Assembly (NCBI GenBank): GCA_944332455.1
Contig: CALVJY010000006.1
Location: 1 to 64,000, forward strand
Direction of reading: 5' to 3'
Source: an uncultured Clostridia bacterium
GTDB lineage: Bacteria; Bacillota; Clostridia; Christensenellales; HGM11417
DNA length: 64,000 nt
Below are positions 1 to 64,000 of the stretch, piece after piece. The translations under genes were made by a program, and so were the position numbers. Position 1 is the first letter of the stretch. Every line of letters starts with the position of its first letter. The notes under the pieces were generated by a model. The model did no database searches. It saw only the letters and a program-made list of their open reading frames with translations, and was not told the origin of the DNA.

Positions 1-1509
1 CACGCCGATGAACCCGTAGAGGTAAGCCGTGATCACCAGGCCGCTCTCGGGAAATTCCCCGATGAAGCCCAGCACGTCCCGGCCGCCCGAGATGGGATTG
101 ACGGGATCGCGGTAAAGCTCGTCCTCGGCGTACTCCCGAGCCAGCGTCAGCATCCGCCCGTAGGCATTGTCCGCCCCCAGGTACAGCGCCCGGCCCATGA
201 TGTCGTAGAACTCGGTGTAGAGGATGGCCCCGCCGTTCTCGACGTGATAGCCGTAGGTGCCGTTGCCGGAGAGAGCCTGGCCGCCGTTGTTGTCGTGCCA
301 CCAGAAGCGGTTCTCCCCGGAGGTGTCCACCACGGCGGCAAAGTCCACGGTGTTAGAGCGGGGAGCGGCCACATAGTAGTAGATGTCCTCGCCGGTGGAA
401 GTGTCGCCCTCCACGATGCGGTCGCCGTCCAGCCAGGCATAGATGCTCTCGGCCTGCTCGGCCGAGGCCAGTCCGTAGGCCACCGCCTCGGTGTTGACGA
501 AGGTCAGCCCATAGTCGCGCACGGTGCCGTTGATGTCCACGGTGCCGGCGTAGCGGCCGGTCTCCTCCACCCAGAAGGTCTGGTTAAAGTTCTCCTTGAC
601 CTCTTCGGCCAGGGCGGCATAGCTTTGGGCCTGCGCCCCGTTGCCCCGCATGGTCTCCAGCTCGGTCATGCAGTTGAGCATGTTGTAGAACAGGATGTTT
701 TCGTAGGCGTCCTTGTAGCCGAAGGGGATGTTGTCCCAGTAGTTGCTGCTGTAGCTGTCGGTGGTCCCCACATTCAGGCCGTCGTTGGCGTTCTCGTCAA
801 TGATGATCAGGCCGTCCTCCCCGTGGAGGGTGGTCATGACGTACTCGACGGCCATCTCCAGCTTCTCCCCCACGGTCAGGCCCATGGAAACATCCTCGGC
901 CTGGTGATAGGTCCCCTCATTGCCCTCGGTCTGATCGCTCACAATGGCGGTGTCCACCTCGTCCAGCAGGGCCAGAGAGTTTTCCCAGGCACAGTAGTTC
1001 CAGACCGTGATGACAAAGCGGAAATTGCTGTCGTAGTGGAAGTTGTGGTGGGAGTCCACAAAGCCCAGATCCGGCCAGTGCGGGGTGTCGTAGGACCACA
1101 CATAGCCGTCCTCGCTGATGGGGACGTCGATGACGTAGTTGCGCCAGATATTTTTGGTGCTCTCGTTGTCCGACCAGTTGCGGATCAGGGCGATCCACTC
1201 GTACCAGGCCGGCGCCCAGCCCACCCCCATGCCCACGAAGGACTGATTGTCGTAAGTCAGATAGCCATAGGACTTGTACATGGCGTTGGCAAAGTAGGTG
1301 ACTGCGTCGCTCTTATCCGAAAAGAAGGGGGTGTTGACGTTATCGTCCGTGTAAGATTCCGCGCCGTTCCGATCCCTCCAGGTCAGCTCGGATGCCAGCA
1401 GCACGCTGACTTCCTCCTGCGGATCCCCGCCTCCGCCGCAGCCGGTCATCAGACCGAACAGACAGAAACAGCCAAGCAGAATGGCCAGAACTTTTTTGGA
1501 TCTCTTCAT
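1..1509 (-). CDS. Secreted lipoprotein, six-hairpin glycosidase-like (3' end outside window)
   Basis: A minus-strand frame of 503 codons stays open from the start codon to the window edge, so the C-terminus is missing. The N-terminus is a lipoprotein signal (lipobox LMTG-Cys24, then a glycine run), so it should sit on the outer face of the membrane. The rest is rich in Trp, Tyr, Asn and Asp with alternating helical stretches, resembling (alpha/alpha)6-barrel glycoside hydrolases; I cannot assign a family. AAGGAGG precedes the ATG. It starts one base after the stop of the anchored surface protein, making it the last visible gene of locus 1. A role in glycan cleavage or binding is inferred from its neighbours, a sugar ABC importer and a trehalase-like enzyme. 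Confidence 0.75.
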   Translation of the reverse strand, partial: MKRSKKVLAILLGCFCLFGLMTGCGGGGDPQEEVSVLLASELTWRDRNGAESYTDDNVNTPFFSDKSDAVTYFANAMYKSYGYLTYDNQSFVGMGVGWAPAWYEWIALIRNWSDNESTKNIWRNYVIDVPISEDGYVWSYDTPHWPDLGFVDSHHNFHYDSNFRFVITVWNYCAWENSLALLDEVDTAIVSDQTEGNEGTYHQAEDVSMGLTVGEKLEMAVEYVMTTLHGEDGLIIIDENANDGLNVGTTDSYSSNYWDNIPFGYKDAYENILFYNMLNCMTELETMRGNGAQAQSYAALAEEVKENFNQTFWVEETGRYAGTVDINGTVRDYGLTFVNTEAVAYGLASAEQAESIYAWLDGDRIVEGDTSTGEDIYYYVAAPRSNTVDFAAVVDTSGENRFWWHDNNGGQALSGNGTYGYHVENGGAILYTEFYDIMGRALYLGADNAYGRMLTLAREYAEDELYRDPVNPISGGRDVLGFIGEFPESGLVITAYLYGFIGV

Positions 1510-1510
1510 C

Positions 1511-3175
1511 TCAGTTTTCCTCCTTGCGCTTGTTCAGCAGGCAGAGCGCTCCGCCCGCGATCCCGGCCAGGGCGATCGTCCAAAGTCCGCCAAAAGCCAG
1601 GCCGCCGCAGCCGCCGGAGGCCGCTTCGGATTCCTCCACGGTCAGCCAGATCCGCTCGGTCACGCTGGCCTCTCCGTCGCTGACCGTAAAGGTGACAAAC
1701 AGCAGTTCGGCCGCCCCCGGCAGATAGGTCCACATTCCGTTTTCGATCCTCCCTTTGGTGGCGAAAAAGCTCAGGGCATCCCCGTCCTCATCCGCAAACA
1801 ATTCGTTGAGATCGATGGAAACGGACTCTCCCACGCGATAAGTCTGGCCGATGATCCAGGACAGTGCGGTCACATTCATCCTGGGCGCCTCGTTGGACTC
1901 GGCCGTCGAAAGGCTTTCGAGGACGTAGCCGGTGTTCTGGACCGTGCCGTCGACCCCTCTCGGCTCCCAGACCTGGAAGCATCCCAGCCCGTTTTCGTAG
2001 TAGGGGGAGATAAAGTTCAGGTAGTCATTGACATCCATGCCCTCGCTGCTGGTCCTGTTCCGGAACAGCGGCTGATCGTTCAGCGTAATGATCCACTCCC
2101 CGCGCAGGCGGACCACTTCGAAGGTGCATCCCGAAAACCATCCGAAGTCGGAGACCATTTCGGACAGTTTGATGGGCTCCTCCCCCAAAGATTCCGTGTC
2201 GGGGTGGTAAATCAACAACTGGACCTGGGCGGCTCCCTCCTCGTAGGAAGGATCCCAACTGACCCGAAAGACCAGACTGTAGGTGCCGGCATACCAGTTG
2301 GAGCCGCCGTAAAGGGAGGTCATGGCCAGCATGACCCCGCCCGCGCCCTCGCCGTGGGCCATGCGGATGCTCATTTCAAAGCCGTTCAGCGGGACGTTCC
2401 GGATGCCGGTCAGGGTGTACTCGGAGCCGAAGTCGGACTGCCAGGCCGCCAGCTCCTCGCCGGTGACGGTGTTCCATCGGGGCGAGGACAGCACCGGCCC
2501 CACCGAAAATCCCTCGTAGGGAGAGGAAGTCTCCCCGGTGGGGATGCCGTACTGGATGCCGATGTAGGTCAGCGTGGCCGGTCCGCCCAGATTTTCCAGC
2601 TGCAAAAAGCCGCACTTGTCCGGGAATCCAGCCAGGACCTCGTCCAGGGCGGCGTCCGCGCCGGTCTCGATGACCGCGTCGTTGATGTTGAAGATCCACT
2701 GATCCCCGTCCTTGCCCAGGCAGAGGTAGTTGGTGGAGTAGCTGCGGTCGGCCGTCCAGTTGAACATGACCGTCTCGTACTCCCCGAGCAGGGCCTCGTC
2801 GGCAAACAGGCTGATCGCCGTGCTGCCCTCCCCGATCGGTTCGAGCAGGATGCGGACGGAGTGGGCGGCAGACGTGTACCAGACGTCCTTTTCGGACGAG
2901 AGGATGACGTTCAGGCCCTCGCTGTCTTCGGCGTCCGCCCGCAGGATCACCCCGAACTTATCCGCCCAGGCCGTGCGGTCGGACCTCAGCGAAAAGGCCC
3001 CGGTCCCGGCAAAAGCCGTGCCGTAGCTGTTTTCGGACTGTGTGACCTCCCCTGCCACGACCGTAAACCCTTCCGCGGCGGCCGAAACCGACCGGGCGGA
3101 CGGCCAGAGGGCCGCGCAGGCCGCCGTCAGGAAAAAGACTGCCGCCAGAAGCAGGCAGATCCGTTTTTTGCTCAT
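1511..3175 (-). CDS. Surface protein with Cys-containing C-terminal anchor
   Basis: This 554-residue protein has a signal peptide (about residues 1-33). Its long N-terminal part looks all-beta and resembles laminin-G/concanavalin-type sandwiches. A cadherin-like segment (FADEDGDALSF, then FTVSDGEAS) lies near residues 440-515. The C-terminus is a three-part tail: GGCGG, a hydrophobic stretch of about 20 residues, and basic NKRK. The same design ends three other proteins in this window. There is no LPXTG motif and no enzyme signature. It follows the MalG-type permease gene with a 24-base gap, so it is probably part of the locus 1 operon. I infer glycan binding at the cell surface; the function is unproven. 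Confidence 0.75.
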   Translation of the reverse strand: MSKKRICLLLAAVFFLTAACAALWPSARSVSAAAEGFTVVAGEVTQSENSYGTAFAGTGAFSLRSDRTAWADKFGVILRADAEDSEGLNVILSSEKDVWYTSAAHSVRILLEPIGEGSTAISLFADEALLGEYETVMFNWTADRSYSTNYLCLGKDGDQWIFNINDAVIETGADAALDEVLAGFPDKCGFLQLENLGGPATLTYIGIQYGIPTGETSSPYEGFSVGPVLSSPRWNTVTGEELAAWQSDFGSEYTLTGIRNVPLNGFEMSIRMAHGEGAGGVMLAMTSLYGGSNWYAGTYSLVFRVSWDPSYEEGAAQVQLLIYHPDTESLGEEPIKLSEMVSDFGWFSGCTFEVVRLRGEWIITLNDQPLFRNRTSSEGMDVNDYLNFISPYYENGLGCFQVWEPRGVDGTVQNTGYVLESLSTAESNEAPRMNVTALSWIIGQTYRVGESVSIDLNELFADEDGDALSFFATKGRIENGMWTYLPGAAELLFVTFTVSDGEASVTERIWLTVEESEAASGGCGGLAFGGLWTIALAGIAGGALCLLNKRKEEN

Positions 3176-3199
3176 CTTGATTCCTCCTTTCCTTGAAAA

Positions 3200-4066
3200 T
3201 CATTCCTTGGTCCCCGTCATCACCACGCCGTCGATCAGCTGTCGCTGGAAGATGAGGAAGAGTACGGCCACCGGCAGGACGGTCACCACGCCGGTGGCCA
3301 TCTGCAGGTTGGGATAGACGTCGTTGGTCCCCGAGATCATGAACTTGTAGTAGATGCCGAGGGCCAGCGTGTGCCACTCGCTCGAGGACGAAGTGTTGCC
3401 GATGTAGACCAGCGCGCTGTCAAAATCCCGCCAGCTGGTCATGAAGGTGTTGATCACCATGTAGATGAGGATGGGCTTGCACAGGGGCAGGATGATGCGG
3501 GCGAAGATGGTGAACTTCCCGGCCCCGTCGATGGTGGCTGCCTCGTCCATCTCCCGCGGGAGGGAGCGGATGAACTGCCGGGTCAGAAAGATGTTCAGCG
3601 CCCCGCCTCCGAAAATACCGGGAATGATCAGGGGCGCCAGCGTTCCGGTCAGGTTGAACATCCGGAACAGGATGTAGACCGGGACCTGGGTGACCGCTCC
3701 GGGCAGCATGACGGTGCCCAAGACCACGGTAAACCAGAAATTTTTGCCGCGGAAACTCCCCCGTGCGAATCCGTAGGCGCACACGCTGGCCGCCAGCGGG
3801 ATGAGCACGATGTTGCAGACCACCACGATCATCGTGTTCCGGAAATACCGGATAAAGTCGGCGTCGAAGATCTTTAGATAGTTTTCAAAATGCCATTCCT
3901 GCGGGAAAAAGTGCACCCCGTAGGTGCCGTAGGATTCCAGATCCCCCATCACGCTCTTGAAGAACATGAACAAAAAGGGAAAGAGGAAGAACAGCGAAAG
4001 CAGGATCAGCCCCGCATAGGTGACCGCCGTGACCGCATGTTTTTTGACTCTTGCCGCGTTTTTCAT
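3200..4066 (-). CDS. Carbohydrate ABC transporter permease, MalG type
   Basis: The 288-residue inner-membrane permease has about six hydrophobic segments and the EAA loop (EMDEAATIDGAG, about residues 172-183) that docks the ATPase. Its length is normal for the MalG/LacG family (binding-protein-dependent transport permease, CUT1 type). It starts five bases after the MalF-type partner stops and should form the channel with it. No ATPase gene is in the locus; CUT1 systems of Bacillota commonly share a distant MsmX/MsmK-type ATPase. The substrate is unknown; the trehalase-like gene upstream suggests a small oligosaccharide or disaccharide. Confidence 0.93.
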   Translation of the reverse strand: MKNAARVKKHAVTAVTYAGLILLSLFFLFPFLFMFFKSVMGDLESYGTYGVHFFPQEWHFENYLKIFDADFIRYFRNTMIVVVCNIVLIPLAASVCAYGFARGSFRGKNFWFTVVLGTVMLPGAVTQVPVYILFRMFNLTGTLAPLIIPGIFGGGALNIFLTRQFIRSLPREMDEAATIDGAGKFTIFARIILPLCKPILIYMVINTFMTSWRDFDSALVYIGNTSSSSEWHTLALGIYYKFMISGTNDVYPNLQMATGVVTVLPVAVLFLIFQRQLIDGVVMTGTKE

Positions 4067-4070
4067 ACCC

Positions 4071-5048
4071 TCAGCCTCCGTCTCCGTAGTAGACCCAGCG
4101 GTTTGTCCGGAAGGCCAGGCCAGTCAGCACGGCAATGATCACGAACAGGAACCAGGCCAGCGCACAGGCATAGCCCATCTCCCAGGACATGAAGGCCGTC
4201 CCGTAGCTCTTGTAGGCAAAAAACAGCAGCGAATTGTCCGGGCCGGCCCCGCTCTGCCCCAGCAGGGTCATGACCGGGCCGTACATCTGCAGGGCCCCGA
4301 TCAGGCCGGTGATTAGGTTGTAGAACAGAATGGGGGTGCAGATGGGGATGATGACCTTCCACAGCCTTACCACCGGGCCGGCCCCGTCCAGTTTGGCCGA
4401 TTCGATCAGGGACTGCGGCACATTTTTCAGGGCGGACAGCCACAGGATCATGGAGGCTCCCAGCGTCCACAGCTGAATGGACATGAAAGTGGGCATGGCC
4501 GTGCTCGCCGAAGTCAGAAAATCACTGGCCGGCAGTCCCATCGATGTCAGGATCTGATTGGCCAGGCCGAAACGGGCGTCGAAGAAGTCCGCCCACAACA
4601 GGCCGGAGATGGTGGTCGGGATGATGACCGGCAGGTAGTAGATGACCCGAAACACCCCGATCCCTTTGACCTTGCTGTTGAGCAGCAGAGCCAGCAAAAA
4701 GGAGAGGATCAGGGCCAGCGGGATGACCACGACGGCGTAGGTAAAGGTCACGCGAAGGGCGATCCATACCTCAGAATCCAGGGTAAACAACCGCCGGTAG
4801 TTGAACAGTCCGAAGTTATTGACTCCGTTTACTACAAAATCCGGCATGTTGGTGGTCCCGGTGTACGTCCTGAAAAAGCTGTACCACAGGGAGACCAGCA
4901 TGGGGTAAAGCGAAAAGATGATCACGCCCAGCACCACGGGGAGAATAAAGGCAAACCACCCCAATTCCTCCCGCAGACGAATCTTCTTTCGCTCCCGCCG
5001 GGCTGCCGCAGACACGGGTACGGTCTCTTGTGCCAGGTTTTGCTTCAT
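4071..5048 (-). CDS. Carbohydrate ABC transporter permease, MalF/UgpA type
   Basis: The 325-residue protein has a basic cytoplasmic N-terminus (residues 1-28), about six membrane segments and the EAA loop SLIESAKLDGAG (about residues 213-224). Family, length and context fit the first CUT1 permease. It lies 12 bases after the SBP gene and just before the MalG-type gene, in the order SBP-F-G that recurs in the window. The start codon has only a weak GGGAG-like site, consistent with translational coupling. Substrate not determinable. Confidence 0.93.
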   Translation of the reverse strand: MKQNLAQETVPVSAAARRERKKIRLREELGWFAFILPVVLGVIIFSLYPMLVSLWYSFFRTYTGTTNMPDFVVNGVNNFGLFNYRRLFTLDSEVWIALRVTFTYAVVVIPLALILSFLLALLLNSKVKGIGVFRVIYYLPVIIPTTISGLLWADFFDARFGLANQILTSMGLPASDFLTSASTAMPTFMSIQLWTLGASMILWLSALKNVPQSLIESAKLDGAGPVVRLWKVIIPICTPILFYNLITGLIGALQMYGPVMTLLGQSGAGPDNSLLFFAYKSYGTAFMSWEMGYACALAWFLFVIIAVLTGLAFRTNRWVYYGDGG

Positions 5049-5060
5049 GCCGTCCGCTCC

Positions 5061-6422
5061 CTAGTTGAAGTATTCGGGATACATACTCTGGTATTCTTCA
5101 ATGTTGTCTGAAAGAATGGTGTAAGCTTGTGCGAAACTGCGGTTCCCGTCGCAGACGTTCTTGAGGAAAGTGTTGTAAAAGCCCTTGTAGGCGTTCTGAG
5201 CCAGCGAAGGCAGGTCGCCGAACCAGTCAGAGATGACGTCGCGCTCGCTGTAGGAGAGCAGGGCGTCCGCATTGACCGGGTTTCCCGCACCATTGGTCAT
5301 GGTCCGCCATGCAGCATCTTCGTCCTCAGCCAGAGAGGTCAGCACCGGCACCAGCCCGGTGCCGTCGGTCATGATGTTCTGCCCCTCCTCGCTCATCATA
5401 TAGTTCAGGAAGGCCCAGGCCACGTTTTTGTTGGCTGAATTCTGCGCAATGGCATAGCCGCTGGTCCCGCTGGGGGCCTTGGGATCTTCGCCGATGGCCG
5501 GGAAAGAGATGATGTCGTAGTTGATCTGTCCCTGGTCAAAGGCGGCTGCGTTGGGAGCTACCGTCAGCGCCATGGCAGCGGTCCCCGTCTGGAAGTCTGT
5601 GGCCGAATAGCGGTTACTGTTCAGAGAGTAGCCATTCTCGATCATCAGAGAGGCGGTCTCCATTCCGGCCTGCCAGGATCGGTACTCCGGAGTCCCGGTA
5701 TCGATCAGAGTAAAGTCCTCCTTCAGCAGACCTTCCACTCCATAGGAACGCACGATACCCCAATTCAGGATGTCATAGGACATGCTGGCCTGCACGGGAA
5801 CGTAGTTGGTATAGCGGGAATCAGCAGCCATGGCTGTCTTCAAGTCTTTGCACTTCTGCACGAACGCCTCCCATGTCCAGGGATTTTCTTCGGTATCCAC
5901 GGGGTAATCCACTTTCAGGGCGTCGAATAGATCCCGATTGTAGTAGCACACGATTCGACTGTAATCACGGGGCATCATGTACTGGTTGCCGCTGACAATA
6001 TCTTTGCCAAGATCGATCATAGAGGGATAGTACAGCGAAGCATCAAAGTTCTGGGCTTCCATGTAAGGGTCAAGATTCTCCAGCAGATTCTGAGAAGCGT
6101 AGAAAGATACGTTCTCCCCTATAACATGGAGCAGATCTACCTGATCTCCAGAACGAATGTAACTGATGGCGTCCGAGGTTTGAACTACCCGCACGGTAAC
6201 GTTGGAATAATGAGTGCGGAATCCCTCGGCCAGACTTTCAACTAAGGTTTTGCCAAAGTTATCCACATCAACTAACACCACAATGTCGGCTTCAATATTG
6301 GGATCGAGATCGACATCGATGGGCTGCTCGGGGATCTCCGGCGTCCCCCCGCATGCCACTCCACCGATCAAACAGCAGGCGCACAGCGCCAGCGCGGCAA
6401 AGCATTTCCAAAAACCTTTCAT
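5061..6422 (-). CDS. Extracellular sugar-binding lipoprotein (SBP, family 1)
   Basis: This solute-binding lipoprotein of about 453 residues should deliver a carbohydrate to the two permeases that follow. The signal ends in a GVA-Cys lipobox at Cys24. The mature part has the bilobed SBP pattern, including a late YAIAQNSANKNVAWAFLNYM segment typical of family 1. I chose the second ATG (6422) because GAGG then lies nine bases upstream; the ATG at 6428 would be only three bases away and adds two residues. Codon use is slightly less GC-rich than in neighbouring genes. It is the third gene from the likely AraC-activated promoter, after the trehalase-like gene. Confidence 0.9.
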   Translation of the reverse strand: MKGFWKCFAALALCACCLIGGVACGGTPEIPEQPIDVDLDPNIEADIVVLVDVDNFGKTLVESLAEGFRTHYSNVTVRVVQTSDAISYIRSGDQVDLLHVIGENVSFYASQNLLENLDPYMEAQNFDASLYYPSMIDLGKDIVSGNQYMMPRDYSRIVCYYNRDLFDALKVDYPVDTEENPWTWEAFVQKCKDLKTAMAADSRYTNYVPVQASMSYDILNWGIVRSYGVEGLLKEDFTLIDTGTPEYRSWQAGMETASLMIENGYSLNSNRYSATDFQTGTAAMALTVAPNAAAFDQGQINYDIISFPAIGEDPKAPSGTSGYAIAQNSANKNVAWAFLNYMMSEEGQNIMTDGTGLVPVLTSLAEDEDAAWRTMTNGAGNPVNADALLSYSERDVISDWFGDLPSLAQNAYKGFYNTFLKNVCDGNRSFAQAYTILSDNIEEYQSMYPEYFN

Positions 6423-6450
6423 TTGCATTCACCTCAAACCTGTTTTTATT

Positions 6451-7722
6451 TCAAAGCGCGGCTTTCAGCGCTTCGATTCTCTCCCTTTCCGGCTGGACAG
6501 TTTTATTCTCTGCAGTGCGAAAGCGCAGGTAAACGCCGGCCGTCCAACCCAACATGGGCGGGGTCTCATATTCGCAACTGACCCCTTTTTCCCCTGTCAA
6601 AGCATCATACTTTTCCCAAAGATTGCCCGTCTTTTGGAAAACCCGTTCCACGGTAGTGCAGAACTTATCCCGCAGCCGATCCGCCGCAGCCAACAGCCCG
6701 ACTGCCTTAAGCCCCTCCCAGGCAATGGCCGTCACCGGCGCCCACATGAAGGGAAAATCCCACTGAAAACGCTCGGAAAAGGGGCTCTTTTCGCAGACGG
6801 CCAGACCGTGTTCGCATTCTAGCACCCGCAGCAGAGCCGTCAGCCCCTCGGCTGAGCCTCCCGCCCCAAAGGCCGCTGCGGCAAAACTGCCTGCGTGACG
6901 GACCTCCCGGCGGCGCGTCCCCGTTCTGCAATCATAGTCCAGAAACAGTTTGCGCTCCGGATCGTACATCAATTCTCTCATCTTAGCCAGCCTGGTCCCG
7001 GCGTAGCCGGAAAAGGTCCGGGAAAGCCCGTCATCCCCCGCTTCCGCAGCGAAGGCGGCGATCTTTTGCTCCGCGTCGAAGAGCATGGCGTTCAGATCCA
7101 CCGGGCAGATGTGAGCGGCCACACAGGTCATACCGTCGAAAAAGCGGGAGGAAAAATCCCAGCCGCTCTCCGCGCAGGCCATCAGATTGGGATCCTCCGG
7201 TCCTTCGGCCAGATCGCCCTCCGTCAGCCCCAGCCTGCGCGAGATGTCCTCGTTGAATTCCCGGAGCCCCTCGGCATCGGCCGAGTTCCCGTAGCGGGTG
7301 AGCCCGCAGGGGGCGGCGCGGCAGACCCGCCAGAAATCGTGTTCCCGGACCATGGCCGGCAGCAGTTCCCCGATCACAGATCGATCTCCCGTTGCTTCAA
7401 CATAATCAAATACGGAACGGACAAAAAGCGGCGGCTGGCTGCGGTTGGTCAACACATCGGCATTGGGGACGTATCCCCATCGGCTGATCAGCTCGGCCAT
7501 GTTCCGCAGATTGTTCCGGGCCTGCTCGGTCATGCCCATCTCCAAAAGCCCCCAGTTGGCAAAACAAGTGTCCCAATAGAAAAAGTTGCGGAATCCCCTT
7601 ACGCAGGGTACGGTATAGGGCCTTCCCAGTCCCACCTCTGAATCAGAGGCCGGCCGGGTGGTCAGCGGCATGTTTTTCCGAAAAAAATTGTTCAGCGCAT
7701 TGCAGCCTTCGGTTTGGATCAT
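6451..7722 (-). CDS. GH37 trehalase-like glycoside hydrolase
   Basis: The 423-residue protein has no signal peptide and should act in the cytoplasm. It carries GH37 motifs: GFRNFFYWDTCF (about 43-54), ESGWDFSSRF (185-194, containing the expected catalytic acid Asp) and QWDFPFMWAP (320-329, close to trehalase signature 2). A Glu in CEYETPPMLGWTAGV near the C-terminus could be the base. It is shorter than classical trehalases (about 500-550 residues), mostly at the N-terminus. It is first in the locus 1 operon, so it may hydrolyse the sugar imported by the following transporter. Substrates other than trehalose are possible. GGAAGGA precedes the ATG. Confidence 0.85.
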   Translation of the reverse strand: MIQTEGCNALNNFFRKNMPLTTRPASDSEVGLGRPYTVPCVRGFRNFFYWDTCFANWGLLEMGMTEQARNNLRNMAELISRWGYVPNADVLTNRSQPPLFVRSVFDYVEATGDRSVIGELLPAMVREHDFWRVCRAAPCGLTRYGNSADAEGLREFNEDISRRLGLTEGDLAEGPEDPNLMACAESGWDFSSRFFDGMTCVAAHICPVDLNAMLFDAEQKIAAFAAEAGDDGLSRTFSGYAGTRLAKMRELMYDPERKLFLDYDCRTGTRRREVRHAGSFAAAAFGAGGSAEGLTALLRVLECEHGLAVCEKSPFSERFQWDFPFMWAPVTAIAWEGLKAVGLLAAADRLRDKFCTTVERVFQKTGNLWEKYDALTGEKGVSCEYETPPMLGWTAGVYLRFRTAENKTVQPERERIEALKAAL

Positions 7723-7759
7723 GGAGTCCTTCCGTCTTCACTTTGGATTTTGCACCTCT

Positions 7760-7819
7760 ATTATAGCACGGACTCTCCCGGCTTTCTACTCAAAAATAGA
7801 CAAGTTTGTGCCAAAAAGT
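7760..7819 (-). promoter_or_regulatory. Extended -10 promoter with AraC-type direct repeats
   Basis: On the minus strand TATAAT (7760-7765) is preceded by TGC, forming an extended -10, and no good -35 is present. Two similar half-sites, TATTTTTGA (7790-7798) and ACTTTTTGG (7811-7819), lie exactly 21 bases apart in the same orientation, the proximal one abutting the -35 position. This is the classical layout for an AraC-family activator; the AraC gene is directly upstream. Binding is inferred. Confidence 0.55.
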
Positions 7820-7882
7820 AAACAAAATGCCCCGGAGTAGTTTCAAAAACTGCCTGTGCCGTCTTCTCGCTTTTCCAGACAT

Positions 7883-7956
7883 AAAAAAAGAGCCGCGGGA
7901 GGACAGAAGCTCCGACAGTCTGTCCGATCCCCGAAGCTCTGTTCCCGCGTCTCTTT
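7883..7956 (-). terminator. Terminator after the AraC gene
   Basis: A long imperfect hairpin (arms around 7887-7909 and 7934-7956) is followed on the minus strand by seven Ts (7883-7889). It lies 25 bases after the AraC stop codon and separates that gene from the trehalase-led operon. Confidence 0.7.
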
Positions 7957-7980
7957 GATTTTTCGTTCCGGCCCTTTCGG

Positions 7981-8793
7981 TCAGCCTTTCTCCATTTTGG
8001 GAGGTCTTCCGTTTACCTCCTTGTAGGCCCGGTAAAAAGTCGTCTGGCTGTCGAAACCGCAGGCAAAGGCCAGTTCCAGCACCGTTTTTTTGTTTTGCTT
8101 GTTGTTTTCCCTCCAAAGCTGTTCGAATTTGAGCACCCGCACCCGGTTGAGATATTTCCGGAAGCTCTCGTCCACCATCTGGTTGAACAGCCTGGAACAA
8201 TACTGCTTGGCATAGCCCAGCTTGTCGGCGATCATGCCCATGGTGATGTTTGAGTTGTAGTTTTCATCGATAAAAGTCAGCATGTTGACGATGATCTCGT
8301 CCGTCTTTTCCCGGCGGATGTACTGCGGGGGATATTCTCTGGCCAGCATGGCAAAGAATTCATTGGCCCGGTTGAATTTTTCGTAGGGATCTCCGTCCTG
8401 ATGATTGTACCAAAATTTAATGTAGTCGATGATGGGGACGTTGGCCTCCCGATGATCCAACAGCATGGGCCAGGACCGCTCCCCGTAGAGCGCATGGAAA
8501 AACTGAAGATACCAGTCGCTCAGAACCAGAATATACCCGTCCACCGGTCCGGAAGGGGGAAAAGAATGAGGAAACAAGCTGTCAATGAACAAAATATCCC
8601 CCGCTCTCCCCGACACGCTTTTTCCGTTGATATTGGCCCGCTGCTCCCCCTCGGTCAGCACGATAAATTCCACTGCCTTGTGAAAGTTGGGACGGCAGGC
8701 GATCTCATGGATCATGCCGGGCAGCGAAGGCTGTCCCTGTTTTTTGAAATAGATGTAACCGATCTTGTCAGACCAGTGTTCGTAAACGCTCAT
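7981..8793 (-). CDS. AraC-family transcriptional regulator
   Basis: The 270-residue protein has an N-terminal cupin-like sensor domain (about 1-150, with ADILFIDSLFPHSFP) and a C-terminal AraC/XylS double helix-turn-helix (about 165-268, with TMGMIADKLGYAKQYCSRLF and LELAFACGFDSQTTFYRAYKE). The family usually activates nearby sugar-use genes in response to a bound sugar. It precedes the trehalase-led operon in the same direction but has its own promoter and terminator. The paired 21-base repeats before 7722 are its likely target. GGGAGG lies upstream of the ATG. Confidence 0.93.
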   Translation of the reverse strand: MSVYEHWSDKIGYIYFKKQGQPSLPGMIHEIACRPNFHKAVEFIVLTEGEQRANINGKSVSGRAGDILFIDSLFPHSFPPSGPVDGYILVLSDWYLQFFHALYGERSWPMLLDHREANVPIIDYIKFWYNHQDGDPYEKFNRANEFFAMLAREYPPQYIRREKTDEIIVNMLTFIDENYNSNITMGMIADKLGYAKQYCSRLFNQMVDESFRKYLNRVRVLKFEQLWRENNKQNKKTVLELAFACGFDSQTTFYRAYKEVNGRPPKMEKG

Positions 8794-8817
8794 ATTTTTC
8801 CTCCCGATCCCGCCATT

Positions 8818-8846
8818 ATTGTAACACAGCGCAAGCCGATTGTCAA
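8818..8846 (-). promoter_or_regulatory. Promoter of the AraC gene
   Basis: Read on the minus strand, TTGACA (8841-8846) and TACAAT (8818-8823) are 17 bases apart, a near-consensus vegetative promoter 25 bases before the AraC start codon. Confidence 0.75.
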
Positions 8847-8943
8847 GACCTTAAAACAGGAGGGGAGTTCCAAAAAGCGTTTAAATTTAGAGGAAATCAA
8901 GCACACTGAAAGGACGTTCACGGTATTTATGCAAATGCCTGTT

Positions 8944-9054
8944 CTTTATACAAAAACTGACGAATACATATCCTACTGGAACAACAAGAGAATTTCTCTT
9001 AAACTAAAAGGAATGAGCCCGGTGCAATACCGAACTCATTGCCAAACAATTTAA
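8944..9054 (+). pseudogene. C-terminal remnant of an IS3-family transposase
   Basis: The last 36 codons match the end of IS150-group IS3 transposases (YISYWNNKRISLKLKGM, then SPVQYRTHCQTI and a stop). Everything upstream, including the DDE catalytic domain, is missing, so this is a dead fragment. The DNA is much more AT-rich than the flanking genes, as expected for transferred material. The final codons and the element's end are repeated twice more just downstream. Confidence 0.8.
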
Positions 9055-9211
9055 TTAAATTTTTGTCCAATCTTTTGGGTTCACTTCAGCAATACCGAAC
9101 TCATTCCCAAACAATCTAATAACTTTTTGTCCAAACTTTGGGAGCACTTCAAATACCAAACTCATTTCCAAACATCTTAATTGAATCTTTATCCAATCTT
9201 TGGGCTTCAAA
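9025..9211 (+). repeat. Three tandem copies of an IS3-family right end
   Basis: Units at 9025-9089, 9090-9150 and 9151-9211 (65, 61 and 61 bases) each start with codons for (Q)YxTHxQT(I/S), reach a TAA at the same place and end with a GTCCAATCTTTTGGGTTCA-like terminal inverted repeat. Units differ by substitutions and small indels. They look like stacked or duplicated ends of one insertion-sequence type. Confidence 0.8.
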
Positions 9212-9296
9212 ACGCCTCAGCCCTGCTATGTGTGCCTTTACTCACCCAACCATCTTGTCCTACGGAAATTTCTGTATATTTTATACAATTCTAGAC

Positions 9297-9683
9297 TTAG
9301 ACTAACTGTCCATAAAGATATGTGTCAGTGTCTACGTAGTATCCTTTGCACCAAAATTCCCGATTCCGGTATGCAAATTTCATGTTCCCCCATTTCTGAA
9401 AGATCATCAGACTGCTCTTCCCTTTCAGATATCCCATGAATCCCGATACACTCATCTTCGGCGGTATACTTACCAGCATATGCACATGATCCGGACAGAT
9501 TTCACCTTCTATGATCTCTACTCCTTTCCACGCACACAGCTTCCTCAGAATCTCTCGGATCTCTGCCCTTTTCTCTTCGAAAAATACTTTCCTCCGATAT
9601 TTCGGCGCAAACACGATATGATACTTGCAATTCCACTTCGTATGTGCTAAACTATTTGTGATGTTCTTGGACTCGTTCTCCAT
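9297..9683 (-). CDS. tnpA: IS200/IS605 Y1 transposase TnpA, shortened
   Basis: The 128-residue protein carries the HUH motif (PDHVHML, about residues 65-71) and the region of the nucleophilic tyrosine (WCKGYYVDT). These enzymes cut and rejoin single-stranded DNA at element ends. The usual length is about 140-155 residues: here the C-terminal helix after GYYVDT is replaced by DTYLYGQLV and a stop, so it may be inactive. CGGAGG lies nine bases or fewer before the ATG, inside a hairpin arm. Confidence 0.85.
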   Translation of the reverse strand: MENESKNITNSLAHTKWNCKYHIVFAPKYRRKVFFEEKRAEIREILRKLCAWKGVEIIEGEICPDHVHMLVSIPPKMSVSGFMGYLKGKSSLMIFQKWGNMKFAYRNREFWCKGYYVDTDTYLYGQLV

Positions 9684-9689
9684 AATATC

Positions 9690-9746
9690 CTCCGATTGTG
9701 TTTTCTTCTTGACTGGCAGGTCCTTTCCATTTTAACACAATCGGAG
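9690..9746 (-). promoter_or_regulatory. 5' UTR hairpin masking the tnpA ribosome-binding site
   Basis: A perfect 13-base inverted repeat (9690-9702 with 9734-9746) would form in tnpA mRNA and bury the CGGAG of its Shine-Dalgarno sequence. IS200 is known to limit its transposase this way; here the function is inferred from position and sequence. Confidence 0.65.
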
Positions 9747-9816
9747 TTCTTTTGTCTTCTTCATCGGCTGAGCCTCTACCCAACCCCGCGACTTTCGCGG
9801 GGTTTTCTGTGTACAA

Positions 9817-9852
9817 GAAAGGGCCTGACGGCGATCGCCGTCAGGCCCTTTC
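9817..9852. terminator. Perfect palindromic hairpin, probable bidirectional terminator
   Basis: A perfect 36-base palindrome (GAAAGGGCCTGACGGC and its complement) lies between the IS element and locus 2. It has A/T ends within the stem rather than a strong T run. The rest of 9853-10038 holds no gene; a GCGGATCCCTTGT motif occurs there twice. Confidence 0.5.
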
Positions 9853-10038
9853 ACGATTCAGTTTTTTCTTTCCTTTCAGCAAATCCCGCCGGAAACCGGC
9901 TGTTTCGCCTGCAACATGTCACTTTATGCGGATCCCTTGTTGACAGGATCCTCTTTTGACAAAGTGCCGCAGTGCGCGGATCCCTTGTCCTGCTGCCTGG
10001 GGCAGTTCGTCTTTCTTGGCCGTCAAAGCTCCGGAGGA

Positions 10039-13000
10039 TCAGTCTTTTTGCCTTCTGATCCCCAAGAGGCCGACCAGCCCCAAGAGCACAGCCGAAAGCA
10101 GGCTCGCGCTCCCGGCCGCCGCGCCGCCGCAGCCGCCCTCCGCCGGCGCTTCCACGACGACCTGAACGGCCGCCTGTTCCAGCGCCGAATCAGCAAAGGA
10201 GTAATTCCCCACGGGATTGGCCGTGAACTCATAGGTACCCGCGATCATGCCGTTAAAGTTTTCCGAGGTCCAGACCACGGAGATCTCCTCGGAAGTGCCG
10301 TCCTCGAAGGTCACCCGCAATTTGTCGGGGAAGGAGGGCGTTTCGCCCGCCATGATGCGCAGATCCGCCGTGCCCTCGACCGCCGTGATCAGCCGGATCT
10401 CCGGCGAGACGGTGACCTCCACTTCAAATTCCGTGCGGACATCCTGCGTGAAGACCTCCCCGCGGCCGATGGTCACCCCCTCCGGGAGCGAGATCGTTCC
10501 GGTCAGGGTCTGCGTCTGGGCCAGCTCGGGATCATAGGTGTTGCCGTAATCGACATTCACTTCCAGCGTCTCCCCGGTGTTGAGGGTCGCCGTCAGCTTT
10601 TCGGGCAGGCCGTGAGGCTCCCCGAAGGTGACAAAGCGGTTGCCCGGGACTTCGTAGGAGACGATGTACTTGGTGTACTCCTGCCGGAAGACCAATTCGT
10701 TTTTGCCGATCTGGTTCCACAGCATGACGTACATCTTGGCGCCGCCCGGCTCCTCGCCGTTTTCGAAGGTGGAGGCGATCAGGTCGGTGATCTCCTGCGG
10801 GGAGGAAGTCGGAGCGGGCTGCGCCTCGGTCGGCATGACCAGGCGGTAGGAACGCCCCTCTGCCGTCAGGTAGAGGTTGTAGACGCCCTCTTCAAAGCGC
10901 ATGCTCCACTCGTACTCGGTCTCTCCGGTGTTGTCGAAGGCCACGTCCTCAAACCACTGGTTGGCCTCCGGATCGTAGAGCATGGCCTTGGGCCGGCCGC
11001 TCGAGACCGAGCCGTTGACCCACTGCCCGTAGGCCAGCTCCATTGCCGCCCGCCCCTGACCGTTCGTGGTCAGATAGATCTGGAAGACGTTGACGCCGGT
11101 CGACACGGGGTGCGTTCCGCTCTTGTGCATAAAGGTAAAGATGACCAGAGAGCCGCCGCCCTCGGACATGGAAGTCAGACGGAACTGAAAGCGGTAGCCG
11201 TCCACGTCCACTTTGTTGACGTTGTAGGGCGTGAAGGCCTCGCTCAGGGTCGGATTGGACATCATGTGCTCGTAGCCGTCCGCGTCCTTGTAGTAATAGA
11301 AGGGATCCATCAGAATGGAGGGCGGAGAGACCCAATCCTTGCCGGTGTAGGAGGAAGAGCCGTACTCCTGGTACTCCGCTTCGGCCATGATCTCGATGTC
11401 AAAGCTCAGCTGCTGCAGCAGATCCTGTTCGAAGATATACTGTCCCAGGTTCCCCTCGCTGTCCGTAAATTCTCCGACGAAGCGGTAAATGCCCGGCACG
11501 TTGGGCCGGACCGTCCCCGTCCAGGCCACGCCGACCTCGGTCGTGCTGCCGTCGCCCAGCCGAATGGTCAGCTTGTCGGCAAAAGTCGCCAGGATCGCGG
11601 CCTCATCCGCGGTCCCCCGGGTGTAGGAGCGGACCTCGGGGCCTGCGCCTCCCACGATCGACACCGCCTTCAGCCGCACCGTGGCCGTTCCGTCTTCCAC
11701 GATCCGGCCGAGCACGATCTTTTGGTCTGCCGTAGGATTCCCCACCGTCACGAAGCCGGCGGCGTCAAACGACTGCAGGGCCTGCATGAGGGCCGAGGAG
11801 GCCTCTTCCGTCAATTCCAACTCCACGCCGTTGACGAAGAAGGAGAATTCGCTGTCTTTCCAGAACAGGTGGGTGTAGAGATACTCTCCGACGCTGACCG
11901 TCATGGGCTGTTCGGCGGTGAACTGCGTGGGATAGGAGTTCTGCCCCACCGTGAACAGCACCTGGGCGTCCGCCCTCTCGCGCAGGATCCTGACGCCGAA
12001 GGAGGCCGCGTCCGCTTCCGCCGACGCCCGGTAAGTCAGCACGGTCTCGCTGGCCGAGACATAGTTGCCGCCGTCCTTGAAGATCGCCAGGGGGACTTCG
12101 GCGCCCGCGAGGAGCACCGGCGACTCGTAGGTCACGAAGTAGCCCTCCTCCCCGCTGGGCCGGAAGGTCCAGTCATTGGCAAACATCCCCAGCCGGACGT
12201 TTCCGTACAGGAAATTCTCGCCGTAGACGGGCAGGGCTTTGGCGGGGTTTTGGTTGGGCTGGATCTCCCCGCTGTCGTAGAAGGCGCCGCCGTCCACGTT
12301 GTCCCCGCCCAGCTCGAAGATGGTCACCCGCGCCGCGTGATGATCCGGCACCGGGGTGCGCGGGAACATGGTATGCGGGGTCGCCTGGTTCGGGAAAGCG
12401 TTGTCGTAGTAGTAGAACCAGCCGTATTCATTGGGGGCCCCGGCCGGCTCCTGGGGGAAATTGATGCCCCACTGGGCCTGGACGCCGTCGCCGCCCAGGA
12501 AGGGCGCCAGCCCCGGCAGCACGTCGTAGCCGTTCTCGTTCTCCTCGAGTTCGTTGCCGTAGTAGGACTGGAAGTCGATGAGCTGATCGTTGATGAACAG
12601 GTAGTAGGTGTTGTAAAAGTGGGGCGCGACCTGTTCGATGCGGGGCGCCATGGAGGCGCCGAAGGCCTTGGCCTCCTGATAGTTCAGATAGCGCAGCTCG
12701 ATCCGGACGGGATCGCCCAGGGTGGGACGGACGGTCTTGAGGTCCCCTTCGGCCAGCGTGGCGATGTCCACGGCCTGGAAGTCGGCAGCGCCCGGGAAGC
12801 TGGGATTGTTGCTGTCGAACAGGGCCGGCCAGGTGCTGCCGGCAATGGACTGGAAGTAGAATTCAAAGCCGCCCTGGCCGTCGTTCAGTTCCTCGTTGTA
12901 GCAGACCGTGATCCCGGCCGTGATATCCTGCTGCCCCTCGGCCTGCGCCAGTCCGAAGGTCCAGTTCGCCCCCGTTTTGATCTCGTAATCGGTGAACAGG

Positions 13001-13344
13001 GGATCGATGCGGAAGAGCACGCTGAATCCGTCCAGATAGACTTTTTTGTCCGAGCGGGCATGAAAGCCCATGCCCGTCGCCGGATCCGGCTCCAAAATCA
13101 GGTTCCCGCTGAGGTCGGTCCCCCGCTTGAAATTCTGATTGTAGAGCGTCTTCTGCCACTGGATGCCCTCAAAAGGGATGGCGTCGTCGTTGAAGGCCAG
13201 ATTTTCCGAGGCCTCGAGGTCGGGATTGGGGGTCCCCCCGACGATCTGCGCCTGGGCCGCCGAGATCCCGAAGAGAGCCGACAGGCAGAGCACCAGGGTC
13301 AGCAGCAGGGCGGACGCTTTTTTGCTTCTCTTTCTCATAGTCAT
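10039..13344 (-). CDS. Large surface protein with Big_4-type Ig-like domains and Cys C-terminal anchor
   Basis: The 1101-residue secreted protein has a signal peptide (about 1-32), a long beta-rich N-terminal half, and at least three segments like bacterial Ig-like Big_4 domains: around FADKLTIRLGDGSTTEV, LPEKLTATLNTGETLEV and FPDKLRVTFEDGTSEEI. Big_4 domains often accompany carbohydrate-active or binding modules. It ends with GGCGG, a hydrophobic stretch and RRQKD, the same tail type as three other proteins here. It is the last gene of locus 2, 25 bases after the GxGYxYP lipoprotein. A glycan-binding role is inferred. AAGGAGG lies four bases before the ATG; an ATG two codons later is also possible. 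Confidence 0.78.
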   Translation of the reverse strand: MTMRKRSKKASALLLTLVLCLSALFGISAAQAQIVGGTPNPDLEASENLAFNDDAIPFEGIQWQKTLYNQNFKRGTDLSGNLILEPDPATGMGFHARSDKKVYLDGFSVLFRIDPLFTDYEIKTGANWTFGLAQAEGQQDITAGITVCYNEELNDGQGGFEFYFQSIAGSTWPALFDSNNPSFPGAADFQAVDIATLAEGDLKTVRPTLGDPVRIELRYLNYQEAKAFGASMAPRIEQVAPHFYNTYYLFINDQLIDFQSYYGNELEENENGYDVLPGLAPFLGGDGVQAQWGINFPQEPAGAPNEYGWFYYYDNAFPNQATPHTMFPRTPVPDHHAARVTIFELGGDNVDGGAFYDSGEIQPNQNPAKALPVYGENFLYGNVRLGMFANDWTFRPSGEEGYFVTYESPVLLAGAEVPLAIFKDGGNYVSASETVLTYRASAEADAASFGVRILRERADAQVLFTVGQNSYPTQFTAEQPMTVSVGEYLYTHLFWKDSEFSFFVNGVELELTEEASSALMQALQSFDAAGFVTVGNPTADQKIVLGRIVEDGTATVRLKAVSIVGGAGPEVRSYTRGTADEAAILATFADKLTIRLGDGSTTEVGVAWTGTVRPNVPGIYRFVGEFTDSEGNLGQYIFEQDLLQQLSFDIEIMAEAEYQEYGSSSYTGKDWVSPPSILMDPFYYYKDADGYEHMMSNPTLSEAFTPYNVNKVDVDGYRFQFRLTSMSEGGGSLVIFTFMHKSGTHPVSTGVNVFQIYLTTNGQGRAAMELAYGQWVNGSVSSGRPKAMLYDPEANQWFEDVAFDNTGETEYEWSMRFEEGVYNLYLTAEGRSYRLVMPTEAQPAPTSSPQEITDLIASTFENGEEPGGAKMYVMLWNQIGKNELVFRQEYTKYIVSYEVPGNRFVTFGEPHGLPEKLTATLNTGETLEVNVDYGNTYDPELAQTQTLTGTISLPEGVTIGRGEVFTQDVRTEFEVEVTVSPEIRLITAVEGTADLRIMAGETPSFPDKLRVTFEDGTSEEISVVWTSENFNGMIAGTYEFTANPVGNYSFADSALEQAAVQVVVEAPAEGGCGGAAAGSASLLSAVLLGLVGLLGIRRQKD

Positions 13345-13369
13345 AGTTCCTCCTTGATCATCCGGGCGC

Positions 13370-16300
13370 TCACATCCGGTATTCGGCCAGCTTCAGATAG
13401 TACAGATTGGCCGCGCTTCCCTCCAGGTTGGCCCGGAAACGGACATAGACCGTTCCGTTGGGCTTGGCCACGGAGGACACATTGAAGCTGAGTTCGGAAT
13501 CCACGATCTCGCCGGACTGCACTTCCTTCAGGACCGTCCAGTTTTCCCCGTCGGCCGAGACCTCCAGCGTAAAGCGGCCGGAGGCATAGACGGTCAGAAT
13601 GGGGAATTCGTTCCCCGCGCCGAGGCGGAAGGCATAGGTCAGCACGTCCGCGCTGTTCACCCTGGCATAGGGCGTCTTGCCGCTGCCCTCCCGGGTGACG
13701 TCCCACCCGGAGACCAGATGGTTGTTGTCAAAGTCGTTCCCGCTCGGGGTGAACACGAACTCTTCCAGGGTCTCGAAGCCCATGCAATGCACCGTCCGGA
13801 TGCGCGAATCCGACTTGACGCGGATGTACATGCTTCCCGACGTTCCGGGCAACTGCGCGGAATAAAGGTTGCCGTAGCCGGCGGTGCGGTAGGCGCTCCG
13901 GTCGGTCTCGCTGACCTTGACGGGATAGAAATTTCTGCCGTCGGCCGACACCGAGATCTCGGTCGGGCCGTCGGCCTCCACCGTCAGCTGGCCGCCCCGG
14001 AAGGCCTCGGCCATGGGCATGCGGTAGGTCACCTCGCCCGTCCTGTACCCTTCTTCGTCCACGCTGCCCCCGGAGACGTAGTAGGCCCCGTCCGATCTGG
14101 TGTCGAAGGTCACGCTCCGATCGAGCTCCGCCCGTTCGGCCAGCATACTCAGATGGTAGAAGCGGAATCCGACGTCCTCCCCCGCCGAATCGGTGATCCG
14201 CAGGTAGACGGTCTTGCCCCGCATTTCCTCGGGCAGATCGAAAACCGCATGTTTCTCGCTGTAGTCCGTCGTCGGCACCCGCTGCTGCGCCGCGACCGTC
14301 CAGTTGACCAGATCGGTGGAGAGGGTGATCTTGTAATCTCCGCCGATGCTCAGGTCGAAGACGGCGTTCCCGGCGTCCTCGGCAAAGGGGAAGCGGTAGA
14401 TCACCACGTTGTCATCCTTGCCGAAGCGGTAGGCGGAAGTCAGGCCGTTTTCGTCCGAGGAAAAATTCTCGAACTGATCCGAGTAGAACAGAAAGCCCAT
14501 TTCGTTGCGGTTCATATCCGGCGTGAATTCGGCCGAGGTCACGTTGCAGAACTGCGAGGAAACCTTCTGCCGGTACAGATCCGCCAGCTGATTTTCGGTC
14601 ACGAAGACGTAGTTGTCGGGGGCTTTCTGCATGGCGTCGTAGATCTTGTCCAGCGAGGTGGTCCAGCCCATCAGCCCGATGTTGAAAAAGCTTCCGGGGG
14701 CGGCGTTCAGCTCCTGCAGGATGTCGGGCGCGCCCGCTCCCTCCAGCCCGGGCTGCGAGAAGGAGGCGTCCGGGAAAATGGTCTTGAAGACGGGGACATC
14801 CCGGAAGTAGAAGTTGTTTTCGCCGTTGAGGTAATCGAAGGTCCCGGCATAGTGCCCGAAGGTGGCCGAATCCCCGCCGTAGCCGCTGAGCACCGACGTG
14901 ATGTTGTCCATGTACATGATGTAGTCCATGGCCGTGTAGGGATCGCAGTGGATGGTGCGGATGGCTCCGTTCCCCAGCCGCTCTGCATACAGGTCGGTCA
15001 GGCCCAGAAAGTCCGAACGCATGTCCTCGGGGATGCGGGCATAGTTGATGTAGCCGGCGCCGGCCTCTCCCGTGGCGAAGCCGTCCCCCGGTTTCATGGT
15101 CTGATTGTAGTAGGCGATGATGTTGGGATTCAGATCCACGCAGGCCTGGTTGAGGGCCCAGGTGACCGGGTACTCTCCCCGCCTGCCGTTCTCGTAGATC
15201 TCGGGCAGCTTGCTGTTGGTGTAGGTGTTGTTGTCGGTCTCGGAAAAGGTCATGGAAACGTAGACCTTTTCGGGATCATAGGTCAGCTTTTCTTCCTCGG
15301 CCTGGGCAGAGACCCTGGGCAGGCCGCTCGTCCAGCTCAGATTCCAGGATTCCACGGTGACCAGGAAGTACTTTCCGTGATCGTTGCACTCCTGCACGCA
15401 GTACTCCTCGTCGTTTCCGTTGGCGTCGCCCAGGTTCCAGCAGCCGATGACCGGGGTGTTGGTCCCGGCGATGTCCAGGATGCGGTCCACCGTTTCCTGC
15501 GTGGGGACCGGCGTGCCGTTGGGCTTGGTGGCATGGTTCATGAACACGCCCCTGTGCGCCCGGTACTGCCGGTTGAAGACAAACATTTTGTTGCCGATGA
15601 TGTAGTCGTAGCAGGCCAGATTCAGGGTGCCGTTGTGCGCCGTGATCCGGTCGCTGAAGGTCCATTCGCCCTCGTCCATCCGCTCCAGCGCGTAGTCATA
15701 GCAGGCGTTCCAGATCTCCAAGCTGTCCCGGGGATACAGTTCGCCCTCCAGGGTCCCTCCCTCCCGCATGAAGGGACGGGTGTCCTCCAGCACGGGGAGC
15801 GGCTCCAGCCCGGCGGTCTGCAGCTGAGCGTTGACGCCGGCAAGCTGGCTCTGGGTCATGGGCAGCGCGGACAGCTGTCCGGCGGCCATGGCGGTCAGGT
15901 TGGCGGCGGCCATGTCGCCCAGGATCTGGTCGTGGTACTCCCGCTTGGCCAGAAAGTCCCTGTCGTCCAGCCGATCGTCGTAGAGCACGGCTCCGGCGAT
16001 CTTCTCCCGGTACAGGCCGATGACTTCGGCCAGATCGGTGCGCTCGTGGTACACTTTCTGATAGTAGGGCGCCCCGTCCTCCAGATAGGTCTGGTCCAGC
16101 GCGTCCAGCCAGTACCTTGAAGTGTTCATGGTCAAGTTGCCCTCGATCCAGAAGTTCATCGTCAGATAAAGGCTGGGATTGACCCTGTTCACGATGCCCT
16201 GCAGGGCCACGGCGGCAAAGAGTTCGGAGACGCCCGCGCCCTCCATGTCGAGGACCTGGATGATCTTTTCAGGCTCTCCCTCGGGACGGGGATAGGCCGT

Positions 16301-16456
16301 GTAGTCCTCGCCGTACTCCGTGGCCAGATTGCTCTTGTCCAACAAAGCGGAATAATCCGCGGTCTCGGTTTCCGGGTTTCCCGCGCAGCCGACCGCCCCG
16401 AAGGCGTTCAGAAGCAGCAGGAAGGCCAAACAAAAACTCATCAGTTTTCCTTTCAT
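13370..16456 (-). CDS. GxGYxYP-type lipoprotein, putative glycoside hydrolase
   Basis: The 1028-residue protein has a lipobox AVG-Cys24. An N-terminal half (about 50-600) resembles GxGYxYP proteins, with GAGYINY near residue 466 close to the family motif, and YVSMTFSETDNNTYTNSKLP upstream. The C-terminal half (about 640-1028) is repeated beta-sandwich, discoidin-like (VYLRITDSAGEDVGFRFYHL; VYVRFRANLEGSAANLYYLKL). The family is described as putative glycoside hydrolase without a proven reaction. It follows the two permeases in locus 2 and is a paralogue of the protein at 23636-26605. Confidence 0.8.
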   Translation of the reverse strand: MKGKLMSFCLAFLLLLNAFGAVGCAGNPETETADYSALLDKSNLATEYGEDYTAYPRPEGEPEKIIQVLDMEGAGVSELFAAVALQGIVNRVNPSLYLTMNFWIEGNLTMNTSRYWLDALDQTYLEDGAPYYQKVYHERTDLAEVIGLYREKIAGAVLYDDRLDDRDFLAKREYHDQILGDMAAANLTAMAAGQLSALPMTQSQLAGVNAQLQTAGLEPLPVLEDTRPFMREGGTLEGELYPRDSLEIWNACYDYALERMDEGEWTFSDRITAHNGTLNLACYDYIIGNKMFVFNRQYRAHRGVFMNHATKPNGTPVPTQETVDRILDIAGTNTPVIGCWNLGDANGNDEEYCVQECNDHGKYFLVTVESWNLSWTSGLPRVSAQAEEEKLTYDPEKVYVSMTFSETDNNTYTNSKLPEIYENGRRGEYPVTWALNQACVDLNPNIIAYYNQTMKPGDGFATGEAGAGYINYARIPEDMRSDFLGLTDLYAERLGNGAIRTIHCDPYTAMDYIMYMDNITSVLSGYGGDSATFGHYAGTFDYLNGENNFYFRDVPVFKTIFPDASFSQPGLEGAGAPDILQELNAAPGSFFNIGLMGWTTSLDKIYDAMQKAPDNYVFVTENQLADLYRQKVSSQFCNVTSAEFTPDMNRNEMGFLFYSDQFENFSSDENGLTSAYRFGKDDNVVIYRFPFAEDAGNAVFDLSIGGDYKITLSTDLVNWTVAAQQRVPTTDYSEKHAVFDLPEEMRGKTVYLRITDSAGEDVGFRFYHLSMLAERAELDRSVTFDTRSDGAYYVSGGSVDEEGYRTGEVTYRMPMAEAFRGGQLTVEADGPTEISVSADGRNFYPVKVSETDRSAYRTAGYGNLYSAQLPGTSGSMYIRVKSDSRIRTVHCMGFETLEEFVFTPSGNDFDNNHLVSGWDVTREGSGKTPYARVNSADVLTYAFRLGAGNEFPILTVYASGRFTLEVSADGENWTVLKEVQSGEIVDSELSFNVSSVAKPNGTVYVRFRANLEGSAANLYYLKLAEYRM

Positions 16457-16482
16457 ACTCGTTCCCCTTTTTTAGATTTCGA

Positions 16483-17385
16483 TTATCCTTTCAGGCTGCC
16501 CATGGCAATGCCGCCCTGCGAGATCTGTTTCTGAAAGATGGTGAAAAACAGCATCGTCGGAAGGGCGGAAAGGGTGAGCAGCGCAAACGTGAAGCCGGGG
16601 TCGTAGGCGCTGGCTTCGCTGGTCATCATGATGTTCAGCGAGATGGTCTTGAACTGCTGTTCGTCGATCAGGATGCTGGCGATCCCGAATTCGTTCCAGT
16701 AGCCCATGAAGTTGACCAGGACGATGGAGACGATGATCCCCCGGCTCATCGGCACGACGATGGAAAAGAACCGCCTCAGCTCCCCGGCCCCGTCGATCTC
16801 GGCGGATTCCTCCACTTCCTGGGGGAAATTGGCGTAAAATCCCCGCAGAAAGATGATCCCGCTGGGCATGCTGACCGCCGCGTAGACGATGCCGATGCCG
16901 AACAGATTGTTGGTAAAGCGGATGGCCGACATCATGAAGTAAAAGGCGATCAGGTAGCCGAACAGCGGCACGGCCAGAATGAACACCAGAAAGATCATGT
17001 AGACGCTCTTCAGCCGGAAACTCCTCCGGGCCAGGGCGTATCCGATGGGGACCGCTCCCAGCACCAGAAAGACCAGGGCCACCGCCACCAGGATGACGGC
17101 GTTCCGCAGCATGGTCAGGTAGGGCGTGAACATCTGCAGCACCAGCCCGGAGGGACGGGTCAGCTCCCCCCTCCACACGCCGGTATAGTTTTTGACCAGC
17201 TCCTCCCAGCTCATCCGCAGGCTGAAGGGCTCGGCCGTGATGGCCCCCGGGGACTTCCCCGAGGACACGAACATGTACACCAGCGGGATCAGCATGGTCA
17301 GGGCCCACAGGACCAGCACGACTTCCTTGACCGTCTTTAAGGCGATCTCCTTCGCGTGATCCGAACGCGTCAGTCTTTTCTTCAT
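16483..17385 (-). CDS. Carbohydrate ABC transporter permease, MalG type
   Basis: The 300-residue CUT1 permease has about six membrane segments and the EAA loop EVEESAEIDGAGEL (about residues 186-199). Its start overlaps the stop of the MalF-type gene by four bases (ATGA), showing translational coupling. It is a close paralogue of the permease at 26725-27621. Because the upstream partner lacks its start region and no SBP gene remains, this importer is probably not expressed or not functional. Confidence 0.9.
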   Translation of the reverse strand: MKKRLTRSDHAKEIALKTVKEVVLVLWALTMLIPLVYMFVSSGKSPGAITAEPFSLRMSWEELVKNYTGVWRGELTRPSGLVLQMFTPYLTMLRNAVILVAVALVFLVLGAVPIGYALARRSFRLKSVYMIFLVFILAVPLFGYLIAFYFMMSAIRFTNNLFGIGIVYAAVSMPSGIIFLRGFYANFPQEVEESAEIDGAGELRRFFSIVVPMSRGIIVSIVLVNFMGYWNEFGIASILIDEQQFKTISLNIMMTSEASAYDPGFTFALLTLSALPTMLFFTIFQKQISQGGIAMGSLKG

Positions 17386-18287
17386 GCCGCGACCTCCTCC
17401 TTTTTCTGGGGCCAGAGGATGTAAAGCGACATGGCCCCCACGATGAAGACCGTCAGCACCATGCCCATGGCCGCCGGGACGCCGTAGCCGTCCTCGCTGC
17501 CGATGCCGATGCTGACTTTGTACAGCATGACCGCAATGGTGTCGATGGCCCCGGAATCCGGCGCGAGCGCGTAGAGGGATTCAAAGTTCTTGAAGGCGCC
17601 GATCAGGCCCAGGATCACGATGCTGGAGATGATGGGACGGATCTGCGGCAGTTCGATCTTCGTGGCGATGGTCCAGTTGGATGCCCCCTCGATGCTGGCG
17701 GCCTCCCGCTGCTCGTAGGGGATGTTGTTGATGGCCGTGGTGAACAGGACCAGATTGATGCCCCCGCCGGCGCCGTACAGGCCGAGCGCCATGACCACAA
17801 AGGGCACCAGATTCTCGTCCCCCAGCCAGTTGATCGGCGTTGACACCCCGAACCAGTTCATCGCCAGGATGTTCAGAAGCCCTGTTTCCGTCGGGGACAG
17901 CACGTAGTTCCACAGCCGGCTGATCGTGATGGCCGAGACCACGGAGGGCAGGTAAAACACGTACCGCCAGACGTTCAGCAGGCGATGCTTGGCCACGAGA
18001 AAGGCCAGCAGCAGGCCGAACACCAGACCGGTCAGGATGCCCCAGGCGCCGTACAGCACGGTCTTCCAGAGCGCCCCCAGCCAGTTTTGCTTTTCAAACA
18101 TGTAGCGGTAGTTGGCCCACCCCACGAACTCCCACTCCGCGCCCAGCGAGGGGATCCGGAAAAAGGAGATGTACAGGCTCATCAGCACCGGGACCACCAC
18201 GAAAAAGATCATCAGCAGCGTCCCGGGCAGCAGATAAAAGTAGGCGTTTCTGCTCTTGACCGCAGCCTTTTTCTCCCCTCCAATCAG
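17382..18287 (-). pseudogene. MalF-type sugar permease with lost 5' end
   Basis: The coding frame encodes an intact MalF-type permease from GGEKKAAVKSRNAYFYLLPG onward, with an EAA loop (EQREAASIEGASNW). It meets an in-frame TGA at 18288-18290 with no start codon or SBP gene upstream. The homologue at 27618-28502 begins MSKMTLEKKESLHSYLYLLPG, so only a few codons and the start were lost. The first ATG (18212) lies inside the first membrane segment and lacks a ribosome-binding site. The frame is otherwise open, suggesting recent loss. The 5' end abuts a truncated divergent regulator. Confidence 0.75.
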
Positions 18288-19085
18288 TCACAGCTGTTCA
18301 ACGATATTTCAGCCGCACTTCAGCAGGAGATGCTGAAACGAAACGCCATTCTTCACGTTTTTTACACCTTTCAGGATCAGAACACCGAAAACTTTCTCCT
18401 TCAGAATACCCAGTCCTCCGGCTTTACGGGCCTGATCATCTGCCCCACGGACTCGGATATCTACAGCCCCGAGATCATGAAACTGTCGCTCAACCGCTTT
18501 CCGACCGTCATTTTAGACCGCTCGCTACCAGGACTCAACCTGTCTACCGTTATGAGCGATCACTTCCACTCTGCCTATGAGACCGTCAGATTCCTGATCT
18601 CAAAGGGGCATCGCGACATCTACTTTGCCTGCGGGGCCCGCGCCCTGCCCAGTTCCATGGAGAGCCGCATGGAAGGCTTCAAACAGGGATTCATCGACAG
18701 CGGGGTCTTTTTCGACAAGAACTTCATTCTCCGCCTCCCCTTTCACGACGCCGACGAACTCCGGATCAAGCTGACCTAATTTTTTTCCGAGCGGCAGCCC
18801 AGCGCCATGCTCTGTCCGAGCGGGCTGGCCTTTGAACAGCTGTCGGTGCTGGCCCGCGCCCATGCCCGGCAGAAGATCGACTACATCCTTTACGACAACG
18901 ATCCCCCGCACCTGGTCCCGGAAAACCACATCATGCTGCTTCAGAATCCCGGCAAGATCGCCTCTTCCGTGACCGAGATCCTGTGGGATCTCATGACCGG
19001 AGACGCTCCCCCGCAGCATGTGATCGTCCCCTTCGACTCCGTCAATTTCCAAAACATCCGCGACCTTTCCGAAAAACGCCAGTGA
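18286..19085 (+). pseudogene. Sensor-domain remnant of a GntR/LacI-type regulator
   Basis: The frame encodes most of a LacI-like sugar-binding domain (FNDISAALQQEMLKRNAIL; SGFTGLIICPTDSDIYSPEI; TVILDRSLPGLNLSTVMSD; GHRDIYFACGARALPSSMES). The DNA-binding helix-turn-helix, about the first 90 residues, is missing at 18286. A TAA at 18777-18779 then interrupts the same frame, which continues FFSERQPSAMLC to the stop at 19083-19085. Compared with the intact regulators at 32657 and 55957, this is a doubly broken gene. It probably once controlled locus 2. Confidence 0.8.
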
Positions 19086-19162
19086 GCCGCCTCCTTTTAC
19101 GGGAGTCGGCTCGTCTTTTTACGGAACACGGAGCGGCGGAGCACAGCGCTCCGCCGCATGAC

Positions 19163-19199
19163 AAAAGGAGGGCCCGACCTGCCGTCGGGCCCTCCTTTT
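19163..19199. terminator. Bidirectional terminator
   Basis: A 12-base stem (GGAGGGCCCGAC with its complement, five-base loop) is flanked by AAAA and TTTT, so it can stop transcription from the regulator remnant and from the GH78 gene. A second hairpin, GCGGCGGAGC-type, lies at about 19128-19158. Confidence 0.8.
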
Positions 19200-19246
19200 G
19201 TCAAAAAATTCAGGGATCTGCGGTTCGTTGATGTAAACTTCCTTCT

Positions 19247-21397
19247 TCACTCCGTAAGGCGTAGCTCCAGGCTGTTCGCCCCCAGAGACAGCGGATAGGT
19301 CTTTCCCCCGAAGTACAGGTTTCCGGGGCGGTTGGTCTCGACCCTGGCCCGAAGGCCGTCCTTTCCGTAGTCATAGCGGACCTTCAGTTCGGCGCCGTTG
19401 ACGGACAGGCTGCACTCGATGAAGCGGAGCCTGCGCTGTCTGGGCGGCCGCAGGGAGATCTCCGAGAACCCCGGCGCCGCCTGCACCCCGGCCAGCCCGT
19501 AGAACAGGTGCTTGACCCCGCCCCCGAACATGGGGTGATCGTGAGATTCGGCCCCGTTCCAGTTTTCGAACAGGGTGGTCGCCCCCTGCTTTTTCATGAA
19601 GCCGAAGGAGGGGTACTTTTCCGAGGACAGCAGGGCGGCCAGCCCCTCGGCCCGGTCGGGATCCGCCAAAAAGCCCAGCAGGAGCTCGGTGCCGAAGATG
19701 CCGGTGTCAAAGACAGGATTTTCGAGATACCGCCGAAAGGTCCGCTCGGCCAAAGACTCGCCCGCCAGCCCCAGATCGAGGGCAAACAGATCGGCCCCCT
19801 GTACGGAATGGCAGAAGCTGTCGGTCTCCGGGTCGTAGAAGGCCTTCAACCACGCCGATTTGACCCTTTCGATTTCTGCACTGTAGACCGTCTCCTGGCC
19901 GATCAGGCGGGCTGCCTCGTCGGCCAGGCGCATGCACTTAAGATAGAAGTAGGTGTTGACGAAGGGCTCGGGCAGGCTGATGGGCCCCGGTGTACACCAG
20001 TCACCCAGACACCAGCCCCCTTCGATCTCCCGCACGACCAGTCCGTCCTCGCAAAAGCTTTCCATGCAGGAAAGGTACTTCCGCATGGCCGGCAGCGACC
20101 GGCGGAGGACGGAGAGATCGCCGTGGACGCGGTAGAGCGCCCAGGGCACCAGCACGACGGCTCCGCCCCAGCCTCCCGGACCGCCGCCTCCGCCGTTGAA
20201 GGGGGCGGTGTGCTGGACGTGGCCGGTCTTTCTGTCCTGACAGTCGAAGATGTCCTCCAGCCACTTTTCAAAAAAAGTCCGGCTGTCCAAAGTCAGCAGC
20301 GCGCTCTCGCAGACCAGCTGACCGTCCCCGGTGTAGCCCAGCCGTTCCCGGTGCGGGCAGTCCGAGGGGATCCCGCAGTGGGCGTTGGCCAGCATCGAGC
20401 GAAGGAAGGCCTCGAAGTAAAAATTCACGTTTTCGTCGTCGGTGCGGAAGGCAGCCATGACCGGCAGGTCCGCGTGCAGTTTTTCCACCCGGATCTCCTC
20501 GACCCTGCCGGTGACCTCCAGAAAGCGGAAGCCCGACCAGCGGAAGACGGGAAAGACCTCCCGCCCCTTGGGCACCGCCAGAAAGCGGTCGTGCTGGATC
20601 TGGCTCTCCCCGCCGCAGGAGGAAAAGTCCAGCTTCTGCCCGTCGTACAGCTCGGCATAGCGCACCGAGAGGTCCCCGCCTCCCGAGCGGATGCGGACCC
20701 GGCCGGCGAGGTTTTCGCCGGCGTCGTAGATCCTGACGCCCTCCCGCTCGGCCAGGAGTTTGGGCTCGAGAACGGCGGACACCCGGTCGCAGGGGCAGCT
20801 CTGGCGGCAGAACCGGGTCTCGAAATCGGGCAGGACCCGGACCGGCTCCCAGGCCGAGTCGTCGAAATCCGGCAGCAGTCGCTCGGGATCGAAATGTGAA
20901 AAGTCCTGCATTTCTCCGAAAAACAGGCTGCTTTTTTTTACAAAGCTTTCGGCAAAGCGCTCGCTGCCGTCCGAGGCCGCGATCAGCTTTTCCCCTTCGG
21001 TCAGCTCGTACCGGGCCATCAGCTCCCGGCCGAAGAACATCTGCCCTTCGTCGACCCGCCGGTTCTGACGGTACCAGCCATCTCCCAAAAGCAGAGCCAG
21101 CACGTTTTCGCCCGGCTTGAGAAGATCCTTCACATCATAGACCAGATAGTACACCCGATGGGCGGTCTCGTCCGTAAAGGGATATAAAAGTCCTTTAAAA
21201 TTTCGCTCCCGATAATCCGAAAAAGCAGGCTTGAGCCAGTCCTCCCCCACCCGCCTGCCGTTGAGGAAGCACTCGAAAAAGCCGAGGCCGGTGACGGCCA
21301 GCTCGGCCCGCCCGCCCGTCCATTGAAATGTCCTGCGGATGAGCGGCGAGGCCTCTCCCTCTCCGCATCCGATCCAGACCGATCTGTCTCCGAACAT
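19247..21397 (-). CDS. GH78 alpha-L-rhamnosidase
   Basis: The 716-residue enzyme has no signal peptide and should be cytoplasmic. The N-terminal beta domain has the family's FFECFLNGRRVGEDWLKP and LGDGWYRQ segments (about 40-110). The catalytic (alpha/alpha)6 barrel carries DCPHRERLGYTGD (about 346-358), including acidic residues used for rhamnose hydrolysis, followed by WLEDIFDCQ and a glycine-rich stretch. A C-terminal beta domain follows (about 630-716). Length is normal to short. It has its own promoter and is flanked by terminators, so it is a single-gene unit between loci 2 and 3. Expected to release rhamnose from imported oligosaccharides or glycosides. Confidence 0.92.
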   Translation of the reverse strand: MFGDRSVWIGCGEGEASPLIRRTFQWTGGRAELAVTGLGFFECFLNGRRVGEDWLKPAFSDYRERNFKGLLYPFTDETAHRVYYLVYDVKDLLKPGENVLALLLGDGWYRQNRRVDEGQMFFGRELMARYELTEGEKLIAASDGSERFAESFVKKSSLFFGEMQDFSHFDPERLLPDFDDSAWEPVRVLPDFETRFCRQSCPCDRVSAVLEPKLLAEREGVRIYDAGENLAGRVRIRSGGGDLSVRYAELYDGQKLDFSSCGGESQIQHDRFLAVPKGREVFPVFRWSGFRFLEVTGRVEEIRVEKLHADLPVMAAFRTDDENVNFYFEAFLRSMLANAHCGIPSDCPHRERLGYTGDGQLVCESALLTLDSRTFFEKWLEDIFDCQDRKTGHVQHTAPFNGGGGGPGGWGGAVVLVPWALYRVHGDLSVLRRSLPAMRKYLSCMESFCEDGLVVREIEGGWCLGDWCTPGPISLPEPFVNTYFYLKCMRLADEAARLIGQETVYSAEIERVKSAWLKAFYDPETDSFCHSVQGADLFALDLGLAGESLAERTFRRYLENPVFDTGIFGTELLLGFLADPDRAEGLAALLSSEKYPSFGFMKKQGATTLFENWNGAESHDHPMFGGGVKHLFYGLAGVQAAPGFSEISLRPPRQRRLRFIECSLSVNGAELKVRYDYGKDGLRARVETNRPGNLYFGGKTYPLSLGANSLELRLTE

Positions 21398-21429
21398 AAA
21401 AAACTCCTTTTTGACCTTACTCAGTCAAC

Positions 21430-21458
21430 ATCTTAGCAAAATCCTGGATTTTTGTCAA
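21430..21458 (-). promoter_or_regulatory. Promoter of the GH78 gene with nearby inverted repeat
   Basis: On the minus strand TTGACA (21453-21458) and TAAGAT (21430-21435) are 17 bases apart. Immediately downstream, at about the transcription start, TTGAC and GTCAA form an inverted repeat with an eight-base spacer, a possible repressor site. Confidence 0.7.
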
Positions 21459-21515
21459 GCGCCTGGCCGGCGGCTCCTCTGAAAATCTGATCTTCGGGCG
21501 CCGCAGGGCAGAAAG

Positions 21516-21546
21516 AAAGAGAGGCGGAAGCGTCCGCCTCTCTTTC
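21516..21546. terminator. Terminator at the end of locus 3
   Basis: The hairpin AAAGAGAGGCGGA with its complement around AGCG follows the stop of the anchored protein gene by about 15 bases and separates it from the GH78 promoter. The terminal Ts are within the stem. Confidence 0.65.
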
Positions 21547-21560
21547 GCTGCCGGTCAGGT

Positions 21561-23576
21561 TCAGGCCCGTTTGGCCTTCAGCACGATCAGAGCCGCCGCG
21601 GCCAGCGCCAGCACGGACAGGACCGCCGCGCCGCCCGCTGCGCTTCCGTTGCAGCCGCTGCATCCGTTGCTCCCGCCGTTGGGATCCTCCGCTTCCACCA
21701 CGGTGACGGTCACGGTGGTGTCCACGCCCTCGGCGAACTCGAAGTTGGCCTCGGAGGAGGCGTTGGCGACCGCCGTCAGGGTGTACTCCCCAGGGACCAG
21801 GCGGTTGACGGTGCCGTTCCAGGTCACCGTGAAGGTCACGGTTTCCCCGTCAATGGTGGCGGTAAATTCGGTGGGCAGGGTGTACTCTCCCCCGACTTCG
21901 ATCTCGATGTCGGCGGGCTTTTCCCACTCGGTGATGACGTAGACGTCCATCTCCACCGTGACGTTCATGACCAGCTGGGGCAGGATGCTCAGCTCACTGA
22001 TGTAGTAGCTCTCCCGCAGGGTGTCGTAGTCGGTGAAGGAGGCCGTCAGCACATATTCATTGGGCACGGCCGTGGAGAAGTCGGAGAGGTCCCAGGTGAT
22101 GGCCCAGTCGGCCGTGGTGCCGTCCGAAAGGCTGACAGTGGCCGTCGCGGGGAAGTCCGGGGTGCCGTTGAAGTCCACCGTCATGTCCTCGAATTCGGTC
22201 ACGACGTCCAGCACGATGGTCTTGTGCTCGGCCTCGGAGGACAGATTCCCCAGCCGGCACTCCGAAGCCGCTTCGCCGAAGTCGGCCACAAAGTAGCCCT
22301 CGGCAAAGGTGATCTGATCAAAGAAGGCGGTGTAGTCCTCCACTTCCAGCAGGGTCTCGCCCAGGAAGAGATAGACAGCCCCGTTCTCCACAAAGGAGGA
22401 CAGCGTGACGGTGTTGTGGCCCTTCCAGGGGAAGGTCAGGGGGTTCTCCGCGGTGTACTGGGTGGCAAAGCTGTCTTCGCCGCAGACCACCTCGACCGAG
22501 GCGGCGCCGGAATGGACCCTGGTCAGTTCGACGCCGTAGAAGCCCGTCCCGGCCGTGTCGGCGGCAAAGCCGAGGCGGAGGCTGTCGGCCTCGGTCTCGA
22601 ACTCGGCGGAAGCCGAAGCGGAGGCCACCGTCAGCGCGGAGGATTCGGTCTCGGTGAATTCGAAGCGGGCAGAGTGCCGGTCGATGAAGGTGATGCGGGC
22701 ATAAGGTTGAGTGGGCATGACCACGGAAGGATGCGCTGCTCCGTTCGCCGTATTCCACTGTATGTCAAAGTAGCCCACTTTGACGCCGTCGATCTCCTTC
22801 AGGTTATGATTGGGAGAGCCATGGAACTCGAACAGATCGTTGACCCGGACGGGGATCATGCAGTCGTTGACGAACATGTAGTAGCCCTCGCCCTCGGCGA
22901 AATCGAACCCGTTTTTGGTCTCGGGATCGGTCAGCTTGACCTCAAATTTGATCTCATCGCCCATGCCCACCGAAAAATCCACGCCATTGTAGGCCGAGAT
23001 CCAGTCGTTCAGGAACTGTCCGGTCGGCACTTCGGATTCCACATAGGCCTGTTCGGCCTCGTTCCACTGCCGCACGGGAAGCAGCACTGCATTGCCATAG
23101 GTGTTTCCGGCCCCGTTGAAAACCAGGTTAAACTTCCCGTTTTCATCCAGCACGAAGGCCAGGCCGCCGGCCCTGTATTCCTTGGTTGTATCCACATTGA
23201 ACAGCAACACCAGATTAGCTCCGGCATTTACAGGCTCATCACTGTACTTGTTTTCGATTTTCATCGTGAAAGAGAAATCATCCAAATAAGCCAGATCCGT
23301 CCCCTTAATGTCCCACTGTTTGCTGTCGAAGGCGACCTTGTCGCCCTCGATGTAGTAGTTGCCGTCCACGTCGTAGCCCTGGTAGCTGTAGCCCAGGTCG
23401 ATGCCGTAGTTGTAGCCGTCCATGTTGTACGAGGTGTAGCCCACCTCGGCCTCGAACCGGGTGACCGTTTCGGCCAGCTCGGGGTTGACGGTGTCTGCGT
23501 GCGCCGCGGGCAGGGCCGCCAGGCAGCACAGGGTCGCGACGAGCGCGAACAGCACGATCAGTCTTCTGCGTTTCAT
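21561..23576 (-). CDS. Surface protein with Ig-like domains and Cys C-terminal anchor
   Basis: The 671-residue secreted protein has a signal peptide (about 1-27), an N-terminal beta-sandwich region (about 35-300), a second sandwich (about 310-440), and two Ig-like repeats (FPATATVSLSDGTTADWAIT and LPTEFTATIDGETVTFTVT), each ending in an EYTLTA-like strand. The tail is NGCSGCNG, a hydrophobic stretch and KAKRA. It is the last gene of locus 3, 60 bases after the GxGYxYP gene. By position and design it corresponds to the proteins at 1511, 10039 and 47036. Glycan binding is inferred, not shown. Confidence 0.78.
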   Translation of the reverse strand: MKRRRLIVLFALVATLCCLAALPAAHADTVNPELAETVTRFEAEVGYTSYNMDGYNYGIDLGYSYQGYDVDGNYYIEGDKVAFDSKQWDIKGTDLAYLDDFSFTMKIENKYSDEPVNAGANLVLLFNVDTTKEYRAGGLAFVLDENGKFNLVFNGAGNTYGNAVLLPVRQWNEAEQAYVESEVPTGQFLNDWISAYNGVDFSVGMGDEIKFEVKLTDPETKNGFDFAEGEGYYMFVNDCMIPVRVNDLFEFHGSPNHNLKEIDGVKVGYFDIQWNTANGAAHPSVVMPTQPYARITFIDRHSARFEFTETESSALTVASASASAEFETEADSLRLGFAADTAGTGFYGVELTRVHSGAASVEVVCGEDSFATQYTAENPLTFPWKGHNTVTLSSFVENGAVYLFLGETLLEVEDYTAFFDQITFAEGYFVADFGEAASECRLGNLSSEAEHKTIVLDVVTEFEDMTVDFNGTPDFPATATVSLSDGTTADWAITWDLSDFSTAVPNEYVLTASFTDYDTLRESYYISELSILPQLVMNVTVEMDVYVITEWEKPADIEIEVGGEYTLPTEFTATIDGETVTFTVTWNGTVNRLVPGEYTLTAVANASSEANFEFAEGVDTTVTVTVVEAEDPNGGSNGCSGCNGSAAGGAAVLSVLALAAAALIVLKAKRA

Positions 23577-23635
23577 AACTTTCCTCCTTGTCGGGTCTGC
23601 CGACGATTTTTTTCAAAGGCTTTCCGCCCTTGATT

Positions 23636-26605
23636 TTAAGAAGCGTTGTGCAGCTTCATCCAGTACAGCATGGCGTTGCCGCCGGTCTGGACGCTCTTGG
23701 TCAGCCGCACGTAGCACAGGGAGCCGGCTTTGACGTAGGCCGAGATGTTGAAGGACATGGAGGAGGTGATGTTCTCCCCTGCCGCCACTTCCTTCAGGGT
23801 GATCCAGTTGCTGCCGTCGGTGGAGATCTCCAGCTTGAACATGCCGGCGGCATAGAGTTCCAGCACGGGATCGGTCAGCGAGGCGTCCAGCCGGAAGGCA
23901 TAGGACAGCACCGTGGCATTGGAGATGGCCGCCCGCGGCGAGGTGCCGGAGGTGTTTCGGGTCGCATCCCAGCCCGCCGTCAGATGACGCTGCTCAAACA
24001 CATGGCCGGTGGGCGCGAAGGTAAAGCCGCCGGTGGTCCCGATGGGCGTGACGTTGACATAGCGGATCTCGCCCCCGGTGGTCACCCGGATGTAGAGGTT
24101 GTTCAGGATGCTGTCGAGGTAGGCGGTGTAAAGGCTGCCCACCGAGAAGCCCGAGCGGTCGTAGGTCTGCACGGCCAGGGGATACCAGGTCCTGCCGTCG
24201 GCCGAAAACTCCAGGGTGGCGGCCTCGGTGGCCTCCACGGTCAGCAGGGCCTCGGTCACGGAGGCGTCAAAGGGGAACTGGTAGACCACCGCGCCGGTGC
24301 GGTAGCCGGAATCGGTCTTCTCTCCGCCGGAGACATAGTAGGCGCCGTCGTACAGCCCGTCGACCCCCATGACCTGATCCACGGAGGCCTTGTCGGTCAC
24401 TGCGCTCACGGCATAGGCCCGGTAGCCCACGCCGTCGTTGGGCGTGGGATCGGCGATCTTCAGGTAGATCTCGGTGGACTGCTCCAGCAGGTGAGCGGGC
24501 ACCTGACAGGTGATCTCCCGGATCTGGTTGTAGGTGGTGTCGTCCCGGGCGATGTCGTAGCGACCGATGCTGTACCAGTTTTCATAGTCGGTCGAGACCG
24601 AGATGTCGTACTCGCCCGACATCTCCATCACGAATCTGGCCGCAGTCACGTCGTCGCGGAAGTCGAACTTGTAGATGGCGTAGTTTTCCCGCCTGCCCAG
24701 ACGATAGGAGCGCTCTCCCTCAATGGTCGCGGAATAGTAGTTGCCGAAGTCGTCCGAATACCACAGGAAACCGGCCTCGTCCTCGGTCATGTCGCAGTCA
24801 AACTCGGCAAAGGTGACGTCCGTGAACTTGGCCGCGACCTTCTGCTCATAGAGGTCCGCCAGCTGGGCGGTGGTCACAAACACGTAGTTGTCCGGGCAGC
24901 TGTCCACGATGCGCGAAATGCTGGAAATATCCACCTCCCAGCCGCTCATGCCGATGTACAGGATGGAGCCGTCCTCGATGACGCTGTTCGTCAAAAAGTC
25001 CGGGCTCTTGCTCACGCCGATGGCCTGCATGACGGGCGTTCCCCGGAAGTAGATGTTGTTCTTGCCGCTGAAGTACTCCTCGGTGGAATAGCCGCTGACC
25101 GCGCCGTAGCCCGAGACCAGGTAGTCCATGTTGTCCAGGTAGACCACTTCCTTCAGGTTGGGCACCATGTCGTTGCGGTAGGTCCGCTTTCCGGCCGAAG
25201 TCGAGATCATCTTGTCCAGGTAGGAATCCGTCATGCCGTAGAAGCCGGCCAGATCCCAGCTGCTCTCCAGGTCGGTCAGGTTGGGGTTCAGGTAGCCGAT
25301 GCCGGATTCCGCCACCACGAAGCCGTCGGTGGCCGTGGCGTTGGCGTTCATCCAGCGGATGATGTTGGGATTCAGGTCAAAGGCGGTCTCGCAGACCGGG
25401 TAGGTCATGACCACATTGGAGTAGGAGTCGTGGACCAGATCCCAGGTTATGGGCAGCTTGTAGTTGGTGTAGGAGTTGTTGTCGCCCTCGGACAGGGACA
25501 TGGCGATGTAGACCTTGCTCTCGTCGTAGACCAGTTCCTCGCTCTGTTCCTCCAGGGTCTCGGAAGGCAGGCCGCTGGTCCAGGTCAGATTCCAGGTCTC
25601 GTGGGTGACCTCGAAGAACTTGCCGTGCTCGTTGACGTAGGTGACCAGGGAGTTCTCGTCCCCGACCAGATGCCACACGCCGAGGACCACGGTGTCGTCC
25701 CCGGTCAGCGCCATGATCCGGTCCTCGATGGCGGCCTCCTCTTCGGTCTGAAGAGTGGAGAAAATGCGGGTGTAGTGGAAAATTTTGTGGCTGATCACGT
25801 AGTCCCAGTAGGCGCCGTTAAAGGTGCCGTCGTGGGCGATGGCCTTGTCGCTGAAGGTCCATTCCCCGCTCTCGGCCCGCTCCAGGGCGTACAGGGTGGC
25901 CTCCTTCCACAGCGCCCGGTTGTCCTGCGTCAGATCGAAATCCAGGGTGCTGCCCTTGACCTCGAGGGGCTCCAGGCCCTGCTCGGTCAGCCAGGCATTC
26001 AGCTCGGTCAGCTCGCCCTCGGTCAGGGGCAGGGCGTCGTACTGCCCGCACATCATGGTCAGCAGGTTGAGCACCGCCATGTAGCCGTAGTTGTTGCTGT
26101 TGGGATCGCAGACCGTGCCGGTGACGATGGCGCTGTCGTACAGCACCGCCCCGCCCAGCAGATCGCGGTACTCGGCCACCAGCTCGTACAGGCTGTCGAA
26201 CTTCACCTTTTCGAAGTAGGGCGAGCCGTCCTCGTTCGTGTAGGTGGAATCCAGCTGCTCAAACCAGTACTGCGAGGAGTACAGGCCGGTGGTCTGGATC
26301 ATGTAGGGGTGGATCAGATACATGCTGGGGTTTTCGCGGTTGGCGATCCCCTGCAGGGCCAGCGCCAGGATGGTGTCCGTGTAGGGCTCCTGCTTGGCCA
26401 GCTCGATGTAGTTGATCGTCCGCTGGGTCTCCCCCTCGGGTTTGGGATAGGCGTTGAAGGAAGCGTCGTAGTCCACAGCTTCGATCTCCGTGATCTTGTT
26501 GACTTCGTCGGGCTCGGTGCTCTCGCCCCCGCAGCCGGTCAGGCCGAGGGCGGAAACCATCACGAACAGGAGAAGCGCGCTGATTCCTCGTTTCAGTTTT
26601 TTCAT
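23636..26605 (-). CDS. GxGYxYP-type lipoprotein, putative glycoside hydrolase
   Basis: The 989-residue lipoprotein (lipobox GLTG-Cys) is a paralogue of the 1028-residue protein of locus 2. The N-terminal half contains VYIAMSLSEGDNNSYTNYKLP and GIGYLNP (near residue 435, matching G-x-G-Y-x-x-P). The C-terminal half (about 590-989) is a series of discoidin-like beta-sandwich segments (MFKLEISTDGSNWITLKEV and similar). The family has no proven reaction. It follows the MalG-type permease by 119 bases and precedes the anchored protein. It should be on the outer membrane face, where it may bind or trim the transported glycan. Confidence 0.8.
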   Translation of the reverse strand: MKKLKRGISALLLFVMVSALGLTGCGGESTEPDEVNKITEIEAVDYDASFNAYPKPEGETQRTINYIELAKQEPYTDTILALALQGIANRENPSMYLIHPYMIQTTGLYSSQYWFEQLDSTYTNEDGSPYFEKVKFDSLYELVAEYRDLLGGAVLYDSAIVTGTVCDPNSNNYGYMAVLNLLTMMCGQYDALPLTEGELTELNAWLTEQGLEPLEVKGSTLDFDLTQDNRALWKEATLYALERAESGEWTFSDKAIAHDGTFNGAYWDYVISHKIFHYTRIFSTLQTEEEAAIEDRIMALTGDDTVVLGVWHLVGDENSLVTYVNEHGKFFEVTHETWNLTWTSGLPSETLEEQSEELVYDESKVYIAMSLSEGDNNSYTNYKLPITWDLVHDSYSNVVMTYPVCETAFDLNPNIIRWMNANATATDGFVVAESGIGYLNPNLTDLESSWDLAGFYGMTDSYLDKMISTSAGKRTYRNDMVPNLKEVVYLDNMDYLVSGYGAVSGYSTEEYFSGKNNIYFRGTPVMQAIGVSKSPDFLTNSVIEDGSILYIGMSGWEVDISSISRIVDSCPDNYVFVTTAQLADLYEQKVAAKFTDVTFAEFDCDMTEDEAGFLWYSDDFGNYYSATIEGERSYRLGRRENYAIYKFDFRDDVTAARFVMEMSGEYDISVSTDYENWYSIGRYDIARDDTTYNQIREITCQVPAHLLEQSTEIYLKIADPTPNDGVGYRAYAVSAVTDKASVDQVMGVDGLYDGAYYVSGGEKTDSGYRTGAVVYQFPFDASVTEALLTVEATEAATLEFSADGRTWYPLAVQTYDRSGFSVGSLYTAYLDSILNNLYIRVTTGGEIRYVNVTPIGTTGGFTFAPTGHVFEQRHLTAGWDATRNTSGTSPRAAISNATVLSYAFRLDASLTDPVLELYAAGMFKLEISTDGSNWITLKEVAAGENITSSMSFNISAYVKAGSLCYVRLTKSVQTGGNAMLYWMKLHNAS

Positions 26606-26724
26606 GCAAATTCCTCCTTACCGGATTACCCGGCATTTGATTACAGGCGGGCTGACAGAGATCTTTTGCTTGAACTTGCGTTCAAGCAAAAAGGCGTACG
26701 CCTTTGGGGGGCGCTGCTTTGCCG

Positions 26725-27621
26725 TCATCCCTTGATGCTGCCCATGGCCAGGCCGCCCTTGGTGATCGACTTGTTGAAGATGGTAAAGAAGATCAGGGAG
26801 GGCAGCGCGGACATGACCAGCAGGGCGTAGGTGTAGGTGGGATAGTTCCCCCCTGTGTCCCCTGCCGTCATCATCACGCTGATGGAGATGGTCCGCAGCT
26901 CCGGCTCGGTGATCAGCAGGTTGGAGATGGCGTACTCGTTCCAGTAGCCCATGAACTGGACCAGGGCGATGGAGACGATGATGCCCTTGGACAGGGGCAG
27001 GATGATCCGGAAAAACCGGGTCAGCTCCCCCGCGCCGTCGATCTTGGCGGCCTCCTCGACCTCCTTGGGCAGCCCCTCGAAAAAGCCCCGCATGAAGATG
27101 ATGGAAGTGGGCATGGAGGTAGCCGAAAAGATCAGGCCGATGGCAAACAGATCGTTGGTCATCTTCATCAGATCCATCAGGTAATAAAAGGCCAGCAGGT
27201 AGCCGAACAGGGGGACGGTCTGGGTGAGGATGACAAAGCTCATGTACAGTTTTTTGCCCTTGAACTGCCGCTTGCCCAGGCAGTAGCCGATGGGCGTGGC
27301 GAAGATCAGCATGAACACCAGGGCGGCGGCCACCAGGACGATCTGGTTCCACAGGATGGTCAGATACGGCGTGAACAGCTGGATCTCCACCCGGCCGGTC
27401 GAGACCTTTCCGGTGAACACCGAGGTGTAGTTGGCCACGATCTGTTCCCAGCTGTCGGGCAGCGAGAAGGGCGACGTGGAGAGGGCGGCGCTGCTCTTGC
27501 CCGAGCAGATCAGCATGTACGCCAGGGGGAACAGCAGGGTGATCGCGGCGCAGATCAGCAGGACCTCCCGCAGGGTCAGCAGGGTGATGCGTTTTGCCTT
27601 CCGGCTCTGTTCGGCGGTCAT
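26725..27621 (-). CDS. Carbohydrate ABC transporter permease, MalG type
   Basis: The 298-residue CUT1 permease has six predicted membrane segments and the EAA loop EVEEAAKIDGAGEL (about 184-197). The start codon overlaps the stop of the MalF-type gene (ATGA). Within locus 3 it works with the permease at 27618-28502 and the SBP at 28545-29786. It is closely related to the permease at 16483-17385, so loci 2 and 3 probably arose by duplication. Confidence 0.93.
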   Translation of the reverse strand: MTAEQSRKAKRITLLTLREVLLICAAITLLFPLAYMLICSGKSSAALSTSPFSLPDSWEQIVANYTSVFTGKVSTGRVEIQLFTPYLTILWNQIVLVAAALVFMLIFATPIGYCLGKRQFKGKKLYMSFVILTQTVPLFGYLLAFYYLMDLMKMTNDLFAIGLIFSATSMPTSIIFMRGFFEGLPKEVEEAAKIDGAGELTRFFRIILPLSKGIIVSIALVQFMGYWNEYAISNLLITEPELRTISISVMMTAGDTGGNYPTYTYALLVMSALPSLIFFTIFNKSITKGGLAMGSIKG

Positions 27622-28502
27622 TCGGTCTTCCCTCCCGGCAGTCTGGTGTAGATCTCCATGATGATCATGACGATCAGGGTGTTGACCACGCCGATGGCAG
27701 AAGCATACCCATAGCCCATGGAGGAGTTTTGGACGTTTCGGTAGAGGTAGACCGCAATGGTCTCCACGCCCACCGAATTCGGGGCCAGTCCGTACAGATT
27801 TTCAAAGGCCTTGAAGGAGCCGATGATGCTGAGGATCAGGTAGCTGACGATGACGGGTTTGATGAGGGGAAGCTCCACCATGAAGACGGTCTGCAGGGTG
27901 GAAGCCCCCTCGATCTTGGCCACTTCGCGCATGCTCTCCTCGATGTTGTTGATGGCGGTAGTGAACAGCACCAGGGTCATGCCGCCGCCCGCGCCGTAGA
28001 AGGCCAGCAGCAGCACCAGCCAGGTGATCATGTCCTCGCCCAGCCAGTTGACCGGGGTCTGAACCAGCCCCAGCCCCATCAGGATGGAGTTGGCGAAGCC
28101 GTAGTCCGTCGGCACGAAGACGTAGTTCCACAGCCGGGCCATGGTGATCGACGAGACCACCGAGGGGATGTAGAAGATGTAGCGGTAAAGATTCAGAAAG
28201 CGGTGCCTGGCCACCATGAAGGACCACAGCAGACCGAAGGAAAAGCCGATCAGCAGCCCCCAGGCGCCGAAGAGCACCGTCCGCCCCAATGACGCCCAGA
28301 ACCGGCTGTCGCCGAGCACGCTCAGATAGTTGCCGAATCCCGTAAAAGTCCAGGTCCCGTACAGCGAAGTGATGTTGAAAGCGGACATGTAGACGCTCAT
28401 GAACATCGGGATCAGCACGAAGGCCAGCATGACCAGAGTGCCCGGAAGCAGGTAAAGATAGGAATGAAGGCTCTCCTTCTTTTCCAGGGTCATCTTAGAC
28501 AT
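27618..28502 (-). CDS. Carbohydrate ABC transporter permease, MalF type
   Basis: The 294-residue permease has six predicted membrane segments and an EAA-type loop SMREVAKIEGASTL. It starts 42 bases after the SBP gene. Its full N-terminus is the reference that exposes the 5' loss in the locus 2 homologue. The ribosome-binding site is weak. No ATPase gene is nearby. Confidence 0.93.
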   Translation of the reverse strand: MSKMTLEKKESLHSYLYLLPGTLVMLAFVLIPMFMSVYMSAFNITSLYGTWTFTGFGNYLSVLGDSRFWASLGRTVLFGAWGLLIGFSFGLLWSFMVARHRFLNLYRYIFYIPSVVSSITMARLWNYVFVPTDYGFANSILMGLGLVQTPVNWLGEDMITWLVLLLAFYGAGGGMTLVLFTTAINNIEESMREVAKIEGASTLQTVFMVELPLIKPVIVSYLILSIIGSFKAFENLYGLAPNSVGVETIAVYLYRNVQNSSMGYGYASAIGVVNTLIVMIIMEIYTRLPGGKTE

Positions 28503-28544
28503 AGCTCAAATTACTTCCTAAAAGATTTCTTCTCCGGGAGGACC

Positions 28545-29786
28545 TTACTTGCAGATCTCCTTGAACCTCTGCTCCAGCTGGGAATCCAGACCGGACTCGT
28601 ACTTGTAGTAAGTCATGTAGTAAAGGCTCATGCCCTTTTCGCCGATGAGGTCGTAGACCTCCTTCATGGCGCCGTCGAAGGCCGATTTGACCTCGTCGGC
28701 GATGTGATCGGTGGAGACGCCGGTTAGCACCGGGAACATGAAGCAGTTCAGCAGTTCCTGCTGGGCGGCGTCGCTGTACATGAACTCGATGACCTTTTTG
28801 CACTCCTCGGGATACTCGGTGTTGGCGTTGATGCACATGACGTCGGTGTAGACGCCGGTGATCGGGCTGACCGTGTCGTAGGCCGAATTTTCGGCCTTGT
28901 AGGCGGCCGGCGCGTCGGGGAAGACGATGGTGCCGATCTCGAAGGTGGTGTTGGCGCTCAGCGTGATCAGGTCGATGGAGGGAGTCCAGATCATCAGGGC
29001 GTTCTGATTCTCAAAGGCGGAGCGGGCCGTCGTGGTGGTGTAGCCCGAGATGTTCTCCGCGAAGAAGCCCTTCGAATACATGTCCGCCAGCAGGGACCAG
29101 CCGTTTTCCCATCCTTCCCCGGTCAGGGGGCTGGAGGTCAGGTCGTCGGCGATCAGGTGCTCCAGCTCGGCCTCGGTCATGGTGCGGGCGTGCAAAGTCT
29201 GGGGAATGTGGTAGCTGTAGCCGGTGACGATGGTCTCGTAGTCGGCAGCTTTGATCTTGGCGCAGAGGTCGGCGAATTCCTCATAGGTCTGGGGCTCCTC
29301 CCAGCCGTTGGCGTCGAAGACCGTCTTGTTGTAGTAGATCACCGAGGCAAAGCCGAAGATGGGGGCGCCGTAGGAGGAGCCGTCGATCTTGTTCAGCAGG
29401 GCCTGATTGACCATTCTGGACTCCAGCTCCTCGTCGATGACGTCGTCGAGGGACAGAAGCAGATTGCTGTCCACCAGCGTGGGCAGGACCGAGCCGCCCC
29501 AGGTCGCGGTCATGTCCGGACCGTCCGGACTCTTCAGGGAGGTCGCCAGCGAGGCCCCCAGCGAGTTTCCGGCCACGAAGTTCAGGGTGATGCCGGGGTT
29601 CTGGGTCTCGAAGGCGTTCTTGAACCAGCCCATGAAGTACTCGGGCTGATTGTTGGACTGGATCCAGATGGTCAGTTCGACGCCGTCGTCTTTGGTAAAG
29701 CTGTCGTCTGAACCGCCGCCGCAGGCCGTCAGGCCGAGCAGGACGCAGAGTGCGCATACCAGGATGCTTGCGATTTTCTTTTTCAT
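28545..29786 (-). CDS. Extracellular sugar-binding lipoprotein (SBP, family 1)
   Basis: The 413-residue protein has a lipobox LTA-Cys22 followed by GGG and a mature family 1 SBP with LTIWIQSNNQPEYFMGWFKN near the N-terminus. It should pass a carbohydrate to the permeases that follow it. It lies 63 bases after the GH38 gene in the same direction. AAAGGAG precedes the ATG. Substrate is unknown; the GH38 neighbour suggests a mannose-containing or related oligosaccharide. Confidence 0.92.
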   Translation of the reverse strand: MKKKIASILVCALCVLLGLTACGGGSDDSFTKDDGVELTIWIQSNNQPEYFMGWFKNAFETQNPGITLNFVAGNSLGASLATSLKSPDGPDMTATWGGSVLPTLVDSNLLLSLDDVIDEELESRMVNQALLNKIDGSSYGAPIFGFASVIYYNKTVFDANGWEEPQTYEEFADLCAKIKAADYETIVTGYSYHIPQTLHARTMTEAELEHLIADDLTSSPLTGEGWENGWSLLADMYSKGFFAENISGYTTTTARSAFENQNALMIWTPSIDLITLSANTTFEIGTIVFPDAPAAYKAENSAYDTVSPITGVYTDVMCINANTEYPEECKKVIEFMYSDAAQQELLNCFMFPVLTGVSTDHIADEVKSAFDGAMKEVYDLIGEKGMSLYYMTYYKYESGLDSQLEQRFKEICK

Positions 29787-29849
29787 CTGTTCTCTCCTTT
29801 TGGTTTTTTTACGGTTGCGGACAACCGGTTTTGACAGGAAACGGCGAGG

Positions 29850-32285
29850 CTAAAGGGCAAAGCCCCCGCACTCGCAAAAGCCCCCCTCCTCCAGCCGGAA
29901 GGTCTTGATCTCAAAGCCCCCGAAGGCCGCTTCGATCCGGGCTCCGCCCAGACGGAGGACGGCCCTTCTGGACTCTTTGGAGGCGTTGAACAGCCGGACG
30001 ACCGGTCTTCCCTCCTCGGCTGTGAAGGACTGGAGCAGGATCTCCCGATCTCCGGAGAGCTCCGGCCCCTCGCAGGGCACCTCCGGCCCCCCTTTGGGGA
30101 ACAGGGTCATCGAAAAGGGCGGCTCGTTGAGCAGCTGGGCCAGGCGGGGCGCCTCGGCCTCGATCTCCTCCCTCCGTCCGGCGATCAGCCGGAAGCGGAA
30201 GTGAAGTTCGGTCTGATCCGAACGCCCGTACCAGCGCTCCTCGTTCAGGATCTCCCTTCCGTCGATGTAGTGAGCGGTGTAAGCGGTCCCCCGGGCCAGG
30301 GAAAGTTCGGCGCGGCTGCCCACAAAGCTGGCGGCGTAGATGCCGTCGTTCAGCACGGCCGCGGCCATTCCCTCTTTCGCGCACAGGAGCCAGTTCTGGA
30401 AGACTTTTTCGGCGCCGTCCGCCGCCAGATCCTCGGCTCCGGCCAGGATGCCGCCCCGGAAGGCCGTTCCTTCCCGGAAGGGCAGCACCAGCTTCAGCAT
30501 CCTGTTTTTTTCCCGGAAGTGGACCTCGGTCCGCACTTCGATTTCGGGCCGCCCCTTCATGACGCGGTAGCGCGTCACCACGCAGGACTCTCCCCCCTCG
30601 AAAATGCACTCGATCTCGTCGAAGACCGGACCGCTCTCGGTCAGCCGCACGGAGGCGATCTCCTCCCGATGCACCCCGCACAGGCGGGCGGATCGGGCGG
30701 GATCGCCCAGGCGCATGGGCAGTTCGGGTTCTCCCAGCCGCCGGTGCTGGTAGGGCTGCATGCCCCAGGGGTCCTCGTTATCCGTGTACAGCACGGGGGC
30801 AAAGGCCCCGCCCGACAAAAGCTCCCGCCCCTCGAAGGACAGGCTTTCGATCAGGCCGCTGCCGGCCCCGATGCGGAGGGCCAGACCGCCCTCCTCGCTG
30901 CGGTAATCTTCCCTCAGGCCGACGGCCCGGTGCCGGGGCCCCGGCAGGGCCCGCAGGATGATCCGCTGGAAAGCGGAGGGTCTTAAGGGGACGCGGACCG
31001 CCACCTTTTTGACCCAGTCGATGGGGACGTTGGAATCCTCTTTGATCAGCTGAGCGGGCAGCTTTTCCTCCCCGCAGAAGGCCTCGAAGGCGGTCTGCCG
31101 GCCGTTCATGTCGTTGTCGGCCAGAATGACGGGCAGTTCCAGCACGGCCTCGGTCGGCGCCGGATGCGGATTGAACACGGAAACGGGATATTCGTCCTGC
31201 CCCGTCCGCCGCCCGCCCAGGCAGGCCCGCATGAAGGCGGAGACCCGGAGTTCCTTGAGCAGGCTCCTGGCGGCCTCCATATCGGACAGCGCCCCTTCCA
31301 TGGCGCTCCGGACGCAGGTCCCGGCCAGCACGTCGTGAAATTCGGCCAAAAGCAGCTTGCGCTCGGCCTCCCGCAGCGACTCGGCGGGATATTCTCCCAG
31401 GCCCGAGGCCGTCAGGGCCGATACCATCTTTTCGGTGGCGAAATATTCGCTCTCCAAACGGCGGTAGGTCTGTTTGATCTTGATCTGCGAGGTGTAGCAT
31501 CCCGGGAAGCAGGGATACAGTCCCCCCTTGACGAGGGGACGCTCCTCCCCGGCCGTCGCCCCGAAAAAGTCCTCCGGCCGGGCGTAGCGGATGCGGTCGC
31601 CGGGGACCTTCAGCGCGGCAAGATCTTCCAGATCCTTCCGGGAGGGACCTCCCCCGTGATTGCCGATGCCGATCAGCGTCAGAATGGCCTCCTTCCCCTC
31701 CGTCCTGGCGATCTCGGCCTCCACCTTTTTGGCGGCCAGTCCCATGGGCTGGTTGTAAAATCCGGCCGCGCGCACCACGGTGACCCGGCTCCCGTCCACG
31801 CCCTCCCAGACGAATTCCTCGGGCAGGTCGCAGAAGCCGTTCATGGGCCGGCAGCAGACGTAACTGTCGTAGCCCCCCTTTTTCAGCAGCTGGGGCAGGC
31901 CCGGACTGTGGCCGAAGGAGTCCACGTTGACCGCCGTCCTGCAGGAGGCGCCGAACTTTTCCCGGAAATAGTCCTGTCCCCGCCGCATCTGCCGGATCAA
32001 CCCCTCCGCCGAGGGCATGCTGCAGTCCGGCTGCAGATACCAGCCCCCCATGACCTGCCATTTGCCCTGCCGGATCAGCGCCGCGATCCGCCCGAACAGT
32101 TCGGGGTCATACCGCTCCGTCCACTCGTAGATCAGGGATTCGTTGTGGCAGAAAACGTAGTCGAAGCGCTCGCAAAGGTCGGCCGCGCTCCGGAACGTGG
32201 CCAGCGTCACGGCGGCCCCCTCCTCCCAATCCCACTGCCAGATGGGATCGATATGGGCATTGCAGATCAGAAAAACTTCCTTCAT
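29850..32285 (-). CDS. GH38 alpha-mannosidase
   Basis: The 811-residue enzyme has no signal peptide. The N-terminal catalytic domain has HIDPIWQWDW (His11 and Asp13, zinc ligands in the family) and NVDSFGH with the expected nucleophile Asp122; GNHGGGP (about 205-211) is also family-typical. Middle and C-terminal beta domains follow. It is first in locus 3 behind a strong promoter and divergent from the regulator, so it should process the sugar imported by the downstream transporter. It is a clear paralogue of the enzyme at 41468-43873. Linkage specificity cannot be read from the sequence. GAGGTGA precedes the ATG. Confidence 0.93.
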   Translation of the reverse strand: MKEVFLICNAHIDPIWQWDWEEGAAVTLATFRSAADLCERFDYVFCHNESLIYEWTERYDPELFGRIAALIRQGKWQVMGGWYLQPDCSMPSAEGLIRQMRRGQDYFREKFGASCRTAVNVDSFGHSPGLPQLLKKGGYDSYVCCRPMNGFCDLPEEFVWEGVDGSRVTVVRAAGFYNQPMGLAAKKVEAEIARTEGKEAILTLIGIGNHGGGPSRKDLEDLAALKVPGDRIRYARPEDFFGATAGEERPLVKGGLYPCFPGCYTSQIKIKQTYRRLESEYFATEKMVSALTASGLGEYPAESLREAERKLLLAEFHDVLAGTCVRSAMEGALSDMEAARSLLKELRVSAFMRACLGGRRTGQDEYPVSVFNPHPAPTEAVLELPVILADNDMNGRQTAFEAFCGEEKLPAQLIKEDSNVPIDWVKKVAVRVPLRPSAFQRIILRALPGPRHRAVGLREDYRSEEGGLALRIGAGSGLIESLSFEGRELLSGGAFAPVLYTDNEDPWGMQPYQHRRLGEPELPMRLGDPARSARLCGVHREEIASVRLTESGPVFDEIECIFEGGESCVVTRYRVMKGRPEIEVRTEVHFREKNRMLKLVLPFREGTAFRGGILAGAEDLAADGAEKVFQNWLLCAKEGMAAAVLNDGIYAASFVGSRAELSLARGTAYTAHYIDGREILNEERWYGRSDQTELHFRFRLIAGRREEIEAEAPRLAQLLNEPPFSMTLFPKGGPEVPCEGPELSGDREILLQSFTAEEGRPVVRLFNASKESRRAVLRLGGARIEAAFGGFEIKTFRLEEGGFCECGGFAL

Positions 32286-32413
32286 CCGGTCACCTCATGT
32301 CTGTCTTTTTCAAAGGCCCCTCCCCAACAACCCTTCCCTGAACCGGCGCATTTTCGAAGACCTTCTTTTTTCAGACGGATACGAAAAAAGCAGGCCGGTC
32401 CTTTCTTGTCTCT

Positions 32414-32442
32414 ATCATATACCGAAAAAGCGCGTTCGTCAA
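32414..32442 (-). promoter_or_regulatory. Promoter of the locus 3 operon
   Basis: On the minus strand TTGACG (32437-32442) and TATGAT (32414-32419) are 17 bases apart, giving a leader of about 120 bases before the GH38 start codon. Confidence 0.75.
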
Positions 32443-32588
32443 TAGGGAAAGGGAGAATTTCAGGCTCTTTTCTCCAAATTTTCAGTACAACTTGCGAACA
32501 ACTCGGCCTCCCGCCGGGAAGGAAAAGCTCCTCCTTTTCCGGCTGCGCAAGCGGAGCCCTTCTTCCCTGCCGTCCGCCCGAAATCCGG

Positions 32589-32617
32589 TTGATTTCGCCG
32601 CCCGTTTGTGATATAAT
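32589..32617 (+). promoter_or_regulatory. Promoter of the locus 3 regulator
   Basis: TTGATT (32589-32594) and TATAAT (32612-32617) are 17 bases apart and point at the regulator gene. The rest of the divergent region 32286-32656 holds no gene; a GTTGT direct repeat near 32485-32503 is a weak operator candidate. Confidence 0.75.
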
Positions 32618-32656
32618 GAAAAAAAAACGGAGATCGGCTCTGTCCGTCCGAGCGCC

Positions 32657-33760
32657 ATGAAAGCAAACCACAGCCGGAACATTTACGACTATCTGTTCGA
32701 TCTGATCGTGGAAAACAAGTACAACCCGGATTTTCGGCTCCCCTCCGAGAACGAGCTGGCCGAGCGGTTCGGCGCCAGCCGGACGGCCGCCCGGCTGGCC
32801 TTTGAACGCCTGGAGGCCAAGGGTCTGGTCCTGCGGAAGAGGGGAAGCGGATCCTTTGTCAACACCGATCACCTGAAATCCCGGGAGGAGTCCGACCCCC
32901 GCCTGACCTACAGCGTGGCCGCCCTGCTGCCCTATCCGCAGCCGGTGTTTATCACCGACATCCTGATGGGGATCTCGGATTTTTTCCGGACTAACGATAT
33001 TTTGTGCCATTTTTTCTTCACCTATGAGCGGCCCGACATGGAGACCGACATGCTGAAGATCCTGGCCAAAAAGCAATTCGACGGGCTGCTGTTTTACCCC
33101 CAGTCCAAAGATCCCCTCTGCCCGGAGATCCGGGAGCTGATCGAGTCGGGCTATCCCGTGGTCTCCATCGACCGCTACTACAAGGGCCTGAACCTGTACG
33201 CCGTGTCCACCAACCACTTCGGGGACTGCTACAAGGCCATTCAGAAGCTGGTGGAGCTCGGCCGGCAGAACATCTGCTTTATCACCGAAGCCCGCGGCAT
33301 CACCTCCATCGAACACCGGATCAACGGCTTCCGGACGGCCGTCCGCCACTTTCTGCCCGCCGGCACCGACCCCTCCCTGCTGGTCCTGCCCCGGATCAAC
33401 GCCGGTTTCGAGCAGGGGTTCGAGCCCATCCTCGAGCGCCACCTCCGGGATCACCCGGACACGGACGCCATCATCACCACCAGCGGATTTTTCTCCCTGC
33501 ACACCATCGAAGTCTTGAAGCGGATGCACAAAGTCATCGGCCGGGACCTCGATCTGGTCTTTTTTGACAACGAGATCATCAACTTCGACTCCACCCTTTA
33601 CCCCTACATTCAGATCCGGCAAAATTCCGCGGGCATCGGGGAAAAGGCCGGAGAGATTTTGGTCAAGCTGATGCGCAAGCTTCCCCTGCAGGAGAAAATG
33701 GACGTCCGCATCCCCTCCTCCATGGAACTGATCAACTTCGATCTGCGCAGCGGCCTATGA
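32657..33760 (+). CDS. GntR-type HTH regulator with LacI-like sugar-sensing domain
   Basis: The 367-residue protein has an N-terminal winged helix of the GntR type (about 5-75; LPSENELAERFGASRTAARL) and a LacI/periplasmic-binding-like sensor (about 90-365; YPVVSIDRYYKGLNLYAVST). Such AraR-type hybrids repress sugar operons until an inducer binds. It is divergent from the GH38-led operon and should control it and itself. The ribosome-binding site is weak. It is paralogous to the regulator at 55957 and to the remnant at 18286. Confidence 0.93.
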   Translation: MKANHSRNIYDYLFDLIVENKYNPDFRLPSENELAERFGASRTAARLAFERLEAKGLVLRKRGSGSFVNTDHLKSREESDPRLTYSVAALLPYPQPVFITDILMGISDFFRTNDILCHFFFTYERPDMETDMLKILAKKQFDGLLFYPQSKDPLCPEIRELIESGYPVVSIDRYYKGLNLYAVSTNHFGDCYKAIQKLVELGRQNICFITEARGITSIEHRINGFRTAVRHFLPAGTDPSLLVLPRINAGFEQGFEPILERHLRDHPDTDAIITTSGFFSLHTIEVLKRMHKVIGRDLDLVFFDNEIINFDSTLYPYIQIRQNSAGIGEKAGEILVKLMRKLPLQEKMDVRIPSSMELINFDLRSGL

Positions 33761-33908
33761 GCCGGGCGGAGGCTTTTCTCCGTCAAACGCCGCGAAAACA
33801 GCGCTTTTCTCCTCCATGAATTTTTTCCGCAATGAAACAAATTCTTTCCGTCCCCAAAGGAGATCGAACATGAACACATAAAAAAAGGCCGGGCGACCCC
33901 GGCCAAAC

Positions 33909-33948
33909 GACCAGGCCGAAGCGTCGGAGCGCTTCGGCCTGGTCTTTT
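33909..33948. terminator. Terminator after the locus 3 regulator
   Basis: A perfect 15-base stem (GACCAGGCCGAAGCG with complement, six-base loop) followed by TTTT on the plus strand. It lies between the convergent regulator and aminotransferase genes. A smaller GGCCGGG-type hairpin precedes it at about 33887-33904. Confidence 0.8.
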
Positions 33949-34009
33949 CGGTGTCTTTCTGTTTTTGCGTGCTTTAATGTGATTCCGGGGATGGTCTGCA
34001 AAATGGTCC

Positions 34010-35215
34010 TCAGGGACGGCGGGACGCCTTCCCGTCCGCGCGATGCCGGGAGACAAATTCCGAAATGCGGGCCACGGCCTCGTCCAGGCTGCGCATGGAG
34101 TAGGCATAGCTCATGCGCACAAAGTGCCGGCCGCTCTCCCCGAAGGCCGAGCCGGGCACGACGGCCACTTTCTGCTCCCGCAGCAGGGCGTCGGCAAAGG
34201 CCTCTCCGTCCATGCCCAGGCTTTCGACCGAGGGGAAGACGTAGAAAGCCCCCCGGGGCTCGAAGCAGTGCAGGCCCATGTCGTTGAGGCTTTTGACCAT
34301 GAACCGCCGCCGCATGTCGTACTGCGCCCGCATCCGGGCCACTTCGGCGAAGTTGTCCCTCAACCCGCTCTTCAAGGCCTCCAGGGCGGCATACTGCCCC
34401 ATGGAGGGGGCGCACATGATGACGTACTGGTGGATCTTTAAGATGACCTTCAGAAATTCCCGGGGGGCGGCCAGCAGGCCCACCCGCCAGCCGGTCATGG
34501 AAAAGGCCTTGGAAAAGCCGTTGATGACCAGGGTCCTCTCCCTCATGCCGGGCAGCGAGGCGATCGAAACATGGGGGCTTCCGTAAGTCAGCTCGCAGTA
34601 GATCTCGTCGGAGACCGCCAGCAGGTCGTGTCTTTGAATGACCGGGACCAAAGCCTCCAGGGCCTCCCGCTCCATGACCGCGCCGGTGGGGTTGTTGGGA
34701 TAGGGCAGCAGCACGGCCTTGGTCTTTTCGGTGACCGCCCGCTCCAGATTTTCGGGGCGGACCTTGAAGTCGTCCCGCTCGAAGCACTCGACCGGCACCG
34801 GCTTTCCCCCGCAGAGGGTGACGTTGGGGGCGTAGGACACGTAGGAGGGTTGGGGGATCAGCACCTCGTCGCCGGGATCGAGGATGGCGCGGAAGCACAG
34901 GTCGATGGCCTCGCTGGCCCCCACCGTGATCAGGATCTCGTCGGCGGGATCGTAGCCAAGATCGAAGCGCTCCCGGAAGTAGGCCGCGGCCGCCTTCCGC
35001 AGCTCGGGCAGGCCGGCGTTGGAGGTGTAGCGGGTGTAGCCCTTCTGGATGCTCTTGACGGCGGCGTCCCGGGCGTTCCAGGGGGTGGGAAAGTCGGGTT
35101 CGCCCACGCCCAGCGAAATGGCGTCGTCCATCTCGGCCACCAGGTCGAAGAACTTCCGGATGCCCGAGGGCGGGATGGAGGAGGCCAGCCGGCTGAGATA
35201 GCGTTCGGCCCTCAT
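34010..35215 (-). CDS. PLP-dependent aminotransferase, class I/II
   Basis: The 401-residue fold-type I aminotransferase contains PYPNNPTGAV (about 171-180), SDEIYCELTYG (202-212), and the PLP lysine in NGFSKAFSMTGWRVG (Lys236). The C-terminal arginine region is RHFVRMSYAYSM. The family transfers amino groups between amino acids and 2-oxoacids; the exact substrate is not clear, with aspartate/alanine/aromatic types possible. I chose the ATG at 35215, which overlaps the stop of the Lrp gene (ATGA); a frame extension to 35389 is not protein-like. It is coupled to the upstream regulator. Confidence 0.92.
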   Translation of the reverse strand: MRAERYLSRLASSIPPSGIRKFFDLVAEMDDAISLGVGEPDFPTPWNARDAAVKSIQKGYTRYTSNAGLPELRKAAAAYFRERFDLGYDPADEILITVGASEAIDLCFRAILDPGDEVLIPQPSYVSYAPNVTLCGGKPVPVECFERDDFKVRPENLERAVTEKTKAVLLPYPNNPTGAVMEREALEALVPVIQRHDLLAVSDEIYCELTYGSPHVSIASLPGMRERTLVINGFSKAFSMTGWRVGLLAAPREFLKVILKIHQYVIMCAPSMGQYAALEALKSGLRDNFAEVARMRAQYDMRRRFMVKSLNDMGLHCFEPRGAFYVFPSVESLGMDGEAFADALLREQKVAVVPGSAFGESGRHFVRMSYAYSMRSLDEAVARISEFVSRHRADGKASRRP

Positions 35216-35706
35216 GGCTGTACGGCAATCCGCTTTGCCTGCTCCCCCTCTTCCAGGATGATCCCATCCTTTTTGTAGGTCTTTAAGATGAAGTGGGTGG
35301 CCGTGCTGATGACGGTGTCCATCACCGACAGCTTTTCGGAGACGAAGTTGGCCACCTCGCGCAGGGTGCGGCCCTCGATCATCACGCACAGGTCGTACCC
35401 CCCGCTCATCAGGTAGACGCTTTTGACCTCGGGGAACTGATAGATCTCCTCGGCGATGGCGTCAAAGCCCAGGGCCTTTTGCGGGGTGACCTTGACCTCG
35501 ATGAGGGCGTCCACAAAGTCCTCTTCCCGCTTTTCGGGATTGACCACGGCGGCATACTTGACCACCACCCCCTCCCGCTCCAGCTCGGACACGGCGGCGC
35601 GGACGTCGGCCGCTTCCGCGCCCAGCAGGGTGGCGATCTTCTCCGGCGAATAGCGGCAGTCCTCGTGCACGAGGATCTCCAGGATCTGTTTTTTGAACGC
35701 TGTCAT
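35212..35706 (-). CDS. Lrp/AsnC-family transcriptional regulator
   Basis: The protein of about 164 residues has an N-terminal helix-turn-helix (about 5-55; YSPEKIATLLGAEAADVRAAV) and a C-terminal ligand-binding RAM domain (about 65-150; SGGYDLCVMIEGRTL). Family members sense amino acids. It overlaps the aminotransferase gene by four bases and so probably controls it or responds to its product. Two adjacent ATGs follow GGGGAGG; I chose the second (35706) for spacing, but 35709 is equally plausible. Confidence 0.88.
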   Translation of the reverse strand: MTAFKKQILEILVHEDCRYSPEKIATLLGAEAADVRAAVSELEREGVVVKYAAVVNPEKREEDFVDALIEVKVTPQKALGFDAIAEEIYQFPEVKSVYLMSGGYDLCVMIEGRTLREVANFVSEKLSVMDTVISTATHFILKTYKKDGIILEEGEQAKRIAVQP

Positions 35707-35806
35707 CATACCTCCCCGGCGGGCCGCAGCCCGCCTGTTCATTTCAATTCGTCGATTTTTCGGAACGAAAAAGGGCCGTCTTTCCCCTCTCCCGCCGATC
35801 GGCCAC

Positions 35807-36493
35807 TCAAACCGGATGGGTCTGCGACGGCTGGTTCTCCCCCCACTGCGGAAGATTTTCCTCCTTAAGCGCCTCGTTGAACCTGTAGGCCAGCACGAAC
35901 AGGCTGTCGCTCATGAACACGTTCTCCACGGCCACTCCTTCGGGAACTTCCAGATTGAGGGGGGCAAAATTCCAGATGGCCCGCACTCCGTTGGCGACCA
36001 GCCGGTCGGCCATGGCCTGGGCGGCCTCCGCCTCCACCGCGATGACGGCGATGTCCACATCGTGGCCGGCCAGGTACTCTTCCAGCGCGGCGTCATCCAG
36101 CACCTTGACGCCGGGCCGGACCTCCACGGACTCGGGAAAGAGGTCGAACACGGCCTGCACAAAAAATCCCTCCCGGAAAAAGCCCTGGTAGTTGCAGATG
36201 GAGCGGCCCACGTTGCCCCCGCCCACCACGATGACGTGGTAGGCCCGGGTCAGTCCCAGCATGGCGCTGACCCGCTCCTTGAGCAGGTGGACGTCGTAGC
36301 CGTAGCCCTGCATCCCGCAGCTGCCGAAGTGGGTGAAATCCTGGCGGACCTGCGAGGCCGTGACCTGCATCCGCCGGGAGATCTCCTCGGAACAGACCCT
36401 CTCCTTCCCCTCGGCCTCGAAGGCCTTCAGGCAGCGGTAGTAGCGGGGCAGCCGCTTGACTACCTGTTCGGAGATCCTGTTGGAAGTCTTCAT
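35807..36493 (-). CDS. rex: Redox-sensing transcriptional repressor Rex
   Basis: The 228-residue protein has a winged helix (about 1-80; EEISRRMQVTASQVRQDFTHFG, then GMQGYGYDV) and a Rossmann domain with the NAD(H)-binding GGGNVGRS motif and IWNFAPLNLEVP near the end. Rex senses the NADH/NAD+ ratio and represses fermentative and respiratory genes. Length is normal. AGGAGG precedes the ATG and the promoter is adjacent. No clear Rex operator was seen in its own promoter. Confidence 0.95.
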   Translation of the reverse strand: MKTSNRISEQVVKRLPRYYRCLKAFEAEGKERVCSEEISRRMQVTASQVRQDFTHFGSCGMQGYGYDVHLLKERVSAMLGLTRAYHVIVVGGGNVGRSICNYQGFFREGFFVQAVFDLFPESVEVRPGVKVLDDAALEEYLAGHDVDIAVIAVEAEAAQAMADRLVANGVRAIWNFAPLNLEVPEGVAVENVFMSDSLFVLAYRFNEALKEENLPQWGENQPSQTHPV

Positions 36494-36518
36494 AGCTTCC
36501 TCCTTAGCCTATGCTACT

Positions 36519-36547
36519 ATTTTAAAGAAAATTGCAGACGAAGTCAA
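36519..36547 (-). promoter_or_regulatory. Promoter of rex
   Basis: On the minus strand TTGACT (36542-36547) and TAAAAT (36519-36524) are 17 bases apart. Confidence 0.7.
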
Positions 36548-36555
36548 TAAACTGT

Positions 36556-36584
36556 TTGGTTTTTCGGCCAAATCGTGCTATGAT
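36556..36584 (+). promoter_or_regulatory. Promoter of the 85-residue gene
   Basis: TTGGTT (36556-36561) and TATGAT (36579-36584) are 17 bases apart, back to back with the rex promoter. Confidence 0.6.
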
Positions 36585-36614
36585 AAGGTATAACGATTTT
36601 GAATAGGTGATATT

Positions 36615-36872
36615 ATGGTCAAGATCTGGGTCCGGCTGGTCCGGGAGGAAAAGATCGCCAAAAGCTGGATCTACACCTCCGAAGAAAACTGGGCGCCCGA
36701 GCGCTTTTACGGCTTTGTCCACGACATCTGCAGCGAGATGGATCTCCCTACCCCGCTGGTGCTGAACAAACACATCTCCCACTTCATCGAATTCAACAAC
36801 GCCAAGTTTTTGCCCGGCGACTTCGTGGAGAGCTTCCCCTACGATTTTCTGGTCCTGGAAAACATTGTCTGA
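36615..36872 (+). CDS. Small conserved-looking protein of unknown function
   Basis: The 85-residue protein has no signal peptide or membrane segment. It contains many aromatic and acidic residues (SWIYTSEENWAPERFYGFVHDIC; LNKHISHFIEFNNAKFLPGDF). I do not recognise a family. It has AGGTGA before the ATG and a plausible promoter, is divergent from rex, and precedes the DUF378 gene. Composition is consistent with a real soluble protein. Confidence 0.75.
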   Translation: MVKIWVRLVREEKIAKSWIYTSEENWAPERFYGFVHDICSEMDLPTPLVLNKHISHFIEFNNAKFLPGDFVESFPYDFLVLENIV

Positions 36873-36964
36873 AGGGGATCTTGCAAAGGGGGTATGAAAA
36901 TCAGGGTTTTGGGCCACAATAGTGTTACAACGCCCCGAAATTTCGGGAAAGGAGCCAAAATCTT

Positions 36965-37222
36965 ATGATGATCGTAACCCTGATCGCCTCCATCCTGGCC
37001 ATCATCGGCTGTCTGAACTGGCTGCTGGTCGGACTATTCTCCTTCAACCTGGTCACCGCGCTGTTCGGCGCCGCTTCCATGCTGTCCACCGCCGTCTACA
37101 TCCTCGTGGGCATCGCCGGGATCTGGCTGGCCTTCTACCTCATCTACTCCGCCCTGCGGAGCGACGACCGTTCCACGGCCCGCCGCCAGAACACCTCCGC
37201 GACCAGACGCGCCAAGGTCTGA
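36965..37222 (+). CDS. DUF378-family small membrane protein
   Basis: The 85-residue protein has two hydrophobic segments (about 2-28 and 42-68) with IIGCLNWLLVGLFSFNLV and AVYILVGIAGIWL, matching DUF378 (YuzA-like). The basic tail (RRQNTSATRRAKV) should be cytoplasmic. The family function is unknown. AAAGGAG lies before the ATG pair; a start one codon later is possible. Confidence 0.85.
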   Translation: MMIVTLIASILAIIGCLNWLLVGLFSFNLVTALFGAASMLSTAVYILVGIAGIWLAFYLIYSALRSDDRSTARRQNTSATRRAKV

Positions 37223-37229
37223 TCCCAAA

Positions 37230-37258
37230 AAGCCCGGCTGACAGCCGGCTTTTTTTTG
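37230..37258 (+). terminator. Terminator after the DUF378 gene
   Basis: An AGCCGGCT-type hairpin with one bulge is followed by seven Ts, eight bases after the stop. Confidence 0.8.
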
Positions 37259-37430
37259 TCCTCCGGACGCCCCTTCCTCGGACGGCTCCCCGGCAGATCG
37301 CGGCACAAGGCTTTCGCCCCGGACGACAAAACAAACAAGCTTCAAGATCTTCCTGAAAAGCGCGGTCCGTCAGTCTCAAAAAACGCCCCGGCAGACCAGA
37401 CCCGGGAGCCGCGGGAACAAATCCTTCCCC

Positions 37431-37640
37431 TCAAAAGGCCCTGATATGCACGAAAAGCGGAACCTCAAACGACTCGGGGCCTTGGTGCTCTCCGGCGTCT
37501 TCAATAGGCCCTGATATGCATGAAGAGCAGAACTTCAGACGATTCGGGGCATTGGCGCTCTCCGGCGCGCTTCAAAAGGTCCCGATATGCACGAAGAGCA
37601 GAACCTTGAAAAAGATTCTGCTCTTCGTGCATATGATAAG
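37431..37640. repeat. Two and a half tandem 70-base repeats ending in a 19-base inverted repeat
   Basis: Units start at 37431, 37501 and 37572 with the pattern TCAAWAGGCCCTGATATGCA and share GGGGCNTTGG and GCTCTCCGGCG. The third is cut short and its ATATGCACGAAGAGCAGAA (37585-37603) is mirrored perfectly at 37616-37634 with a 12-base loop. No coding frame fits. The rest of 37259-37857 shows no gene. Confidence 0.75.
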
Positions 37641-37857
37641 GGGGAAAATGATGAGCGATTTGAAACCGAAGCCGTGAAGTCTGTTCCCGACCTCGATTGT
37701 GCCTTTATTATACCACCTCGTGAAAAATTTGTAAAGCGTTTGCCTGTCGAATTTTGAAATTTTTTCTTCTTCGCAAGTAAAACTATTTTTCGCAAAATTT
37801 TCCTTGTTTTATAGTCTGATTTCCTCTCCTGAGCACTTGCTCTGCTTTTTTGACTTT

Positions 37858-38085
37858 TCATTTCCAAAATAGTTCCCGGGGGTCGATCTTCAACACGCTC
37901 ATCAGCTTGAGAAGGTCGGCGATGCCGGGGTCTCTCCGCCCTTGCTCCCAGCTGGCATAGGCGCTCTCGGATATGCCCAGCTGCCCGGCGACTTCCCTTC
38001 TGGACAGCTGTCTGAGTTGGCGAAGTTTTTTTAAATGCGCGCCAAATGCTTCGGCTGAGATCAATCGTTCTTTCATGTCTTTCAT
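37858..38085 (-). CDS. Small XRE-family HTH regulator (copy A)
   Basis: The 75-residue protein is almost only a Cro/C1-type helix-turn-helix (about 17-70): LSRREVAGQLGISESAYASWEQGRRDPGIADLLKLMSVL in pieces is typical. It is about 60% identical by eye to the protein at 38241-38468, and the 3' flanks are also similar, so a segment duplication produced the pair. It probably binds DNA as a dimer. There is no partner toxin-like gene in the same direction. Confidence 0.88.
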   Translation of the reverse strand: MKDMKERLISAEAFGAHLKKLRQLRQLSRREVAGQLGISESAYASWEQGRRDPGIADLLKLMSVLKIDPRELFWK

Positions 38086-38200
38086 TTTTTACTCGTTGCC
38101 GCCGTAAGACGTTTTTTTACTTCCCCATTATTTTACCATCTCGGCAGCAATTTGTAAAAATACTTTGGCACAGGAATTCTGGACGCAAAAAGGGAACAAA

Positions 38201-38225
38201 AAAAGCAGAGACTTGCTCTGCTTTT
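38201..38225 (-). terminator. Terminator after XRE copy B
   Basis: AAAAGCAGAG and its complement around ACTTG form a hairpin followed on the minus strand by a T run, 16 bases after the stop of the 38241-38468 gene. Confidence 0.75.
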
Positions 38226-38240
38226 CCGATCTTGACTGTT

Positions 38241-38468
38241 CTATTTCCAAAATAGCTCCCGGGGATCGATCTCCAGCACCTTCAGCAGATTGATCAGGTC
38301 GGCAATGCTGGGATCCCTCCGCCCCTGTTCCCAGTTGGCATAGGTGCTTTCAGCCACGCCCAGCTGTTCGGCCACTTTTTTCTGCGACAGCTGTTTGAAA
38401 TCCCGAAATTCTTTCAAACGAGGTCCGAATTCCTCAGGCGAAATCAGTTTTTCATTTTTCCCGGTCAC
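38241..38468 (-). CDS. Small XRE-family HTH regulator (copy B)
   Basis: The 75-residue Cro/C1-type protein has a helix-turn-helix (about 17-70; LSQKKVAEQLGVAESTYANW) and ends in IDPRELFWK like copy A. It is divergent from the gene at 38581, and a palindrome overlapping that gene's -35 box is a good candidate operator. It likely represses the divergent gene, itself, or both. Confidence 0.9.
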   Translation of the reverse strand: MTGKNEKLISPEEFGPRLKEFRDFKQLSQKKVAEQLGVAESTYANWEQGRRDPSIADLINLLKVLEIDPRELFWK

Positions 38469-38509
38469 AAACTTATTTTATCACAAAGCTAAAAAAATAA
38501 TCTGTAACT

Positions 38510-38550
38510 AGTCAAAATGACTTGACAAGCGCAGATCGAAAAATTATAAT
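38510..38550 (+). promoter_or_regulatory. Perfect-consensus promoter with overlapping palindrome
   Basis: TTGACA (38522-38527) and TATAAT (38545-38550) with a 17-base spacer match the vegetative consensus exactly. The palindrome AGTCA-AAA-TGACT (38510-38522) ends on the first base of the -35 box, where a bound XRE dimer would block polymerase. Confidence 0.8.
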
Positions 38551-38580
38551 AGAAGCAGTCTGCAGATCAGGAGATGTTTC

Positions 38581-38967
38581 ATGGAAGAAAAAGACGGAAA
38601 TCTGCTCATGAACGATGCCTTTGTCTCTTTGTTGACACTCCTACAGCTTGCGGAAGAACACGGCAACCAGGAAGCTGTGGAGTACGTGGAGCGGGAGGCG
38701 GAAAAGTTTTTGATCGTTCTGCAAACGCTCAGTTTCCAGGAAAAAGACCTGTTGTGGTACATCAGAAATACCTCGCCGGAGGCTTTGAGTCAGCACCTCA
38801 GGATCGCCAAAAGAGACTATCTGCACGCGCAAAAATGTTCTCCCGCCAAACCGGACTCCGAGAGTTCCCGCTGGGACGAGCCGGAGGACGCCGAAACGCT
38901 CATAAAAAAGCTCCGGGCTATTTCCGAGCTGTACCAAAAGATCAAGGACAAAGATCATTGTTCCTGA
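38581..38967 (+). CDS. Hypothetical protein divergent from XRE gene
   Basis: The 128-residue protein looks soluble and mostly helical (FVSLLTLLQLAEEHGNQEAVEYVEREAEKFL in pieces; ETLIKKLRAISELYQKIKDK near the end) with an acidic linker (about 90-108). I recognise no family. CAGGAG precedes the ATG, and its promoter is a perfect consensus under a probable operator, so it is expected to be strongly expressed when derepressed. Possible roles include a phage- or stress-related accessory protein; this is a guess. Confidence 0.75.
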   Translation: MEEKDGNLLMNDAFVSLLTLLQLAEEHGNQEAVEYVEREAEKFLIVLQTLSFQEKDLLWYIRNTSPEALSQHLRIAKRDYLHAQKCSPAKPDSESSRWDEPEDAETLIKKLRAISELYQKIKDKDHCS

Positions 38968-39042
38968 CTTTTTCGCCCCTTCCCGGGGTCAGCCGCCGGG
39001 ACCGGCTTCCCTTGCCGGGTCAAGGTTCAATTTTAAAAAATC

Positions 39043-39267
39043 TGCCCTTCTTTCCTCGGGGCATGATTTTTCCGGCCTCTTCGGGCCGGCCTTTTCCTTT
39101 CAGCCCGGTCTTTTTTTAGATCGGGGACTTTTGCTCCGGCTCTTCACCGGGGCGTTATCCGACCTCCTCCAAGGTCGGTTCATTTTTCCGGTTTTCGCTA
39201 AAACCGGGTCTTTTGTTCCGGCACCTTATCGGGGTGCCCTCCCTTCCCCGGCCTCTCCCGGCCGGGG
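39043..39267 (+). repeat. Array of eight short hairpins about 29 bases apart
   Basis: Stems of 5-8 base pairs lie at 39043-39063, 39072-39089, 39104-39125, 39133-39153, 39159-39178, 39188-39207, 39220-39238 and 39246-39267. Each has a different paired sequence (for example CCGACCT/AGGTCGG, CCGGTTTT/AAAACCGG, GGCACC/GGTGCC), pyrimidine-rich loops on the plus strand, and usually Ts after the stem. Two weaker hairpins precede it (38976-38988, 39000-39021). No coding frame is convincing in 38968-39493. Confidence 0.7.
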
Positions 39268-39452
39268 TTTTTTCTGCCTTTTTTGCGGCGGTCTTTCCAA
39301 ATCAACGGCCCGCACAACCGGAAGAGCCTGCGCTTTTCCGGTCCCGGAAAAATCGCCCTCGCCCCTCCGTTTCCTCTGTCTGCACAGGTCGGCCCTTCCG
39401 CTTCGGCCTGCAAGGGAGGGGTTCCGTCAGGGCTTTCCGCCCCATGCCAACC

Positions 39453-39477
39453 CCCCCGGCCTTTCCTTGGCCGGGGG
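39453..39477 (+). terminator. Strong hairpin near the amidase end
   Basis: CCCCCGGCC and GGCCGGGGG flank a seven-base loop, with TTTT following on the plus strand. It would stop plus-strand transcription before it opposes the amidase gene. Confidence 0.65.
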
Positions 39478-39493
39478 TTTTCAATGTCGGACC

Positions 39494-40240
39494 TCAGCCG
39501 CCCGCTGTCCGGTCCGGCGCGCTCTCCGGGGCGATCGTTCCGCTCTCCAGCAGGTAGCGGACGGCGCCCTCGGCGATCTTTTCGGCCAGCCGGCGGCGGT
39601 AGGACGGGGTGAGCAGCTTGCGCTCGTCGTCGGGATTGGACAGAAAGCCGCACTCCACGATGACCGAAGTAAAATTTGTGCAGTTGAGCATGTAGTAGTC
39701 CCCCGTCAGGGCCTCGAAGGCCCGGCTGTTCAGCTGGTTCAGGCTGTCCTGAATGGCGCGGGCGGCCTTTTCCCCCTCCGGACTGTCCGCCCGGAAAAAG
39801 ACCTGCGCGCCCTCCCGCTGGCGGGAGGCGAATTTGTTCAGGTGCAGACTGATCATCAGCACGGGGGCGGCGGATTCGATGATCTCCCGCCGCTTTTCCA
39901 TGTCCCGCCGCTTGAAGCCGTCGGTGGGCTGGCCGTACAGGCCGTCGGCGTTCTCCCGGGTCAGGACCACCGAAAAGCCGTAGGAGAGCAGCGCCGACCT
40001 CAGATCCCGGGCGATCAGCAGATTGAGCTCGCTCTCCGGCACCCCGGTGGTCACCCCCACGGTCCCGCCGTCGATGCCGCCGTGGCCGGGATCCAAGACA
40101 ATGGTCATGCCCGGCTCGCCCGCCGAGGGCCGGAAGGCGCCGGCCGCCGCCAGCAGACCCGCCGCGCCGCAGAGGCAGAGCGCGCAGACGACGAGGACGC
40201 TTTTTTTGAGTGTGATGACCGTCAGTTTGGGCTTGCGCAC
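39494..40240 (-). CDS. N-acetylmuramoyl-L-alanine amidase, CwlD-like
   Basis: The protein of about 248 residues has an N-terminal membrane anchor or signal (about 12-35) and an Amidase_3 domain: DPGHGGIDGG (zinc His), EL near the second ligand, SLHLNKF (zinc His), and VIVECGFLSNPDDE (catalytic Glu). It cleaves the amide bond between muramic acid and L-Ala in peptidoglycan; CwlD-type enzymes act in spore cortex, though vegetative roles exist. I chose the GTG at 40240, with GAGGGGG ten bases upstream. The frame runs on to a GTG at 40327, but that extension is mainly translated DnaA boxes. Confidence 0.85.
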   Translation of the reverse strand: MRKPKLTVITLKKSVLVVCALCLCGAAGLLAAAGAFRPSAGEPGMTIVLDPGHGGIDGGTVGVTTGVPESELNLLIARDLRSALLSYGFSVVLTRENADGLYGQPTDGFKRRDMEKRREIIESAAPVLMISLHLNKFASRQREGAQVFFRADSPEGEKAARAIQDSLNQLNSRAFEALTGDYYMLNCTNFTSVIVECGFLSNPDDERKLLTPSYRRRLAEKIAEGAVRYLLESGTIAPESAPDRTAGG

Positions 40241-40307
40241 CGGACTTTTTCCCCCTCTTTGGCTCGATTTTTGTCGAAAATTCCTGTTTTCGGGCAGAGT
40301 TACCCAC

Positions 40308-40559
40308 TTATCCACAGAGTTATCCACAAAAACACCTGTTCGTGTGGATTCCGGTGGACAACCCCGCTCCCCGGCTCCCGAGGCCGGAAAAAGCCCTTTC
40401 GAGGCCCTTTTGGGGTTTCCAAAATAACAGAAAAAACGCCCCTTTCTTCCTCTAGCTTATGCGGGTTTCCCCACTGTTTAGAACACCTTCCCGCTTTGGC
40501 CCTCCGTCGAAAAATGACATTTCCCCGACCCCCGTCAAGATCCCCGCCGATGTGGATAA
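40308..40559. promoter_or_regulatory. Cluster of DnaA boxes
   Basis: TTATCCACA occurs perfectly at 40308-40316 and 40320-40328 in direct orientation (12-base period) and inverted at 40551-40559. A near match, TGTGGATTC, lies at 40343-40351. The surrounding 40241-40977 is non-coding and strongly pyrimidine-rich on the plus strand. DnaA binding is inferred. Confidence 0.6.
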
Positions 40560-40609
40560 CTTTTCCAGCCTTCAAACTCCGCCCCGAAGCCTTCCGGAAA
40601 GCCCTTCGC

Positions 40610-40882
40610 CTTTTGCGCGGCCGATCCCTTTGCTCCCCCGAACTTCGCCCCTCACGCCGGACAGAATGTCTACTGCAAAGGACCTCCCCCTCTCCGGCCC
40701 GAAAAAAGCAGGAGCCGCTCCTCCACATTCGGCTTTCGGTCTTGCCTTCGCGGGGAGTGCCCGCTCTTTCCTTTGGCTCCCTCCCCGGGTAAAAGGCCTC
40801 CCGCGCTTTTTGCCCCTGGTCGGCCGCCGATCTCTTTGCCCTCGAACTTCACCCGCTCCCGCCGGACAGAAAGTGCTGCAAT
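40610..40882. repeat. Imperfect direct repeat of about 75 bases
   Basis: Copies at 40610-40680 and 40806-40882 share CTTTTTGCC, GGCCGCCGAT, CTTTGC, CGAACTTC and GCCGGACAGAA in the same order. They sit in gene-free DNA between the DnaA boxes and the orphan RNA. Confidence 0.6.
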
Positions 40883-40977
40883 GTTCTTTCGGCTCTGCCG
40901 GACCGGGAGCAAAGGCGGCAAAGTTTCCCCGGTCGGCACACCTCCAAAAAAAATTTGGATAAATTTCCAAAATCGGG

Positions 40978-41006
40978 TTGTAAGATCGGACAAATTGTGC
41001 TATACT
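40978..41006 (+). promoter_or_regulatory. Promoter of the orphan RNA
   Basis: TTGTAA (40978-40983) and TATACT (41001-41006) are 17 bases apart, placing the transcription start near 41013. Confidence 0.65.
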
Positions 41007-41012
41007 TAAAGT

Positions 41013-41106
41013 GCCTGCAGATACACTAAGGTCGCACCGCTTTTTCAAGCAACTGATGTGCCGGATGTCCCAAATACGTCCAGTCAAGGTCTGCGGGCCT
41101 TTTTTT
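41013..41106 (+). ncRNA. Putative structured small RNA, about 94 nt
   Basis: The predicted transcript is closed by a 9-base-pair stem (41013-41021 with 41090-41098, one G-U pair) followed by a T run (41100-41106). Inside are GCAC/GTGC enclosing GCTT/AAGC, and GGATGT/ACGTCC (41063-41068 with 41076-41081). It has its own promoter and no reading frame worth noting. It matches no RNA class I recognise (not SRP RNA, tmRNA, 6S, tRNA or a common riboswitch). Confidence 0.5.
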
Positions 41107-41322
41107 GTCCTCTGAGGCCCACCCGACCTTTTTTGCTTTCTGAGATCCTCCGGGCCTTTTTGTTTTGCCCGGGCTGCGGCCGCGCCCACTTCGGCCCTCA
41201 GAGATCTTTTCTTTTTCTGCTCCCTTGATGACAAATGGAAACGGTTCGATCGCCCTTTTGGGATCCTTCCCGTTCCGTTTCCTGCCGGCCTCTTTCCCGG
41301 TCCGATTCATTTTCCCGGCATG

Positions 41323-41405
41323 ACAAAGGACCGCCCGAAACAGGCGGCCCTTTGGTCCGTAAAGTACCTGATGTTTGGCCGGATCCAAGCGGATCCGGCC
41401 GATTT
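41323..41405. terminator. Two strong hairpins after the locus 4 GH38 gene
   Basis: AAAGGACCGCC pairs with GGCGGCCCTTT (41323-41353), and GGCCGGATCC pairs perfectly with GGATCCGGCC (41377-41400), then GATTTTT on the plus strand. They fall between the converging orphan RNA and the GH38 gene. Bases 41107-41322 hold further T-rich hairpins and no gene. Confidence 0.65.
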
Positions 41406-41467
41406 TTCCTGACTTCAAAATTCAGATCCGGCGCGAAAGGCAGATCCTTTGAACTTGTCTGCCCCGG

Positions 41468-43873
41468 TCAGATCTCCATGCCGGGCAGTTCGGTCAGCTT
41501 GCCGTCGAAGCGGAGGGTCTTGACCTCGAACTTGCCGAAGGTCAGGGCGATGCGGCTTTCCCCCATGCGGAACTCGGCCTTGGCCTCCCCGGCGGTGTTG
41601 TTGAACAGCCGGACGATCAGCCCCCTGCCGTCGTCGGCCTTTTTGAGGGCCTGCAGGGTGACGTTCGGGTCGGAGATGCCCACCTCGAAGGGTTTGGCGC
41701 TGCCGGCCTTCCCGCCGGGGAAGACGCTGACCGCAAAGGGCGTGCGGACAAATTCCAGGGCCTTGCGCTCCAGCTCCTGCTCCCGGGCCGGGCCGATGCG
41801 GAAGCGGTAGTTGCGCTCGCTCTGGTCCATCTTTTTGGTAAAGCGGCCCTCGGGCAGGATGCTCCGGTCCAGAATGGGATGGGCGCAGTAGGTCGTCCCC
41901 CGCATCAGCGAGAGGAAAAGGCTGCCGTTCTCGAAGTGGCTGCCGTAGATACAGTCGTTCCAGACCCCGAGCAGGTCCTTGCCGCTCTCCACGGCGACAA
42001 AGCGCTGGGAGACGTTTTCCCGGCCGTCCGTGAACAGCTCGTCTATGCCGAACACGGCCTGACCGAAGACCCGGCCGGCCCCGCAGACCGGAAGCTCCAG
42101 CTTGACGATCTTGTTGACATCGCCGGGGAAGAGGTCGACCAGCACGTCCACCTCGTCGTTGTTTTTCCAGATGCGGTACTCCACTCTGGCCCGGGTGTTG
42201 TCCCGGCGGAAGAAGGCCTCGACGCCCAGGTAGATCGGGCCGTCCTCGATGACCTGCACCGGCTTCATGCCGGCAAACACCCCGTCGGGCTCCTTCATCA
42301 GCTCGAAGGGCTTGGGATCGGTACCCAGGCGGGTCCGCTGCTCGGCCCCCATCCCCCAGGGATCGGGATTGTCCTCGAACAGATTCAGCCGGCAGGCGTC
42401 CTGCAAATAGTCCTTTCCGTTCACCCGGAAGCTCTTCAAAAGTCCGGTCTTCCCGTCGATCTCCACCCGTTTTCTGCCGTTGTCAAAGACCAGATCCTCC
42501 GACTTTTTGGCGGACTCGGCCTTGACCATGTCCACAAAGACCCGGAAGCGGTTCAGAGAAAGGGGCTTAAGTTCGGCCTCGAACACCACCTTTTTGCGCC
42601 AATCCAGATGGATGTTGCTCTCCTCCTTGACCACCTGGAAGAACACCGGTTTTCCGGCCTCGTCGGTCATGCGGATGCGGGAGGTCACTTCCTCGCTCCA
42701 ATTCTGGTCGGCCAGCATGAATTCGCAGGCCACGTTGGCGGTCAGGGCGTAGGGATGGGGATTGAAGACCACGATGGGATACTCCCCCTCCCCGGCCGCC
42801 TCCTGCTCCCGGCAGAGGGCGAACAGGGCGGCGGACTTGACCTTGTCGGTCTCGTTCAGGCCGTGCAGGAAGATCATCTCTCCGTTCTCCTCCCCGGCGC
42901 GGATGCAGCTGCCGGGCAGCACGTCGTGGAATTCGCCGGTCAGAAGGTCTTCCTCGGCCAGCGCCAGCCGCTCGGTGGGATAGTCCATCAGCCCCTTCTG
43001 CTCGGCCAGCGCGGCCATGATCTCGGCGTAGTACAGCTCGTTTTCCAGCCGGATGTGGCGCTGCTTGACCTTGTTCATGGAGGTGTAGCACCCCGGCATG
43101 GAGATGTGCAGGGACTTTTTGAAGACCGAGGTCGGCCCGATCTCGGCAAAAAAGGCCTCGGGGGTAGAGTGGATGTACTCGTTCTCCCCCTCTTTTTGAA
43201 GGATTTCGATGTCGGCGAGGTCCTTGGCCGAGGGGCCGCCGCCGTGGTTGCCCACCCCCCAGAGCACGCAGACGGTGTCTTCCTTCTGGTTTTCGGCCCG
43301 CTCGCGGATGGCCCGGGCCGAGTCGCCCAGGGGAGAATTGTAGCCCGCCGAGGAGCGGAAGGCCTTGACGCGGCTGCCGTCGAAGCCCTCCCAGATGAAC
43401 TGATCGGCCTCTAAGCTCAGCTCAGGCGGATAGGGGCGGCAGAACAGATAGCTGTCCTGCCCACACTTGGTCAGGATCTGGACCAGCCCCCGGCTGTGGC
43501 CGAAGGGATCGACGTTGAAGGCCGTGGTCGACCATTCCCCGAACTGCTCGGTAAAATACTTCTTTCCGCGCAGGACCTGGCGGACCAGGCTCTCCCCGGC
43601 GGGCAGGTTGCAGTCGGGCTGCAGAAACCAGCCCCCCATGACCCGCCATTTGCCCGCCTTGATCAGCCGGCGGATCTCCTCGAAGAGCTCCGGATCGTAC
43701 TCCTGAGCGTACTTGTAGACCGTCACCTCGTTGTGACAGAACACATAGTCGTACTTTTCGGCCAGCTTGACCGCCGAACGGAAGGTGGAGAGGGCCGCGC
43801 TGGCTCCCTCCTGCCAGTCCCACTGCCAGATGGGATCGATGTGCGCGTTGCAAATCATGTGTACTCGTTTCAT
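41468..43873 (-). CDS. GH38 alpha-mannosidase
   Basis: The 801-residue cytoplasmic enzyme has HIDPIWQWDW (His11, Asp13) and NVDPFGH with the expected nucleophile Asp122, plus GNHGGGP. Its start overlaps the stop of the GH106-like gene (ATGA), so the two are translated together and may act on one substrate, consistent with a glycan carrying both mannose-like and rhamnose-like residues. It is a paralogue of the 29850-32285 enzyme. Family and catalytic residues are clear; specificity is not. Confidence 0.93.
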   Translation of the reverse strand: MKRVHMICNAHIDPIWQWDWQEGASAALSTFRSAVKLAEKYDYVFCHNEVTVYKYAQEYDPELFEEIRRLIKAGKWRVMGGWFLQPDCNLPAGESLVRQVLRGKKYFTEQFGEWSTTAFNVDPFGHSRGLVQILTKCGQDSYLFCRPYPPELSLEADQFIWEGFDGSRVKAFRSSAGYNSPLGDSARAIRERAENQKEDTVCVLWGVGNHGGGPSAKDLADIEILQKEGENEYIHSTPEAFFAEIGPTSVFKKSLHISMPGCYTSMNKVKQRHIRLENELYYAEIMAALAEQKGLMDYPTERLALAEEDLLTGEFHDVLPGSCIRAGEENGEMIFLHGLNETDKVKSAALFALCREQEAAGEGEYPIVVFNPHPYALTANVACEFMLADQNWSEEVTSRIRMTDEAGKPVFFQVVKEESNIHLDWRKKVVFEAELKPLSLNRFRVFVDMVKAESAKKSEDLVFDNGRKRVEIDGKTGLLKSFRVNGKDYLQDACRLNLFEDNPDPWGMGAEQRTRLGTDPKPFELMKEPDGVFAGMKPVQVIEDGPIYLGVEAFFRRDNTRARVEYRIWKNNDEVDVLVDLFPGDVNKIVKLELPVCGAGRVFGQAVFGIDELFTDGRENVSQRFVAVESGKDLLGVWNDCIYGSHFENGSLFLSLMRGTTYCAHPILDRSILPEGRFTKKMDQSERNYRFRIGPAREQELERKALEFVRTPFAVSVFPGGKAGSAKPFEVGISDPNVTLQALKKADDGRGLIVRLFNNTAGEAKAEFRMGESRIALTFGKFEVKTLRFDGKLTELPGMEI

Positions 43874-46782
43874 GTCCGCCTCACCAGCTTGATTTCTATC
43901 ATCTCCCCCATCCTCTCCTCGATGAGATTCTTCCCCTCCGTAAAGGTCTGTTCAGGGATCAGGAGAAAGGGGGTTTTGACGTTAAAGTTGTCCTCCCAGC
44001 CCCGGATTCCGGCAAAGGTCCCGGGGCCGGTGTATTCGTTGTCGCAGTCGAAGTAATGAAAGGGCCCCATCATGTTGCGGTCCCCCGTCCGGCAGGTCAC
44101 CGTCAGGGTGTTCCGCCCCTTCCGGACGGTCCCGGCCCGGGCAAAGCCGTCGGTCACAAAGACCTCCGGCCCGCCGTTCAGCGAGAGGCCGTACAGGGGG
44201 TAGGTGCAGGCCAGACGGATCTCGGCCTCCCCCTCCTCCGCTGACTCGAAACTCCCCTCGTACACCGCCCGTCCGCGGTAGAAGGGAAAGTTTGCCTCGG
44301 TGGGTTGGCCCTCCGGCCGGCACAGGTATTCGCCGGTCAGGTTGACAAATTCCCGCTCGGCGTTTCGCCGCCGCTCGCTCCTTCCTCCCACGTAAAAGGG
44401 GCCGCGGAGGTAGATCGGCTCGAATTCGGTGTTGTAAAAGTAGATGTTGCTCTCGGTCTCGAAGGCCCCTTTTTCCAATTCGGCCCGTGTGCGACGGATG
44501 GAATAGAGGGCTTCTACCCTGTTTTCCCCCTCCTGCAAAGTCCCGGAGATATCGTAGGTCTTGAAATCCGGATCATAGTACCAGCCACCCGAGGGCGAAA
44601 TCTCCCGGCCGTTGACCCGCACAGAACGCAGTTCCTCGCTGCCCTCCAGCACCAGCGTCAGCGGGCCGGAAAAGCCCCGGTTGACAAAGGGCCAGACGAT
44701 GCGGACCTCGGCGGCCTCCCGGACGGCCGCGTGCACGGCCTCGTTGACCCGAAAGGTGTTGCCCTTCAGGATCAGCTGATCCTCCACCCAGCCCTCGCAG
44801 TCGTCGACCACCATCATGTTGTCTTCCAGCGGGCGGTAGGAAAATTCCACTTTTTTTCGGAGCAGGACCTCCTCGTCCGGCCGGCAGGTCAAAGCCTCCA
44901 GTCTGTCGGCGCGGGGGCGGTAGACCGACGGCTCTCCCCGCAGGTCCAGCACGACGTTTTCGCCCCCCTCCAGAGAGAGCTGGTATTCCTTCCCCTCCCA
45001 GGAAAAGCGGGCCCGGCAGTCCCCGGGCAGGGTGTTGCGCACAAAGACGACCTCTCCCTCTTGGCAGGTCCTGACGGTCAGCCCCAGCGGCAGAGGGCGG
45101 AAGTCCTCCTCCCCGTACAGTTCGAAGACTGGTCTCAGTCCGTAGCAGCGGAGCTGTTTTTTCATCAGGGAGGGGCCCAAGGTGAGCGGCTGCAGAAGGC
45201 CCTCGACCTGCCACTGCCGGAAGAGGTCGGAGGGCTCCCCCTCCACCCGTTCGGGCAGCTTCTGCACGTAAAGCAGCAGCCCGCCGCCCCGGGCAAATTC
45301 CTCCAGCAGGGCGCAGGTCTCCCGGGAGGGGCTGATCCCCAAGGGCAGGACTACGGCCCGGTAGGCGTACCCGCCCACCCGAAGCCTGCCGCCCCCGGCC
45401 TCGGCCCGGAGCTCCCGCATCAGGGTCTCGTCGCCCAGATGAAAGTCCACGTTGACGGCCAGCAAATTTTCCAGCAGCACCCGGTAGGCCGTGGCCAGCT
45501 CGCTGCAGTCCTCCTCCACGCCCCCGCCGGTCAGGGTATCCGCGAAGGTCTTCAGGGGCAGCGATGTGCGGACATTGCGGTAGCTCGCGAAGATCCCGCC
45601 CACGGGATTGAGCACCAGCACCTCGGTCCGCCGCTGTCCCGCGGCCGCATATTCGGCCAGCTTTTGCATGGGACGGGAGACCCGGTCAAATTTTTCGTAA
45701 TAGTTGAGATGAAAGGAAAAGGTGGGCGGATAGTCCCGCTTGCGCCGGCCCGTTGCCGAATAGGGCGACAGATGGAGACAGGCGGTGTTGATCCCGTGCA
45801 TGGCCTGGAAAAACCAAAGATCCAGCCAGTCCGAGGGGCGGGCGGCGTGTCCGGAGGCCCCGAAGGTCTCGGAGAGCACGCCGGGCTTGTTCATCTGTTC
45901 AGCCGCCGAGGAGACCTGCTTGAGCAGAGTGACCGGAGGCGTCCGTTTGCCCAGCACGTCGATGCCGGGCACCCCGAAATCGGCATAACAGGGCATGACC
46001 GAGCCCTGGGTCTGGACCTGGGAAAACACCCCGTCCTCGGCCGCCATGTGGCCGGTAAAAAGAAGGCCGTGAGCCCGGCACCAGGCGCCGATCTGACCGG
46101 TGTAGGAGGCCCGGTAGCGCTCGGCCACCAGCCGGCGGTAGTCATACTTGACCCGGTTGGCTCCCGGCGCCGTCAGAAGAAGGAGGTTTTCCTTCAGCGA
46201 GTAGCCATATTTTTTCTCAAACAATTCGAACAGCCCCTCGGTGTAGGGATAGCCGTGGTTGGACAGCTGTGGCTCGTCGGTGAAGATGCCGGGGATGGCG
46301 GAGCCGAACAGATCCCCCACCTCCCGGGCGTAGGCCTCGTAGGTGCAGTCCAGAAAGGCCCGGACAGCATCCGGATTCATCAGATCGGCGTAGCTGGAAT
46401 TTTTCCGCCGCACAAAGGCGGTGTTCTCCCCCTCGAAGAGGGCCAGCACCTCGTCGTCCGACCGGAGTTCCTCCGCCTTGACGGGGAGCATCCAGGTCTG
46501 ACAGAAGGTCGGATCCCGCCTGGGTACTCGGCCGCCGGCATAGCCCGAGGGCCAACCGTTTTCGTCGTAGAGCCAGGCCTCCAGCCCGTACTTACGGGCG
46601 GTCTCGACCGAAAAGCGGATCCGGTCGAACCACTCTTCCGAAAGATATTCCACCTTCAGCCCGGCTCGGGCATGCATAAAAAAGCCTCCGATCCCCGCGG
46701 CCTGGAAGCCTCGGATGATCTCGTCCAGGCGATCCTTTTCCAGATCGCCGTTCCAGGACCAAAATGCCAGAACGCGCTGCAT
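43870..46782 (-). CDS. GH106-like glycoside hydrolase (putative alpha-L-rhamnosidase)
   Basis: The 970-residue protein lacks a signal peptide. The N-terminal barrel has FWSWNGDLEKDRLDEIIRGF, GIGGFFMHARAG and DENGWPSGYAGG, the pattern of the GH106/glyco_hydro_106 group; IPGIFTDEPQLS (about 165-176) and SETFGASGHA (about 325-334) supply acidic residues that may be catalytic. The C-terminal half has galactose-binding-like beta domains. GH106 enzymes remove alpha-L-rhamnose, but this group is diverse, so the activity is tentative. It has its own promoter and is coupled to the GH38 gene by overlap. AAGGAG precedes the ATG. Confidence 0.75.
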   Translation of the reverse strand: MQRVLAFWSWNGDLEKDRLDEIIRGFQAAGIGGFFMHARAGLKVEYLSEEWFDRIRFSVETARKYGLEAWLYDENGWPSGYAGGRVPRRDPTFCQTWMLPVKAEELRSDDEVLALFEGENTAFVRRKNSSYADLMNPDAVRAFLDCTYEAYAREVGDLFGSAIPGIFTDEPQLSNHGYPYTEGLFELFEKKYGYSLKENLLLLTAPGANRVKYDYRRLVAERYRASYTGQIGAWCRAHGLLFTGHMAAEDGVFSQVQTQGSVMPCYADFGVPGIDVLGKRTPPVTLLKQVSSAAEQMNKPGVLSETFGASGHAARPSDWLDLWFFQAMHGINTACLHLSPYSATGRRKRDYPPTFSFHLNYYEKFDRVSRPMQKLAEYAAAGQRRTEVLVLNPVGGIFASYRNVRTSLPLKTFADTLTGGGVEEDCSELATAYRVLLENLLAVNVDFHLGDETLMRELRAEAGGGRLRVGGYAYRAVVLPLGISPSRETCALLEEFARGGGLLLYVQKLPERVEGEPSDLFRQWQVEGLLQPLTLGPSLMKKQLRCYGLRPVFELYGEEDFRPLPLGLTVRTCQEGEVVFVRNTLPGDCRARFSWEGKEYQLSLEGGENVVLDLRGEPSVYRPRADRLEALTCRPDEEVLLRKKVEFSYRPLEDNMMVVDDCEGWVEDQLILKGNTFRVNEAVHAAVREAAEVRIVWPFVNRGFSGPLTLVLEGSEELRSVRVNGREISPSGGWYYDPDFKTYDISGTLQEGENRVEALYSIRRTRAELEKGAFETESNIYFYNTEFEPIYLRGPFYVGGRSERRRNAEREFVNLTGEYLCRPEGQPTEANFPFYRGRAVYEGSFESAEEGEAEIRLACTYPLYGLSLNGGPEVFVTDGFARAGTVRKGRNTLTVTCRTGDRNMMGPFHYFDCDNEYTGPGTFAGIRGWEDNFNVKTPFLLIPEQTFTEGKNLIEERMGEMIEIKLVRRT

Positions 46783-46838
46783 AAAAAATCTCCTTGCGGC
46801 CCCTCAGGCCGCCGGCCCGGAACATATCTTCTGGGCGT

Positions 46839-46867
46839 ATTGTACACGATTTGCGCCGAAAAAGCAA
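46839..46867 (-). promoter_or_regulatory. Promoter of the GH106-like/GH38 pair
   Basis: On the minus strand TTGCTT (46862-46867) and TACAAT (46839-46844) are 17 bases apart, so the enzyme pair can be expressed separately from the importer. Confidence 0.65.
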
Positions 46868-46971
46868 GCGGATTTCCCCAAAAACTTGGCCGCCTTGTCC
46901 TTTTGTTTTTCAAGAGCCCCAGCTGGGTGGATTTTGGAGTACTGACGGCCGGTTCGTTCCCTTGGACAGAC

Positions 46972-47009
46972 AGAGGACCGCCCTTTCGGACGGTCCCCGG
47001 TTTGTCTGT
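46972..47009. terminator. Terminator of the locus 4 importer operon
   Basis: An inner GGACCG/CGGTCC hairpin and an outer CAGAC/GTCTG pair lie 26 bases after the anchored protein gene. Confidence 0.65.
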
Positions 47010-47035
47010 TCGCTGAGGCCGATTTAACTCGGCCG

Positions 47036-49849
47036 TCAGCTTCTCTTTTTCTTGCGGATAACGGCCGTTGTGCCCAGCACCAGAACCGAGAGCGCGGCGC
47101 TGCCCCCGAAGACCCCGCCGTTGCAGCCGCCGTTGCAGCCGTTCGGCCCGTCGGAGGGATCGGAGGGATCCGTTCCGGGGTTGTCGGGATCATCGGGATC
47201 GTCGGGATCCTCGGGCTGGGAGGGCTCCCAGGCCCCGGTCTGACCGATGGACTCGATCTCCCACTCGTTGTAGAACTCCGCGCGGGTGTCCATCCAGCAG
47301 CCGAAGCTGACGTACACGCCGTCTGCAAAGGTCTCGGGGTTGTAGTCCTCGGTGTAGGGCAGCAGCATCAGCGAGTAGCATCCGGCGATCTCCTGTCCGT
47401 CGGCCCCGTAGACCACGGTCTCGATCTCGAAGCGCTCCCTGTCGTCGTTGGTCTTCAGATTGACCACCACGCGGGCCCCCTCGGGGATGATGCTGATCTG
47501 GGAGGGGCTGACCTCGTTGTCGGTGTTGTAGTAGGCCTTGGTAAAGGATTCCTGAGCCATCCAGTACATCACGCTCATGGCGCCCAGGGAATTGCGGGTG
47601 ATCAGGCTTCCGTCCTCATTGAAGACTCTGTCAGAGAAGCACACCCAGGAGTTGTTGCTGCCGCTGGCTGTGCCGTCGCCGGCGATATAGCCCCACTGAT
47701 CGACCGTGAAGACCACCTCGACGCCCTTGGAGAGATCGAAGGCCTGCGTGTAGATGACGGCGTTCTGGCCGTTGGTGGAGTAGACCACGGAATCCTCCTT
47801 CAGCTCGATGTCGCCGTACTCGGCCCCCTGGCTGGTCCCGGAATAGATGATCCATCCCAGTTCCTCCAAACGGGCGTTGAAGGCGTCGATCAGCGCCTGT
47901 CCGGCGGCCACGGCCGCTTCGGCGGTCTCCCGGTCCTCGGCGGAAAGCAGGTCGGTGTTCTGCACGGCGGCGATGGCCGAAGCCATGGTCCGGGTCTGCT
48001 GGTAGGCGGTGATGCCGGCCTCGGTCAGCTCCTCCACCTCGGTCACGGCGGGCTGGATCAGGGTCCAGGCGGCCTCCTCGACGGCGGCGTCCTTGGCGGC
48101 GATGCGGGCCTCAAAGGCGGCGGCCTCCTCCAGGCCGGAGTAGTCCCCGATCAGGGCCTTGAGGGCCAGGGCGGCGCGGATCTCCTCGATGGAGGAAAGG
48201 GGCGCGGCCTCGTAGTTGGCGATCTGATTGTCGATGATGGCGGCGGGGTCGAGCTCGCTCTCGGCCTCGGCGATGATGTCCGCGATGCCGTCCAGGCGGT
48301 CGGTCAGCGCGGTCTTGATGCTTTCATCTGCGCCCAGCGCGGCGATGCCGGCCCGGAATTCTTCGGTGTTGATGAGCGCATAGGCGGCCTTGGCGGCCAC
48401 GATCTTCTCCGCGTCGCTCATGTCCAGATGCTCGACCTCGTAGATGTCCAGATGGGCGTCCACCACGGCCAGCAGATCGGCGGCTTCGGTCAGGGCGGCG
48501 CTGTAGGAGGCGGCCTCCTCCTCGGTGGCCGAGATGACGGAGGCGTAGGTGGCGGTCACCTCGGTGTTCACGGCGGCGTACAGCGTCTCATAGACGGCGG
48601 CTCCTTCCCGGTCGGTGAGCGAGGCATAGCCCTCGCCGGCCAGGGCAGCAAAGGAAGTCTGAAGCTCCTGGATCCTTCCGGTCACGTAGGTGTTGACCGT
48701 GCCTCCGGCCAGTTCCTTGACCTTGGCGTCGGCCGCGGCCAGATTGGCCTCCAGCTGCATGACGTCGCGGTCGGCGATGCGCAGCTGCGCAGCCTTGGTC
48801 ATGTCGATGGCGGCACGCTTTTGCAGCCACTCATCCACCTCTTCGATGGAGGTAATTTCGGTCTCGTCCAGCACCTCGAGGTAGCTCTCCAGGGCGGTGC
48901 GCACGGGGTTCAGGATGTCGGCCTCGTACTGGGTGCGGAAGGTGTCGTTGACCTCGATGACATAGGTCAGGAAGATGCCGATGTTGTCGTTCCAGTCGGG
49001 GTCGCTGACGTTGATGGCCAGGTTGGTGTGCCCCTTGTCGGCCCTGGCATAGTCGGGATCGTCGGCCCCGATGACCAGCTCGGAGGTGTAGGAGGCCGGC
49101 ACGGTGTAGGTGATCTGCCCGCTCTGATGCAGGACCTGGATGCCCCAGCTGCCGTCCTCGTTCTGCCAGGTGTAGATGGAGAAGCAGTAGCTGCCGGGAT
49201 CGTCCGCGCTCACCGTAAAGTTCATGACGTTGTTGTTTTCGTTGGTGCTCTGCAGACCGTCGACAGGTGCGCTGTTGTGGGCGGTCAGCAGGGCGGACTG
49301 GAAGGCGGTGGGGCTGTCCTGATAGATGATCAGGCTGATGCCTTTCTCGTTGACCTGGGGATGCTGAAGGGCGTTGTAGCTGCTGCTGAAGGTCAGATTG
49401 AGGTGGCCGTTGATGCCGCCCATGTCCAGCATGTTCAGGTTGATGTTGGTGTTTTTGAGGTCCACGCCGTAGCCGTAGCGGAAGCGGGCTCCGCCGCCGG
49501 CATAGACCATGGACAGCTTGGCCACGCCATAGTCCACATTGACGCCGTTGCCCACCTTGCCTCCGTTGGCGCCGGGATGGCTGATGGGATCCCCTCCCAG
49601 CACGTTGGTGATGTTGCCGGCGGCGTCAAAGGCGGGGACGCGGATGCCGTAGTCCAGCCGCTTGCCGGCCGTCAGGGAATACTCGGCCGAATGGTCCAGA
49701 TTCTCAGGGATGGAGAACCCGTCGTAGCTGTCCAGCTTGACCAGGGTGTTCTCGGCGAAGGCGGGTCTTACGAGGAAGACGGCTCCGCAGAGGATCAGGA
49801 GCGCCGCCAAAATAGCGGTGACGGCGGTTTTGGTGCGTTGCTTCAACAT
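47036..49849 (-). CDS. Surface protein with helical stalk and Cys C-terminal anchor
   Basis: The 937-residue protein has a signal peptide (about 1-32), an N-terminal beta-rich region (about 35-320), a long alanine- and glutamate-rich helical region (about 320-680; FIVAR-like repeats or coiled coil), and another beta domain (about 690-890). An acidic, proline-rich linker (PEDPDDPDDPDNPGTDPSD) leads to the tail NGCNGGCNGG, a hydrophobic stretch and RKKKRS. The helical stalk plus linker suggest an extended protein holding binding domains away from the cell. It corresponds to the anchored proteins of loci 1-3 and is last in the importer operon. Confidence 0.78.
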   Translation of the reverse strand: MLKQRTKTAVTAILAALLILCGAVFLVRPAFAENTLVKLDSYDGFSIPENLDHSAEYSLTAGKRLDYGIRVPAFDAAGNITNVLGGDPISHPGANGGKVGNGVNVDYGVAKLSMVYAGGGARFRYGYGVDLKNTNINLNMLDMGGINGHLNLTFSSSYNALQHPQVNEKGISLIIYQDSPTAFQSALLTAHNSAPVDGLQSTNENNNVMNFTVSADDPGSYCFSIYTWQNEDGSWGIQVLHQSGQITYTVPASYTSELVIGADDPDYARADKGHTNLAINVSDPDWNDNIGIFLTYVIEVNDTFRTQYEADILNPVRTALESYLEVLDETEITSIEEVDEWLQKRAAIDMTKAAQLRIADRDVMQLEANLAAADAKVKELAGGTVNTYVTGRIQELQTSFAALAGEGYASLTDREGAAVYETLYAAVNTEVTATYASVISATEEEAASYSAALTEAADLLAVVDAHLDIYEVEHLDMSDAEKIVAAKAAYALINTEEFRAGIAALGADESIKTALTDRLDGIADIIAEAESELDPAAIIDNQIANYEAAPLSSIEEIRAALALKALIGDYSGLEEAAAFEARIAAKDAAVEEAAWTLIQPAVTEVEELTEAGITAYQQTRTMASAIAAVQNTDLLSAEDRETAEAAVAAGQALIDAFNARLEELGWIIYSGTSQGAEYGDIELKEDSVVYSTNGQNAVIYTQAFDLSKGVEVVFTVDQWGYIAGDGTASGSNNSWVCFSDRVFNEDGSLITRNSLGAMSVMYWMAQESFTKAYYNTDNEVSPSQISIIPEGARVVVNLKTNDDRERFEIETVVYGADGQEIAGCYSLMLLPYTEDYNPETFADGVYVSFGCWMDTRAEFYNEWEIESIGQTGAWEPSQPEDPDDPDDPDNPGTDPSDPSDGPNGCNGGCNGGVFGGSAALSVLVLGTTAVIRKKKRS

Positions 49850-49928
49850 AATGTTTCCTCCTTATGAAAGATTATGTTTTCGAATTTGCGCCCGCTCCGG
49901 ACCGGGCCGGACGGGTGCGGTTTTTTGT

Positions 49929-50936
49929 TCAGTCGGCCAGGCGGTAGACAAAGTTCCAGCTGTTGACTTGGATCCCGGCGTCGTAGGTGCCGGGCATCTC
50001 CCAGCCGATGTTGGTGTGGAAGATCTGCAGATCGGACAGCTCGGTCTCGCGCAGGGTGTCCAGATCCTCGAAGGTCTTCAGTTCCTCCAGAGCTTCCTTG
50101 ACGTGGGGCAGGATGTCGTAGTCCACCGAGTAGCTGCCCCCCTCCTCCACGACCTGACGGCCCATGACCTCCCTCATGTCCAGGGTGTAGATGGCCTTGC
50201 CGGTGGCGGTATCCTTGCCGCCGTCCACGATGAGGTTCTGTGGGCACCAGGTGTAGCGGTTGTCAAAGAACTGCAGGCCCAGCCAGAACCAGTCTCCGTA
50301 GTCGGGGGACTGGGGATTGACGTTCTGAATGGCCACATACCACTGGAACTGGGCGGCGTGCAGCCCCTGGTTGGCGGAAGAGCCCATCTTGTCCTCGAAC
50401 TTAAGAAAGTCGAAGTCGATCTGCATCCGCAGTTCGCTCATCTTGTCCAGATTGGGGATCTCGTCCAGGCTGTAATTCTGGGTGAACAGCAGGTGGGGCC
50501 AGGATTCCCCGTTCTGCCGGGGGCGCTCGCCGTAGTCCACCGAGGCGTTGACCTCCATGTAGAAGGCCCCCGTGAGGTTGTTGACCTTCAGGACCTTGGA
50601 GCCGTTGGGGCTCTGAAAGACCTTGAAATCCCCTTCCTCGGTGTAGACGGTGTCGGCGTTGATCTGGTCCTGGCTGCCCTCCTCGTTGATGCCCCAGCGG
50701 GAGAGGGTGTGATCGACCGCGCCGTTGTAGTCGATCCAGTTTTTGTCGGACATGTAGGCGATCGAAAACCCGTAGTCAAAGTTGGGCTGTACGAAGATAT
50801 TTTTCAGTTCGGGTTTCACTTCTCCTCCGGGGTCGCTGGATTCCTGACTGCTCTCGCCCGGGGTCCCCCCGCAGGCGGCCAGGCCCAAGGTCAGAAGGGC
50901 CAGCGCAACCAAACACATTTTTTTCAAAAAATTCAT
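49929..50936 (-). CDS. Secreted lipoprotein, beta-sandwich-like (paralogue 1)
   Basis: The 335-residue lipoprotein has lipobox GLAA-Cys followed by GG and a short acidic linker. The mature part is beta-rich with many Trp and Tyr, suggesting a carbohydrate-binding sandwich. It resembles its upstream neighbour: both have WPHLLFTQN or WPHLIIEEN, and end with NIGWEMPGTYDA or NLGWELPGTFDA. I do not recognise the family. The pair occupies the position of the GxGYxYP lipoprotein in the other loci, so an equivalent glycan-handling role is inferred. Confidence 0.75.
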   Translation of the reverse strand: MNFLKKMCLVALALLTLGLAACGGTPGESSQESSDPGGEVKPELKNIFVQPNFDYGFSIAYMSDKNWIDYNGAVDHTLSRWGINEEGSQDQINADTVYTEEGDFKVFQSPNGSKVLKVNNLTGAFYMEVNASVDYGERPRQNGESWPHLLFTQNYSLDEIPNLDKMSELRMQIDFDFLKFEDKMGSSANQGLHAAQFQWYVAIQNVNPQSPDYGDWFWLGLQFFDNRYTWCPQNLIVDGGKDTATGKAIYTLDMREVMGRQVVEEGGSYSVDYDILPHVKEALEELKTFEDLDTLRETELSDLQIFHTNIGWEMPGTYDAGIQVNSWNFVYRLAD

Positions 50937-51053
50937 CTTGTTTCCTCCCTTTCAAAAGGTTTGTCGGCCAAAAATCGAGACCTTCCTCGGTCTTCGGACG
51001 CTCGCTTTTTCCGCCTCCGCAGACGTTTGTCAGAACTTCCGGCTCCTGCGGGT

Positions 51054-52118
51054 TCAGCCCGCGGCGGGCCGGTACCTGACGGACATGTCGAAGATCTCGA
51101 AGGTGGCGTCGAAGGTCCCCGGCAGCTCCCAGCCCAGGTTGGTGTTGATCAGCCGCATGTCGGCCAGGGTGCAGTCGGTGAACAGGTCCAGGCTCTGCGC
51201 CCGCTCGAAGGCCCGTTCCATGTAGTCCATCATGTCCACGCTGAAGCGGATCCGCTCCCCCACCTCCGGCAGTTCCTCCAGATAGGCAGTCTGCGGAGCG
51301 CTGTAGATCAGCATGCCGGTAGAATCCTCCTTGCCGCCGTCGAAGTGGGCGGTCTCGGTGGTGGTCAAAGATTCAGACCGGAAATCATAGATGGGCAGCC
51401 CAAACCAGATGTACTGATTGTAGAAGGCCGAGAACGGATTGATGCAGGCGATAGAGACAAACCAGGTGATCTGAGCCGTATGCAGGTCTGGATTAAAGTC
51501 CTCCCCGGTCAGATTTTCGACTTCGGAGATCTGAAAGTCCAAGGTAAAGACGACCTCTTCCATGTCGACCAGCGCAGTGGGATCGGCCAGATTTTCCTCG
51601 ATGATCAGGTGGGGCCAGGCCTCCCCGTCTTTGCGGGGGGCAGACAGCCGGGGATGATCGGTGTAGGAGGGCGTCACCCCATACTCCTGCGAGGAATCCA
51701 ACTTCAGAGAAAGCCAGCCGCTCTCGGGATCGACCTTGACGGTGTAAGTCGGGTTGGAGATGGTGGTCACCCCGTTCTCGGTCACCGGCTCCAGCGGCCT
51801 GGCCGGGTAGGTGTAGGAAACGCCGTCCTCGACCACAGTCAGCTCCCGGTCCAGAAAGTAGTTGACAAAGTTGCCCCAGGTGCCCAGCTTCCAGAAGGGA
51901 TCCGTGTCGCTTAAGAGCAGCTGGGCCCAGGTGTTGGAGGCATGGTAGCGGGAATCCGCTCCGTACAGGTTGAAGCCCTGGCTAAAGTCAGCATCGAAGA
52001 GGAGTTCGGTGTAAGCGTCCTCCGGCGTGTCGCTCGACTGCTCTCCTCCCCCCTCTCCGCAGGCGGCCAGGCCGAAGGTCAGCACCAGCCCCAGGAGCAG
52101 GGCCATCCATTTTTTCAT
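51054..52118 (-). CDS. Secreted lipoprotein, beta-sandwich-like (paralogue 2)
   Basis: The protein of about 354 residues begins MKKWMALL and has lipobox GLAA-Cys followed by an acidic linker. AAGGAG lies eight bases before this ATG; a TTG 18 bases upstream is in frame but lies over the ribosome-binding site. Like its paralogue it is beta-rich and probably binds a ligand outside the cell. It follows the MalG-type permease by 31 bases and belongs to the locus 4 importer operon. Confidence 0.78.
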   Translation of the reverse strand: MKKWMALLLGLVLTFGLAACGEGGGEQSSDTPEDAYTELLFDADFSQGFNLYGADSRYHASNTWAQLLLSDTDPFWKLGTWGNFVNYFLDRELTVVEDGVSYTYPARPLEPVTENGVTTISNPTYTVKVDPESGWLSLKLDSSQEYGVTPSYTDHPRLSAPRKDGEAWPHLIIEENLADPTALVDMEEVVFTLDFQISEVENLTGEDFNPDLHTAQITWFVSIACINPFSAFYNQYIWFGLPIYDFRSESLTTTETAHFDGGKEDSTGMLIYSAPQTAYLEELPEVGERIRFSVDMMDYMERAFERAQSLDLFTDCTLADMRLINTNLGWELPGTFDATFEIFDMSVRYRPAAG

Positions 52119-52149
52119 GGTTCTTTCTCCTTTCAAGATTTTGGCCCGC

Positions 52150-52992
52150 TCACATCTTGAAGGCCCCGCTGGTCAGTCCCTTGACGAACTGTTTGGAGCA
52201 GAAGGCAAAGATGATGAACATGGGCAGACAGGCGATGACATAGCCCGCAATGGCCACCGACATGGAATTGGTCTCGTTGAACAGGGTGGTGGTCAGATCC
52301 TTGAGCACGATGGCCGTGGTCTTGACGCCCTCGTCCCGCAAAATAAGCAGGGGCCACAGGTAGTCGTTGTAGGCGCTCATGAAGGTCATCAGGCCCTGGG
52401 TGGCCAGAATGGGCAGCGAAAGCTGCACGGCGATGGAAAAGTAGAGCCGGAGCGAGGAGGCGCCGTCGATGGTGGCGGCCTCGAACACGTCGTTGGGCAT
52501 CCCCTCGAAAAAGGTCTTGATCAGGAAGATGCTCATGGGCAGAGCCCCGGCCACGGTGGGCAGGATGACCCCCCACCGGGTGTTGATCAGGCCGTAGTCC
52601 AGCGCCACCAGCTTGTACTGCGGGATCAGCGTCAGCACGCCGGGGATCATCAGAATGGCCAGGAACATCAGAAAGAGGACGTTCTTGCCCGGCATCTGAA
52701 AGCGGGTGAAGCCGAAGGAGGCCATGGAACTTAGGACCAGCACCAGGGCGGTGATGGCAATGGTGATGACAAAGGTGTTGAGCAGGGTGTAGTCGATGTA
52801 GCCCCAGGCCTCGGCATAGTTGGCCCACCGGAAGGGGAAGGAGATCCCGAAGGGATTCATGACCTCCTGCATGGGAGATTTGAAACTCTTGACCAGCATC
52901 ACGTAGATGGGAAAGAGGGTCAGGATCAGAAAGAAGAAACACACGACCACCAGGACGATCTGGGCGGGCGTAAAGGTCTTTTGCTTGGCCAT
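52150..52992 (-). CDS. Carbohydrate ABC transporter permease, MalG type
   Basis: The 280-residue CUT1 permease has six predicted membrane segments and EAA loop DVFEAATIDGASSL (about 167-180). It starts one base after the partner permease stops. Together with the SBP at 53966 it forms the locus 4 importer. No ATPase gene is present nearby. Confidence 0.93.
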   Translation of the reverse strand: MAKQKTFTPAQIVLVVVCFFFLILTLFPIYVMLVKSFKSPMQEVMNPFGISFPFRWANYAEAWGYIDYTLLNTFVITIAITALVLVLSSMASFGFTRFQMPGKNVLFLMFLAILMIPGVLTLIPQYKLVALDYGLINTRWGVILPTVAGALPMSIFLIKTFFEGMPNDVFEAATIDGASSLRLYFSIAVQLSLPILATQGLMTFMSAYNDYLWPLLILRDEGVKTTAIVLKDLTTTLFNETNSMSVAIAGYVIACLPMFIIFAFCSKQFVKGLTSGAFKM

Positions 52993-52993
52993 C

Positions 52994-53965
52994 TTACCCT
53001 TCCTCCGTGGTCTTTAAGAATTTGTTGTTGAGGATGGTCAAAATCATGATGATGGCGAACATCAGCATCCCCAGGGCGCAGGCATAGCCCTGACAGCCGT
53101 AGATGTTCAAGTCTCCCGTGTAGACCATCTCGATGCCCAGCTTGTAGATGTAGTAGCCGGGAACCATGGCCGAGTGGCCGTTCTGCAGGATCAGCTGCAT
53201 GGAATAGTTCTGCAGTCCGCCGATCAGTCCGGTCATCAGGAAGTACTTCAGCTGCCCCTTCATCAGGGGAAAGTCGATGTACCAGATGCGCTTCCAGCTG
53301 TTCAGCCCGTCCAGCCGCCCGGCCTCCATGATAGAGGTCTCGATGTTCTGCAGGCCGGCCAGATAGATCAAAAAAGAGGTCCCGCCCATCCAGGGAAAAC
53401 CGGTCAGGATGATGGCCAGCCGGATGGTGTCCGAGCCGGTGTACCATTGCGAGCCGGGTAACCCGAACAGGTGTAAAATTGCATTGGCCACCCCCAGGAT
53501 CGGGGAGGACTCGGGCAGAAAGATCACCCGCTCCCACACCAGGGTGGAGACCACGCCGGGCACGATGCAGATCAGCATGAACAGGTACCGCAGCACGGCC
53601 GCCAGCTTTTCGCAGCGCATGTTGTACAGCATTTCGGCCAGCGCGATGGCCGAGACGTTGCCGAAGAACAGGCCGCAGGCCGTGAACAGGAGGACGTTGC
53701 CGAAGGATCCCCAGAACTGCGTGTCCCGGAAGGCGTTGGCGTAGTTTTCCAGCCCAATGAAGCTGATCTTTTCCACAAATCCCCAGTCTGTAAAGGAGTA
53801 GATCAGGGCGTAGATCGGGGGGATGTAGCAGAATCCGACCAGCAGGACCAGGGCGGGCAGGATCCACAGATACCCCTGAAACTGGATCTTCTTTCTGCGC
53901 TTTTTAAGCTTCCCGCCGGCGGCCGCCGCAGAGGCGGCCGAAACGGCGGTCTTGGTCTCGGTCAT
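52994..53965 (-). CDS. Carbohydrate ABC transporter permease, MalF type
   Basis: The 323-residue permease has an alanine- and lysine-rich cytoplasmic N-terminus (1-30), six predicted membrane segments and an EAA loop (SIMEAGRLDGLNSW, about 212-225), which has Gly-Arg where Ala-X is usual. It is directly coupled to the SBP gene: ATG follows its TAA immediately. Confidence 0.92.
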   Translation of the reverse strand: MTETKTAVSAASAAAAGGKLKKRRKKIQFQGYLWILPALVLLVGFCYIPPIYALIYSFTDWGFVEKISFIGLENYANAFRDTQFWGSFGNVLLFTACGLFFGNVSAIALAEMLYNMRCEKLAAVLRYLFMLICIVPGVVSTLVWERVIFLPESSPILGVANAILHLFGLPGSQWYTGSDTIRLAIILTGFPWMGGTSFLIYLAGLQNIETSIMEAGRLDGLNSWKRIWYIDFPLMKGQLKYFLMTGLIGGLQNYSMQLILQNGHSAMVPGYYIYKLGIEMVYTGDLNIYGCQGYACALGMLMFAIIMILTILNNKFLKTTEEG

Positions 53966-55486
53966 TTAAAAACTCCATCCATTGAGTCTCGAAAGTCTGT
54001 TCTGGGCCTGGTCCATGGCGTTAGAGATGGCGGTGGCGTAGGCCTGGAAGTTGTTTTTGTTGGCCGCCGAGGAATGGCCGTACAGGTAGTCGTGGTAGGC
54101 CAGGTAGCTGGCATCGTAAAAAGATTTGGTCAAGGTGCCGCTGGGGCTGAAGGAACCCCACTGCAGTTTGTCGGGATCCTCGCACTCCTCGGCATAGACT
54201 TCCATCAGACTCTTGAAGCAGTCATTCTTTCCGTAGCCGTTGCCGGACAGGGGGACCGAGACCTGCTTGTCGTTGATCATGCGGTCATTGTTTTCATAGG
54301 CGGTCAGGAACATCAGAAAGTCCACGCAGGCGTTGACCTTGTTGCGGTTGTAGTCGGCGTCCGAGGATTTGAAGGCCGAATTGGTCACAAACCAGGCCGT
54401 GGACAGACCCGCCGAGCCCCGGCGGGTGCCGACGCCCTCGGTCACGTACTCGCTGGCTTCCGTGTCGATCTCGGGATAGGGAAAGACCCCGACCTCGAAG
54501 TCTTCCACATTATTCATCAGGTAGGAGATGGTCATGCCGTCGGCCTCCCCCATGATGATGCCGCCCAGCATGAAGTCGTTGCGCAGCGCTCCGGCCTGCG
54601 GGTCGGGGGAATACTTCACCCGCTCGGCGGCCAGGCGCATGACTTCCTGCGCATACTCGTCCGAGGGATCGTAGATGCCGGCGTCATAAGCCCGGATGAT
54701 CTCCTCGGCGTTGGCCGTGCCGTCCCCGTTGGTGTCGATCTCATCCATCAGCCCGGCATAGACCGCGCTCTCGATGGTGATGTCCAGCCAGCGGTTGCCG
54801 CCGTTGGCCGAGAAGGGCACCACGTCGGGATCGATCTCATGGATGCGCTCGATCAGGGCCAGCAACTCGCTGTAGGTCTGGGGCTCGCTCAGATTGTTCT
54901 GCGTGAAAAAGGTCTTGTTGTAGATGATGCCGATGGCGCTCTTGTCCATGGCCACATAGTAGTAGTGTCCGTCCACCGTGGGATTGTAGTTTTCGTCCCC
55001 GTAGATGTCGAACCACTTTTCGCTGCCGGGCTCTCCCTCGTTGGAGTAGGGGTTGGGCAGCTGGAGGTACTCGTCCAGCTCAGCATAGTAGTTCTGCGAG
55101 CAGTCCTCGGCCAGGCAGGTGGGCACCTGGAAGAGGATGTCCGGGGCGGTCTTGGCCCCCAGCATGGGCAGGATGGCGTCCCGGGCCCCGTTCAGCGAGT
55201 TGCGGTTGATCTGAATGGTGATGTTGGGATGCAGGTCCATGTACTCCTGCGCCAGGGTCTCCAGGGTGTTGTAGGGATAGGGGTTGGAGTCGCTCTCGGT
55301 CATCGAGCTGGTGGTATTGAAGTTGGCCCACTGGCCGCCGCCGTCCACCGTGATGGTGCACTCGAAGTTTTCGTCCAGGGTCAGGCTTCCGTCGCCCAGT
55401 TCGCCCCCGCCTTCCCCGCAGGCCGCGAACGGAAGGACGGACAGGGCCATCAGGGCCGCAAGACACAGGGCTTTCCAATGTTTCAT
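53966..55486 (-). CDS. Extracellular sugar-binding lipoprotein (SBP, family 1)
   Basis: The 506-residue protein has lipobox FAA-Cys23 and a Gly/Glu linker. The mature part is family 1 SBP-like (ETLAQEYMDLHPNITIQINR; FFTQNNLSEPQTYSELLALI; DAGIYDPSDEYAQEVMRLAA). At more than 500 residues it is larger than the two other SBPs here, suggesting a larger ligand. It is first in the locus 4 importer operon, behind a strong promoter and a leader of about 300 bases with tandem repeats. Confidence 0.92.
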   Translation of the reverse strand: MKHWKALCLAALMALSVLPFAACGEGGGELGDGSLTLDENFECTITVDGGGQWANFNTTSSMTESDSNPYPYNTLETLAQEYMDLHPNITIQINRNSLNGARDAILPMLGAKTAPDILFQVPTCLAEDCSQNYYAELDEYLQLPNPYSNEGEPGSEKWFDIYGDENYNPTVDGHYYYVAMDKSAIGIIYNKTFFTQNNLSEPQTYSELLALIERIHEIDPDVVPFSANGGNRWLDITIESAVYAGLMDEIDTNGDGTANAEEIIRAYDAGIYDPSDEYAQEVMRLAAERVKYSPDPQAGALRNDFMLGGIIMGEADGMTISYLMNNVEDFEVGVFPYPEIDTEASEYVTEGVGTRRGSAGLSTAWFVTNSAFKSSDADYNRNKVNACVDFLMFLTAYENNDRMINDKQVSVPLSGNGYGKNDCFKSLMEVYAEECEDPDKLQWGSFSPSGTLTKSFYDASYLAYHDYLYGHSSAANKNNFQAYATAISNAMDQAQNRLSRLNGWSF

Positions 55487-55572
55487 CGCTGATTTTCTCC
55501 TTTTTCTATATTTCCGCGCCGCAGCGCGGTTTTTGCAATTTCAGGGCGGCGCCGGGAAGGCAGGCCCGCTTA

Positions 55573-55762
55573 GGCGGCGGCGCAGGAAGGCGCGCCCGCC
55601 CCGCTTTTGCAGGTCCCGGCCCACAGGCCCGCAGCAGACCACAAAAGAATACCTTTCGGAGGCGGCACAGGGAGGGCAAGCCCGATCTGCTTTTGCAGAA
55701 TCCTCTATTCAGGCCAGCAGGACTGCCATAAAAGGATCCCGTTCTCGGAACGGCTTAGGCGG
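55573..55762 (-). repeat. Two tandem ~90-base units in the leader of the locus 4 operon
   Basis: Units at about 55573-55660 and 55661-55762 share GGCGGC, CTTTTGCAG, AAAAG and TCGGA blocks in order; a fragment of a further unit (GCTTAGGCGG) precedes them. On the transcribed strand each gives CTGC-AAAA-GCRG hairpins. Near the SBP start, CCGCGC pairs with GCGCGG (about 55514-55528). No gene lies in 55487-55956. Confidence 0.65.
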
Positions 55763-55799
55763 TCGAACCGATTCTGGGGCCCGTCCCCCTGACAGAAAT

Positions 55800-55828
55800 A
55801 TCATAACATGAAACGCGGGGCTTGTCAA
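55800..55828 (-). promoter_or_regulatory. Promoter of the locus 4 importer operon
   Basis: On the minus strand TTGACA (55823-55828) and TATGAT (55800-55805) are 17 bases apart, giving a leader of about 300 bases. Confidence 0.8.
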
Positions 55829-55847
55829 TAGGCAATTTACCGCCGGA

Positions 55848-55861
55848 ACAAGATAACTTGT
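55848..55861. promoter_or_regulatory. Candidate operator of the locus 4 regulator
   Basis: ACAAG-ATAA-CTTGT is an inverted repeat lying between the two divergent promoters, where a GntR-type dimer would be expected to bind. Confidence 0.5.
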
Positions 55862-55892
55862 CCTAATTATATCATTTAATCCTCAAAAATCC

Positions 55893-55922
55893 TTGCCAAA
55901 ATCGCTTTTTATGATATATAAT
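55893..55922 (+). promoter_or_regulatory. Promoter of the locus 4 regulator
   Basis: TTGCCA (55893-55898) and TATAAT (55917-55922) are 18 bases apart. The region is very AT-rich compared with the flanking genes. Confidence 0.75.
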
Positions 55923-55956
55923 ATATATCAAGTTAAAAAACAATCAGGAGACCGTC

Positions 55957-57051
55957 ATGAAAAGAGAACCCCTGTATGAACAGATCAAAAAGCATCTCTA
56001 TGCCGAGATCTGCCGGAACGTCGGGAAACCGGATTTTCTGCTCCCCTCCGAACACGAGCTGTGCAACCGGTTTTCGGTCAGCCGCATCACGGCCAAGCGG
56101 GCCCTGGACGAGCTGAAGGAGGAGGGCGTGGTCCGCAGGGTCAAGGGAAAGGGCACGGTGATCTGCCAGCCTCTGCCGCCCTATCTGCTGGCCGAAATGG
56201 AGGCCGATGCGGCGGGCCGGCGGCAGCCGTCCACGCCCAGGGTGATCACGCTGATCATCCCCGATCTGACCAGCAAGTACTACTTGGATCTGATCAACGG
56301 CATCGTGACCTGCGCGGACGAATCCGGCTGGGTGGTGCAGGTGGAATGTTCGCTGAACTCGCAGGAGGTGGAATCCCGCCTGATCAAAAAGGTGGCCATG
56401 TGCACCGACGGCATGATCATCTCCCCCGTCAATTACAACATGTACAATCAGGAGATCGTCAAGCTCTCCCTTCGCAACTTCCCCCTCTGTCTGATCGACA
56501 ACAACATGAACGGGCTTTACCTGAACTTCATCTCCAGCGACTCCTTCAACGCCGTCTACGAGGCCACCGAGTACTTTCTCCGCCAGGGCAAGAACAACAT
56601 CGGCTACCTCACCCTCCCCGACAAGTACAACATGGCCCTGGAGGAGCGCCGTCGGGGTTATGAACAGGCCCTCATCGACCATAACATCCCCATCCGGCGG
56701 CAGTTTATTCTGAACACCTCGCACAACAGCATCTTCGACGAAGGCAAGCTGCACGAATTTTTCAACAACAACCCCGAGCTGAACGCCGTCATCACCGCCC
56801 TGTGCGGGCTGGGCGTGCTGGCCGTCAAGGAACTGCTGGCCGCCAACAACACCCGCCTGATCGAAAACATGATCGTGTTCGACGAGGACTTCCCGCAGAT
56901 GAACGATCTTTTGAAGGTCCGGCTGAAGTACATCAAGCAAAATTCGGTGGAGATCGGGCGGAAGGCCGCCGAACTGGTCATCCGGCAGTACAACAACCCC
57001 AAATCCAACCTCCGCGAGACCATCAAGATCCCCACCGAACTCCGCCTGTGA
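55957..57051 (+). CDS. GntR-type HTH regulator with LacI-like sugar-sensing domain
   Basis: The 364-residue protein has a GntR winged helix (about 5-70; LPSEHELCNRFSVSRITAKR, with KGKGTVI after) and a LacI-like sensor (about 82-362; TLIIPDLTSKYYLDLINGI; SFNAVYEATEYFLRQGKNNI). It should repress the divergent locus 4 importer operon and respond to a sugar. CAGGAG precedes the ATG. It is intact and gives the template for the broken regulator at 18286-19085. Confidence 0.95.
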   Translation: MKREPLYEQIKKHLYAEICRNVGKPDFLLPSEHELCNRFSVSRITAKRALDELKEEGVVRRVKGKGTVICQPLPPYLLAEMEADAAGRRQPSTPRVITLIIPDLTSKYYLDLINGIVTCADESGWVVQVECSLNSQEVESRLIKKVAMCTDGMIISPVNYNMYNQEIVKLSLRNFPLCLIDNNMNGLYLNFISSDSFNAVYEATEYFLRQGKNNIGYLTLPDKYNMALEERRRGYEQALIDHNIPIRRQFILNTSHNSIFDEGKLHEFFNNNPELNAVITALCGLGVLAVKELLAANNTRLIENMIVFDEDFPQMNDLLKVRLKYIKQNSVEIGRKAAELVIRQYNNPKSNLRETIKIPTELRL

Positions 57052-57068
57052 AAGGCAAAAGGGCGGGA

Positions 57069-57107
57069 AAAGGCCCGGGGCATTCCGATGAAATGCCCCG
57101 GGCCTTT
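57069..57107 (+). terminator. Terminator after the locus 4 regulator
   Basis: AAGGCCCGGGGCATT pairs perfectly with AATGCCCCGGGCCTT around a short loop, 18 bases after the stop codon. Confidence 0.8.
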
Positions 57108-57207
57108 CTGATCCTGCGCTCCGCGCGGGAAAGCGTTCTTTTCTTCTCCCTTCCAAAAGACTTTTGCCCTTGGCCGGGATTCTGTTCTCTTCCGGGAAGG
57201 TCTATTC

Positions 57208-57420
57208 GCCCGGAAAGGCGTTTGCCTTCGTCCGAAAGGGACTCGTCTGCACCCGCCCGGAAAGGTTTTTGCTATCTGAGGGCAACGACCTGCTCTCAGC
57301 CCGGAAGGCTGCTGCCTCTGACGGCAAAGACCTATCTCAGTCAGGGAAGGCTTCTGCCTTGACGGCAACCTGTTCTTTGGCCGGAAAGGTCTTACTGCCC
57401 TCCGGCCCTATCCCGTTCCC
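57208..57420 (+). repeat. Five diverged tandem repeats of 39-47 bases
   Basis: Units begin GCCCGGAAAGG or close variants at 57208, 57255, 57299, 57340 and 57379. Each contains a small hairpin such as AAGGCTTCTGCCTT, and several have a GGCAACGACCTG-like block. The spacing shrinks steadily from 47 to 39. No gene is seen in 57108-57523; a hairpin followed by seven Ts ends the region at about 57474-57511. Confidence 0.65.
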
Positions 57421-57473
57421 CTTCCGAAGGGAGATCCTTCACTGCGCCCGGAGCGCTGTTCTCTGTTCCGGGT

Positions 57474-57511
57474 CCGCCCTTTCGCCTCCGGCGCTTGGGG
57501 CGGATTTTTTT
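57474..57511 (+). terminator. Terminator at the end of the repeat region
   Basis: CCGCCC and GGGCGG-type arms enclose a long loop and are followed by seven Ts on the plus strand, facing the end of rsmI. Confidence 0.6.
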
Positions 57512-57523
57512 ATGCGCAGATGT

Positions 57524-58351
57524 TCACTCATCTCCGTTTTTGCCCAGCACTGCCTGATAGACCTGGTTTTTGGGCACTTTGCGCTCTCTGGCGGCCTGTT
57601 TGACGGCCTCGGCGCGGGAGAGTCCCTCGGCCTCCAGGGCGGCCACGTGCTCAGCCGGGGTCAGGGCGCAGCGCGGGTTTTCTTCCTCGGCGGCCCCCTC
57701 CACCACCAGCACGAATTCCCCGCGGACGGCGTCCAGCCGGGGCTGTTTCAGGGTGCCCAGGGAGACCGACTCGTGGAGCTTGGAGATCTCCCGCACGGCC
57801 GCCGCCCTCCGGTCCCCCAGGGCCTCGGCAAGGTCCCGAAGGTCCCGCTCGACGTCGTGCGGGGCGGCATAGAAGATCAGGGTGCCGGGGGCCCGCCTCC
57901 AGCGCTCCAGCAGGGCGGCGCGGTCCTTTTTCTTTTCGGGGAGAAAGCCCAGAAAGACAAAGGGCTGGCAGGAGAACCCGGACAGCACCAAGGCGGTCAG
58001 GGCGGCATTGGGGCCGGGCAGCACGGTCAGGGGCAGTCCCTCCGCCCGGAAAAAGCGCACCAGCCCCTCGCCGGGGTCCGAGATCCCCGGCATGCCGGCG
58101 TCCGAGATGCAGGCGATCTTTTTCCCCTCCCGCACCTTGCGGGCGATCTCCTCTCCCCGCCGGGCCTCGTTGAACTTGTGCAGTGAAAAGAGGGGCTTTC
58201 TGATGTCATAAGCCGAGAGCAGCACCTGTGAATGACGGGTGTCCTCGCAGTAGATCTCGTCTGCCTCCTTCAACGTCTCCAACGCCCGCAGGGTGATGTC
58301 CTTCAGATTCCCGATGGGGGTGGATACCAGATATAACATGCCTTCTTCCAT
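57524..58351 (-). CDS. rsmI: 16S rRNA (cytidine(1402)-2'-O)-methyltransferase RsmI
   Basis: The 275-residue protein has LYLVSTPIGNLKDIT at the N-terminus, CEDTRHSQVLL, and the SAM-binding SDAGMPGISDPG (about 82-93), all diagnostic of RsmI (YraL/YabC family, tetrapyrrole methylase fold). It methylates C1402 in the ribosomal decoding centre together with RsmH. AAGGAG precedes the ATG. It lies downstream of the trmN6-like gene, a pairing also known in Bacillus (yabB-yazA-rsmI), here without the yazA-like gene. Confidence 0.96.
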   Translation of the reverse strand: MEEGMLYLVSTPIGNLKDITLRALETLKEADEIYCEDTRHSQVLLSAYDIRKPLFSLHKFNEARRGEEIARKVREGKKIACISDAGMPGISDPGEGLVRFFRAEGLPLTVLPGPNAALTALVLSGFSCQPFVFLGFLPEKKKDRAALLERWRRAPGTLIFYAAPHDVERDLRDLAEALGDRRAAAVREISKLHESVSLGTLKQPRLDAVRGEFVLVVEGAAEEENPRCALTPAEHVAALEAEGLSRAEAVKQAARERKVPKNQVYQAVLGKNGDE

Positions 58352-58362
58352 CTGAACTCCTT

Positions 58363-58536
58363 GGTGCCACAGGCACCTCTCTACGCTCGTACCGGATATT
58401 TTTGCTTATAAAGTCTGCCCTCGCACCGGGCTTCCGATTTCATTTCATCCATGTTAGGGGCGCCAAAGGCACCTTTCTGCATACCCGTACCAGATATTTT
58501 TGCTTACAAAGTTTACCATCGGACCGGGCTTCCGAT
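58363..58536 (-). repeat. Two tandem ~96-base units upstream of rsmI
   Basis: Units at 58363-58439 and 58459-58536 (period 96) share ACCGGGCTTCCGAT, TATTTTTGCTTA and the terminal GGTGCC block. On the rsmI strand each ends in a hairpin: GGTGCC-TTT-GGCGCC in one, GGTGCC-TGT-GGCACC in the other. The copy nearest rsmI ends only a few bases before its ribosome-binding site. Confidence 0.7.
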
Positions 58537-58574
58537 CTCGTGGCGACTGGTTCTATCCAAAAACTTTCAAAAAA

Positions 58575-58607
58575 TCAAGACTTTTTGGATTATAAAATCC
58601 AAAAAGT
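58575..58607 (-). terminator. Terminator after the trmN6-like gene
   Basis: ACTTTTTGGATT and AATCCAAAAAGT form a 12-base perfect stem with an ATAA loop (58580-58607), and a T run follows on the minus strand. It separates the methyltransferase gene from the rsmI leader. Confidence 0.65.
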
Positions 58608-58760
58608 TTGAAAAGGGGCGGGCAAGATACGGGGCCCCAAGTGCCGCTGACTTGTCTTCATTATCTGAAAAGTCCTTTTTCTTTGGAAAACCTTATTGCT
58701 GTCTGCAAACTGTGAAGGCAGCTTAGCGCGGTTTTTCCCTCGCTTCGGCAAGCCTGCGCT

Positions 58761-59453
58761 TCACCCTTTTCCTCCCCGGCTTTTGCTCACCGCAAGAGCA
58801 CGATTGAGTCCGATGGCGGTCTTTTCCAGGATCGTGCCCGGCTTGGCCCCCTTTTTGGCCTCGACGAGCACGACGTCGGGGCGGCGGTCCGGCGCCGATA
58901 ACGGGAGCAGGCGCTTGGGCTCCAGCCCGGCCTCGTGCAGCCGGCAGATCAGCTCGCACAGGCGGTCGGCGGGATAGCTGACAAAGAACTTACCCCCGAA
59001 TTTCAGCAGCCGCCCGGCGGCCCGGACCAGACCGGGCAGATCCATGGCGATCTCGCACCGGCAGAGGGCGAGATCGGGGCGGGACGGCGCCTCCTCTGCG
59101 GGGCGGTAGGGCGGATTGCAGACCACGGCGTCGAACCCCTCCGCTCCCAGAAAGTCGGGGGCGAGGGCCAGATCCCCCTCGTGCGCAAAGACCCGCTCCT
59201 CCAGCCCGCTGTCCCGGACCGACCGCCGGGCCAGCTGGCAGAGCGCGGGCTGGAGCTCGACCAGATCCACCCGCCGGACCTCGGGCCGGCGGCAAAGGAG
59301 CAGGCCGATCACCCCGCTGCCCGCGCACAGATCGCACACCCGCCCGCGGGCGGAGGCCGCAAATTCCGCCAAAGCGAATGCGTCCTCGGTAAAGCGATAC
59401 AGCCCGGGGTCCTGCCACACGTACAGCCCCTCGGCCAGGATTTCTCGTTCCAT
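58761..59453 (-). CDS. tRNA1(Val) A37 N6-methyltransferase-like protein (YfiC/YabB family)
   Basis: The protein of about 230 residues is a class I SAM-dependent methyltransferase: YRFTEDAFALAEF, then VCDLCAGSGVIGLLL (SAM motif) and FDAVVCNPPYRP (NPPY catalytic motif for N6-adenine). The family methylates A37 of tRNA1(Val) in E. coli; the Bacillota members are less studied. I chose the ATG at 59453, preceded by AGGGG; the ATG at 59471 lies inside the -10 region. The gene and rsmI together form an RNA-modification pair. Confidence 0.88.
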   Translation of the reverse strand: MEREILAEGLYVWQDPGLYRFTEDAFALAEFAASARGRVCDLCAGSGVIGLLLCRRPEVRRVDLVELQPALCQLARRSVRDSGLEERVFAHEGDLALAPDFLGAEGFDAVVCNPPYRPAEEAPSRPDLALCRCEIAMDLPGLVRAAGRLLKFGGKFFVSYPADRLCELICRLHEAGLEPKRLLPLSAPDRRPDVVLVEAKKGAKPGTILEKTAIGLNRALAVSKSRGGKG

Positions 59454-59459
59454 GCCCCT

Positions 59460-59488
59460 ATTGTACCACATTTTGCCCCCTTTGTAAA
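59460..59488 (-). promoter_or_regulatory. Promoter very close to the trmN6-like start
   Basis: On the minus strand TTTACA (59483-59488) and TACAAT (59460-59465) are 17 bases apart. The -10 ends only six bases before the chosen ATG, so the transcript may be leaderless. Confidence 0.65.
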
Positions 59489-59588
59489 GCCCTGACCGTG
59501 GACGGCGAGAAGCGGGACGCGGAATTTCTCTTCTTCCTCTGACGCTGTGTAAGCCCCTCCGTCCGGAAGAAGAGCACCCACGCGAAAG

Positions 59589-59661
59589 GGGGCCGCCGCA
59601 GAAACTGCGGCGGCCCCGATCTTTTTTTAACGCCTGTCCCGCAGGATCCGGGACAGGCGTT
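59589..59661. terminator. Two strong hairpins after the EF-G-like gene
   Basis: GGGGCCGCCGCAG pairs with its complement around AAA (59589-59617), followed by seven Ts on the plus strand; AACGCCTGTCCC pairs with GGGACAGGCGTT (59629-59661). They lie between the EF-G-like gene and the trmN6-like promoter. Confidence 0.7.
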
Positions 59662-59679
59662 TTTTGATCAAGATTCAGT

Positions 59680-61743
59680 TTATTTCTCCCTTTCGGCGTT
59701 CAGCTTTTCCACGATCTTGCCCACCAGCATGGCGGGCACTTCCTCGTAGCGGGCCTCGGCCATGGAGAAACTTCCCCGGCCCTGGGTCATGCTGCGAAGG
59801 TCGGTGGCATAGGTGAACACCTCGGCCAGCGGGGCCTCGGCGTGGATGACCTGGAAGCCGTCCCCCGAATCCATGCCCAGAATGCGGCCTCGCCGCTTGT
59901 TCAGATCCCCCATGATGTCGCCGATGTAGTTTTCGGGCACCCGGATCTCCAGGCTGTAGATGGGCTCGAGCAGCACGGGCGAGGCGTTCTTGAGTTCCTT
60001 GAAGGCCAGATGGGCCGCCACCTTGAAGGCCTCTTCCGAGCTGTCCACGGGGTGGAAACTGCCGTCATAGAGCACCGCCCTGAGGCCGGTGACCGGGCAT
60101 CCGGCCAGCACGCCCTTGTTCAGGCACTCGCGCAGCCCCTTTTCGACGGCGGGGATGTAGTTCTTGGGCACGGTGCCGCCCACCACCTCGTCGGCGAACT
60201 CGAATCCCTCCTCGCAGGGCTCGAAGCGGATCTTGCAGTGCCCGTACTGGCCGTGGCCGCCCGACTGCTTTTTGTGCTTGCCCTCGGCCTGGATGGTCTT
60301 GCGGATGGTCTCGCGGTAGGGCACGGCGGGCACGCTGAGCACGGCGTCGGCGTTGAATTTGGATTTGAGTTTTTTGCACAGGACGTCCAGCTGGGTCTCG
60401 CCCAGGCCGCTCAAGATGGCCTGATTGGTGTCGGCGTTCTTGGAGACCGAGAAGGTCAGATCTTCCTCGGCCAGCTTGTTCAGGCCGGAGAACACCTTGT
60501 CCTCGTCCCCGGTCTTGGCCGCGGCGATGCACATGGACAGCACGGGCTTGGGGAACTCGATGGCCGGGAACTTGACCTTGCGGGCGGGATCGCACAGGGT
60601 GTCCCCCGTGCCGGTCACGGCCAGCTTGGCAAAGGCCCCGATGTCGCCGGCGTTCAGCTGCTCGGCGGTCTCCTGCTTCTTGCCCTTGGGGATCAGCACC
60701 GAGCTGACCCGCTCGGCCTTTTCCTTGTTGGCGTTCCAGAGGTTGGCCCCGCTCTTGACCGAGCCGGAGACCACCTTGAAGAAGTTCAGCTTGCCCACAA
60801 AGGGGTCGGCCACGGTCTTGAAGACCTGGGCGGCAAAGGGGGCGTCGGTCTTGCAGGCGATCTCCACGGGCTCCCCCTTTTCGTCCTCGGCCATCACCGT
60901 CTTCCTGGCGTCGGGGGCGGGCATGACGCGGACGATCTCCGACATCAGGTTGAACACCCCCTTGTTGGTCAGGGCGGAGCCGGCCAGCAGGGGATAGACC
61001 GAGCGGTTGGCGATGCCCTTGGTGACGCCCTGCTTGACCTCGTCGGGGGTCAGCGCCTCGCCGGAAAAGAACTTTTCCAGCAGGTCGTCGTCGTTTTCGG
61101 CCGCGGTCTCGTTCAGCTGGGAGAGGATCTGCTCCAGCTCCTCCGCATATTCGGCCGGAACGTCCACCTGCTTGGGGCCGGCGTCGGTAAAGCGGAAGGC
61201 CGTGCGCTCCAGCACGTTGATGTAGCCGGCCATCTTGGTCCCCTCCATCAGCGGGATGGAGATGGGTGCGATCTTGTGGGGATATTTTTCCTCCAGGGCC
61301 CGGACGGTGCCCAGGTAATCGGCGTTTTCCTTGTCCATCTGGTTGACGAAGATCATGGCGGGCAGCCCCTTTTTCTGGAGGGCGTCCATGGCCTTTTCCA
61401 CCCCCACCGGCACCGAGCCGTTGGCGGCGATCACCACCAGTCCGCTGTCCGCCGCGCAGAGGGCCTGGATGAACTCTCCCTCGAAGTCGAAAAAGCCGGG
61501 GACGTCCAGCAGGTTGATCTTGACGTTTTCCCACACGGCGTAGCAGATGCCGGCAGACATCGAGATCTTGCGGGCGATCTCCTGTTCGTCAAAGTCCATG
61601 CAGGAGGTGCCGTCGGCCACCTTGCCCAGCCGGTCAATGGTCTTCGCGTTGTACAGGATGGCCTCGCACAGCGTGGTCTTGCCCTCGCCGCCATGACCGA
61701 TGACGGCGACGTTTCGGATGTTCTGAGTGTCGAATGTCGTCAT
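59680..61743 (-). CDS. EF-G-like translational GTPase
   Basis: The protein of 687 residues has the EF-G layout: G domain (about 1-270), domain II (about 290-380), domains III-V with SGGHGQYGHCKIRFEP (domain IV) and RGRILGMD (domain V). Unusual nucleotide motifs mark it as an EF-G-like paralogue rather than the main factor: P-loop GHGGEGKTT, DVPGF where EF-G has DTPGH, and NQMD for NKXD. Such paralogues are common in Clostridia and their function is unclear. I chose ATG 61743 with AAGGGG upstream. It has its own promoter and is not in a ribosomal protein operon. Confidence 0.88.
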   Translation of the reverse strand: MTTFDTQNIRNVAVIGHGGEGKTTLCEAILYNAKTIDRLGKVADGTSCMDFDEQEIARKISMSAGICYAVWENVKINLLDVPGFFDFEGEFIQALCAADSGLVVIAANGSVPVGVEKAMDALQKKGLPAMIFVNQMDKENADYLGTVRALEEKYPHKIAPISIPLMEGTKMAGYINVLERTAFRFTDAGPKQVDVPAEYAEELEQILSQLNETAAENDDDLLEKFFSGEALTPDEVKQGVTKGIANRSVYPLLAGSALTNKGVFNLMSEIVRVMPAPDARKTVMAEDEKGEPVEIACKTDAPFAAQVFKTVADPFVGKLNFFKVVSGSVKSGANLWNANKEKAERVSSVLIPKGKKQETAEQLNAGDIGAFAKLAVTGTGDTLCDPARKVKFPAIEFPKPVLSMCIAAAKTGDEDKVFSGLNKLAEEDLTFSVSKNADTNQAILSGLGETQLDVLCKKLKSKFNADAVLSVPAVPYRETIRKTIQAEGKHKKQSGGHGQYGHCKIRFEPCEEGFEFADEVVGGTVPKNYIPAVEKGLRECLNKGVLAGCPVTGLRAVLYDGSFHPVDSSEEAFKVAAHLAFKELKNASPVLLEPIYSLEIRVPENYIGDIMGDLNKRRGRILGMDSGDGFQVIHAEAPLAEVFTYATDLRSMTQGRGSFSMAEARYEEVPAMLVGKIVEKLNAEREK

Positions 61744-61791
61744 ACTTTTCCCCTTTGCTTGAAGCAAGCTGCAAAAAAATTCGGTGCTACT

Positions 61792-61820
61792 ATTATACCG
61801 CAAATCCGTCCGGATTTCAA
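61792..61820 (-). promoter_or_regulatory. Promoter of the EF-G-like gene
   Basis: On the minus strand TTGAAA (61815-61820) and TATAAT (61792-61797) are 17 bases apart. The leader contains a GCTTG/CAAGC inverted repeat just before the ribosome-binding site. Confidence 0.75.
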
Positions 61821-62018
61821 GTCTTATTCAAAAATTCTCCGGAAGTTATCATAAAATTGTTCCGCATCCCCCGTTTTCCGGCGGATTTCAGGCGATTTCA
61901 GAAAAATAATTGCTGTCAGATTTTTCTTTTTTTCGGGACGTCGGGCCCTTTTGCCCGCCGCGCTTCCTCCCCGCCTTATGGATCTCACCGCCGCCGCGCT
62001 TCCTTCCCGCCTTCCGAC

Positions 62019-62813
62019 TCACCGCCGCCGCACCGAAAAGCAGGGCGGGAACAGGGAGCAAAGCACGGCCCGGTACCGGTCGGCCAGCGCCCCGGAGGCG
62101 TCCGCAAATTCCACTTCGGACTCCCCCGCCGGACGGGTCAGTCCGTACTCGCGCAGGAGGGCTTCCGCCCTTCTGGCCACCCCCTCGTTGCCGTCGAAGG
62201 CGGGCAGAAATTTTTCGAACAAGGGGCGGATGAGGGCGTAGTGGGTGCAGCCCAGCACCGCGGCCTCGGCCTCGGGGTGGGGAGCCAGCGCCTCCCGGAC
62301 GGCCTCCTCCAGGGCGGCAGGCCGGAAGATGTCGGCCTCGATCCGGGCGGCCAGGCCGGGCTGGGGGGCCACGATCAGCCGGCCCTCCCCGCAGCGGGCG
62401 CACAGCGTGCGGAATTTGCGGCGGCAGGCTGTGGCCGGGGTGGTCAGCACCAGCACCTTGCCCCGGGTGGCCGCGACGGCGGGCTTGACGGCGGGCTCCA
62501 CCCCCAAAAGGGCGGGATACCAGGCGCGGACGGCCTCCGCCGCCGCGTTGGTGGCGGCGTTGCACCCCAGCACCACGGCCTTGCACCCCAGGTCCAGCAG
62601 GCGGCGCACCCCCGCCTCGGTGAGATCGCGGATCTCCTCCTCGCTCCGGCTCCCGTAGGGCGCGTGCGCGGGATCGGAGAGGTAGACGAACCGCTCCCCC
62701 CTCAGCCTCCGCAGCAGCGCGGCCAGCACGCTTAAGCCCCCCATGCCGCTGTCGAACACCCCGATGGGGGCAAACCGGTCCCGGTCCGACCATCCTTTTG
62801 CATTTTCCTTCAT
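62019..62813 (-). CDS. murI: Glutamate racemase
   Basis: The 264-residue enzyme has PIGVFDSGMGGLSVL (about 16-30), APYGSRS, and the two catalytic cysteine motifs GCNAATN (Cys84) and GCTHY (Cys188). It converts L-glutamate to D-glutamate for peptidoglycan. Length is normal; the C-terminus is Arg-rich. GGAGG precedes the ATG. It is monocistronic, so regulation is not evident. Confidence 0.95.
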   Translation of the reverse strand: MKENAKGWSDRDRFAPIGVFDSGMGGLSVLAALLRRLRGERFVYLSDPAHAPYGSRSEEEIRDLTEAGVRRLLDLGCKAVVLGCNAATNAAAEAVRAWYPALLGVEPAVKPAVAATRGKVLVLTTPATACRRKFRTLCARCGEGRLIVAPQPGLAARIEADIFRPAALEEAVREALAPHPEAEAAVLGCTHYALIRPLFEKFLPAFDGNEGVARRAEALLREYGLTRPAGESEVEFADASGALADRYRAVLCSLFPPCFSVRRR

Positions 62814-62872
62814 GGCGGCCTCCTTTCTTCCCTTTCACTCTATGCGAAAGCCCCCGGAAAAAGGCCGGTCAC

Positions 62873-62902
62873 AGAAAAAAAACCGCTCTTTTTGAGCGGT
62901 TT
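62873..62902 (-). terminator. Classic rho-independent terminator
   Basis: AACCGCT and AGCGGTT enclose a short A/T loop, followed on the minus strand by eight or more Ts. It ends minus-strand transcription before murI, some 300 bases after the lipid kinase gene. Confidence 0.8.
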
Positions 62903-63032
62903 CCCCTTCTGCCGAAATCTGATTTATACCGTTCACCGCGAATTCGCCCTCCTTCAGCCCCTGACGGAAAACACCTTTCCGGACAGGCCGTGAACCGGGC
63001 AAAGGAGCCGTACGGCAAAGCGCGTAAATTGC

Positions 63033-63061
63033 TTTACAATCCAGGCGAAATCCTTTACAAT
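63033..63061 (+). promoter_or_regulatory. Plus-strand promoter without a recognised gene
   Basis: TTTACA (63033-63038) and TACAAT (63056-63061) are 17 bases apart. It points at a 21-codon frame and a hairpin only. Confidence 0.55.
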
Positions 63062-63121
63062 AAAAGAGAGACGGCTTCCGGCGCGGCGCCTCAGAGGCCG
63101 AACCTTCGCAGACGACCCGTG

Positions 63122-63187
63122 ATGGATTTTCGCGATCTGTTTCGTCCGGATCCCCGCCCCGCGGCGGTTGCGGACAAAGACCTGTGA
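63122..63187 (+). other. Possible 21-residue small ORF or small RNA
   Basis: A short frame (MDFRDLFRPDPRPAAVADKDL) follows the orphan promoter by about 60 bases and ends at a hairpin. There is no ribosome-binding site, so an untranslated RNA of about 145 bases is at least as likely. Evidence is only positional. Confidence 0.3.
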
Positions 63188-63210
63188 AAGGCGGAAGGGC
63201 TTTCCGCCTT
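63188..63210. terminator. Hairpin between the small RNA candidate and the lipid kinase gene
   Basis: AAGGCGGAA and TTCCGCCTT form a nine-base stem, five bases after the kinase stop. It could end transcription in both directions, though a long T run is lacking. Confidence 0.6.
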
Positions 63211-63214
63211 CTCC

Positions 63215-64000
63215 CTACTTCTGCTCCTTCGGGGGAGGCAGAAACATCCTCAGCTTGTCTTTGACCACTTCGCACCGGAACTGCTGGTTGTACAGCAGCT
63301 CGCCGTCGGCGTTGATGACCGGCTTGGCGTCGGTCAGGAACTCCACCTTTTCGCAGCGGAAGTGGTCCACGAACTCGTAGGAGAGCAGCTTGCCGTTGAA
63401 AAAGCCCAGCAGGGCCTTGGGGATCCGCCTCCGCTTGATCTCGTTGACGATGACCACGTCCAGCTTGCCGTCCCGGATGTCGGACTTGGGGGAGATGTTC
63501 ATGCCCCCGCCGATGTAGTTGCCGTTGCACACCGCGGTGATCATGGCCGAATGTTCCCGGGCCTCGGGCTCGTCGTCCAGGCGGATGCGGTAATGGTTCC
63601 ACCGGAACTTGAACAGGGAGACGATCAGGGACTTGTAGTACTGCATTTTGCCCTTTAAGATCTTGCCCCGGGCGGCCCGCTCGAGCACCTCCACGTCGAT
63701 GCCCATGCCGGTGACGTTCATCACCCGCAGGTCGTTGAGGGCGATGAAGTCCACAAAGGAGGCCGGCTGGTTCAGCACGATGTCCATGGCCTTTTCGACG
63801 TCGTTGGCCGGGATGCCGGCGGCCTTGGCGAAGTCGTTGCCGGTGCCGCAGGGCAGCAGCCCCAGCCGGACGTTGTCGAAGTTTTCGATGCCGTTCAGGA
63901 CCTCGTGCAGGGTGCCGTCCCCGCCCAGGCACAGAAGATCGGCCTTCTCCCGGCTCAGTTCCCGGACCAGCTCGGCCGCGTGGCCGGCATAGCGGGTGCC
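63215..64000 (-). CDS. Diacylglycerol/lipid kinase, DagK/YegS family (5' end outside window)
   Basis: The frame is open to the window edge, so the N-terminus is missing; 261 codons are visible before the stop. It contains LGGDGTLHEVLNG and PCGTGNDFAKA, the catalytic GGDGT and GTGND motifs of the diacylglycerol kinase catalytic domain, and a C-terminal beta domain with GGGMNISP and INADGELL (about residues 140-250 of the visible part). These enzymes phosphorylate diacylglycerol or related lipids for recycling into membrane phospholipid. A start at 63787 would omit the catalytic motif and is wrong. Confidence 0.93.
   Translation of the reverse strand, partial: GTRYAGHAAELVRELSREKADLLCLGGDGTLHEVLNGIENFDNVRLGLLPCGTGNDFAKAAGIPANDVEKAMDIVLNQPASFVDFIALNDLRVMNVTGMGIDVEVLERAARGKILKGKMQYYKSLIVSLFKFRWNHYRIRLDDEPEAREHSAMITAVCNGNYIGGGMNISPKSDIRDGKLDVVIVNEIKRRRIPKALLGFFNGKLLSYEFVDHFRCEKVEFLTDAKPVINADGELLYNQQFRCEVVKDKLRMFLPPPKEQK

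Follow-up and report, generated by a model that had tools for sequence, protein, structure and literature searches.

The window, i.e. the whole stretch of 64,000 nucleotides that was analyzed, contains an array of hairpins (39043-39267) within a 526-nt intergenic region, which separates two convergent genes, a rightward orphan and a leftward amidase gene. The array starts 75 nt past the orphan stop (38967). Around it, the following features were identified:

38241-38468, minus strand: gene of an HTH_3 (XRE-type) regulator of 75 aa (Pfam PF01381, E=1.1e-13), divergent from the orphan gene
38510-38522, no strand assigned: operator-like inverted repeat AGTCA-aaa-TGACT that touches the -35 box; candidate binding site of the divergent XRE-type repressor
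38522-38550, plus strand: sigma-70 promoter of the orphan, TTGACA-17-TATAAT, matching the consensus at 12/12 positions
38581-38967, plus strand: orphan ORF of 128 aa with a ribosome-binding-site-like AGGAG, whose transcript would run into the array
39453-39477, plus strand: extra terminator-like hairpin CCCCCGGCC-TTTCCTT-GGCCGGGGG-TTTTC, 16 nt past the amidase stop codon
39494-40327, minus strand: gene of a CwlD-like N-acetylmuramoyl-L-alanine amidase (PF01520, E=1.6e-38), convergent with the orphan

The amidase reached 161 bits with TIGR02883 (spore_cwlD), which is below the cut-off of 221.55. Relatives of the orphan were not found in Pfam, PHROGs, NCBIfam, plasmids or IMG/VR, and the sampled genomes of relatives, order and class yielded one weak partial match. 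Since the codon-usage score of the orphan is low and the GC content of 500-nt windows between 37500 and 39000 amounts to 44-50%, versus mostly 0.59-0.66 in the surroundings, the cassette of regulator and orphan may have been acquired. A second, similar XRE-type regulator of 75 aa is encoded in the same GC-poor patch beside the orphan (37858-38085, minus strand), in tandem with that at 38241-38468. Regulation of the orphan by the adjoining XRE-type protein is plausible because of the operator-like repeat at the -35 box and the adjacent divergent gene. The orphan promoter is one of 35 full-consensus promoters with a spacing of 17 that were detected in the scanned part of the bacterium's own genome, comprising the window and further stretches (1,647,176 bases, 1.65 of 2.35 Mb or 70%).

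All eight hairpins reported by the earlier note were found again at their positions. They do not overlap, possess stems of 5-8 bp, all of them different, and extend over 225 nt:

39043-39063 (39036-39071 with flanks), no strand assigned: hairpin 1, stem extended by the flanking tracts AAAAATC/GATTTTT
39072-39089, plus strand: hairpin 2, CCGGCC-TCTTCG-GGCCGG, tail CCTTTTCC
39104-39125, plus strand: hairpin 3, CCCGGTC-TTTTTTTA-GATCGGG, tail GACTTTT
39133-39153, plus strand: hairpin 4, GCTCCGG-CTCTTCA-CCGGGGC, tail GTTAT (weak)
39159-39178, plus strand: hairpin 5, CCGACCT-CCTCCA-AGGTCGG, tail TTCATTTTT
39188-39207, plus strand: hairpin 6, CCGGTTTT-CGCT-AAAACCGG, tail GTCTTTTG
39220-39238, plus strand: hairpin 7, GGCACC-TTATCGG-GGTGCC, tail CTCCCTT (poor U tract)
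39246-39267, plus strand: hairpin 8, CCCCGGCC-TCTCCC-GGCCGGGG followed by TTTTTT; strongest predicted terminator of the array

The centers of the hairpins lie 27.5, 34, 28.5, 25.5, 29, 31.5 and 27.5 nt apart (mean 29.1, sd 2.8), in good agreement with the spacing of 25-34 bases originally described, and the gaps between them measure 8, 14, 7, 5, 9, 12 and 7 nt. Only 0.2% of draws with random linker lengths gave an equally even spacing. In part, the regular look of the array is a by-product of tightly packed hairpins of similar size.

The number of stems clearly exceeded that of 1000 dinucleotide-preserving shuffles of the segment 39036-39275. Seven stems of at least 6 bp were counted versus a shuffle mean of 1.3 (maximum 4), and eight stems of at least 5 bp versus a mean of 2.3 (maximum 5). 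Thus, the comparison with shuffled sequences, on which the earlier note had let its case depend, came out in favor of the array, as the observed counts were reached in 0 of 1000 shuffles. A stricter threshold (score of at least 16 and at least 6 bp) was passed by seven of the eight hairpins, hairpin 1 being weaker. Folded as RNA, the plus strand of the segment gave -104.6 kcal/mol (z = -6.55), a value that none of 200 shuffles attained, and the minus strand gave z = -5.29. Upstream of the array weaker hairpins exist (38981-39018). Past 39275 the stem excess thins out, with three stems between 39276 and 39493 versus 1.1 expected and up to five in shuffles. Matches to Rfam at the gathering threshold were absent from the window. 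The array is genuine, deviates strongly from randomness and is unusual for its surroundings.

The two further properties ascribed to the array, pyrimidine-rich loops and Ts after most stems, were confirmed as well. On the plus strand, the pyrimidine share is approximately 83% in the loops and likewise in the linkers, and rises to 90% among the bases left unpaired in the minimum-energy fold. T-rich tails (at least 5 T in 8 nt) follow six of the eight stems on the plus strand and none on the minus strand, while 1000 shuffles gave a mean of 0.7 and a maximum of 3 tailed stems. The same proportion (6/8 on the plus strand) combined a GC-rich stem with a T-rich tract as in a canonical terminator, hairpins 4 and 7 being poorly tailed. 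In a terminator scan, matches clustered on the plus strand in the array region. With our own version of a d'Aubenton-Carafa-type score, hairpins 2, 5 and 8 and the hairpin at 39453 were positive on the plus strand; the other five hairpins of the array were negative and weak singly. Hairpin 1 folds on either strand (-13.5 kcal/mol on plus, -13.8 on minus) and is next to a T-rich tract on both. Outside the intergenic region, a strong terminator-like hairpin (TTGGCCGGATCC-AAGC-GGATCCGGCCGA followed by TTTTT) was noticed on the plus strand at 41375-41402, just past the stop of a leftward glycoside-hydrolase-like gene at 41468.

A search of the genome for similar arrays, which had been proposed together with the original observation, revealed no equal in the scanned 1.65 Mb (70%), where the array is the longest chain of T-tailed hairpins. 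Only two clusters of seven stems exist in this sequence, the second of which belongs to a different, repeated element. Other chains of at least five T-tailed hairpins (at least 4 T in 8 nt) were not found in 864 kb of the genome, nor were chains of at least five hairpins with a pyrimidine tail in the 1.65 Mb. The first 864 kb include 286 intergenic regions that are 150 nt or longer, and the array region has more hairpins per 240 nt than any other of these. Homologues of the array were detected neither elsewhere in the own genome nor in three other genomes of the same family nor in phages, and an exact 20-mer search of IMG/VR was negative. The three same-family genomes contributed about 190 kb, in which the biggest hairpin cluster comprised three hairpins. 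The neighborhood of the amidase gene is not conserved among 63 relative loci, and downstream of their amidase genes there is no such array (at most five hairpins per 240 nt, mostly one to three). The earlier note had made its reading depend on conservation in relatives, which accordingly failed to appear at the amidase loci as well as in the same-family genomes. It had also taken the differences between the stems as the outcome of selection on RNA structure, an argument presuming that the units share an ancestor. Compared to composition-matched random hairpins, the pairwise likeness of the eight units gave p values of 0.07 (mean) and 0.06 (maximum). There is no clear sign of common ancestry, the similarity being marginal rather than absent, and with units barely more alike than random hairpins and no homologous array in the genomes searched, selection on structure is not supported.

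The T tails, occurring on the plus strand only, suggest a series of intrinsic terminators behind the rightward orphan gene. We conclude that the array is probably a stacked intrinsic ("hairpin-cluster") terminator between convergent genes. The conclusion draws on what was observed, i.e. the hairpins themselves, their excess over shuffles, the polarity of the tails, the convergent genes and the promoter match. Of the three readings initially offered, the strong composite terminator appears best supported, given the one-sided tails, the convergent genes and the strong-looking promoter upstream.

Transcription of the array, the efficiency of termination and the cause of the stacking are inferred from the sequence as follows. 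The orphan would be read rightward from its full-consensus promoter, and the polymerase would leave the gene into the array. There it would meet eight mostly GC-rich hairpins in series, most of them with modest U-rich tails and the last one with a strong U6. Each weak unit would let go a fraction of the polymerases, so that read-through would drop multiplicatively, and the hairpin at 39453 would act as one more strong terminator past the array. In this way read-through would be cut before the polymerase enters the convergent amidase gene in antisense direction. As the consensus promoter is aimed at a convergent gene, a need for strong termination is plausible. Hairpin 1 with its A and T tracts on both sides could also stop leftward transcripts from the amidase gene, because its T-rich tract on the minus strand might prevent their antisense entry into the orphan. 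Several points stand against a terminator stack. Eight units look excessive if hairpin 8 alone is strong, five of the eight are weak by themselves on the score mentioned above, and the array is not conserved at relative loci or in the same-family sequence examined. Moreover, the other consensus promoters of the scanned 1.65 Mb lack a comparable array, since the array is unique in this sequence.

Stopping at hairpin 8 would keep seven hairpins in the transcript. The array might thus be a structured 3′ UTR or a released small RNA, whose hairpins shield the orphan mRNA from 3′ exonucleases or whose pyrimidine-rich loops and linkers are offered to an RNA-binding protein, e.g., an Hfq-like one. The pyrimidine content of the unpaired bases and a distant Hfq-family match in the genome agree with this. 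However, the units share neither a loop nor a stem motif, terminator tails explain the U-rich linkers equally well, CsrA was not found in the genome (assembly 94% complete), and conservation was not seen in the relatives searched. Altogether, such a function seems rather unlikely. The related proposal of the earlier note, identical sites for a hairpin-binding protein, was weakened by the diversity of stems and loops and by the lack of a CsrA match. An RNA titrating a protein in the manner of CsrA/RsmY was rejected, as the genome has no match to CsrA and the plus-strand loops are pyrimidine-rich instead of mostly containing GGA.

The genome contains other hairpin repeats. In one type, GTGATATT-like linkers connect stems that differ from each other into tandem arrays, which repeat about every 26 nt. 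A second type consists of dispersed arrays with variable stems and fixed ATATCGA linkers, accounting for 259 motif matches on both strands of the 1.65 Mb. Both types have conserved linkers, short loops and many copies. Examples of these conserved-linker arrays are:

L128, 14476-14616
L151, 18817-18965
L065, 6616-6711 (minus strand) and 13134-13390

They resemble the array at 39043-39267 in their tandem, differing stems and, in the GTGATATT type, by the period of about 26 nt, while the latter has no conserved linkers (neither ATATCGA nor GTGATATT occurs in it), short loops or many copies. In addition, 31 matches in the 1.65 Mb belong to a structured element of about 200 nt that is dispersed over the genome, e.g., at L069 (5973-6440), L070 (2979-3333), L066 (8443-8581) and L102 (17512-17751). 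It exhibits the conserved linkers CGGTGAG, GTGAATCAAAA and GAGAGRGRAAAAC, and its hairpin modules differ from copy to copy as whole alternative cassettes yet stay paired. An Rfam match was absent in the loci tested, and the element resembles a family of modular repeats or RNAs.

The abundance of ATATCGA- and GTGATATT-linked repeats, the missing conservation of the array and the marginal similarity of its units (p 0.06-0.07) are compatible with a non-selected origin by local template switching, quasi-palindrome correction or decay of a hairpin repeat array, in which case the array as such would have no function. We regard this as unlikely. The hairpin repeats of the genome mostly have loops of 3-5 nt and conserved linkers, both missing from the array, and neither neutral formation of palindromes nor a palindrome array acting at the DNA level would be expected to give T tails on one side only. 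For the decay of an older repeat, which had likewise been suggested, there is no positive evidence, since the linkers and loops of the other arrays differ.

The best Rho match of the genome (C7:40025-40921), located within an ORF of 383 aa (L167, 1324-2475), scored 44 bits versus a cut-off of 509. A weak Rho RNA-binding domain, just under its Pfam cut-off, is kept. Compared to the intact Rho of a same-family genome (G003), Walker A is lost (LPGQTG-SAFF in place of PPKAGKTTLL), and neither the Q-loop segment nor a C-terminal part with the ATPase motifs remains. Therefore, Rho-dependent termination has probably been lost, though in the 94% complete assembly a separate intact rho could sit in the absent 6%. 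Hence, a Rho site at the array is unlikely, and it is plausible that intrinsic terminators are used more heavily. A Rho-dependent or attenuator-like site using the pyrimidine-rich RNA has next to no probability, because, despite its C/U-rich single-stranded linkers and loops, the array RNA is strongly folded, unlike Rho sites, which are normally unstructured, and the Rho match lacks the P-loop and the C-terminal ATPase motifs. Rho homologues with no recognizable Walker A P-loop were also encountered at L169 (347-1624) and L170 (737-1837) in two other genomes of the same order (G034 and G076) without a full-score Rho. Possibly, these proteins represent a retained, ATPase-dead Rho family in bacteria that lost Rho-dependent termination.

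Returning to the stacked terminator, its many units may be a consequence of the degenerate Rho, but a single array is too little to establish a trend linking Rho loss to hairpin stacking. It is highly improbable that a lineage with ATPase-less Rho builds long arrays of dissimilar terminators as a Rho substitute, aided by a Rho-like or Hfq-like protein at the pyrimidine-rich linkers. If such a link held across genomes, Rho-less insulation of convergent genes would be tied to a countable sequence feature, and the array is useful for asking whether lineages without a working Rho compensate with hairpin arrays. As an extreme natural case of terminator stacking it also raises the question of how many weak hairpins match one strong terminator. 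Otherwise, being a single unconserved locus, it is of modest importance.

Among known systems, rrnB T1-T2 of E. coli consists of two consecutive units of hairpin and U-tract behind a strongly transcribed unit. The array shares the serial arrangement of such units, which here number eight or more instead of two and, except for unit 8, are mostly weak. ToxI of type III toxin-antitoxin systems is composed of tandem, near-identical structured RNA repeats of about 30-40 nt upstream of the toxin gene. The array, too, is a tandem series of structured units of this length, located close to both a small gene and a terminator; its units all differ and lie downstream of the gene. Type III toxin-antitoxin repeats were dismissed owing to this wrong order, the dissimilar units and the fact that a toxin homologue was not recognized. 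For Rickettsia, one report describes convergent gene pairs both with and without clean termination (PMC3027695). The closest counterpart are the hairpin clusters that were studied as terminators in 13 genomes by comparison with RNA-seq data (Gupta and Pal 2021, PMC8355165). These short hairpins are less than 15 nt apart, reside past the stop codon, usually within 80 nt, and are thought to terminate together, poly-U reportedly being unnecessary; clusters of two are commonest, and the numbers fall exponentially with size (PMC8355165). The array agrees with them in its gaps of 5-14 nt, all below 15 nt, and in its start 75 nt past the stop codon. It differs by its eight hairpins, mostly T-tailed on one strand and nearly evenly spaced over 225 nt, although cluster sizes are not directly comparable since the hairpin prediction in PMC8355165 was more permissive than ours. 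By this comparison, the array fits the hairpin-cluster kind of terminator, at its long end.
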